A DNA stretch of 43,717 nt, taken from NCBI GenBank assembly GCA_040755095.1, contig JBFMBH010000018.1, positions 1 to 43,717 on the forward strand, given 5' to 3'. The notes beneath the pieces were generated by a model, which did no database searches, was not told the origin of the DNA, and worked only from the letters and a program-made list of their open reading frames with translations. The position numbers were made by a program, and so were the translations under genes. This DNA comes from Thermodesulfobacteriota bacterium (GTDB taxonomy: Bacteria; Desulfobacterota; Desulfobulbia; Desulfobulbales; JBFMBH01). Positions 1 through 43,717 of this stretch are shown here, in pieces. Every line of letters starts with the position of its first letter. The first letter of the stretch is position 1.

Positions 1-1053
1 CGGCAGTGCCGGGGCAGGGGGCGGTGCCGCCGGCTGGCCGGCATCCGGGGCCGGCGGGGCGCCGGGTGCCACCACCTGGTCAGCCGCCTCCTCCGGGGCG
101 GCCAGGAAGCGCCGTGCCACCCGCGGCCGCCGCTCCTCTGGCCGCAAGGCCCGCCCATCCGGCTCGCCCCCGGCCTGGCGGTCCGCCTCCCGGGCCCGGA
201 CGACGCGCTCCGCCAGGTCCCGCAGCCGCGCCTCGTCCCCAGGACCCAGTTGCGGCAGGGGCGGCTGCACCACGACCAGCTCGTCCGGGGTGGCGCCGGG
301 CTGGGCGGTGGGGGAGGCCACCGGCCGCAGCCGCCGCCGGGGCACAGGCCGGCCGGCTTTGTCTTCCACCTCCGCCACCGGCACCGCGTCGTTCTTCGGC
401 TGCTCGGCGCTGGCGACCGGATCGGTGACACTGGTGGTGACCGCCAGGACCGGCGGGTTGCCCTCGGCGGGCAGCACCTGGCTGGGCAGGTCCGGCGAGG
501 CCAGAGCGGTCTCCGGCACCGCCACCCAGCTGTCCCAGGACAGATCCCGGTCGCAGTCAAAGGAGTCCACCCGGTAGCCGGAGCCGGGCAGATAGAGCAC
601 GTCCGGCGGCAAGGGCGCCCAGGCCACGTAGCCGCCACCCCGGCGCCACCACACCCACCCCGGCCCCCAGGTCTGGCCGGGGACCCACATCCAGCCGTAC
701 CAGGAGTCCCACGCCCAGCGGCCGTAGTGGAAGGGCGCCCAGCCCCAGGGCTCGTCCGCCACCCAGACCCAGCCGTAGTCCAGGGTGTGCTCCCAATGGC
801 CCCGGCTGTACGGCCGCCAGCTCCGTCCTACCCCCCGCGGGTACCAGGCCCGGCCGTAGGACCAATGATCCACCCAGGTGCCGTAGGGGGCCAGGGCATC
901 GTGGAAGACATCCAGGCCCACGAAGGCCCCTGGCCCGTACCAGGTGGGACCTTGGTAACCGCCGCTGCCCGCCGGCAGGGACTCGCACCCCGCCAGACCG
1001 GCCAGCAGCAGGGCCACGCCCAGCCACCACCTCGCTGTCGCACGCCTTTTCAC
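1..1053 (-). CDS. DUF6600-type Trp/Gly-rich lipoprotein (partial, 3' end outside window)
   Basis: The frame opens with GTG at 1053, preceded by a GAGG site at 1062-1065, and stays open to position 1 (351 codons visible, no stop). The N-terminus is a lipoprotein signal: a basic start, a hydrophobic stretch and the lipobox LAGC, with the lipidated Cys near residue 20. It is followed by repeated aromatic/Gly segments (PYGTWVDHWSYGRAWYP, then DEPWGWAPFHYGRW and GWVWWRRGGGYVAWAPLPP). These are the hallmark of the DUF6600 family of envelope proteins. The C-terminal half is Pro/Ala/Glu-rich and of low complexity, probably a flexible extension. It is divergent from the metF-like gene. The biochemical role of the family is not established. 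The family match rests on motif recognition only. Confidence 0.75.
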   Translation of the reverse strand, partial: MKRRATARWWLGVALLLAGLAGCESLPAGSGGYQGPTWYGPGAFVGLDVFHDALAPYGTWVDHWSYGRAWYPRGVGRSWRPYSRGHWEHTLDYGWVWVADEPWGWAPFHYGRWAWDSWYGWMWVPGQTWGPGWVWWRRGGGYVAWAPLPPDVLYLPGSGYRVDSFDCDRDLSWDSWVAVPETALASPDLPSQVLPAEGNPPVLAVTTSVTDPVASAEQPKNDAVPVAEVEDKAGRPVPRRRLRPVASPTAQPGATPDELVVVQPPLPQLGPGDEARLRDLAERVVRAREADRQAGGEPDGRALRPEERRPRVARRFLAAPEEAADQVVAPGAPPAPDAGQPAAPPPAPALP

Positions 1054-1157
1054 ACCGGCATCCTCGCCAAGTCAGGTCATCCGCGGACCAGCAGGACAAC
1101 GGTCACAGGATACCCCCGGGCCGGGCAGCACCGCCAGGGGGGGCACGGTGATTCACC

Positions 1158-1186
1158 TTGGGGACGGTAGGGAATGCGGCTACAAT
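1158..1186 (+). promoter_or_regulatory. Possible sigma70 promoter of the metF-metV fusion
   Basis: TTGGGG (1158-1163) and TACAAT (1181-1186) lie 17 bases apart in the divergent gap. A start about 7 bases after the -10 box would leave a leader of roughly 17 bases that barely includes the AGGAGG at 1193-1198, so the call is tentative. Confidence 0.35.
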
Positions 1187-1209
1187 GCCGGCAGGAGGCT
1201 TGTGCTGCC

Positions 1210-2793
1210 ATGAAGACGAAGTGCGCCACCCCTTTTGCCCGCTCGCTCCGGAACCGCAAGGAATTCACCCTCACCTTCGAGCTGGTGCCCAGCCGGGGCT
1301 CCCGCAGCAAGGAGCAGGCAAGGATCCTGGAGCTGGCCCGCCAAATCGCCGCGGACGGCCGTATCCGGGCGGTGTCTATCACCGAGAACGCCGGTGGCCA
1401 TCCGGCCCTGTCCCCGGAGGTGCTGGGCATCGAGATCAGGCGTCTGGGGCTCGATGTCATCATCCATGTTTCCTGCAAGGACAAGAATCGCAACCAGATG
1501 GAGAGCCTGCTCTTTGCCTGGGACCGGGCGAAACTGCACAACCTGCTGGTCATCACCGGCGACTATCCCAAGGCCGGCTACGAGGGCTTCCCCAAGCCGG
1601 TCTTCGACCTCGATTCCGTACAGGCCTTGGACCTCATGGCCCAGATGAACGAGGGACTGGCGGTCTCGGAGGCTGGCCGGCCCGCCCGGCTGCCTGCCAC
1701 CGCCTTCGTGCGGGGGGTGGCGGTGTCGCCCTTCAAGATGCTGGAGGCCGAGCTGGTGCCCCAGTATGGCAAGCTCCTGCGGAAGGCGGCGGCCGGGGCC
1801 GATTATGCCATCACCCAGGTGGGATTCGATGCCCGCAAGCTCCAGGAGGTGCTCCTGTTCATGCGCCAGCACGGCGTGGATCTGCCGATTCTGGGCAATG
1901 TCTTTGTCCCCAACCCCAAGGTCATGGAGCTGATGGCCCGGGGCGCCATCCCGGGCTGCGTCATCCCGGACCGCCTGCACCGGGCCATGCTGGCGGAAGC
2001 GGCGGCCCCGGACCGGGGCAAAGAGGCAAGGCTCCGGCGCGCGGCCAAGCTCACGGCGGTTCTGCGGGGACTGGGCTACGACGGCGTGCACATCGGCGGG
2101 CCGGGGCTCACCTTTCCCGATCTGGCCTTTCTCCTGGACGAGGCCGAGCGGCTGGCGCCCCGGTGGCGGGAGCTGGTGGCGGATCTGCTCTTCTGGCCGG
2201 AGGAGGCGTTCTGGTACTACGAGCGGGATCCGGCGGACGGCCTCAACCGGCCGGTGCAGGCCTGCCGCCCCCGGCCCGGGGCGCCGCCGCTGGCCTTCCG
2301 CGCCGCCCGCCTGGCCCACGACCTCCTGTTCACCGGCCAGGGCCTCCTGACCGCGCCCATGCGGCGGCTGTGCCTGGGGCTGGCCGAGACCCGGCTGGCC
2401 CCCTGGCTGGCCCGCTTCGAGCACGTGGTCAAGCTCCTGGCCTTCGAGTGCCAGAACTGCGGCGACTGCACCCTGGCGGAACTGGCCTTCCTCTGCCCCC
2501 AGTCCGGCTGCGCCAAGTACATCCTCAACGGGCCGTGCGGCGGCAGCCGGGACGGCTGGTGCGAGGTGTACCCCGGCCGCAAGCGCTGCCTGTACGTGCG
2601 GGTCTATGAACGGTTGAAGACCATCGGCCAGGAGGGCCGGCTGGAGGCGGGCTTCATTCCGCCCCGGGACTGGTCCCTCAACAACAGCTCCAGCTGGGTA
2701 AGCTTCTTCGCCGGCCGGGACCATGCGGCCAAGGGGCGAGGGGGGCTGACGGGAAAGGGAAGACGGGATCCTCCTCGGCCGGAGTCACCGTGA
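1210..2793 (+). CDS. metF: Methylenetetrahydrofolate reductase fused to MTHFR C-terminal (MetV-like) domain
   Basis: This 527-residue protein starts at ATG 1210 behind AGGAGG (1193-1198). Residues 1 to about 300 form a MetF barrel: EFTLTFELVPSRGS opens it, and the AVSITENAGGHPALS and LLVITGDYPK strands follow. This enzyme family interconverts 5,10-methylene- and 5-methyl-tetrahydrofolate. The C-terminal ~120 residues carry a cysteine-rich block (FECQNCGDCTLAELAFLCP, then GCAKYILNGPCGGS) typical of the MTHFR_C/MetV domain. In acetogens this domain is a separate Fe-S subunit that partners MetF. Here both are on one chain, which fits a reductase taking electrons from ferredoxin-like donors in a Wood-Ljungdahl methyl branch. 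That electron donor is inferred. The gene stands alone and converges on the next minus-strand gene. Confidence 0.85.
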   Translation: MKTKCATPFARSLRNRKEFTLTFELVPSRGSRSKEQARILELARQIAADGRIRAVSITENAGGHPALSPEVLGIEIRRLGLDVIIHVSCKDKNRNQMESLLFAWDRAKLHNLLVITGDYPKAGYEGFPKPVFDLDSVQALDLMAQMNEGLAVSEAGRPARLPATAFVRGVAVSPFKMLEAELVPQYGKLLRKAAAGADYAITQVGFDARKLQEVLLFMRQHGVDLPILGNVFVPNPKVMELMARGAIPGCVIPDRLHRAMLAEAAAPDRGKEARLRRAAKLTAVLRGLGYDGVHIGGPGLTFPDLAFLLDEAERLAPRWRELVADLLFWPEEAFWYYERDPADGLNRPVQACRPRPGAPPLAFRAARLAHDLLFTGQGLLTAPMRRLCLGLAETRLAPWLARFEHVVKLLAFECQNCGDCTLAELAFLCPQSGCAKYILNGPCGGSRDGWCEVYPGRKRCLYVRVYERLKTIGQEGRLEAGFIPPRDWSLNNSSSWVSFFAGRDHAAKGRGGLTGKGRRDPPRPESP

Positions 2794-2881
2794 GCCGCCA
2801 GCAGGCCGGAGAGGGGATCAGGGGATGCTGATGCCGTATCATCGTCCTGTTCCCGGCGGCCGCCAAGCCGGAGCCCTTCCA

Positions 2882-3439
2882 TCAGGCCCGGGCTTGGATC
2901 CTCAGCGAGGACAGGGTGACCTGACCCAGCTTCTCGTACATCTCCAGGGCATCGAAGGCGATGCACGGGTGGCTCATGGCGGCCACCTGATCGGGGATGG
3001 GCATGCCCATGGCGAGCATGCTGTCCACGTCCACCTGCAGGAGCACCCGGTCCCCGGCCAGGATCACCGAATCGATGAGATAGACGCCCCGGAGCCGCGC
3101 CTGCGGCGTCGGGTGATCGTCGTCCGCCGGGTGGAGATCCACGAAACAGGGCAGTCGGCCCTGCTCCATGAGCCGCTGCAGGAGGACGAAGATGGCATCG
3201 GCATCGGTATCGGTCTGGACGTGGGGCAGAAGGATGTAGCGCTGGAAGGGCGCGACCATCTCCACCGCGCCGGTCTTGACGATGCGGCGCAGGTGGTCGA
3301 GACCGGCCACCGGCTCCGGGCAGGCGTACAGGCTCCAGCCCCGCCGGCCGAAAAGGCTCACCAGGTCCTGGCCCAGGCGGACATGGCCCGCTGACAGGGC
3401 GGCAGCCGATGCCAGATGCTGTTCGTGCAGCTGTTCCAT
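2882..3439 (-). CDS. Conserved-looking hypothetical protein, 185 aa
   Basis: ATG at 3439 is preceded by GGGAGG eight bases upstream, and codon composition matches neighbouring genes, so the frame is very likely real. The protein is soluble, with no signal peptide, membrane segment or cysteine cluster. The middle has a hydrophobic strand pair (VEMVAPFQRYILLP and GVYLIDSVILAGDRVLLQVD) and an acidic/His stretch DLHPADDDHP. I do not recognise the family. It converges with the metF-metV gene and diverges from purF, so nothing in the context points to a role. Confidence 0.6.
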   Translation of the reverse strand: MEQLHEQHLASAAALSAGHVRLGQDLVSLFGRRGWSLYACPEPVAGLDHLRRIVKTGAVEMVAPFQRYILLPHVQTDTDADAIFVLLQRLMEQGRLPCFVDLHPADDDHPTPQARLRGVYLIDSVILAGDRVLLQVDVDSMLAMGMPIPDQVAAMSHPCIAFDALEMYEKLGQVTLSSLRIQARA

Positions 3440-3574
3440 GGAAGCGACCTCCCGGGGCGAGAGTCGGGTAAGACAGATAGGGTTCGGTCCTTTTCCAGGC
3501 CGTGGCGCATATCGCCCCTGCTAATAGTATCGGCCAGAGGCTGGCCGGACGCCAGGGAAAGTATGAAAAGAAGG

Positions 3575-3602
3575 TTGCCAATCCCGGACTGTGGGGTATA
3601 GT
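3575..3602 (+). promoter_or_regulatory. Predicted sigma70 promoter of purF
   Basis: TTGCCA (3575-3580), a 16-base spacer and TATAGT (3597-3602) lie upstream of purF. They imply a leader of about 125 bases, which contains a T6 run right after the -10 box and a GGGGAC...GTCCCC hairpin around 3679-3698. No known purine riboswitch core is evident in it. Confidence 0.5.
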
Positions 3603-3736
3603 CCCTTTTTTTGGGGTACCGGCGACCTTGGCCAGGCCCGGCGAGGCAGTACGCTTCCTCTGGCCTGGCGGCCGCCGGGGGGACAAGGGGCCGGTCCCCT
3701 GCCGGGGGCCGTCATGGGGCTCCAGGAGCAGCGACA

Positions 3737-5155
3737 ATGTCTCGCCATACGAACGGCCGGCCGCGGGAGGAATGCGGCGTCTTCGGGGTCTTCGGCCATC
3801 CGGAAGCGGCCAAGCTCACCTACTTCGGCCTGTACTCCCTGCAGCATCGTGGCCAGGAGAGTGCGGGCATGGTCACCAGCGACGGCACCCAGATCCGCCA
3901 GCACCGGGCCATGGGGCTGGTCTCCAAGGTCTTCAGCGAGAAGATCCTGGAGGATCTGGCCGGCAATCTGGCCATGGGCCATGTCCGGTATTCCACCACC
4001 GGCGCCTCCACCAGCGCCAACGTCCAGCCTCTCTGCGTCACCCACAGCGGCAACACCTTCGCCGTCGCCCACAACGGCAACCTGGTCAATGCCCGGGTGC
4101 TCCGGGAGGAGCTGGAGCGGGGGGGCTCCATCTTCCAGACCACCACGGACAGCGAGGTGGTGGTGCATCTCCTTGCCCGGGCCGCGCAGGAGGGCCTGGA
4201 CCAGGCGATTGCCTCCACCTTCCGGCGGCTGGAAGGGGCCTATTCCATCCTGATCATGACCCGGGACCGGCTGGTGGCGATCCGGGATCCCCAGGGCTTT
4301 CGCCCGTTGTGCCTGGGCCTCATCAACGGCGGCGGCTATGTGGTGGCCTCCGAGACCTGCGCCCTGGACCTTACCGAGGCTCAGTACCTGCGGGACGTCG
4401 AGCCCGGCGAGGTCCTGGTCATCGACCAGCACGGCCTGCACTCGTCCTTCCCCATGGGTCGCCGCCGGCAGACCTTTTGCATCTTCGAGCTGGTCTATTT
4501 TTCGCGGCCGGACAGCCAGATCTTCGGGGTGGATGTCTACCAGGCCCGCAAGCGCATGGGCGCGATCCTGGCCCGGGAGGCGCCGGTGGCCGGCGATTTC
4601 GTCATGCCTTTCCCGGACTCCGGGATCTACGCCGCCATCGGCTTCTCCCAGGCCTCCGGCATGCCCTTCGAGCTGGCCATGATCCGCAACCACTACGTGG
4701 GGCGGACCTTCATCCAGCCGTCCCAGTCCATGCGGGATTTCGGGGTCCGGGTGAAGCTCAATCCGGTGCGGCCCATGCTCCAGGGCAAGAAGGTGGTGAT
4801 CGTGGACGACTCCATCATCCGCGGCACCACCAGCCGCAGCCGGGTCCGCTCCTTGCGGGCCGGCGGCGTCGCCGAGGTGCACATGCTCATCAGCTGCCCG
4901 CCCACCAAGTATCCGTGCTACTACGGCATCGACTTCGCCAGCCGCGGCGAGCTGGTGGCCTCGGCCAAGACCGTGCCTCAGATCCGTGATTTCCTGGGCC
5001 TCGACAGCCTGCACTACCTGAGCCTCGACGGCCTGGTGGAGGCCACCGGCTTGCCCCGGGACCGCTTCTGTCTGGCCTGCTATACCGGCGACTACCCGGT
5101 CTCCCCGGACCTGGCCTTCCACAAGCTGATCCTGGACCCCGAGGCCGGCCGCTGA
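3737..5155 (+). CDS. purF: Amidophosphoribosyltransferase
   Basis: PurF catalyses the first committed step of purine synthesis, converting PRPP and glutamine to 5-phosphoribosylamine. The 472-residue frame starts at ATG 3737 behind CAGGAG. A short propeptide ends at Cys13 (EECGVFGVFG), the expected N-terminal nucleophile of the class II glutaminase domain, followed by GLYSLQHRGQESAG. The C-terminal phosphoribosyltransferase domain has the PRPP loop VVIVDDSIIRGTTS near residues 353-366. Cysteines in FCIFELVYF, CPPTKYPC and CLACYTGDYP correspond to the four ligands of the B. subtilis-type [4Fe-4S] PurF, so an oxygen-sensitive structural cluster is likely. kdsD follows after 8 bases. Confidence 0.95.
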   Translation: MSRHTNGRPREECGVFGVFGHPEAAKLTYFGLYSLQHRGQESAGMVTSDGTQIRQHRAMGLVSKVFSEKILEDLAGNLAMGHVRYSTTGASTSANVQPLCVTHSGNTFAVAHNGNLVNARVLREELERGGSIFQTTTDSEVVVHLLARAAQEGLDQAIASTFRRLEGAYSILIMTRDRLVAIRDPQGFRPLCLGLINGGGYVVASETCALDLTEAQYLRDVEPGEVLVIDQHGLHSSFPMGRRRQTFCIFELVYFSRPDSQIFGVDVYQARKRMGAILAREAPVAGDFVMPFPDSGIYAAIGFSQASGMPFELAMIRNHYVGRTFIQPSQSMRDFGVRVKLNPVRPMLQGKKVVIVDDSIIRGTTSRSRVRSLRAGGVAEVHMLISCPPTKYPCYYGIDFASRGELVASAKTVPQIRDFLGLDSLHYLSLDGLVEATGLPRDRFCLACYTGDYPVSPDLAFHKLILDPEAGR

Positions 5156-5163
5156 GTCTGCCC

Positions 5164-6156
5164 ATGGCGAGCCCCCGCTGCCAGCAGGCCGTGGAGGTCC
5201 TGAAGACCGAGGCCGAGGGCATTCTGGCCCTGGTGGAGCAGGTGGGGCCGGCCTTTGACCGGGCGGTGGAGGCCATGCTCGCCACCAGCGGCCGGGTGGT
5301 CATCACCGGCATCGGCAAGTCCGGCATCATCGGCCAGAAGATCGCCGCCACCCTCAACAGCACCGGCACCCCCTCCTTCTTCCTGCACCCGGTGGAGGCC
5401 ATGCACGGGGATCTGGGCATGGTAGGGGCCACGGATGTCGTTCTCGCCATCTCGTACAGCGGCGAGACCGCCGAGCTCACCCGGCTCCTCGACCCCCTCA
5501 AGCGGCGGGGTACCACCATCATCGCCCTCACCGGTCGTGTCGACTCCACCCTGGGCCGCCAGGCCGACATCGTTCTCAGCGCGGCCGTGCCCCGGGAGGC
5601 CTGCCCCCTGGGCCTGGCCCCCACGGCCAGCACCACAGCGGCCCTGGCCCTGGGGGATGCCCTGGCCGTGGTGCTCATCAACGAGAAGCGCTTCGAGGCC
5701 CGGGACTTCCGCCGTAACCATCCCGGCGGCAGCCTGGGCGAACGGCTCAAGGTCGGGGTGGCCGAGGTGATGCTCACCGGGCCCGCCATCCCCCGGGTGG
5801 GTCCCGAGGTGTCTTTGGGGGAGGCCGCCGCCGAGCTCAACCGCAAGAACCTGGGCGCTGTGCTGGTCACCGGCCAGCGGGACAGCGTCCTGGGCATCCT
5901 CACCGACGGCGATCTGAGGCGCCTGCTCCTGGGGCAGCCGGCAGGCGGCCTCGACCTTGGCCAGACCCGGGTGGCCGAGGTCATGACCCGCTCCCCCAAG
6001 ACCATCCAGCAGGATCTCCTGGCCGCCGACGCCGTCAGCCTCATGCAGCGCCACGAGATCACCATCCTGGCGGTCGTGGATGGCCTGGACCGCCTGGCGG
6101 GCATCCTCCACCTCCAGGATCTCCTGGGCAAGGGCGAATTCCGCTTCCTGGTCTGA
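5164..6156 (+). CDS. kdsD: Arabinose-5-phosphate isomerase (KdsD/KpsF), SIS plus two CBS domains
   Basis: KdsD converts ribulose-5-phosphate to arabinose-5-phosphate, the entry to KDO and lipopolysaccharide core synthesis, so the cell has a Gram-negative outer membrane. The 330-residue length is typical. The SIS domain (about 30-170) has VVITGIGKSGIIGQKIAATL, the EAMHGDLGMV segment and AISYSGETAE. Two CBS repeats follow (about 205-330: VMLTGPAIPRV...GILTDGDLRR and VMTRSPKTI...LAGILHLQDLL). It starts 8 bases after the purF stop and the ABC exporter follows 23 bases later. The run looks co-transcribed and links sugar-nucleotide supply with a possible lipid exporter. Confidence 0.92.
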   Translation: MASPRCQQAVEVLKTEAEGILALVEQVGPAFDRAVEAMLATSGRVVITGIGKSGIIGQKIAATLNSTGTPSFFLHPVEAMHGDLGMVGATDVVLAISYSGETAELTRLLDPLKRRGTTIIALTGRVDSTLGRQADIVLSAAVPREACPLGLAPTASTTAALALGDALAVVLINEKRFEARDFRRNHPGGSLGERLKVGVAEVMLTGPAIPRVGPEVSLGEAAAELNRKNLGAVLVTGQRDSVLGILTDGDLRRLLLGQPAGGLDLGQTRVAEVMTRSPKTIQQDLLAADAVSLMQRHEITILAVVDGLDRLAGILHLQDLLGKGEFRFLV

Positions 6157-6179
6157 GGCCGGGCTCGGCCTCCCCTCCC

Positions 6180-7925
6180 ATGCGCGACGAGCTTCGCCTC
6201 CTTCTGCCCTCCTTCCGGGCCGGGGCGCCCATGATCGCCGCCGGCCTTGCGGCCCTGGTGCTGGTGGACGGCCTGCAGCTGGTGGTGCCCTGGGTGATGA
6301 AGCGGGCGGTGGACGAGCTGGCGGCAGGTCAAGCCACCGGGCAGCGGCTGGCCTTCCACGGCCTGGCGGTCATGGCGCTGGCCACCGGCATCGGCCTTTT
6401 GCGCTATGTCTGGCGGGTCTGCCTCCTGGGCCACGCCCGCCGGGTGGAGCAGACCCTCCGCGATCAGCTCTTCGCCCATTTCCTGACCCTCTCCCCTGCC
6501 TTCTACGACCGGACCTCGGCCGGCGACCTCATGGCCCACACCACGAACGACCTGGAGTCGGTGCGGATGGCGGTGGGCATGGGCATGGTCGCCCTGGTGG
6601 ATGCCCTCCTGATGGGCACCGCCGCCACGGCCATGATGATCGCCATCAGCCCCACCCTGGCCGCCATCGCCGTCCTGCCCATGCCGGCACTGGTCATCCT
6701 GGCCAAGAGCCTGACCCGGCAGCTGCACCGCAGCTATCGCCTGGTCCAGGAGGCCTTTTCCCTCATCACCGAGCGGGTGCGGGAGAGTCTGGCCGGGATC
6801 CGGATGGTGCGGGCCTACGGCCTGGAAGGGGCCGAGGTGGAGCGGCTGGCCGCGGTGAGTCTCAGCTCGGTGGCGGCCAACCTGCGCCGGGCCCGGCTCA
6901 GCTCCTTCTTCATGCCCCTGGCGAGCTTCTTCAGCCAGCTGTCCACCGCCCTGGTCCTCCTCCTGGGGGGCCGTCTGGTGCTGGCCGGCGGCATCTCCCT
7001 GGGGGACTTCGTCGCCTTCACCGGCTATCTCGCCCTCTTGACCTGGCCGATGATGGCGGCCGGCTGGCTCATGAGCCTGTTGCAGCGGGGCTCGGCCTCC
7101 CTGGGCCGGCTGCAGGTGCTCCTTTCGACCCGGCCGACCCTGGCCGACCGGCCGGCGGCCGCGCGGGCGTTGCCGGCTGCCGGCCCCGGGGCGATCACCC
7201 TGGAGCACGTCAGCTTCGCCTATGCCGGCCGGGAGGCCCTGGCCCTGAACGACCTGTCCATCACCGTGCCGGCGGGTCGAATCACCGCCCTGGTCGGCCG
7301 CACCGGCGCCGGCAAGAGCACGGTCTGCCATCTTCTGGCCCGCTTCTACGACCCCACCGCGGGCGCGGTCTTCCTGGATGGCCAGGATCTGCGGGACCTG
7401 CCCCTGGCGGCCTTGCGCTCCCGGATCGGCTATGTGCCTCAGGATACGGTGCTGTTCTCCGGTACTGTGCGGGAGAATCTGGCCTTCGGCGATCCGGTGG
7501 CGGACGACGATGGCCTCTGGGCGGTCCTGGAGGAGGCCGGGATCCTGGAGGAGGTCCGGCGGCTGCCGGCCGGGCTCGACACCCGGATCGGCGAGCGGGG
7601 CATCACCTTGTCCGGCGGCCAGAAGCAGCGGCTGGCCATTGCCCGCGCCCTGCTGACCAAAGCGCCGGTGCTGGTTCTGGACGATGCCCTGTCGGCGGTG
7701 GATGCCGAGACCGAGCAGCACATCACCCGCCGGATCCTGGCCCAGGCCCGGGGCCGGACCTTTGTCATCGTCACCCACCGGCCGGCGGCCATCGAGCAGG
7801 CGGACCAGATCGTGGTCCTGGACGCTGGCCGCAAGGTCGCCTCCGGCAGCCACGCCGAGCTGGCCGCCTCCTGCCCGCTCTACCGGCAGATCTACCAGGG
7901 GGGGCCGCGGCATGTACAGCCCTGA
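6180..7925 (+). CDS. ABC exporter half-transporter A (degenerate catalytic site)
   Basis: This 581-residue protein has six predicted membrane helices (about 1-300) and a C-terminal ATPase domain. Walker A is GRTGAGKS at 373-380 and the ABC signature is LSGGQ at 477-481. The Walker B strand ends in D501-D502, with aspartate where the catalytic glutamate should be, and the switch histidine is in VTHRP. A Walker B Asp for Glu is typical of the degenerate subunit in heterodimeric type IV exporters such as TM287/288 and BmrCD. Its stop overlaps the start of the second half-transporter by 14 bases, which supports a heterodimer. The substrate is unknown. An MsbA-like lipid role is possible from the kdsD neighbourhood, but drug export is equally compatible. 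Confidence 0.88.
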   Translation: MRDELRLLLPSFRAGAPMIAAGLAALVLVDGLQLVVPWVMKRAVDELAAGQATGQRLAFHGLAVMALATGIGLLRYVWRVCLLGHARRVEQTLRDQLFAHFLTLSPAFYDRTSAGDLMAHTTNDLESVRMAVGMGMVALVDALLMGTAATAMMIAISPTLAAIAVLPMPALVILAKSLTRQLHRSYRLVQEAFSLITERVRESLAGIRMVRAYGLEGAEVERLAAVSLSSVAANLRRARLSSFFMPLASFFSQLSTALVLLLGGRLVLAGGISLGDFVAFTGYLALLTWPMMAAGWLMSLLQRGSASLGRLQVLLSTRPTLADRPAAARALPAAGPGAITLEHVSFAYAGREALALNDLSITVPAGRITALVGRTGAGKSTVCHLLARFYDPTAGAVFLDGQDLRDLPLAALRSRIGYVPQDTVLFSGTVRENLAFGDPVADDDGLWAVLEEAGILEEVRRLPAGLDTRIGERGITLSGGQKQRLAIARALLTKAPVLVLDDALSAVDAETEQHITRRILAQARGRTFVIVTHRPAAIEQADQIVVLDAGRKVASGSHAELAASCPLYRQIYQGGPRHVQP

Positions 7926-10041
7926 TCTCCACGAGGAGGAGGGCTACACCCTACGCGCCCCGGAGTGGCAGCTCCTGGGGCGGCTGTGGCCCTATCTCAA
8001 GCCGTCTCTGGCCGCCATGCTCCTGGCCCTGGGCCTGATGCTCGCCTTCACCGGCCTGGAGGTCCTGATCCCCCAGGTGACCCGGGTGGCCATCGACCGC
8101 CATCTCGGCCGGGTGGACCGGGAATGGCGGGCCGACCGGCCGGTGCCCCCCGAGCTGGCCGGGGTGGTGGAAGCGCTCCGGCCGGCCCTGGTGCCGCTGC
8201 CCGTTCCCGGTCGCTTCCTGCTGCCGGCCGCGGCCCTGACCGCGGTGGGCGCCCCGGAGCGGCAGCGGCTGGAGGCGGCCGGCCTCATCGAGCCCCGCCG
8301 CCTCCTGGCCGTGTCCCTGGAGACGGCGGAGGCCCAGGATCTTGCCCGGCGCTACCCCCAGACCCTGTGGCCGATCCCTCAGGGTCTGGCCGGTGAGCTG
8401 GACCGCCTGGCGGATCTGCCGGCCGCCGATCGCCTGCGCCTGCGGCAGGACGATCTCCGGGGTCTGGCCCTTCTGGCCGCAGCCTTGACCGGCCTGCTCC
8501 TCCTGGCCTTCGGCGCCTCCTTCGGCCAGTCGTATGTGCTGGAGGCGGTGAGCCAGAAGACCATGCACCGGCTGCGGCTGGCCCTTTTTGCCCACCTGGC
8601 CGGCCAGGGCATCGCCTTCTTCGACCGCCAGCCCCTGGGCCGCCTGGTCACCCGGGTCACCAACGACATCCAGAACCTCGACCAGCTGTTCACCGCCGTG
8701 TTCGTGGCCCTGTTCAAGGATCTTCTCCTGGTGGCCGGCATTCTGATCCTGCTGGCGGCGAAGGATCCGCTGCTGGCCGGCGCCTGCCTGGCCAGCCTGC
8801 CGTTCTTCGCCCTGTTCGGCGTCTTCTTCAAGCGCCGCAACCTGGCCATCTTTCGGGTGGTGCGGGCCAAGATCGGCATCATGAACGGCCTGCTCCAGGA
8901 GAGCCTGACGGCCATGCGGGTGGTGCAGCTGTTCCGCCAGGAGGCCGCCCTCTTGGACCGCTTCAGCACGGTGAACCGGGAGCACGCCGCTGCCAGCCAG
9001 AGCCAGATCGCGGTCAACGCCATCTTCCTGCCCCTGGTGGACTGGGTCACCTACCTGGTGATCGCCCTGGTCCTGTGGCGGGGCGGCCTGGGGGTGCTGG
9101 CCGACCAGCTCAGCCTGGGGACGATGGTGGCCTTCATGGCCTACATCCGCATGTTCTACCGGCCGGTGCGGGAGATCGCCGAGAAGGTCAACCTGCTCCA
9201 GAGCGGCGCCGCTTCCCTGGAGCGGGTGTTTGCGCTCTTCGATGAGCGGACGGCGCTGCCAGGGGCCGCCGGCCATGAGCCGGTCCCTGGTCGTGGCGGG
9301 CTGCGCTTTGCCGGGGTGGGCTTCGGCTACGATCCGGCCCGGCCGGTGCTCGACGACCTGTCCTTTGCCGTGGCCCCCGGGGAGAGGGTGGCCCTGGTGG
9401 GCCCCACCGGTGCCGGCAAGACCACGGTAGCCCACCTTCTGGCCCGGTTCTACGATGTCCAGAAGGGGGCGATCCTCCTGGACGGCAGCGACCTCCGGCA
9501 GCTGCCGGAGGCGGCCTTGCGCCGCCGCCTCGGCCTGGTGCTCCAGGAGGTTTTTTTGTTTGCCGGCACGGTGCGGGAGAACATTTGTCTGGGCCGGCAG
9601 GTGCCGGAGGCGGAGCTTGGCCAGGTGCTGGCCGCGGTGCATGCCGACCGGTTCGTCGCCGCCCTGCCCCAGGGGGTGGATACCGTGCTCCAGCACGGCG
9701 GCAGCGACCTGTCGGCCGGCCAGCGCCAGCTTCTGGCCTTTGCCCGCCTCATCCTCCACGATCCCCAGGTGGTGCTCCTGGATGAGGCCACCGCCAACAT
9801 CGATCCCGAGACCGAGGCCCTGGTCCAGGCGGCCATGGAGCGGATCCTCCGGGGCCGCACCGCCCTGGTCATCGCCCACCGCCTGGCCACGGTGCGGCAG
9901 GTGGACCGGATTCTGGTCCTGGACCGGGGCCGGCTGGTGCAGGAGGGCCGCCACGACGAGCTGAAGGCCCGGCCCGGTCTCTACCAGCAGCTGGCCCTTC
10001 TCCAGGAAGGTCTGGCGGCCAGCCTGGGTGGCCAGCCGTGA
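7912..10041 (+). CDS. ABC exporter half-transporter B with large insertion after TM1
   Basis: ATG at 7912 lies inside the end of the upstream half-transporter gene. The 709-residue product is about 120 residues longer than a standard half-transporter. The extra length lies between the first two membrane helices (about residues 60-180), rich in Leu, Pro and Arg, and probably forms an extracytoplasmic cap like that of BmrD. The ATPase domain has Walker A GPTGAGKT at 497-504, signature LSAGQ at 600-604 (Ala for the second-position Gly) and Walker B with canonical D624-E625. The altered signature faces the Asp-type Walker B of the partner, so both changes fall in the same composite site. This is the expected layout of one degenerate and one active site. 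Confidence 0.88.
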   Translation: MYSPDLHEEEGYTLRAPEWQLLGRLWPYLKPSLAAMLLALGLMLAFTGLEVLIPQVTRVAIDRHLGRVDREWRADRPVPPELAGVVEALRPALVPLPVPGRFLLPAAALTAVGAPERQRLEAAGLIEPRRLLAVSLETAEAQDLARRYPQTLWPIPQGLAGELDRLADLPAADRLRLRQDDLRGLALLAAALTGLLLLAFGASFGQSYVLEAVSQKTMHRLRLALFAHLAGQGIAFFDRQPLGRLVTRVTNDIQNLDQLFTAVFVALFKDLLLVAGILILLAAKDPLLAGACLASLPFFALFGVFFKRRNLAIFRVVRAKIGIMNGLLQESLTAMRVVQLFRQEAALLDRFSTVNREHAAASQSQIAVNAIFLPLVDWVTYLVIALVLWRGGLGVLADQLSLGTMVAFMAYIRMFYRPVREIAEKVNLLQSGAASLERVFALFDERTALPGAAGHEPVPGRGGLRFAGVGFGYDPARPVLDDLSFAVAPGERVALVGPTGAGKTTVAHLLARFYDVQKGAILLDGSDLRQLPEAALRRRLGLVLQEVFLFAGTVRENICLGRQVPEAELGQVLAAVHADRFVAALPQGVDTVLQHGGSDLSAGQRQLLAFARLILHDPQVVLLDEATANIDPETEALVQAAMERILRGRTALVIAHRLATVRQVDRILVLDRGRLVQEGRHDELKARPGLYQQLALLQEGLAASLGGQP

Positions 10042-10048
10042 CCTGCCT

Positions 10049-10303
10049 CTACCGGTAGGCATACTTGCGGTGGGCGACCCGTACGACGAGAACCTGGAGC
10101 ACGCCTTCGTTGATCTCGTAGACGACACGGTACGAGCCGACACGGATGCGGCGAAGGCCCGACAGATCACCCTTGAGGAGCTTGCCGACATGCGGGTTCC
10201 CGGCAAGCCCGTCGATGGCCCCCACAATGCGCTCGCGCTCGGGCTTGGGCAGTGCCTCGATCTCTTTGAAAGCGCTGCGCTTAATGTGCAGCGAGTAGGG
10301 CAC
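10049..10303 (-). CDS. RelE/ParE-family toxin
   Basis: This 84-residue basic protein reads from GTG 10303, inside the end of the antitoxin gene (23-base overlap). It has the family layout: the KRSAFKEIEALPK start, the helix REARIVGAI-like segment, LKGDLSGLRRIRVGSYRVVYEI and the terminal strand LVVRVAHRKYAYR. Arg/Tyr residues occupy the positions that in RelE act in ribosome-dependent mRNA cleavage. ParE-type gyrase toxins share the fold, so the target cannot be set from sequence. It is convergent with the end of the ABC exporter operon, and its transcript comes from the antitoxin promoter. Confidence 0.85.
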   Translation of the reverse strand: MPYSLHIKRSAFKEIEALPKPERERIVGAIDGLAGNPHVGKLLKGDLSGLRRIRVGSYRVVYEINEGVLQVLVVRVAHRKYAYR

Positions 10304-10502
10304 GGCGGGCCTCGTCCCAGTTCACGATCTCGTCCGAGGGATCCCGCAACCTCTCGATAGCGACACTCAGATCGTCGAAATCCTCAAGGTAGCTCTGGAT
10401 GGCGATGCGGACAATGTCGGCGCGACTCCGGTGCAAGCTCCTGGCGGCCCGGTCCAGGGCAGAGATCACCTCATCTGGCAGGCGGGCGGTGACTTGAGTC
10501 AT
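10281..10502 (-). CDS. Ribbon-helix-helix antitoxin (RelB/CopG type)
   Basis: ATG at 10502 follows a strong GGAGG five bases upstream, giving 73 residues. The N-terminal TQVTARLPDEVISALDRAAR is a ribbon-helix-helix DNA-binding strand and helix. The second helix is RSRADIVRIAIQSYL, and a charged tail (LRDPSDEIVNWDEARRALLAAH) follows that would wrap the toxin. Upstream, 10528-10540 is a perfect palindrome that could be its operator. With the overlapping toxin gene this is a classical type II toxin-antitoxin pair; autoregulation is inferred from the family. Confidence 0.85.
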   Translation of the reverse strand: MTQVTARLPDEVISALDRAARSLHRSRADIVRIAIQSYLEDFDDLSVAIERLRDPSDEIVNWDEARRALLAAH

Positions 10503-10527
10503 GATTGCCTCCTTCGGAATCCATTGA

Positions 10528-10540
10528 ATGTCATTGACAT
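10528..10540. promoter_or_regulatory. Palindrome upstream of the toxin-antitoxin genes, candidate operator
   Basis: ATGTCA-T-TGACAT is a perfect 13-base inverted repeat, 25 bases upstream of the antitoxin start. Ribbon-helix-helix antitoxins typically bind such short palindromes to repress their own operon. Confidence 0.45.
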
Positions 10541-10650
10541 CGTATGCGGGGCACTGCTGCCAGTCAAGCACAGGTCAGCGCAGCGGGAGAGCTGGGACGT
10601 TGGTGTGGGCAGCGCTTGACCGGCCTGACCATGGATGGTACCGTCCTGGC

Positions 10651-11529
10651 ATGTCTCGCCAAGGCCGTTTTGACGCCCCGGAGGCCTTGGCCGCGTCGCT
10701 GCCCCTGCCCGCGGGCATCGATTTGGCGGCGGTGGTGGCCTTTGTCCAGGCGCGCCGGCAGGCCGGCGGCGGCTTTGGCGCCACCCCCCGCCTGCCGGCT
10801 ACGGTCGAGGATACCTTCCAGGCCCTGGCTACCTTTCGGGCCCTGGCCGATCTGGGGGCGCCGGGGGAGCATCTGGCCGCCTGCCGCCAGGATCAGGCGC
10901 TCCAGACCTTTCTGGCCAGGATGGCCGGCCACCGGGAGCTGGGCCTGCGCACCATGGCCCAGCTGGTGGCGAGCAGCCGCCTGGCGGCCGCCGACCTGGA
11001 CCTCGGTTACGCCCAGGCCGCCGCCCGCCGGCAGCTGGGGCAGCAGCCGGGCCTGGAGGCCGTGCATCACGCCTGGCAGATCCTGGGGCCGGAGGGCCTG
11101 GGCGAGGCCCTGCAGTCCCTCGGTCCGGCGTGGCTCCAGAGACTGACCCCGTCCCGGCCGACCTGCCGGGGAATGATGCTTCTGGTCGAGGTGGCGGCGG
11201 CGGCCGGCGAGGAGCTGCCGGCGGCCAGGACCGGCCGGCTGGCTGCCTGGTTTGCCGCCTGCCAGAGCCCGGATGGCGGCTTCGGCTTTTTTCCCGGCAC
11301 CACCTCCTTCATCGAGCACAGCCTGTTTTGCCTGCGGGGGTTGAGCCGGCTGGGCGCCCCGGCCCGGGACCCGGACGCCGCCGTCCGCTTCCTGGCCAGC
11401 TGCCAGACCCGGGCCGGCGGCTTCGGCCGGCGGGCCAATGCCGCCCCCTTCCTGGACGCCACCGCCCATGGCCTGGCGGCCCTCGCCGCCTTGTGCGGCG
11501 CCAGTCCGCCGCCCGTTTTGCCGGTCTGA
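10651..11529 (+). CDS. Prenyltransferase/squalene-cyclase-like repeat protein
   Basis: The protein has 292 residues from ATG 10651; no clear ribosome site precedes it. Several alpha-alpha repeats with the QxxxGGFG signature are visible: RRQAGGGFGATPRLPATVEDTF, CQSPDGGFGFFPGTTSFIEHS and CQTRAGGFGRRANAAPFLDATAHG. These repeats build the alpha/alpha-toroid of squalene-hopene cyclases and protein prenyltransferase beta subunits. The chain is less than half a hopene cyclase and I see no DXDD catalytic motif, so it is probably not a classical cyclase. An exported rhodanese gene begins 97 bases downstream. Function is unknown beyond the fold. Confidence 0.7.
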   Translation: MSRQGRFDAPEALAASLPLPAGIDLAAVVAFVQARRQAGGGFGATPRLPATVEDTFQALATFRALADLGAPGEHLAACRQDQALQTFLARMAGHRELGLRTMAQLVASSRLAAADLDLGYAQAAARRQLGQQPGLEAVHHAWQILGPEGLGEALQSLGPAWLQRLTPSRPTCRGMMLLVEVAAAAGEELPAARTGRLAAWFAACQSPDGGFGFFPGTTSFIEHSLFCLRGLSRLGAPARDPDAAVRFLASCQTRAGGFGRRANAAPFLDATAHGLAALAALCGASPPPVLPV

Positions 11530-11626
11530 CCTGCCCGCCTGCGCCCAGATTCTGCGAACCTTTTGCGCCGGCCGGGTGTCTTACCGAGAGTTTGCCGTCC
11601 TCTGCCACCATCTTCCGGAGGTTGTC

Positions 11627-12055
11627 ATGCGCAAGACCGTCTTCCTCGTCCTGCTTTTCGCCGGCGTGCTCAGCGCCGCCGCATTCCTTCCCCGCCCCAG
11701 GAACGAGGCGGGGCCGGCCCCTGCCACCGCCGCGGCCCCCGCCTATCAGGCCATCTCCCCCAGCCGGGCCCAGAAGCTCATGAAGGAGCGGCCGGACCTG
11801 CTCCTCGTGGACGTCCGCGGCCCGGACGAGCTGGGGGAGGGCATGATCGCCGGCTCGGTCTCCATGCCCTTCATGGACCTGGCCCGGGGCAAGACGGAGA
11901 TCCCCAAGGGCCGGCCGGTGCTGCTCATCTGCGCGGTGGGGGGCCGCAGCCTGGCGGTGGGCAAGTACCTGGCCGCCAGCGGCTATCCCGAGGTCTACAA
12001 CCTGGAGGGCGGCATCAAGGCCTGGAAGCAGGCCGGGCTGCCTGTGGCGCGGTGA
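11627..12055 (+). CDS. Exported rhodanese-like sulfurtransferase
   Basis: ATG at 11627 follows CGGAGG, giving 142 residues. Residues 1-22 are a signal sequence or membrane anchor (RKTVFLVLLFAGVLSAAAF). A single rhodanese domain follows with LLLVDVRGPDELGEGMIAGS and the active loop C102-AVGGRS. The loop cysteine can carry a persulfide, so the domain is likely catalytically competent or a sulfur carrier in the periplasm. The next gene starts 4 bases after the stop, so the two are very probably co-translated. The pairing with a cytoplasmic CCG protein is functionally unclear because the two products are predicted to sit on opposite sides of the membrane. Confidence 0.85.
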   Translation: MRKTVFLVLLFAGVLSAAAFLPRPRNEAGPAPATAAAPAYQAISPSRAQKLMKERPDLLLVDVRGPDELGEGMIAGSVSMPFMDLARGKTEIPKGRPVLLICAVGGRSLAVGKYLAASGYPEVYNLEGGIKAWKQAGLPVAR

Positions 12056-12059
12056 GGCC

Positions 12060-13205
12060 ATGGCGGACCTCGATCCCTCCTCGCCGGTGGCGGCGATCCG
12101 CAGCCACTGCCGGGACTGCCGCCTCTGCCAGCGGGAGTGCGCCTTTCTGGCCCGCTACGGCACCCCCCGGCAGATCGCCGATACCGCGGCCGGGCCGGGC
12201 GGTGCCCCGCCGGAGCTGCCCTTCCAGTGCAGCCTCTGCGGCCTGTGCCGGGCGGTCTGTCCCCTGGGCCTGGATCCTGCCGCCATGTTCCTGTTCATGC
12301 GTCAAGAGGCAGCCGGCCGTGGCTATTCCCTGGCCCGTTACCGCCGGCTCCTGGCCTACGAGCGCCGGGGGCTGTCCCGTTCTCTGAGCTACACCGGGCT
12401 CCCCGCCGGCTGCGACACCGTCTTCTTCCCCGGTTGCAGCCTGGCGGGCAGCCGCGCCCATCAGGTTCTCCACCTCTTCCAGCGCCTCCAGGCCTGGCAC
12501 CCCCGGCTGGGGGTGGTGCTGGACTGCTGCACCAAGCCTTCCCACGACCTGGGCCGCCAGCGCTATTTCCAGGCCATGTTCGGCGAGCTGCGGGACTTTC
12601 TGGTGGCGAGCGGCGTGCGGCAGGTGCTGGTCTCCTGCCCCAGCTGCCTGGCGGTCTTTCGCAGCCACGGCACCCCGCTGCAGGTGCGGACCGTGTACGA
12701 GGAGCTGGCCGCCGGCCGCTCCTTCGCCCAGCAGCCCTTGTCGGGAACGGTCACCATCCAGGACTCCTGCGTGGCCCGCTTCGAGCCCGGAGTTCAGGCG
12801 GCGGCCCGCCACCTGGTGGAGGGCCTGGGGCTGACGGTGGCGGAGGGCCGCCACACCGGAGAACGTACCGTTTGCTGCGGCGAAGGGGGCGGGGTGGGCT
12901 GCGTCGCGCCAGCCCTGGCCGGCAGCTGGCCGGCCAAGCGGCGGCAGGAGGCAGAGGGCCGGAAGGTGGTGGCCTACTGCGCCGGCTGTGAGCAGTCCCT
13001 GCGCGGCGCCGTGGACGTCTGCCACCTGGTGGACCTGATGCTTGACCCCCAGGCGGCCATGGCCGGCAAGACCCGGGTCTGGCGGGCACCGTGGACCTAC
13101 CTCAACCGCTATCTCCTGAAGAAACGCCTGGAACGGCTGCTGCCGGTGGCGGTCTTCCGGGAGGGGCGGGCGCAGGGCGCTCAGCAGGGGGCCGGTTGCA
13201 GATAG
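12060..13205 (+). CDS. CCG-domain iron-sulfur oxidoreductase (HdrD/GlpC-like)
   Basis: The 381-residue protein begins with two [4Fe-4S] ferredoxin motifs: C17, C20, C23, C27 and C57, C60, C63, C67. Two CCG domains follow: FFPGCSLAGS...LDCCTKP, and QDSCVARFEPG...VCCGEGGGVG...YCAGC. This is the architecture of HdrD, GlpC and lactate/glycolate oxidase Fe-S subunits, where the CCG cysteines hold a non-cubane cluster that handles disulfides or passes electrons to quinone. No flavin-subunit or membrane-anchor gene lies beside it, so its partner is encoded elsewhere or it is soluble. The 3' end overlaps the convergent zinc-ribbon gene by 25 bases. Confidence 0.87.
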   Translation: MADLDPSSPVAAIRSHCRDCRLCQRECAFLARYGTPRQIADTAAGPGGAPPELPFQCSLCGLCRAVCPLGLDPAAMFLFMRQEAAGRGYSLARYRRLLAYERRGLSRSLSYTGLPAGCDTVFFPGCSLAGSRAHQVLHLFQRLQAWHPRLGVVLDCCTKPSHDLGRQRYFQAMFGELRDFLVASGVRQVLVSCPSCLAVFRSHGTPLQVRTVYEELAAGRSFAQQPLSGTVTIQDSCVARFEPGVQAAARHLVEGLGLTVAEGRHTGERTVCCGEGGGVGCVAPALAGSWPAKRRQEAEGRKVVAYCAGCEQSLRGAVDVCHLVDLMLDPQAAMAGKTRVWRAPWTYLNRYLLKKRLERLLPVAVFREGRAQGAQQGAGCR

Positions 13206-13423
13206 GCCGCCAGGGCCATGGCCAGGGGCCGGCGCTGGCAGCGCAGGGAGCGGGCCAGGAGCTCCCGGGCCGCCCGGCGGTCGCCGGCAGCCAGGCGCTG
13301 GATCCCAGCCGCCTCCAGCCGCCTGGCCTCTTCCTCCAGCCGGAGAAGGGGGGTCAGATCAGCGCCGCACCGGGGACAGAGGGCCCCCTGACGGCGGGCC
13401 CGGCACGCAGGGCAGCGCTCCAT
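13181..13423 (-). CDS. Small zinc-ribbon protein at the end of the Hsp70 operon
   Basis: This 80-residue protein has an N-terminal zinc ribbon (C4, C7, C16, C19) followed by a basic alpha-helical segment rich in Leu, Ala and Arg (LEEEARRLEAAGIQRLAAGDRRAARELLARSLRC). The helices resemble one TPR-like hairpin. ATG at 13423 is 10 bases after the Hsp70 stop, so it is the last gene of that operon. A J-protein-like zinc domain or client adaptor role is conceivable, but there is no direct evidence for either. Confidence 0.65.
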   Translation of the reverse strand: MERCPACRARRQGALCPRCGADLTPLLRLEEEARRLEAAGIQRLAAGDRRAARELLARSLRCQRRPLAMALAAYLQPAPC

Positions 13424-13432
13424 GCCTGCCTC

Positions 13433-15190
13433 CTACTGCTCCAGGAAGTAGAGGATATCGGCCAGCTCCTCGGTGGCCTTGCGCAAGCGCTCGGCATCCT
13501 CGGTGGCCAGGGCGTCCCGGACCTCTTCGATGAGGTTGACCAGGTCCTCCCGGTCCTCGGCGCTGGCCTGATCCAGCATCCGCTCTGCCTTTTCGGCCAG
13601 GGCCCGGGCCTGGACGACCCGGTGCTGGCGCTCGCCCTGCTCCTGCCGGCCGCCCGCCGCGGCCGGCCCCGCCTCGCCGCCGAACAGGGCCTGCACCCGG
13701 TCCTTGGCCGCCGCCATCTCGCCTTCTTCGAAGCGGGAGATGGCGTTGTCCACGACGATGGCCCGCTCCAGACCGGTGTGCTTCTCCAGGGCCGCGACAT
13801 GGAGCAGGCCGTCGGTGTCCAGCTGCAGCCGCAGCACGATGGGACTGCCCGCGGGGGCCCTGGAGTCCAGACCTGTCACCGTGAAGGCACCGATTTCGAT
13901 GTTCTCCAGGGCATGGGTCCGCTCCCCCTGGTAGATCCTGACGTCCACCGCCTTCTGGCCCGGATGCATGGTGTAGAAGACCTCGCTGCGGGTGACGGGA
14001 ATCGGGCTGTTCTTGCGGATGATGGGCACATAGACGTCCAGGCTCGGCATGCCGTCCAGCATGCCCACGGCGCTGGTGCCAAAGGTGTACGGGGTGATGT
14101 CCACCAGGACCGCGCTCACCGGACCGCCGCCCATCATCGCCCCCTGGATGGCCGCGCCCATGGCCACGCAGAGGTCGGCGTCGATCTCGCCCCGGGGCTG
14201 GCGAGCAAACTCCTCCTCCAGCCGCCGGCGTACCAGGGGGGTGCGGGTGGAGCCGCCCACCAGCAGCACCTCGTCGATGTCCCGCACGGTCAGGCCGGCA
14301 CTGCGCAGGGCCACGTGCACCGCCTCCAGGGTCTCATCGATGAAGGAGGCAATCATCTCCTCGTACTCGTCCCGGGCGACCTCCAGGGACAGGTGCACCG
14401 GCCGGCCTTCCTTTTCCAGCAGGTACTCCTCGCGGATCACCGCAAAGGGCTGATCCGAAAGCCGGCACTTGGCCTCCTCGGCGGCGCGGGCGATCCGGGC
14501 CATGGCCTGGCGGGAGGAGCGGGCATCGATGCCGTGCTCTTCCTGGAGGAAGGCCACCACATGGTCCACGAGCTTGTCGTCGAAATCATCGCCGCCCAGA
14601 TGGTTGTTGCCATGGGAGGCCACCACCTCCACCACCTCCGCCTCCATGCGCACCACCGAGACATCGAAGGTGCCGCCACCGAGATCGTAGACCAGGATCC
14701 GCCGGGCCCCCTTCTGGCCCACCTCATAGGAGAGGGCTGCCGCGGTGGGCTCGTTGATGATGCGCACCACCTCGAGGCCGGCGATCTCCCCGGCCTCCCG
14801 GGTGGCCTGGCGCTGGGCGTCGTTGAAATAGGCCGGTACGGTGATCACCGCCTTCCCAACCCCATGCCCCAGATACTCCTCGGCCATGGCCTTGAGATGG
14901 CGGAGGATGAGGGCGGAGATCTCCTGGGGTGAGGCCTGGTGGTCCCCGAAGGCGACGGTGGTGCTTTCGCCCATCCGGCGCTTGATGGAGCGCACCGTCC
15001 GCTCCGGGTACAGCACGAGCTGGTTGCGTGCCGGCCGGCCTACCAGGATGCCGCCATGGTCGTCGAGGCTGACCACGGACGGAACCAGCCGCTCCGGTCC
15101 TTCGCCGATGACGGTCACCCGACCCTTTTCCACGACGGCCACTTCGGAATTGGTGGTGCCCAGGTCGATGCCGATGATGGTCTCGCTCAT
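13433..15190 (-). CDS. Hsp70-family chaperone (accessory DnaK-like)
   Basis: ATG at 15190 gives 585 residues, about 50 shorter than a housekeeping DnaK. The ATPase domain is intact: phosphate 1 loop [15 protein letters not shown], phosphate 2 [31 protein letters not shown] and the adenosine motif [12 protein letters not shown]. The interdomain linker and beta-sandwich include [15 protein letters not shown] and the ENIEIGAF strand. The lid is short and the chain ends in [11 protein letters not shown], without the acidic EEVD-like tail. It sits with a GrpE-like gene, a J-like gene and a helical-repeat gene, and this set differs from a normal dnaK-dnaJ-grpE locus. It is probably a dedicated second chaperone machine rather than the main DnaK. 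Confidence 0.92.
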
Positions 15191-15260
15191 GAAGTCGCCT
15201 CGTTTGGGAATACGCTGTCCCCGGGGGCAGGGGGAAAGGGATGGACAGGCGGTCCGGGGC

Positions 15261-15938
15261 TCATGGCTTGGCCGCGGTCTCAGGTTCCGCGGTGGCCCGA
15301 TTGACCTGCACCTCCGCGGCCCGCAGCAGGGCATCGCCCCAGAGGAAGCCGCGGCGCAGCTCGGCCACCACCACCCCGTCCGGCAGGTCCGGCCGGGCGC
15401 AGGTCTCGGTGACCCGCATGGTGTGAGGATCCAGAGGCAGGCCAGCGGCGGGAAGGGGGCGGACCCCCTGCTCGTGGAGCAGATCCTCCAGGCGCCGGAG
15501 GGTCAGGGCCTGGCCCTCCCGGATGGCCTCCTGGAGGGCCTGATCCCGGCGGCAGCCCAGGCCGAGCCAGCGGCGGCGGGGGCTGGACTTGGCGGCGGCC
15601 GCAAGCCCTGCCTGCAGCCGGTCATAAAGGTCCAAGAGCTGTACGAGCAGCGGCCGCAGGAGCTCCCGCTCCCGCTTCTTCTCATCGGCCCGGCGCCGGT
15701 CCAGCTCGGCAGCCAAGGTAACATGGCCGGCCTGCAGGGTGGCCAGAAGATCCCGGAACTGGTCCAGGGCCTCCCGGAACTGCCGGGCCTCGGTCTTGAC
15801 CTCGGTCTTGAGGGCCACCAGCTGGGCCATGAGGGAGTAGTCGTCCTCCTGGCCGGCGGCCGGTGGCGCCGGTGGGGGAGCCTCGTCCAGGAAGGCGGCG
15901 AAGGAGGCCAGGAGCGCCTCTTTTTCCCGGTCGTTCAT
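15261..15938 (-). CDS. GrpE-like nucleotide exchange factor
   Basis: The 225-residue protein has a long N-terminal helix (about 35-105, with LKTEVKTEARQFREALDQFRDLL) followed by the GrpE four-helix/beta-wing order. RPLLVQLLDLYDRLQAG corresponds to the GrpE core helix. VRPLPAAGLPLDPHTMRVTETCARPDLPDG and VVVAELRRGFLWGDALLRAAEVQV match the GrpE head (G..FDP..HEAV and GY...DRVLRPA.V). It would release ADP from the adjacent Hsp70. The start is 4 bases after the J-like stop and the Hsp70 start lies 70 bases downstream. Confidence 0.82.
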   Translation of the reverse strand: MNDREKEALLASFAAFLDEAPPPAPPAAGQEDDYSLMAQLVALKTEVKTEARQFREALDQFRDLLATLQAGHVTLAAELDRRRADEKKRERELLRPLLVQLLDLYDRLQAGLAAAAKSSPRRRWLGLGCRRDQALQEAIREGQALTLRRLEDLLHEQGVRPLPAAGLPLDPHTMRVTETCARPDLPDGVVVAELRRGFLWGDALLRAAEVQVNRATAEPETAAKP

Positions 15939-15942
15939 GGGC

Positions 15943-16263
15943 TCAGGCCTCCGGGTTCGGCAGCACGGCCAGGGCCGCCAGGACCTTCAGGAGCTGCGCC
16001 TCCCCGGGCCGCCGGGGTGCCGGCTTCGCCTGGCGCATGAGCGGCAGGGCGATCTCCGCCAGGCCCGGCAGCTCGGTGCAGAACAGGGCATGGTGCAGGC
16101 GCTCCCGCTGGCTGCGGATCAGCTCAAAGGCGGCCCGGGTCTCCTGAAACTCTGCCGGTGCCCGGTCAGGCGGGTATTGCCGCACCCGGCGCAGATAGGC
16201 CTCCTGTACGGCGTCATCGCCGGCGTCCTCGGGGACGTCCAGAAGCAGGTAGGGATCGATCAT
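15943..16263 (-). CDS. Degenerate J-domain protein (HPD changed to PPD)
   Basis: The start codon ATG at 16263 shares a base with the stop of the upstream gene (TGATG), indicating translational coupling; a GTG at 16275 is a less likely start. Of 106 residues, 1-60 align by eye with a J domain: DPYLLLDVPEDAGDDAVQEAY is helix I and start of II, and AEFQETRAAFELIRSQRERLH is helix III. The loop reads Y30-P31-P32-D33 where J proteins have His-Pro-Asp. The His is needed for stimulating Hsp70 ATPase in studied J proteins, so this one may only tether Hsp70, or may regulate it. The remaining 45 residues are helical with no zinc site. Confidence 0.75.
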   Translation of the reverse strand: MIDPYLLLDVPEDAGDDAVQEAYLRRVRQYPPDRAPAEFQETRAAFELIRSQRERLHHALFCTELPGLAEIALPLMRQAKPAPRRPGEAQLLKVLAALAVLPNPEA

Positions 16264-18620
16264 CAGAACGGGCACTCGTCGTCGTCAAAGAGGCGGGGCG
16301 GCTTGGGGGCCTGGCCCCGGGGCTTCTTCCTTTCCGGAGGCGGGAGCGGCAGGAGGTCGGGGAAGAAGTCATTCTCGTCGTCATCGTCCATCTCAAGGAG
16401 CATCTCCAGCTGGTGCATCTGGTAATCGAGCTGTCCCAGCCACTGGGTGATCAGCTCGGCACAGGGCCAGTCGCTGGCCGATATGGCGTCGGCTCGGGCC
16501 TCCAGGAGCCGGTCGATCTCCCGCATGCCGGCTTCCTTCCGGAAGCGCTTGCTGTTGCCCCGGTACCGGCAGAGGCTTTCGAAGTAGACCAGGATGGGCG
16601 CCTCCGGCTGGCTTTGCCTGGCCCTGTCCACCAGGGCCGCCAGGGCCCGGAAGCACTGGCAGGCCGCGAGAGTCTGGCACAGCTGCTGCTGCTCTTCGGG
16701 GGAGAAGGGCAGCTCCGCCGCCGCTGTCAGCCGCTCCTCCAGCTGGGCCATTCCCCAGGCCAGATGGGGCGCGGCCAGGGTCTCGTAAAGACGGATCAGC
16801 GGCAGAGCATCCAGGACGGTCTGCCGGTCCCAGGGGCGGCCGAAACTGGCCAGCAAGCGGCGGTGCATCTTGATGAGCCGCGGTCTGGTGACGCCCATGT
16901 CCCGCCCCGTCACCAGCGTCCGGAGGTCCGCGGCCATGCCGCCGCCCCGCAGCTGATAGCCCCGGGCCATGAGGTCCCAGGCCTCCTGGTCATGGCCCTG
17001 CACCAGCTCCAGCAGGCCCTGGGTCAGGATGACCGTGCCGTGGAAGGCGTCGGTCCGGGCCTCCCTGAGGGCATGTGCCAACCCCTTGGCCGCCAGCTGT
17101 GGCTTGCCGGCCGCCGCCTGCTTGACGGCCTGGGCCAGGAGGGAGTTGATGAGCACGCCCCGCGCCTCCTGGTTGAGGGGATCCCGGGCCAAGGCATCGG
17201 CGGCATAGCCAGCGGCCTTCCTGCAGGCGCCCCGGCGCAAAGCCAAGCCCGCGGCGGCCAGACGGATCTCGCCGTCCTCGGGCAGATGCCGGATGGCGCG
17301 CTCCAGCCAGCGGTTGGCCTCCCGGAGGTCGTTGGCGGCAACACAATTCGCGATGACCGTCTGGTACGTCTTCTTGTCCAGGGGATCGAAGGCCAGGCTC
17401 TCCACCCGGTAGTCGAAGGCCCGTTCCCGGCCGCCAACCGGATCGGTGTCCGCATGGTCGGCCAAGTGGCGCAGGATCATGGCGGCCGCAAGGGGCTGCC
17501 AGGAATGGTCAGCCTCCTCGGTCACCGCCGCGAGCACCTCCTGCCAGGCCTCCTCCAGGGCGTCCGGCGCCGCATGCCGGTCCAGCTCCAGGGCCAGGGC
17601 CTGCACCCGGAGCTCGAGCAGGGGATCGAGTCCACCCTGCTGCTTGCGCACCATGGCCAGGCCAGCCGGATCGTGGGCAAGGATCCTCCGGAGGAGCCGC
17701 CGGCCGAGGTCCGGTCCCAGGACCTCGCCGTGGCTCAGCACCAGCTTCAGCAGCTCCCGGGGGGAAGGCGGGAGGCCCTGCAGGCGGATAAGACCCTGCA
17801 GGCACGGCCACGTGGCCGGCGGCAGGCCCCACAGGCCGGCCACCACCTCCTGCGCCTCCCCGGGGATGGCCGCCAGCCCGGCGAGACGCGCCGCCACCGG
17901 TTGCTCCTGGGCCGCCACCAGCTGGGCCAGACGGCCGAAGGCGCTCGGCGATGCCAGCCCGGCCAGGGCCTGCACGCCGGCGGACCGGTCCTCCTCCAGG
18001 CGCTGCAGCCCGCTGAGGAGCTGCCGGAGGTCCCGGTACGGCGAGCGGAAGGGGATGGCGGCGAGGCTGGCGGCCAGGGCTGCCTGATCCCCGGCACAGT
18101 AAGCGGCCAGGGCCGCCCGCGCCGGGGGCAGGTGCTGGAGCAGGAGATGGCCGGCGGGCAGCTCCCGGACTACTGCCCCGTTGCCGGCCAGCACCTGCAC
18201 CGCCAGGAAGCCGGTGACCGCCCGGCCAGCGGGGCTGCCGAGGTAGCCGTTGTCCTGCCGGAGGTAGGCCTTGATGGCACGCTGCGGCTGGCCGGCCTGC
18301 AGCAGCCAGACGATCAGGCGCTCCTGGCCATCCTCGCGGCCGCACTGCTCGCGCCGGGTTTCCCACAGGGCTGCGGCCTCCCGGTACAGGCCCTTGTGCG
18401 CCAGCTGCTCCGAGCGGCTCAGGTAGAGCTCGGCCAGGGTATCCCGGGAGATCCCGGGGGCAGCGGCCTGCAGGAGCTGTTTGCAGCAGTCGATGGCCTC
18501 TCGGAGCCGGCCGGCCGCCTGATGCCGGGACAACGCCTCCCGCAGCTCCTCTCCCGGAGGGAGGGACTGCCCAGCCGGCGGGCGGCGTTTTTCAGTCCTG
18601 GTGACTTTCTTTCTGCTCAT
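16263..18620 (-). CDS. Large helical-repeat (TPR-like) protein heading the Hsp70 operon
   Basis: The chosen ATG at 18620 (MSRKKVTRTEKRR) gives 785 residues; the frame runs further upstream, but that stretch lies over the predicted promoter. The sequence is almost all Ala/Leu-rich helix pairs. Several resemble TPRs (RLREAIDCCKQLLQAAAPG, GLYREAAALWETRREQCG, EANRWLERAIRHLPEDGEIRLAAAGLAL). The N-terminus is strongly basic. The C-terminus is acidic and proline-rich, with EMDDDDENDFFPD and a final DDDECPF. No signal peptide is visible, so it is predicted cytoplasmic. Its stop overlaps the J-like start by one base. A scaffold or client-recognition role for the chaperones is inferred from context only. 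Confidence 0.8.
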   Translation of the reverse strand: MSRKKVTRTEKRRPPAGQSLPPGEELREALSRHQAAGRLREAIDCCKQLLQAAAPGISRDTLAELYLSRSEQLAHKGLYREAAALWETRREQCGREDGQERLIVWLLQAGQPQRAIKAYLRQDNGYLGSPAGRAVTGFLAVQVLAGNGAVVRELPAGHLLLQHLPPARAALAAYCAGDQAALAASLAAIPFRSPYRDLRQLLSGLQRLEEDRSAGVQALAGLASPSAFGRLAQLVAAQEQPVAARLAGLAAIPGEAQEVVAGLWGLPPATWPCLQGLIRLQGLPPSPRELLKLVLSHGEVLGPDLGRRLLRRILAHDPAGLAMVRKQQGGLDPLLELRVQALALELDRHAAPDALEEAWQEVLAAVTEEADHSWQPLAAAMILRHLADHADTDPVGGRERAFDYRVESLAFDPLDKKTYQTVIANCVAANDLREANRWLERAIRHLPEDGEIRLAAAGLALRRGACRKAAGYAADALARDPLNQEARGVLINSLLAQAVKQAAAGKPQLAAKGLAHALREARTDAFHGTVILTQGLLELVQGHDQEAWDLMARGYQLRGGGMAADLRTLVTGRDMGVTRPRLIKMHRRLLASFGRPWDRQTVLDALPLIRLYETLAAPHLAWGMAQLEERLTAAAELPFSPEEQQQLCQTLAACQCFRALAALVDRARQSQPEAPILVYFESLCRYRGNSKRFRKEAGMREIDRLLEARADAISASDWPCAELITQWLGQLDYQMHQLEMLLEMDDDDENDFFPDLLPLPPPERKKPRGQAPKPPRLFDDDECPF

Positions 18621-18663
18621 GCTGGCGGTGTGATGGAGGACCAGAGGGAATGGAAGTGGACAC

Positions 18664-18692
18664 GGGATACCAGGAACGGCCCGTCTTGTCAA
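18664..18692 (-). promoter_or_regulatory. Predicted promoter of the Hsp70 operon
   Basis: On the minus strand TTGACA (18692-18687) and TATCCC (18669-18664) are 17 bases apart. The predicted start is near 18657 with a leader of about 36 bases. It looks like a sigma70 promoter with a perfect -35 and a weak -10. No CIRCE-type inverted repeat is seen, so HrcA control is not supported. Confidence 0.55.
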
Positions 18693-18762
18693 ACACTCAC
18701 CCTGGGAGCTCAGAAGGAAGTAGAATCCTCTCCGGGTCGGGCATCAGACAGGGCAGGGGCCG

Positions 18763-21638
<2,876 letters not shown>

Positions 21639-21639
<1 letters not shown>

Positions 21640-22787
21640 CAGGCCCCGTATTCCTTGAGCTTGCCCAGGATCTTCTCCGGCCGGAAGTTGGTTGCCGGTG
21701 CCTGGACGCCGAGATCGGTCAGCACCGACCGGGACAGATCGGACAGGAAAACCTCGGCGGCCAGCTTCGCCTCGTCGATGTCTGCCGCCAGGAGGCCGTA
21801 GCGCTTCATGATCTCGATGATCACCCGGGCCGAGCTCTGGAAGGGGAAGGGGAAGAAGTCGGAGCGGCCGGGGGTGAAGGCGGCCTGGAGCACCGGCTTC
21901 GGCACCTGGTCGTAGCGGAAGTCGGAGCTGGCGCGCAGGAGGTCCACCAGCTCCTCCCGGTTGCTGGCCTCGTTGGCGACAAGCCCTCCTTCGGTGGTGG
22001 CCCGGGTGACATCCGTGACCAGCTCCCGGTGGTCCTCGAAGAACTGCCGCCGGGTGACCAGGGCGCAGCAGGGGTGGTTGGGCCACAGGTACTTGGAGAA
22101 CATGTAGGCCGTGCCGATCCCCTTGGCCTCCACCACCGCATTCTTGGGCTCGGGCATGACGAAGCTGTCCACGTCGCCCCGCTGCATGGCCTCGATGCTG
22201 TCGTCCAGCTCGATGATCCGGAAGTTGACATCCCGGGTCCAGTCCAGGCCCTGCATCTCCAGAAACATCATGTTGAGGAGGTAATGCACGCTCAGCTTGC
22301 TGTGGTTGGACAGGGTCTTGCCCATGAAGTCGCCGGGGGCCTTGATGTTGGAGGCCTTGGCGACCATGAGCGCCGCGCCGTTGGTGCCGCCCACCTGGGG
22401 GATGACCAGGGGCGTCGCCTGCTCGAACGGCTTGGCGCCGGTGTGGATAGCGAAGGCCAGCGGCACGATGAGCTGCCCGAAATCCAGCGTGCCGGCGATG
22501 AGATCCTTGGCGATGAGGGGCATGGCGGGATAGTTCACCAGGTTGACGGCAAGCTGGCGGCGCTCGAACAGTCCCTTCGTCCGGGTGAAGACAAAGGGCG
22601 CGGCACAGTGGGATGGCCCGAAGAGGCCGATGCTCACCTCCCGGGGCTTGACGGGGGTGGCCCACAGACGGCTGGCCGGCAGTCCGGCGGCCAGGGCCAG
22701 GCTGCCGGTGGCAGCAAGAAAGTCGCGACGGGACAAGGCAGGCTCTCGGACAGCAGGTCCTGGGGCAGGCTGGGCGGGGCTGGACAT
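21639..22787 (-). CDS. Tat-exported NMT1/SsuA-type periplasmic solute-binding protein
   Basis: ATG at 22787 follows GGAGG seven bases upstream; 382 residues. The N-terminus has a twin-arginine signal ([17 protein letters not shown]). The mature part has the fold II solute-binding pattern of the NMT1/NrtA/SsuA families ([59 protein letters not shown]). Tat export suggests folding, or cofactor or metal binding, before export; CC in [11 protein letters not shown] is a possible site. No ABC permease or ATPase gene is adjacent. The kinase gene follows with overlapping stop and start codons, so this is likely a sensory rather than a transport receptor. A possible -10 (TATCAT, minus strand, 22857-22852) lacks a good -35. 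Confidence 0.85.
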
Positions 22788-22915
22788 CGAGTATCCTCCA
22801 CGGGATGAGGTCCTGGGGTGGCGGGTGCCTGGGGTTGGCATGGCATCCCCCATGATAGCGAAAGGGGGCCCTGCTTGAGAAGTCCTTGCGGCAGGCGGCC
22901 CGGACGGAAAGCGGC

Positions 22916-22943
22916 TTGCAATGGCAGACCCCTTTGCTAGAAT
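22916..22943 (+). promoter_or_regulatory. Predicted sigma70 promoter of the GlmU-like gene
   Basis: TTGCAA (22916-22921), a 16-base spacer and TAGAAT (22938-22943) precede a leader of about 70 bases and the AGGAGG-ATG of the GlmU-like gene. Confidence 0.55.
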
Positions 22944-23019
22944 GCCGGGCCGGGTGCACCAGCCAGGCCTGCCGAGTCGCGGGGGGAGTCTGGTGCCGTC
23001 AACTGCAGGAGGATATGCG

Positions 23020-24045
23020 ATGAAGGCCTCACTCCCGGTCCGGGGACTGATCCTTGCCGCCGGCAAGGGAACGCGCATGAAGTCGGATCTGGCCAAGGTC
23101 TTGCACCCCATCTGGGGCAAGCCCATGCTGGAGCATGTCCTTGCCGCCGTGAACGGTTTGGAGCTGGCCGGCCTGGCGGTGGTGGTGGGCCACCAGGCGG
23201 ATCGGGTGCAAGAGGCGCTGGCCGGCCGGAACCTGGCCTTCGTGCTTCAGGAGCGCCAGAACGGCACCGGTCACGCAGTCTTGTGTGCCGAGCCGGTCCT
23301 GGGGCGAGAGGGCGGCCTCACCCTGATCCTGTGCGGGGACACCCCGCTCATCCGCACCGAGACCCTCAAGGCCTTTCTGGCCCAGCACCAGGAGCGCCGG
23401 CCTCTGGTGACGCTCATGACCACCGAGCTGGCCGAGCCCTTTGGCTACGGCCGGATCGTGCACACGGCCGGCGGGGCGGTGTGCCGCATCGTCGAGGAGA
23501 AGGACGCCAGCCCGGAGGAGCGTCGCATCCGCACGATCAACGCCGGCATCTACTGCGCGGACACCGCCTTCCTCTTCGCCGCCTTGGCCAGGGTGGGCAC
23601 CGATAACAGCCAGGGTGAGGTCTATCTGACCGACATCGTCAGCCAGGCTACGGCCGGGGGCGGCAGGGTGGACACCTTCCCCTGCGCCGACCCCATGGAG
23701 GTCCTGGGGGTGAATTCCCGACGGGAGCTGGCCCAGGCCGGCCGGGTGCTTCAGGAGCGCCTGAACCGGCAGCACATGGCAGCCGGCGTCACCATGGCGG
23801 ATCCCGCCACGGTGTGGATCCAGGGGGAGGTGGCTATCGGGCCGGATACCGTGCTTGAGCCGCAGGTCCTCCTCAAGGGGCCGGCCACGATCGGCCGTGG
23901 CTGCCATCTGGGACCTTTTCTGGTTCTGGAGCGTTGTCGTCTGGGTGACGGGGTGCGGGTCGGCCCCTTCAACCATCTCGTCGACTGCCAGCTGCCGGCC
24001 GGCGCCACCGTTCCACCGGGCCTGCCGGCTGGAAACAACCTCTGA
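23020..24045 (+). CDS. GlmU-like nucleotidyltransferase with shortened left-handed beta-helix
   Basis: ATG at 23020 follows a perfect AGGAGG (23007-23012). The 341-residue product has the uridyltransferase domain (LILAAGKGTRMKSDLAKVLHPIWGKPMLEHVL, ERQNGTGHAVLCAEPVL, LCGDTPLI, EEKDASPEERRIRTINAGIYC), which makes UDP-GlcNAc from GlcNAc-1-P and UTP. After residue ~265 only two or three hexapeptide turns remain (VWIQGEVAIGPDTVLEPQVLLKGPATIGRG). Full GlmU has about 455 residues and a C-terminal acetyltransferase active site that is absent here. So it can supply the second step of UDP-GlcNAc synthesis, while acetylation of GlcN-1-P must come from another enzyme. Activity on another sugar phosphate cannot be excluded. 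Confidence 0.85.
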   Translation: MKASLPVRGLILAAGKGTRMKSDLAKVLHPIWGKPMLEHVLAAVNGLELAGLAVVVGHQADRVQEALAGRNLAFVLQERQNGTGHAVLCAEPVLGREGGLTLILCGDTPLIRTETLKAFLAQHQERRPLVTLMTTELAEPFGYGRIVHTAGGAVCRIVEEKDASPEERRIRTINAGIYCADTAFLFAALARVGTDNSQGEVYLTDIVSQATAGGGRVDTFPCADPMEVLGVNSRRELAQAGRVLQERLNRQHMAAGVTMADPATVWIQGEVAIGPDTVLEPQVLLKGPATIGRGCHLGPFLVLERCRLGDGVRVGPFNHLVDCQLPAGATVPPGLPAGNNL

Positions 24046-24069
24046 GCCCGCCGCTGTCACCACCAGACG

Positions 24070-24104
24070 GGCCGATCGGCCTAGGCATTAACAAGTTGTT
24101 TTTT
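24070..24104 (+). terminator. Possible terminator after the GlmU-like gene
   Basis: A perfect 12-base palindrome GGCCGATCGGCC (24070-24081) is followed, after 17 bases, by a T6 run (24099-24104) that also ends a weak AACA-AGT-TGTT hairpin. The distance between the stronger stem and the T-run makes this only a weak intrinsic terminator. Confidence 0.3.
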
Positions 24105-24151
24105 CAGTTCTTTTTTGATGGGGTCCCCGGCGGGTGCGCGGGAGAAACCCC

Positions 24152-24181
24152 TTGACTAAGCTCTTCCCGCCTGAGTATAGT
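24152..24181 (+). promoter_or_regulatory. Predicted sigma70 promoter of the zapB-like/zapA genes
   Basis: TTGACT (24152-24157), an 18-base spacer and TATAGT (24176-24181) form one of the best-matching promoters in the window. The leader to the first gene is about 110 bases and begins with a small CCTGA-AA-TCAGG hairpin. Confidence 0.62.
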
Positions 24182-24296
24182 ACGCCCTGAAATCAGGGGG
24201 TGGCCGCGCGGAAGCCGGGCAGCTTGGCTGTTGCCCCTGCTGGCTGATATGGGCTGGATGTGGACTGCCGCCAGCCTCGATCCAAGGAGAAGGCTT

Positions 24297-24635
24297 ATGG
24301 AGAACCAGGAGGCATTGGTTAGGCTGGAGCAGTTTGTGGATAGGCTCCTGGCTGCCTGCCGCGAGCTCAAGGAGGAGCGGGCTGCCCTCGTCCGGCGGCT
24401 GGAAGACAAAGAGCGCCTGATCGCCGAGCAGGGGGAGGCGCTGGCCGCATTGCGGGATGAGCGTAATGTGGTGCACAGTCGGGTCAGCGGCCTGTTGCGC
24501 CGAATGGAAGACTGGGAGCACAGCGAGCTGGGTGACGAGATGGCCGGCGAGGCGGAGGAGGTGGCGGCGGTGGCAGTGCCGCGGCCGAGCTCGACCGAGC
24601 CGTCGCGGTTGTTTTCTTTGGCCGAGGAGCGGTGA
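24297..24635 (+). CDS. ZapB-like coiled-coil protein
   Basis: ATG at 24297 follows AAGGAGAAGG, giving 112 residues. Residues 5-80 are a continuous charged heptad coiled coil (ALVRLEQFVDRLLAACRELKEERAALVRRLEDKERLIAEQGEALAALRDE), followed by an acidic low-complexity tail. zapA begins 81 bases downstream. ZapB is a coiled-coil partner of ZapA at the division ring, and a short coiled-coil gene before zapA is the usual arrangement in this group. The call rests on coiled coil plus context, because sequence conservation in this family is low. Confidence 0.65.
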   Translation: MENQEALVRLEQFVDRLLAACRELKEERAALVRRLEDKERLIAEQGEALAALRDERNVVHSRVSGLLRRMEDWEHSELGDEMAGEAEEVAAVAVPRPSSTEPSRLFSLAEER

Positions 24636-24716
24636 GCGGGAGGCGGCCCAGGGGGGTGCGGCCTCGATGAATTCCCAGGAGCGGCGGGCGGCCTGGCAGG
24701 CCCGTGGTGAGGCAGG

Positions 24717-25001
24717 TTGGAGCGACTGGTCAAGTTTGTGGTTCTCGGGCAGGAGTTTCCTCTTTACACCAGTGCGCCGGAAGAGGACGTCCAGGAGATC
24801 CTCCAGCTCGTGCGAAGCCAGTTCGAGGCCTTCACCCAGGGGCGAGCCGCCGGCCTGCCAGCCAACAAGGTGGCCGTCCTGGCCAGTCTGAACATGGCTG
24901 ATCAGTACATCCGCCTGCGGCGGGATTTCGAGCAGTATCAGGAACGGGTCAACCGGTGGGCAGCCCAGGTGGCCGCCAAGGTGGAAGAGGGTCTGTCCTG
25001 A
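24717..25001 (+). CDS. zapA: Cell division protein ZapA
   Basis: This 94-residue protein reads from TTG 24717, with GAGG a few bases upstream. The N-terminal half is the ZapA beta-rich head (LVKFVVLGQEFPLYTSAPEEDVQEILQLV). The C-terminal half is the dimerising helix, with the family motif KVAVLASLNMADQYIRLRRDFEQYQERV. ZapA binds and bundles FtsZ at the division septum. In many bacteria the 6S RNA gene follows zapA; here 834 noncoding bases follow before rny. Confidence 0.88.
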   Translation: MERLVKFVVLGQEFPLYTSAPEEDVQEILQLVRSQFEAFTQGRAAGLPANKVAVLASLNMADQYIRLRRDFEQYQERVNRWAAQVAAKVEEGLS

Positions 25002-25068
25002 CAGGGGTTCCCCTGCTGTGTTTGTGATCGGAGCGATCATTTTGAGCCAACATGACTATGAAGGGGGT

Positions 25069-25220
25069 CTTTCCTGGGTGCCAATGGCTTGCCGAGTCGA
25101 TCGGCAGGCCTGCGGGACTCATAGGATCCCCACCTAACTCCGGTTAGGTTCAATAGTACGCTACGACACGGCATTGGCGGGGGATTTTGCATTACGGACG
25201 GCACCCCACTGGGGGCGTCC
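25069..25220 (+). ncRNA. Structured RNA candidate A downstream of zapA
   Basis: Several exact helices are visible. GCCAATG (25080-25086) pairs with CATTGGC (25172-25178) to close the domain. Inside is a 9-bp hairpin at 25087-25109 (one G-T pair) and a 6-bp hairpin at 25133-25148 with a UCCG (UNCG-type) loop. The segment after that hairpin (TACGCTACGACACGGCAT) resembles the 3' end of enterobacterial 6S RNA. A strong hairpin follows at 25196-25220 (GGACG/CGTCC with CCCC/GGGG). A TATGAA at 25057-25062 could be a -10 box for a start near 25069, with no clear -35. The core is about 120 bases, short for 6S RNA, so it may be another small RNA. Confidence 0.45.
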
Positions 25221-25235
25221 TTCACGATACACCCA

Positions 25236-25446
25236 GAATTCCTTTGGAAGCTGCCGGCGGCGCGGGACCCCCGGCATGTGGTGACAGTGCCCGGCGGGTG
25301 CAGCCGGGGCGGGAGTTGACAGGGAGTACCGGAAGACCGTGCCCGGGTGCGAGCTGGTGGCGCCTCAGGGCCTTGGACTAAGGACGTTGGACAAGCTAAC
25401 CTGGGCCGCGGCACGCTGCGGCATGGGATCCCGAACAGGTCGGGTG
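25236..25446 (+). ncRNA. Structured RNA candidate B, 6S-like rod
   Basis: A rod can be drawn by hand. A closing helix of 25252-25262 with 25414-25423 has one bulged G. A distal helix GTGCCCGG (25287-25294) pairs with CCGGGTGC (25343-25350, two G-T pairs). Between them is an open central region whose 3' strand holds a CCTT-GGACT-AAGG hairpin (25371-25383). That is the layout of 6S RNA: closing stem, central bubble with a small hairpin on the 3' side, and apical stem. At about 205 bases its length fits, and zapA-ssrS is a common gene order. Strand and ends are inferred; candidate A is the rival for the 6S assignment. Confidence 0.4.
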
Positions 25447-25835
25447 GACATAGACGCTCGTAGGAAACGGATTCCGATGCGCACGGAGAACAGCTTCGAC
25501 AACATGTCGGTCGGTCCCGCACCAGCGACCTTTCATCGGCCGGTGGCCGGAGCGGGGCTCGCCGGTGAGCTGGGGCGGCTGCCGCCCGACGAGGCGTTGA
25601 TCCAGGATCGGTAGTCGTCCACCCAGCGCGGCCGCAGCCCTTATCTTCCACCCTCGTCGCCTCCCCCCTCCGTGGCGGACCGGTTTGCACCGGCTCCGTG
25701 ACGCGCCTGCCCACCCTCGCGGTCACCCTGCTTTCACGTGCGGCCCCGGCAGTGGCCTTTGTTGCCGCAAGCCCGGATTCCGGCCCGGCCGGTCCAGTGT
25801 TTGGCCGCACCCCTTCGTCCCAGGAGGAAACCTCC
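25447..25835 (+). other. Noncoding interval upstream of rny
   Basis: About 390 bases with no convincing gene. Short open frames here (for example one ending at 25614) lack ribosome sites and look like chance. The first part has dyads such as CGGATTCCG and CGGTCGGTC-type repeats, and the part around 25640-25680 is pyrimidine-rich. I see no promoter with both boxes. It could be the rny leader or the end of a longer structured transcript. Confidence 0.4.
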
Positions 25836-27401
25836 GTGCAGATATCGGTCGGCACCGTGCTCTTGGTCATTCTGGGGATCGCCGTCGGTATGGCCGTCGG
25901 CGCGTTCCTGTGGAAGCGCCTGGTGGATAATCGCCACCGCAATCTGGAGGAGCAGGGCCGCAAGCTCATTGAGGATGCCCTGGCCGAGGCGGAGCGCCTC
26001 AAGAGGGAGGCAGGCCTGGCCGCCAAGGACGAGGCCCTGGGTATCAAGCTGGAGGCGGAGCGGGAGATCAAGGCCCGCAAGGCCGAGGTGCAGGAGGAGG
26101 AGCGGCGGCTGTCCCAGCGGCTGGAGCAGATCGAGCGCAAGATCGATCTGCTGGACCAGCGGGAGATGGAGCTCCTCAAGCGGGAGCAGGGCTTCGGCCG
26201 CCTGGAGGCGGAGGTGGAGGAGCGCAAGAAGCGCCTGGACGCCCAGATCGAGGAGCAGCGCTTCGAGCTGGAGCGGCTGGCTGGCATCTCCCAGGAGGAC
26301 GCCAAGAGGCTTCTGACCGAAAGCATCGAGAGCGAGGCGCGCATGGACGCCGCCAAGGCCCTGGTGCGCATCGAGAACGAGACCCGGATCCAGGCGGATC
26401 GCAAGGCCAAGGAGCTCATCGGCCTGGCCGTGAGCCGCTATGCCGGGGACTATGTCGCCGAGAAGACGGTTTCGGTGGTGCCCCTGCCCAACGAGGAGAT
26501 GAAGGGCCGGATCATCGGGCGGGAGGGCCGCAATATCCGCACCCTGGAGGCGGCCACCGGCATCGACCTCATCATCGACGATACCCCGGAGGCGGTGATC
26601 CTTTCCGGCTTCAATCCGGTGCGGCGGGAGGTGGCCCGTCTGGCTTTGGAGCGGCTCATTGCCGATGGCCGCATCCACCCAGCCCGCATCGAGGAGATTG
26701 TGGAGAAGGTCTCCCAGGAGCTGGAGGTCTCCATCCGCGAGGCCGGAGAGCAGGCCACCTTCGATGTCGGCGCCCATGGCCTGCACGTGGAGCTGATCAA
26801 GCTTTTGGGCCGCCTCAAGTACCGGACCAGCTATGGCCAGAACGTGCTCCAGCATTCCTTGGAGGTGGCCTTCCTGGCCGGCATCATGGCCGCCGAGCTG
26901 GGCCTCAATGTCAAACAGGCCAAGCGGGCCGGGCTGCTGCACGACATCGGCAAGGCGGTAGACCACGAGGTGGAGGGGTCTCATGCGGCCATTGGCGCGG
27001 ATCTGGCCCGGAAGTACGGTGAATCCCCCAAGGTGGTCAACGCCATCGCCGCCCACCACGAGGAGGTGCCGCCGGAGGGCGTGGTGGACGTGCTGGTCCA
27101 GGCGGCGGACGCCCTGTCCGGCGCTCGGCCCGGGGCGCGCAAGGAGATGCTGGAGACCTATGTCAAGCGCCTCCAGGACCTGGAGCGGGTGGCCAATTCC
27201 TTCAAGGGGGTCAGCAAGTCTTTCGCCATCCAGGCCGGCCGGGAGCTGCGGATCATGGTCAACAGCGAGAAGATCTCCGACGCCGATGCGGTGCTGCTGT
27301 CCCGGGACATCGCCCGCAAGGTCGAAAACGAGCTGACCTACCCTGGCCAAATCCGGGTCACCGTGATCCGGGAGACCCGGGCCGTGGACATCGCCAAGTA
27401 G
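25836..27401 (+). CDS. rny: Ribonuclease Y
   Basis: The GTG at 25836 after AGGAGG (25822-25827) gives 521 residues, the normal RNase Y length; the in-frame extension upstream is not needed. An N-terminal membrane anchor ([21 protein letters not shown]) is followed by a long coiled coil (about 30-190), a KH domain ([21 protein letters not shown]), and an HD domain with [18 protein letters not shown] and [12 protein letters not shown] as the metal-binding His-Asp pair. RNase Y is a membrane-bound endoribonuclease that starts mRNA decay. tyrS begins 33 bases after the stop and is probably co-transcribed. Confidence 0.95.
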
Positions 27402-27434
27402 CCTCCTCAACCAGGCCCTGCCAAGGAATCGCCC

Positions 27435-28661
27435 ATGGCCGTCTCCCCCCTCACCATCGACGAGCAGCTGGCCCTCATTGAGCGGGGCGCCGTGGACATC
27501 GTCTCCCGGCCGGAGCTGGTGGAAAAGCTCCGGCAAAGCCAGGCCACTGGTCGGCCCCTGCGGGTCAAGGCCGGCTTCGACCCCACCGCCCCGGACCTCC
27601 ACCTGGGCCATACGGTGCTGGTCCAGAAGATGCGCCACTTCCAGGAGCTGGGCCATCAGGTGCTGTTTCTGATCGGTGACTTCACCGGCATGATCGGCGA
27701 CCCCACCGGCAAGTCGGAAACGAGAAAGGCCTTGACCCGGGCCGACGTGGCCAGGAATGCCGAGACCTACAAGGAGCAGATCTTCAAGATCCTCGATCCG
27801 GAGCGCACCGAGGTGGTCTTCAACAGCGCCTGGCTGGAGAAGCTTTCTGCCTACGACTTCGTGCGCCTGGCCTCTCAGCTCACCGTGGCCCGGATGCTGG
27901 AGCGGGAGGATTTCCGGCTCCGCTTCCAGGGCAGCCAGCCCATTTCCATCCACGAGTTCCTCTACCCCCTGGTGCAGGGCTACGACTCGGTGGCCCTTGC
28001 GGCGGACGTGGAGCTGGGCGGCACCGATCAGCTCTTCAACCTTCTCACCGGCCGGGATGTCCAGCGGGCCTGGGGCCAAGCGCCCCAGGTGGTGATCACC
28101 ATGCCCCTCCTGGAGGGTCTGGACGGGGTCAACAAGATGAGCAAGTCCCTGGGCAACTACATCGGCATCACCGAGCCGGCTGCCGAGATCTTCGGCAAGG
28201 TGATGTCCATCTCCGATCCCTTGATGTTCCGCTACTACGAGCTGCTCAGTGACCTGCCCGCCCACGAGGTCGAGGGCTTGCGGCAGCAGGTGGCGGCCGG
28301 CGGCCTCCACCCCAAGGCCGCCAAGGAGCAACTGGCCCGGGAGCTGGCCGGCCGCTTCCACGGCCCGGAGGAGGCCGCGGCCGCCCAGGCCCATTTCCAG
28401 CGTCTCTTCCAGCAGCACCGGCTGCCGGACCAGATGCCGGAGAGGCGATTCCCTGCCGGTCTGGAGCCGATCCGGCTGCCGCGCCTGCTGCTCGATGCCG
28501 GTCTCGTGGCCAGCACCTCCGAGGCCCGACGCCTCATCGAGCAGGGGGCGGTCTCCATCGACGATCGGCGCGTGGGGGATCCGGAGCACGGGGTGGCCGC
28601 GGCCGGTGAGCTGGTGCTCAAGGTGGGCAAACGGCGCTTCGCCCGTATCGTCTTCGCGTAG
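27435..28661 (+). CDS. tyrS: Tyrosyl-tRNA synthetase (TyrZ-like class)
   Basis: The enzyme charges tRNA-Tyr. Its 408 residues have the class I signature HLGH at 56-59 (within [15 protein letters not shown]) and KMSKS at 234-238. A C-terminal S4 RNA-binding domain starts near residue 345 ([31 protein letters not shown]). Sequence around [17 protein letters not shown] and the overall length match the TyrRS group often called TyrZ rather than the E. coli TyrS group. No T-box leader is visible, as expected outside Gram-positives. Confidence 0.95.
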
Positions 28662-28765
28662 CACGGCCGCAAGGCCCCGATCAGGGCAGGCTCGCCGGCC
28701 GCCACCTCCCTGGTGGCGTCCCCGAGCCGAGGAGAGAGACCAACATCCAGGGAGGCAGACCAGCG

Positions 28766-29110
28766 ATGGAGATCGAGCGGCGGGACACCGGCAGGGCCAA
28801 CGTGAAGCTCAAGGTCACCTTTGGCAGCGACACCGAGTTCAGATCCGCCTTCACCGCCGACATCGGCGTCGGCGGGCTCTTTCTCCACACCGACCGGCTC
28901 CTGGCCCGGGGTGAGCATCTCTATGTGGAGTTCAACCTGCCGGACAGCGGCGAGATGGTGGAGGCCGAGGCCGAGGTGCGCTGGCTGCGGCAGAACGGCA
29001 CCCCGGAGGACGGCATGGGCGTGAAGTTCCTGGCCATGTCCCAGGCCCATTTCGCCAAGGTGGCCGGCTACCTCAAGAAGGTGCACATGCTGCCGAAGCG
29101 CTCCGGTTGA
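28766..29110 (+). CDS. PilZ-domain protein
   Basis: This 114-residue single-domain protein begins ERRDTGRANVKLKV, the RxxxR-type c-di-GMP binding element. The second element DIGVGGLFLHTD takes the place of (D/N)xSxxG, with Val at the usual Ser position. The rest (GEHLYVEFNLPDSGEMVEAEAEVRWLRQNG...GMGVKFLAM) is the PilZ barrel, like the short delta-proteobacterial PilZ subfamily. A role as a c-di-GMP receptor acting on motility or surface behaviour is inferred from the family. It has its own 104-base gap after tyrS with no clear promoter. Confidence 0.85.
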   Translation: MEIERRDTGRANVKLKVTFGSDTEFRSAFTADIGVGGLFLHTDRLLARGEHLYVEFNLPDSGEMVEAEAEVRWLRQNGTPEDGMGVKFLAMSQAHFAKVAGYLKKVHMLPKRSG

Positions 29111-29222
29111 AGGCTTGGGCCCCGGCACCCCACCGGGCTGCTGGGGAATCGTGTCGGCCCTGTTCTTATGTGGAATGGAAAATGTTTTGACAGATTGCAT
29201 AAGTTGCGGCTAGGCTCCCGAC

Positions 29223-30389
29223 ATGATCCCCCGGGACTGCGACCCGACCATCCGCGCCTTGCTGCAAGGCTTTCCGGCCGTCACCCTGACCGGGCCCCGA
29301 CAATCGGGCAAGACCACCCTGGCCAAGGCCATCTTCGCCGATCGGCCCTATGCGTCACTGGAGGAGCCGGATCTGCGCCAGTTTGCCCAGGACGATCCGC
29401 GGACCTTCCTGGAGCGTTTTCCTGATGGTGGCGTGCTCGATGAGCTGCAGCGTTGCCCCGAGCTTTTCTCCTATCTCCAGACCCGCCTGGATGGCGAAGG
29501 CCGTCTGGGTCTTTTCATCCTGACCGGTTCCCAGCAGCTGGGGCTCATGTCCGGCATCAGCCAATCCCTGGCCGGTCGCACCGCCTTCATGGAGCTGTTG
29601 CCCTTCTCCCTGCCGGAACTGGCGCGGGCGGACAAGCTGCCGTCCGATGCCGATACGCTGATTCTCTCTGGCTGCTACCCACCACTCTATGACCGGCCAG
29701 TGACACCGGCAGCATGGTTTTCCGCCTATGTGGCTGCCTATGTGGAGCGAGACGTTCGGCAGCTGCTCAACGTGCACGATCTGGGGGCTTTTCAACGCTT
29801 CGTGCGCTTGTGCGCCGGCAGGACCGGTCACCTGCTCAACCTCTCCTCCCTGGCCACGGAATGCGGTATCACCCACAACACCGTCAAATCGTGGCTCTCG
29901 GTCCTGGAGGCCAGCTATCTGGTGTGGCTGTTGCGGCCCCACCACGTCAGCTTCAACAAGCGGCTGGTCAAGATGCCCAAGCTCTATTTTCTCGACACTG
30001 GCCTCGCCAGCTGGCTGCTGGGCATCCGCACCACCACCCAGCTGGCGAATCATCCCTTGCGGGGAGCGCTGTTCGAGACCATGGTTCTTGCCGAGCTGGT
30101 CAAATCGCGACGCAATCTCGGCGAGTCCGGCGGCCTGTATTTCTGGCGCGACAGCAACGGCAATGAGGTTGACGTCATTGTGGAGCTGGGCGACCGGCTG
30201 ATGCCGGTGGAGATCAAGTCCGGCAAGACGGTGAATCGGGATTTCTTTGTTGGGCTGGAGAGGTGGCAGGCCCTTGCCGGCTCGACGGCCCTTCATCCCA
30301 CCCTGGTCTACGGGGGCGCGGAGACCTATCGCCACAAGGGGATGCAGGTGACCAGCTGGCGGGATGGCGGCTCCCTCTTTGCTTCTTGA
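29223..30389 (+). CDS. AAA_14/DUF4143 ATP-binding protein
   Basis: The 388-residue protein has Walker A GPRQSGKTTLAK near residue 24, a Walker B-like GGVLDELQRCPELFSYLQ, and ILTGSQQLGLMSGISQSLAGR typical of the AAA_14 family. The C-terminal DUF4143 part has YLDTGLASWLLG-like and FFWRDSNGNEVDVIVELG...VEIKSGK motifs, the latter resembling a PD-(D/E)XK nuclease fold core. The family is widespread, often solitary and horizontally moved. This gene uses noticeably more AT-rich codons than its neighbours and stands alone. TTGACA at 29187-29192 with TAGGCT 18 bases later is a possible promoter very close to the start. The cellular role is unknown. Confidence 0.85.
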   Translation: MIPRDCDPTIRALLQGFPAVTLTGPRQSGKTTLAKAIFADRPYASLEEPDLRQFAQDDPRTFLERFPDGGVLDELQRCPELFSYLQTRLDGEGRLGLFILTGSQQLGLMSGISQSLAGRTAFMELLPFSLPELARADKLPSDADTLILSGCYPPLYDRPVTPAAWFSAYVAAYVERDVRQLLNVHDLGAFQRFVRLCAGRTGHLLNLSSLATECGITHNTVKSWLSVLEASYLVWLLRPHHVSFNKRLVKMPKLYFLDTGLASWLLGIRTTTQLANHPLRGALFETMVLAELVKSRRNLGESGGLYFWRDSNGNEVDVIVELGDRLMPVEIKSGKTVNRDFFVGLERWQALAGSTALHPTLVYGGAETYRHKGMQVTSWRDGGSLFAS

Positions 30390-30544
30390 TGGCTGGGGGC
30401 AAAGAGCGGTGCCGCCGCGACCCCCGGCGCAAAGGCTGCGGTGATCCGGAAGGCAGCCCGGCCAGCGGGCTGACGAGCCGAAGATCAGGAGAAGCACGGC
30501 GTCCCCGAGGTGGGGGAAGCGGGGCGGGGCGGGGGATCGGGATG

Positions 30545-30586
30545 ATGAAGCCAGGCCGGCGGCAATTGCCGCCGGCCTGGCTTCAT
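30545..30586. terminator. Perfect 42-base palindrome, bidirectional terminator candidate
   Basis: Bases 30545-30586 read identically on both strands (21-base arms centred on AATT), lying between the convergent DUF4143 and PFOR genes and 13 bases after the PFOR stop in its direction of reading. The stem is very GC-rich; the plus-strand side is followed by only three T residues. A shared terminator is the simplest reading. Confidence 0.55.
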
Positions 30587-30598
30587 TTGGGGGCGGGA

Positions 30599-34180
<3,582 letters not shown>

Positions 34181-34299
34181 GCGCGTCTTCTCCTCGTTCG
34201 GGTCTAGGGTTTGGAAAAGGGATCGTGCCCTGAAAAACGAACTGCAGAATAGCGAAGGGACTGAGGCTGCCGCAGCTCTTCGTGCTGGCGGCGACCAGC

Positions 34300-35277
34300 T
34301 CAAGCGCCGCGGGATTTGAGGATCAGCTCCGGGGGATTCAACAGCACCTTGGTGCCTGGCGGCACCGAGCGGGTCAGCCAGACATTGCCGCCGATCACCG
34401 AGCCGGCGCCGATCACCGTCTCTCCCCCCAGGATGGTGGTGCCGGCGTAGACGGTGACGTCATCCTCCAGGGTGGGGTGGCGCTTCCTGCCCCGTTCCAG
34501 GGCACCGGAGGCATCCCGCTTGAAGGCCAGGGCCCCCAGGGTGACCCCCTGGTAGATCTTCACCCGGTTGCCGATGACCGTGGTCTCGCCGACCACGACC
34601 CCGGTGCCGTGGTCGATGAAGAAGGAATGCCCGATCTCGGCCCCGGGATGGATGTCGACCCCGGTGACGCTGTGGGCATACTCGGTCATGATCCGCGGCA
34701 GGAGCGGCACTGACAGCTCGTGCAAGGCGTGGGCGATCCGGTAGACGGTGATGGCGAAGACACCGGGGTAGCAGAAGATGATCTCGTCCACCCCTTTGGC
34801 TGCCGGGTCCCCCTCGTAGGTGGCGCGGACGTCCGTGGCCAGGCTGGCCCGGAGGTCCGGCAGCCGCTGCAAGAAGGCATAGGCCTTCTCCTTGCCCTGC
34901 TCGCTGCACTCCTGGCAGGGCAGATGGCAGCGGATGCAGTCATGACGGATGGCGTTGGTGATCTCGACGCTCAGTCGATCGAAAAGGCTCGAGATCTCAA
35001 GGCCCAGCCGGTAGCGCAGGTTGACGGCATCCACCCCCTGGGTGCCAAAGTAGCCCGGGAAGAGGATATCCCGGGTCGCCTCCACCAGGGCGACGACATT
35101 GGCCCGGGAGGGCAGGGGCTCGGCACCCACGTGCTCGAAGCACTGGCCGGAGTAACAGGTGTCCACCAGGCGGTCGACGACCTCCGGCAGCCGGTGGCGA
35201 AACTCGATGGCTTGCGACCGCACCTCCCGGCAGGGGCCGCCTTCGCTCACGTTGTCGTGGTCCTGGTCCAAGGTCAT
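34300..35277 (-). CDS. cysE: Serine O-acetyltransferase (EpsC-type)
   Basis: The enzyme transfers acetyl from acetyl-CoA to serine, giving O-acetylserine for cysteine synthesis. ATG 35277 sits behind GGGAGGG and gives 325 residues. The N-terminal helical domain (about 1-185) has an extra cysteine-rich loop [15 protein letters not shown]. The C-terminal left-handed beta-helix has [44 protein letters not shown], where His in DHGTG is catalytic, then [20 protein letters not shown]. The length and extended N-terminus match the EpsC group rather than E. coli CysE. The four-Cys loop is unusual and could bind a metal or sense redox. Confidence 0.92.
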
Positions 35278-35534
35278 GGCTTGTCATGCCCTCCCAACCG
35301 GCAGAAGGGAGGGGCGGGCCGGCGGCCAGGCTGCGGGCCCGGACTCCTGGCAGGGATCGCGAAGGATGATGGCTTCGCTCAGGAACAGAAAGCCCAGGAC
35401 GAGCTCACTACGACGTTCTCAAGGATCCGCTGGAACAGGCGGAATGAGGCGCCCGGCGGTCTCAAGGGAAAAAGGCCTCCTATTCTATGAGGAAGGGGCG
35501 AACATTGCAAAAGGTTTTTTCCCCAAGAACGTTC

Positions 35535-35563
35535 TTGACAAGTGCAGGCGCCGTCGGTAAGTT
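35535..35563 (+). promoter_or_regulatory. Predicted promoter of tRNA-Leu
   Basis: TTGACA (35535-35540), a 17-base spacer and TAAGTT (35558-35563) end about 15 bases before the tRNA. The GC-rich stretch after the -10 (CCCGCCG) is typical of stringently controlled stable-RNA promoters. Confidence 0.6.
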
Positions 35564-35578
35564 TCCCGCCGTGTGGTT

Positions 35579-35665
35579 GCCGAAGTGGCGGAATTGGTAG
35601 ACGCGCTAGGTTCAGGGTCTAGTGGGGGTCTCCCCGTAGGAGTTCAAGTCTCCTCTTCGGCACCA
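35579..35665 (+). tRNA. tRNA-Leu (anticodon CAG)
   Basis: A complete class II tRNA: acceptor stem GCCGAAG/CTTCGGC (35579-35585 with 35655-35661), D-arm with GAATTGGTAGAC, anticodon stem CTAGG/TCTAG with loop TTCAGGG (anticodon CAG), a long variable arm, T-loop GTTCAAG, and an encoded ACCA end. It reads CUG, the dominant leucine codon in this GC-rich window. Confidence 0.95.
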
Positions 35666-35846
35666 GCACTCTTTTCCCTCTCCATTCGGCCTTTCCTGTT
35701 TCCCTCCCGGTTCCGCCAGCAGTCAACGCTCCTGTCCTGATCAGCCGGGCGGGGCGATCTTGTGTGTCGTGGGTCCCGGGACCCGGTTTCGACCGGGGGC
35801 GTCTCCTCGCGCAAAGCCCCAGCTGCATTTCCGGGAGCCCCATCAT

Positions 35847-36752
35847 TTGGACACCTCCGAGCAGACGGACGGCATTGAGGTGGCGGTGATCCGCTCCCCC
35901 AGCCGGCGCCGGGTGGAAACCCTGGCCGTGGTGGTGTCGGCGGCCGGCATCAGCTACCGCATCGACCGGGACCATGCGGTCTGGGGCCTCTTTGTGCCGG
36001 CTGCCGAGGCCTTCCGGGCCCGGGCCGAGATCGCCCGTTTCGAGGAGGAGGAGCGGGCCTGGCCGCCCCCTGCCCAGGAGCCGGTACCGGTCCTGTCGCC
36101 ACGGCCGCCCACCATTCTGCTCGCCGGTGCCCTGGCCGGCTTCTACCTGATCACTGGCCCCTGGGCCCTTGATACCATCTGGTTTCGAATCGGCGCCGTG
36201 GCGTCGGAGCGCATCCTGAGCCACGGCGAGTGGTGGCGTCTGATCACCGCCCTCACCCTGCACGCCGATCCGGTGCATGTGGTGGGCAACATGCTCATTG
36301 GCGGGGTGATCATCCACCTGCTGTGCCGGCAGATGGGCAGTGCCCTCGGCCTTTTCCTGGTGCTCCTCTCCGGGGCGCTGGGCAACGCCGCCAACGTGCT
36401 GGCCCGCCAGGGCCCCCATCTGTCGGTGGGCTTTTCCACCGCCGTCTTCGGTGGTCTGGGCATCCTGGCCGGCCAGGAGCTCTGGCGTCGCCGGCGGGCG
36501 GCCTGGCGGGGGATGCTGTTGCCGTTGGCCGCCGCCTTGGCCCTTCTGGCCATGCTGGGCGCCGAGGGGGAGCACACCGACCTGGGTGCCCATCTCTTTG
36601 GCCTGGCCGCCGGTCTTCTCCTGGGGCTGGCCGCTGCTGTTCTGCCGGGCAGCCCACCCGCTCGTCTGCCCCGTCCGGTGGCCTGGGCCCTGGGGATCGC
36701 CAGTCTGGCGGTGGTGGTGGGGGCCTGGTGGCTGGCCATCCGGAACAGCTGA
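35847..36752 (+). CDS. Rhomboid-family intramembrane serine protease
   Basis: The C-terminal ~200 residues hold six or seven membrane helices with rhomboid landmarks: GEWWRLITALTLHADPVHVVGNMLIGG (His and Asn of the oxyanion region), VGFSTAVFGGLG (nucleophile Ser; the usual GxSG is GFST here) and GAHLFGLAAGLLLG (catalytic His). A cytoplasmic N-terminal segment of about 85 residues precedes them. The start is uncertain: TTG at 35847 has GGGAG nine bases upstream and gives 301 residues, but the frame is open to 35760 with other weak starts. The gene lies between tRNA-Leu and hflK with separate spacing to each. Substrates are unknown. Confidence 0.82.
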   Translation: MDTSEQTDGIEVAVIRSPSRRRVETLAVVVSAAGISYRIDRDHAVWGLFVPAAEAFRARAEIARFEEEERAWPPPAQEPVPVLSPRPPTILLAGALAGFYLITGPWALDTIWFRIGAVASERILSHGEWWRLITALTLHADPVHVVGNMLIGGVIIHLLCRQMGSALGLFLVLLSGALGNAANVLARQGPHLSVGFSTAVFGGLGILAGQELWRRRRAAWRGMLLPLAAALALLAMLGAEGEHTDLGAHLFGLAAGLLLGLAAAVLPGSPPARLPRPVAWALGIASLAVVVGAWWLAIRNS

Positions 36753-36924
36753 CGGCGCTGGCCGCTGCGCCCGGCCTGGCGCTGCCATGTTCCAGGCCAG
36801 GGGTTGCATTTCTCGTCTGACCCTTGTATCTCAGGGAAGGCTGCCGAGCCGGAATGGCATGGGACGGTGGCGGGCGCCGCCGACTTGGCGGGCCGGTGGG
36901 ACGCAACGCCTTAAGGAGACGCGC

Positions 36925-38034
36925 ATGGCCTGGGAACAACCGCAGTCACCATGGGGGCAGGGGCCACGGCCCCCAAGCCTGGAGAAGCTCATCGCCAACC
37001 TGCTGAACCAGATCCGGGAGGCCTTTGCCGGTCGCGGTGCAGGCGGCGGCGGTGACGGCTCCGGAGGCAGCCGGCCGCGGCCGGCTGCGGGCCCTGGCGG
37101 GCCCTCCCGTCTGGGCCGCGTCGCGACCTTCCTGCTGGTGCTGTTCCTGTTGAACGCCGCCCTGTCTTCCTTCTACACCGTGCAGCCTGGCGAGCGGGGG
37201 GTGGTGCTGCGCCTGGGCCGCTACGCCCATACGACCAGCTCTGGGCTCAACTTCAAGATCCCGTACCTGGACGAGGTGGTCAAGGTGGATGTGGAGAAGG
37301 TGCAGAAGGAGGAGTTCGGCTTCCGCACCAAGGTCCCGGGGCAGCAGACCACCTACGAGAAGGGCGGCTTTGAGCCCGAGTCCCTCATGCTCACCGGCGA
37401 CAAGAACGTCATCGATGCCGAGTGGATCGTTCAATACAAGATCCGGGACCCCATGAGCTACCTCTTCCGGATCCGGGATCCCCGGCAGACGGTGCGGGAT
37501 GTCTCCGAGACCGTCATCCGCCGGGTGATGGGCAACGCCAACTTCGACTACGTGCTCAGCAACCGGGAGATCCTGGCGGCGGCCACGGCCCGGGAGATGC
37601 AAGAGTCCCTCGACCGCTTCGAAAGCGGGATCGACATCGTCACCGTGCAGCTCCAGGATGTGAATCCGCCGGAGCGGGTCAAGCCAGCCTTCAACGAGGT
37701 CAACGAGGCCGATCAGGACATGAAGCGCCTGGTGAACGAGGCGGAGGAGGCCTACAACCGGGAGATCCCTAAGGCCAGGGGCACCGCCACTCAGCTCCAG
37801 GAGGAGGCCCGGGGCTATGCCATCGAGCGGGTCAACAACGCCCAGGGCGAGACCGCCCGTTTCCTGTCCATCCTGGAGGAGTACCGTCAGGCGCCGGAGG
37901 TAACCCGCAAGCGCATGTACCTGGAGACCATGCGGGCCGTGCTGCCAAACGTGAAAGAGATCTACGTGATGGACGCGGAACAGGGCGGGGTGGTGCCCTT
38001 CCTGGATCTTTCCCGAGGCCGGAAACAGCCGTAG
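36925..38034 (+). CDS. hflK: HflK, SPFH-domain regulator of FtsH
   Basis: ATG 36925 follows AAGGAGA; 369 residues. A Gly/Pro/Arg-rich cytoplasmic N-terminus (about 1-62) leads into one membrane helix (VATFLLVLFLLNAALSSFY) and an SPFH/prohibitin domain (VQPGERGVVLRLGRYAHTTSSGLNFKIPYLDEVVKVDVEKV). A long coiled coil follows (EVNEADQDMKRLVNEAEEAYNREIPKARG). HflK and HflC form a membrane cage around the FtsH protease and control its access to membrane substrates. hflC follows after 23 bases with its own ribosome site, in the usual hflKC order. Confidence 0.95.
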   Translation: MAWEQPQSPWGQGPRPPSLEKLIANLLNQIREAFAGRGAGGGGDGSGGSRPRPAAGPGGPSRLGRVATFLLVLFLLNAALSSFYTVQPGERGVVLRLGRYAHTTSSGLNFKIPYLDEVVKVDVEKVQKEEFGFRTKVPGQQTTYEKGGFEPESLMLTGDKNVIDAEWIVQYKIRDPMSYLFRIRDPRQTVRDVSETVIRRVMGNANFDYVLSNREILAAATAREMQESLDRFESGIDIVTVQLQDVNPPERVKPAFNEVNEADQDMKRLVNEAEEAYNREIPKARGTATQLQEEARGYAIERVNNAQGETARFLSILEEYRQAPEVTRKRMYLETMRAVLPNVKEIYVMDAEQGGVVPFLDLSRGRKQP

Positions 38035-38057
38035 GGCTGGCACACGGAGGCACGAGC

Positions 38058-38975
38058 ATGGCCAAGAGCATCCGTTTCGTTCTTCTTGCCGTGGTGGTGG
38101 GGCTGCTGGCCCTGGCCTGGGATGCCTTCTTCCTGGTCCGGGAGGGGCAGCAGGCGGTGATCATGCAGTTCGGCCGGCCGGTGGGCAAGCCCATTGTCGA
38201 GGCCGGGCTGCAGCTCAAGCTGCCCCTCATCCAGAACGTTCGCTACTTCGAGCGCCGCATCCTGATCTGGGACGGCGATCCCAACCAGATCCCCACCAAC
38301 GACAAGACCTTCGTCTACCTGGAGGTGACCGCCCGCTGGCGGATCGCCGATCCCTTGCGGTTCCTGCAGGCGGTCAACAACGAAAGCCGGGCCCAGAGCC
38401 TGCTCGACGACATCATCGACGGCACGGTGCGGGATCTGGTGAACAAGAACGATCTGGTGGAGATCATCCGCTCCTCCGACTGGTCCCGGGAGGCCATGGG
38501 CGGGGAGGTGACCGAGGAGATCGCCTTTGGCCGGGACAGGATCACCGCCATGATCCACGAGGCCGCGGCCAAGATCACGCCGTCTTACGGCATCGAGCTT
38601 CTGGACGTGCTCTTCAAGAGGGTCAACTACATCGAGAGCGTGCGGCTCAAGGTCTACGAGCGGATGATCTCGGAGAGGAAGCGGATTGCGGCGGAGAAGC
38701 GCTCGTACGGCGAGGGCCAAAAGGCGGCCATCCTCGGCCGGCTGGACAAGGAGCTCAAGGAGATCATCTCCACCGCCAACCGGGACGCCCAGATGATCCG
38801 GGGCGAGGCCGATGCCGAGGCGACCCGCATCTACGGCGAGGTCTACAGCCGGGATCCGGATCTCTACGCCTTTCTGACCACCCTGGAGAGCTACCGGGAA
38901 ACGGTGGCTGGCAACAGCACCCTGGTTCTGTCCCCGGATTCGGAGTTCTACCAGTATCTCAAGAAGATCCGCTGA
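38058..38975 (+). CDS. hflC: HflC, SPFH-domain partner of HflK
   Basis: The 305-residue protein has an N-terminal signal-anchor helix (IRFVLLAVVVGLLALAWDAFF), an SPFH domain (VREGQQAVIMQFGRPVGKPIVEAGLQLKLPLIQNVRYFERR) and a C-terminal coiled coil rich in Arg, Glu and Ala (SERKRIAAEKRSYGEGQKAAILGR...EADAEATRIYGEVY). It ends SPDSEFYQYLKKI, a typical HflC terminus. It pairs with the upstream hflK in the FtsH-associated complex. Its last 17 bases overlap the convergent zinc-ribbon gene. Confidence 0.95.
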   Translation: MAKSIRFVLLAVVVGLLALAWDAFFLVREGQQAVIMQFGRPVGKPIVEAGLQLKLPLIQNVRYFERRILIWDGDPNQIPTNDKTFVYLEVTARWRIADPLRFLQAVNNESRAQSLLDDIIDGTVRDLVNKNDLVEIIRSSDWSREAMGGEVTEEIAFGRDRITAMIHEAAAKITPSYGIELLDVLFKRVNYIESVRLKVYERMISERKRIAAEKRSYGEGQKAAILGRLDKELKEIISTANRDAQMIRGEADAEATRIYGEVYSRDPDLYAFLTTLESYRETVAGNSTLVLSPDSEFYQYLKKIR

Positions 38976-39648
38976 CCGGCTTGCCGCTGGCACCAACCTG
39001 CAGATAGCCGGGCCGCTCCCGGGCCGGGTCGAAGGGGATGCGGCCCTGGGCCTCCAGCCGCCGGGCCAGGGCGCCGATCTCCTCCTCGGCGATCTCGGCG
39101 GTATCCAGTTGCTCGAAGCGGCACGGGCAGCGGGTGAGCTGGCCGCCGCACCAGGGGCAGGTCTCCACCGGGCAGCCCAGGACATGGCAGTCGCCGGCCG
39201 AGACCCCGCAGGCCGGGCAGATCTCCGGGCTCTCGTCGATGGGCCGATACGGGGGCAGGGTCTCGGCCCGGGTATCGAGTCCGGCCAGGGCCGGCCGCTC
39301 CCGCAGCCGGAAGTACTGCAAGACCTCCGGGTCCCAGATGCCGGCACCGGCCGGCCCCAGGAAGGTGGCGCCCTCGCTGGACACCAAGTAGAAGAAGGCC
39401 TGGCCGCCCGCCGTGCGCGCCATGAGCAGGCAGACGCCCCGCCGCCGGGCGGCCAGCCGCAGGTCCACCACCGCGTCCTCCACCGCCTCCGGCAGATAGC
39501 TGTAGAACTCGTGCAGGAGATGGAGGGCCACGGTATCGGCCCGGAAACGGGCCACCAGGGCCTGGGCCTGGGGAAGATCTTGCTCCGGCACCGCGTAGCG
39601 CATGAGAAGCTCGATGTGGGCGACCCGCTCGCCCAGGCTGGGCATCAT
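38959..39648 (-). CDS. Hypothetical protein with C-terminal zinc-ribbon cysteines
   Basis: ATG 39648 overlaps the thiE stop by four bases (ATGA), so the two are co-translated. The 229 residues include a helical N-terminus and a beta-rich middle (GVCLLMARTAGGQAFFYLVSSEGATFLG). A Cys-rich segment near residues 143-182 follows (ICPACGVSAGDCHVLGCPVETCPWCGGQLTRCPC), enough for two zinc sites. The acidic end has IAEEEIGALARRLEAQGRIPFDP. I do not recognise a named family. The coupling to thiE gives no clear role, and it is convergent with hflC. Confidence 0.65.
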   Translation of the reverse strand: MMPSLGERVAHIELLMRYAVPEQDLPQAQALVARFRADTVALHLLHEFYSYLPEAVEDAVVDLRLAARRRGVCLLMARTAGGQAFFYLVSSEGATFLGPAGAGIWDPEVLQYFRLRERPALAGLDTRAETLPPYRPIDESPEICPACGVSAGDCHVLGCPVETCPWCGGQLTRCPCRFEQLDTAEIAEEEIGALARRLEAQGRIPFDPARERPGYLQVGASGKPVSGSS

Positions 39649-40373
39649 GGCTCCGGCTCACGGCTGCTGCCGCCAGCGGCCCGGGCCGCCAGGGCAGAAC
39701 GGATGGCGGCCACCAGGGCCCGGGTCTCGGCCTCGATGTCCGGCGCCTGGGTGAGGGCGGTGACCACCGCCAACCGGCGGGCACCGCGGCGCACCAGCTC
39801 CGGCACGTGGTCGCGCTTGATGCCGCCCATCACCGTAAACGGCAGGGGGGACAGGCGGCACCAGGCCTCGATCGCCTCGGGACCCACGGAGCGAGCCACT
39901 CCCGTCTTGGTGGCGGTGGGGAAGATGGGGCCGATGTTGTAATACGAGGCGCCCTGGGCCAGGGCGGCGGCCACATCCTCGCCGCTGTGGCAGGAGACGC
40001 CGATGATGAGCTCGGGGGCCAACCGGCGGGCCGCCTCGGCCGGCAGGTCCTGGTCGCCCAGGTGGATGCCGTCGGCATCCACAGCCAGGGCCACATCCAG
40101 CCGGTCGTCGATGATGAAGAGCGCCCCGGCATCGCTGGTCAGGCGCCGGAAGGCCTCGGCCTTGGCGTAGAGCTGCCGGCTGCTGGCCTCCTTGTCCCGG
40201 AGCTGGACGATGCGGGCGCCGCCGGCCAGGACCGCCCGCAGCCACTCCAGATCCGAGCGGCCGGCAGCCAGCCTCTCGCAGGACACCGGGTAGACGGTGA
40301 CCTCTTCGGTCAGGAGGCGCAGGCGCTGGGCCAGGCGGCTGGCGGCTGGGGAAGAGGCGGCAGGGGCGACCAT
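39645..40373 (-). CDS. thiE: Thiamine-phosphate synthase
   Basis: ThiE joins hydroxymethylpyrimidine pyrophosphate and thiazole phosphate to thiamine phosphate. The 242-residue chain is a TIM barrel with ARIVQLRDKEASSRQL, ALFIIDDRLDVALAVDADGIHLGDQDLP, the glycine/phosphate segment YYNIGPIFPTATKTG and VMGGIKRDHVPEL. The motif order and the TKTG segment are diagnostic. The first ~25 residues are an extra, low-complexity leader. No strong ribosome site precedes ATG 40373, and the predicted promoter is so close that the mRNA may be nearly leaderless. No TPP riboswitch is seen. Confidence 0.92.
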   Translation of the reverse strand: MVAPAASSPAASRLAQRLRLLTEEVTVYPVSCERLAAGRSDLEWLRAVLAGGARIVQLRDKEASSRQLYAKAEAFRRLTSDAGALFIIDDRLDVALAVDADGIHLGDQDLPAEAARRLAPELIIGVSCHSGEDVAAALAQGASYYNIGPIFPTATKTGVARSVGPEAIEAWCRLSPLPFTVMGGIKRDHVPELVRRGARRLAVVTALTQAPDIEAETRALVAAIRSALAARAAGGSSREPEP

Positions 40374-40382
40374 GGTGCCCCC

Positions 40383-40410
40383 ATTCTAGCCGGACCGCTC
40401 GCCGCAGCAA
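40383..40410 (-). promoter_or_regulatory. Predicted promoter of thiE
   Basis: On the minus strand TTGCTG (40410-40405), a 16-base spacer and TAGAAT (40388-40383) end about 10 bases before the thiE ATG. This implies a leader of only a few bases. It is divergent from the citrate synthase promoter, with the two -35 boxes 9 bases apart. Confidence 0.45.
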
Positions 40411-40419
40411 TCTCTTTTC

Positions 40420-40448
40420 TTGCCCGTATCGGGCCTTTCCACTAAAGT
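40420..40448 (+). promoter_or_regulatory. Predicted sigma70 promoter of citrate synthase
   Basis: TTGCCC (40420-40425), a 17-base spacer and TAAAGT (40443-40448) precede a leader of about 57 bases that lacks a strong Shine-Dalgarno beyond GAGGCGA. Confidence 0.5.
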
Positions 40449-40511
40449 ATTTCCCCTGGCTCAGCGGCTGCGGCCAGGGAGGCATCCGAGCACCAGAGGC
40501 GAGGCGACACC

Positions 40512-41828
40512 ATGCTGGATCGATACATCACGGACGAACAGGCGGAGCTCCATGTGGGCGGGCAGGTCTACCGGCTACCGGTGATCATCGGCGCCGAGGG
40601 CGAAAAGGCCATCGATATCCGTGCGTTGCGGAGCAAGACCGGCTACATCACCCTGGACAGCGGCTTCATGAACACCGGCGCCTGCGCCAGCGCCATCACC
40701 TACCTGGACGGTGAAAAGGGCATCCTGCGCTACCGGGGCTATGCGGTGGAGGACTTGGCCGAGCATTGCACCTTTGTGGAGGTGGCCTATCTGCTGGTGC
40801 ACGGCTCCCTGCCCACCCAGGCGCAGCGGGATCTCTTCTCCGGCTTCCTGGGCCGCTATGCCCTCATCCATGAGGACATGATCCACTTCTTCGACGGCTT
40901 CCCAGCCCATGCCCACCCCATGGCCATCCTGTCCTCCATGGTCAACACGCTGTCCTCGTTCTATCCGGAGATGACGGAAAACCCGGTGGAGAACCTGGAT
41001 TCCATGGTGGCGAGGCTGTTGTCCAAGGTGCGGACCATCGCGGCCTTTTCCTACAAGAAGTGCATCGGCCATCCCCTGGTCTATCCCCGCCATGATCTGT
41101 CGTATTGCGCCAACTTCCTCAACATGATGTTCGATTCACCGGTCATGCCCTACATGATCCGGCCGGAGGCGGTGGATGCCCTGAACAAGGTCCTCATCCT
41201 CCACGGCGACCACGAGCAGAACTGCTCCACCTCGGCGGTGCGGCTGGTGGGCAGCGCTCGGGTCAACCTCTACGCCTCCATCTCTGCCGGCATCAGTGCC
41301 CTGTGGGGCCGGCTGCACGGCGGCGCCAACCAGGCGGTGGTGGAGATGCTCTCCCAGATCCATGCCGAGGGCGGCAATTACCGGAAGTTCGTCGAGAAGG
41401 CCAAGGATCCCAAGGACGAATTCCGCCTCTACGGCTTCGGCCATCGGGTGTACAAGACCACCGACCCGCGGGCCAGGATCATCAAGCGCACCTGCGACGA
41501 GCTGCTGGCGAGCTTGGCGATCAATGACCCCTTGCTGGACATCGCCAAGGAGCTGGAAGAGATTGCCCTCAAGGACGAGTACTTCATCAGCCGCCACCTG
41601 TACCCCAACGTCGACTTCTATTCCGGCATCATCTACCGGGCCCTGGGGATCCCCACCAACATGTTCCCGGTGATGTTTGCCCTGGGCCGGCTGCCAGGCT
41701 GGATCGCCCACTGGATCGAGATGTGGGACGACCCCAACTCCAGGCTCGGCCGGCCACGGCAGGTCTATATCGGGCCCCAGGCCAGGCCCTTCGTGCCTGT
41801 GGAGGAGCGGCGCGAGGCTGGAGGCTGA
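40512..41828 (+). CDS. gltA: Citrate synthase (type II, hexameric-like)
   Basis: Citrate synthase condenses oxaloacetate and acetyl-CoA. The 438-residue length and N-terminal beta domain (DEQAELHVGGQVYRLPVIIGAEGEKAIDI) match the Gram-negative type II enzyme. Catalytic regions are present: H231-GDHEQNCS, RLHGGANQAVVEML and GFGHRVYKTTDPRARI, with the catalytic Asp in PNVDFYSGIIYRALGIP. Neighbouring genes do not form a citric-acid-cycle operon. In an anaerobe with PFOR it likely feeds glutamate synthesis or runs an oxidative cycle. It has its own predicted promoter, divergent from thiE. Confidence 0.95.
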   Translation: MLDRYITDEQAELHVGGQVYRLPVIIGAEGEKAIDIRALRSKTGYITLDSGFMNTGACASAITYLDGEKGILRYRGYAVEDLAEHCTFVEVAYLLVHGSLPTQAQRDLFSGFLGRYALIHEDMIHFFDGFPAHAHPMAILSSMVNTLSSFYPEMTENPVENLDSMVARLLSKVRTIAAFSYKKCIGHPLVYPRHDLSYCANFLNMMFDSPVMPYMIRPEAVDALNKVLILHGDHEQNCSTSAVRLVGSARVNLYASISAGISALWGRLHGGANQAVVEMLSQIHAEGGNYRKFVEKAKDPKDEFRLYGFGHRVYKTTDPRARIIKRTCDELLASLAINDPLLDIAKELEEIALKDEYFISRHLYPNVDFYSGIIYRALGIPTNMFPVMFALGRLPGWIAHWIEMWDDPNSRLGRPRQVYIGPQARPFVPVEERREAGG

Positions 41829-41955
41829 GGGGGCGCCCGTCTTCCTGCTCCCCTTGCCGGGGGCGAGATGGTATGCTGGGACATTCCATTCCTGATGAAG
41901 GGCCACGGACCGGCCCTGTCCTGGGGCAGGATGCCCGGGTGCAGGGGGATTCCTG

Positions 41956-42864
41956 ATGCCGCCCACCCAAGCTGTAGGCAACGGCCCGGCAGAACTGGCC
42001 AACCTGGCAAGCCCGGCGCGGCAGCCCCGGGTGCCGGCGCTTTTCCAGGCACAGGCGCCGGCAGCCCAGGATGTTGAGGTGCGGCTGGGCAGGGCCGAGG
42101 TGCGTCCAGCCCTGGCCCAGGGCGGGCAGGTGCGGAGCTGTGCCTGCGGCATCTGCCGGCTGTGCGCGGCCCAGGCCTATGCCCGGCAGGGGGGAGGTGC
42201 CGGCGGCGGCGGGCCGGCCACCGGCAGCCCAGGTGGGGCAGCCGGCGCCTCTGACCAGACCGGCACGGCGGCCGAAGCTGCAGGGTCTGGCGATACGGCG
42301 GCCGTGGCCGCCCAAGACCAGGTGCTGACCGCCCGGGAGCAGCTGGCGGTGGCCTCCCTCCGGCGCCGGGATACCGAGGTCAAGGCCCATGAGCGGGCGC
42401 ATCTGGCGGCCGCCGGCGGCTACGCCACCAGCAGCGCCCACTATCAGCGGGTGCGGGGTCCGGATGGCCGGTACTACGCGGTGGGAGGCGAGGTGGGGAT
42501 CGACACCTCGGCGGAGGGCAGCCCGCAGCGGACCATCGCCAAGATGCTCACCATCCGGCGGGCCGCCCTGGCCCCGGCCAATCCGTCGGCGCAGGATCGG
42601 CGGGTGGCGGCCCTGGCGGGCCAACGTCTGATGACCGCCTACGGGGAGCTCGACGCCCTCAGGCGAGAGGAGCAGGCTGCCCGCCAGGAGGCGATACAGG
42701 CCAGAGGTGCGGGGCAATCGGCCGAGGACGGCGCCGGGGGCGTCGAGACTGGCCAGGAGGGGTCCGAGACCCCTGCGCCGGCAGGGGCGCCCCGCCCCAG
42801 CCCCGGTTTGCCGCCGGCTGGCAGCCAGGCCCGCGGTCTTGGCAGCTTCAGCCGCATCGTCTAG
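41956..42864 (+). CDS. SprA-related putative metallopeptidase (HERAH motif)
   Basis: ATG 41956 gives 302 residues. The middle contains the family core RRDTEVKAHERAHLAAAGGYA, with HERAH at 145-149 as an HExxH-type zinc motif, then GPDGRYYAVGGEVGID and SPQRTIAKMLTIRRAALAPANPSAQDRRVAALA. This is the SprA-related family of putative metallopeptidases. The N-terminal part has a four-cysteine cluster CACGICRLC near residues 55-63, then a Gly/Ala-rich linker. The C-terminus is low-complexity Gly/Pro/Ala. No signal peptide is evident. No biochemical function is established for the family to my knowledge. Confidence 0.8.
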   Translation: MPPTQAVGNGPAELANLASPARQPRVPALFQAQAPAAQDVEVRLGRAEVRPALAQGGQVRSCACGICRLCAAQAYARQGGGAGGGGPATGSPGGAAGASDQTGTAAEAAGSGDTAAVAAQDQVLTAREQLAVASLRRRDTEVKAHERAHLAAAGGYATSSAHYQRVRGPDGRYYAVGGEVGIDTSAEGSPQRTIAKMLTIRRAALAPANPSAQDRRVAALAGQRLMTAYGELDALRREEQAARQEAIQARGAGQSAEDGAGGVETGQEGSETPAPAGAPRPSPGLPPAGSQARGLGSFSRIV

Positions 42865-42869
42865 CTTGC

Positions 42870-43073
42870 CTAAAGCCCCCCGCACATGCTGGCGAAGTTC
42901 TCGCACTCCCGCTGATTGGCGAACGGGCAGCATTCCTTCTGGAACCACTGCCGCTTCGGGCACCAGTAACGATCCCGGAAGGGCTCGTTGCAGCCCCGGT
43001 GGGTCAGGCGGCGCCGCGTCTGGTCGCCGTAGTGCACGGTGTCCCCTTCCACTGCAAATCGCCAGACTGCCAT
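42870..43073 (-). CDS. Small cysteine-rich protein, 67 aa
   Basis: ATG 43073 follows AAGGAGAG six bases upstream, so the start is well supported. The protein has six cysteines in the C-terminal 40 residues (RGCNEPF, YWCPKRQW, KECCPFANQRECENF, SMCGGL) and many aromatics, suggesting a compact metal-binding or disulfide fold. There is no signal peptide, which favours metal binding in the cytoplasm. I do not recognise the family. It converges with the SprA-related gene, 5 bases from its stop. Confidence 0.65.
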   Translation of the reverse strand: MAVWRFAVEGDTVHYGDQTRRRLTHRGCNEPFRDRYWCPKRQWFQKECCPFANQRECENFASMCGGL

Positions 43074-43717
43074 GGCCGTCTCTCCTTGAGGTGAGGTCGT
43101 TTGGGTAGCAGGCCCGGCCTTGGTCGGTTTCTGGGACGCCCGTTTTTTGCCTTCCCTTCTTCCTCCTTTTCTCGACCTCTTTACTCATGGTATCGGCATG
43201 GCTCAGCGGCCCCTGCAATCTTTTTCAACGGCGGATCAGGGCGCTGGGGGGGGGAGCCGTGGAGGAGGTGCGGCAGCTGCGCGCTGGAGGCCTGCCGGCG
43301 GCGGGGTCGGTTGGCTCGTAAGGGCGTGGTCGGGCGGTCCTCCCAGGGAACCTCCGAGCGGCCGTGACGTGACCCTTCTCCCTTGCTGCCCTCCCCCATT
43401 GGGGTATCGTCTGGTCCTCTGCCTTGGGCTTGTTCGCTCCCTCCCCCAGCGGGTGCTCAGCGGGGGAGGGCCGGGGTGGGGGCATGACGGCCCCCCGTTT
43501 CCGGCACTCCCGGTGAACGGCTCACGTCGTGGGAGTCCGGTATTCCGTCCATTTTCCGGGAAAGCGGTCGGTTGGTCCGGGAAGAGCGACTATTACCGCC
43601 GACCTGAAACCCCGCAGGTTTTGCCGGTGAGAAAGTCGGCAGCCTTGGGCGGCTGAAAAGGCCGCAGGTTCTTCTTCCCGCCCTTCCGTCCTTACCTTCC
43701 CTGGTTTTTCTTCCCCC
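43074..43717. other. Right-edge region without convincing genes
   Basis: Open frames here (for example 43120-43656) have no good ribosome site, unusual composition and no recognisable domain. The stretch has a pyrimidine-rich part (43141-43182), a strong hairpin at 43439-43470, a second G5C/GC5 hairpin at 43478-43495, and two similar dyads around 43601-43620 and 43650-43666. It may be a long intergenic or RNA-coding region that continues beyond the window. Confidence 0.4.
43439..43470. other. Strong hairpin CCCTCCCCC / GGGGGAGGG
   Basis: A 9-bp perfect stem (43439-43447 with 43462-43470) encloses a 14-base loop. No T-run follows, so it does not look like an intrinsic terminator. It could be part of a structured RNA. 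Confidence 0.4.

Follow-up and report, generated by a model that had tools for sequence, protein, structure and literature searches.

Between zapA and rny, the window (the whole 43,717-nt stretch of DNA analysed here) carries a 6S RNA gene and, behind it, a 648-base spacer. We propose, with fair confidence, that this spacer is mostly vacated space and that a short hairpin over the Shine-Dalgarno sequence of rny is the only feature in it tied to the control of this gene (Table 1). The 6S RNA is expected here. A masked rny start, if confirmed, would represent a simple translational control of a main RNA-decay enzyme in sulphate-reducing relatives. In addition to RNase Y, the same genome encodes two members of the RNase E/G family (G000:C3:12610-13416 and G000:C61:21753-22562), and the level of RNase Y may therefore matter for the sharing of work among these enzymes. 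Among the papers searched, none joins 6S RNA, zapA and RNase Y, or deals with masking of the rny start in these bacteria.

Table 1. Features of the zapA–rny interval and the two genes that flank it
Feature	Position	Strand	Evidence and remarks
zapA	24717..25001	+	Pfam ZapA PF05164, E 7e-13; upstream neighbour of 6S
6S RNA (ssrS)	25007..25187	+	Rfam RF00013, fold z -5.86, covariation
Spacer / rny leader, undefined function	25188..25822	+	No Rfam match, coding signal, folding excess or own-genome repeat
GC-rich hairpin	25196..25220	+	8 bases past 6S; -13.9 kcal/mol; T tract absent
Shine-Dalgarno hairpin GGAGG-AAA-CCTCC	25823..25835	+	Directly 5' of rny start codon; -5.7 kcal/mol alone
rny, RNase Y, GTG start, 521 aa	25836..27401	+	PF12072 (RNase_Y_N) 7.5e-48, HD 1.5e-20, KH_1 8e-7

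Boundaries of the interval

The intergenic region extends over 834 bases from the zapA stop codon (25001) to the GTG start of rny (25836), which is preceded by AGGAGG. A zapB-like gene (PF06005) is found at 24237-24632. The first-pass annotation had described the interval as noncoding and as the longest internal gap of the window, and both statements hold. The flanking genes are identified by their Pfam matches, a hexamer coding model trained on 240 kb from the same genome detects no coding signal in any of its frames, and a rough gene call likewise makes it the window's longest intergenic gap. Gaps of at least 600 bases are not rare genome-wide, as the same rough gene-calling method yields about 12 among 118 in 240 kb. 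The second-longest gap of the window harbours its sole tRNA gene, tRNA-Leu (CAG) at 35579-35665.

6S RNA downstream of zapA

By every feature testable here, the segment directly after zapA is a 6S RNA, an established kind of RNA in an ordinary place. The match spans the full RF00013 model (1-187 of 187) and scores 67.9 bits against a gathering cut-off of 46.4 (E 1.9e-11), bearing out the earlier guess that one structured RNA behind zapA would be ssrS. The gene starts 5 bases past the zapA stop codon, the same placement as in relatives, and none of 200 shuffles folds as well as the native sequence. Furthermore, an alignment of 24 genomes (the window and 23 relatives) displays compensatory changes in 27 of 52 consensus pairs. 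The window's genome was grouped with Desulfobulbales by its closest RNase Y relatives; Rfam detects 6S in 89 of the 116 genomes of this order, and all relatives searched come from outside the window's own family.

The first of the two folds drawn previously, at 25080-25178, lies inside this real structured RNA but was wrongly delineated, the true fold being 25007-25187. Its 7-bp closing helix (25080-86/25172-78) can be drawn; it competes, however, with the outer stem of the real 6S, and forcing it gives -64.1 instead of -87.7 kcal/mol, a penalty of 23.6 kcal/mol. Two such 7-bp closing helices were found, compared to about 0.9 (0.88) expected in shuffles of the same sequence. The internal hairpin reported as UNCG does exist, but it carries a GUCGA loop on a 10-bp stem and is not a UNCG tetraloop.

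By analogy with other bacteria, the 6S RNA would sequester sigma-70 RNA polymerase. It may be transcribed as part of a zapAB-ssrS transcript or from a promoter within zapA, and its 3' end would form by termination or processing just downstream. Across 53 relatives, the first 50 nt past 6S contain the ends of 31 terminator-like hairpins, whereas 3.0 are expected from shuffles, suggesting that the gap also contains the end of the ssrS unit in those genomes. The GC-rich hairpin at 25196-25220 occupies the position of the ssrS terminator in relatives, and it is no stronger than chance, with 109 of 200 shuffles doing as well.

A predicted Shine-Dalgarno hairpin at the start of rny

The GGAGG at 25823-25827 can pair across an AAA loop with the CCTCC at 25831-25835, which abuts the GTG start, and its pairing probability in a 150-base context is 0.96-1.0. 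The CCUCC beside the GUG start would thereby mask the GGAGG ribosome-binding site, and the predicted hairpin may limit RNase Y translation. A masked site would hold this translation at a low level that responds to ribosome supply, and this in turn could feed into autoregulation of RNase Y's own mRNA. An RNA-based control of rny, as envisaged by the first-pass annotation, is thus possible through this hairpin, which it did not mention, and not through the rod that it placed farther upstream (z 0.03).

The hairpin is a post hoc observation, noticed once the leaders had been inspected. Moreover, this GC-rich genome contains 88 instances of the bare pattern GGAG-N3-8-CTCC-RTG, which is therefore meaningless in one genome alone; only its recurrence at rny supports it. 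Pairings comparable to that of the window do recur in many relatives. Upstream sequences of rny were gathered at about 110 loci across the order. CTCC is located directly 5' of the start codon in 22 of 49 distinct GTG-start rny leaders, but in none of the other genes taken from these loci as controls (0 of 62 with GTG and 0 of 105 with ATG starts). More broadly, a pyrimidine tetramer precedes the start in 43 of 51 rny leaders (distinct leaders were tallied in a slightly different way for this total), but in only 4 of 66 other GTG-start and 9 of 113 ATG-start genes. In both counts, the starts of the control genes were assigned with a simple Shine-Dalgarno criterion, and some may be incorrect. 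When GTG-start leaders are clustered by RNase Y identity, CTCC is found in 13 of 34 clusters at 90% and in 6 of 16 at 80%. Variant pairings include GGGA/TCCC, GAGG/CTTC and GGGG/CTCC, and the loop sequences and the remainder of the leaders differ widely. In L008, the relative whose RNase Y is most similar (76% identity), rny begins with ATG and no hairpin adjoins the start codon.

We tentatively suggest that in many Desulfobulbales the anti-Shine-Dalgarno sequence before the rny GUG could be a translational switch, which would have been kept over several families while the remaining leader drifted, and which might set the enzyme level by autoregulation or growth-dependent control. It is also possible, if somewhat doubtful, that the conserved feature is not a hairpin but a pyrimidine tract beside the start codon, relevant, for example, to ribosomal protein S1 or to start-codon context. 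Indeed, the 43 leaders with four pyrimidines include seven carrying CCCC, which pair only partly with their Shine-Dalgarno sequences, so the tract itself could be what is conserved. By contrast, permuting the tetramers among leaders lowers the pairing, with p 0.0002 for all leaders and p 0.0014 for the pyrimidine-only set, although these values ignore common ancestry and are too small because the genomes are related. In addition, leaders with GGAG as the Shine-Dalgarno sequence predominantly carry CTCC, its exact complement.

Several other patterns were observed at rny starts. In the more distant Desulfobacterota L033, L040 and L041, masked starts with ATG are found (GGGG-AGC-CCCC-T-ATG, GGGG-ACT-CCCC-ATG and GGG-AATT-CCC-ATG, respectively). 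In six loci (L094, L104, L180, L150, L092 and L105), the rny GTG is preceded by TTTT behind AAGG or GGAG, which recalls FourU thermometers. Long-range pairing between CTCCGTG and the leader was seen in a single leader among 42, that of this window (at -354), whereas 0.40 would be expected; it was therefore ascribed to chance.

The spacer between 6S and rny

The order zapA-6S-gap-rny is found in nearly all Desulfobulbales loci examined, and no reading frame is common to their 6S-rny gaps. Three more distantly related genomes (L067, L075 and L082) have fthC, the gene for 5-formyltetrahydrofolate cyclo-ligase, between 6S and rny, implying that the gap is probably gene space left vacant, the slot of fthC in other Desulfobacterota. 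In Geobacter-type genomes fthC lies directly 5' of rny, and the window's genome has its fthC on another contig. The loss of fthC leaves the continued length of the gap unexplained. The spacer may be mostly vacated fthC space with a putative rny promoter somewhere inside. A coding gene or an fthC remnant in the spacer was rejected, as neither a coding signal nor an fthC match was found in the gap, and so was a repeat element, the segment being present once in its genome. A scan of the gaps for sigma-70 promoters was uninformative, since candidates were obtained in 23 of 53 genomes compared to 20.3 in shuffles.

Alternatively, the spacer could be a long regulatory rny leader under selection, for instance an RNase Y target, as in Bacillus subtilis, where RNase Y controls its own mRNA by cutting it in the 5' UTR and the first part of the coding region (PMC10303841). 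We regard this as unlikely, even though all Desulfobulbales genomes in which 6S was found upstream of rny keep 344-1033 nt between the two and a conserved block lies 100-200 nt past 6S in some families. Conservation of the sequence does not extend from one family to another, and the conserved block is unstructured and absent from the window. A search of 57 other genomes of the order recovered no recognisable copy of the spacer except one 42-base match (E 9e-4). Pairwise alignment to the L008 spacer scored above shuffles (z 6.3, 0 of 40) under lenient gap costs, because of which it is taken only as a hint of distant homology.

The conserved block is about 90 nt long, with the consensus GATTGAnTGCAGC...GGGAAG...TTTATAT, and is found between 6S and rny at 19 loci in one part of the order (L083, L091, L101, L106, L084 and others; e.g. 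L091:1761-1853). Tried as a structured element (model R1), it proved to be conserved in sequence but to have no consensus structure, and it has no match in the window. Two further family-specific conserved blocks are located 70-225 nt past 6S, one in L013, L016, L017, L020 and L022 and the other in L003, L005, L007 and L010; in both, a short hairpin precedes TTTAYTATAT or TTTATATATA.

That the spacer encodes a second, lineage-specific structured small RNA at about 25252-25423 is very improbable: this GC-rich segment folds into a rod at -80.9 kcal/mol, but shuffles fold equally well (z 0.03, and z -0.35 for the longer piece 25190-25500), it has no Rfam match, and no recognisable copy is present in the relatives searched or at a second site of its own genome. 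The structured rod claimed previously thus has neither folding excess nor Rfam match, coding signal or detectable conservation, and with it falls the claim of a second structured RNA in the interval. Consistently, no 120-nt window in 25103-25872 folds below z -0.83. The Rfam scan proposed for 25002-25835 recovers 6S alone, with no further family in 25190-25835 beyond chance even at E up to 10. Likewise, the proposed comparison with relatives yields covariation for 6S, but for the spacer nothing beyond the single 42-base match and the hint from the L008 alignment.

Comparison with known systems

FourU RNA thermometers belong to a class of hairpins in which the Shine-Dalgarno sequence is hidden within a short stem. 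The predicted rny hairpin would mask the ribosome-binding site with a similarly short stem, and some relatives set UUUU against AAGG; however, the stem in the window is GC-rich. Like the autoregulation of B. subtilis rny mRNA, our reading places a proposed control close to where ribosomes bind the RNase Y mRNA. There, cleavage by RNase Y and RNase J1 has been shown experimentally (PMC10303841), whereas here a Shine-Dalgarno hairpin is predicted.

The window's 6S RNA resembles SsrS (RF00013) in sequence, in its length of 181 nt, in its long rod with an internal bulge and in its location directly after zapA. It differs in that a T-rich terminator is absent in this genome and that a long spacer and then rny follow, rather than fthC/ygfA. 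The zapB-zapA-ssrS-(FAU1/ygfA) array, which includes fthC, is known from beta- and gamma-proteobacteria (PMC7641849). The window displays zapB, zapA and ssrS in the same order, but its fthC is found elsewhere and the next gene is rny.
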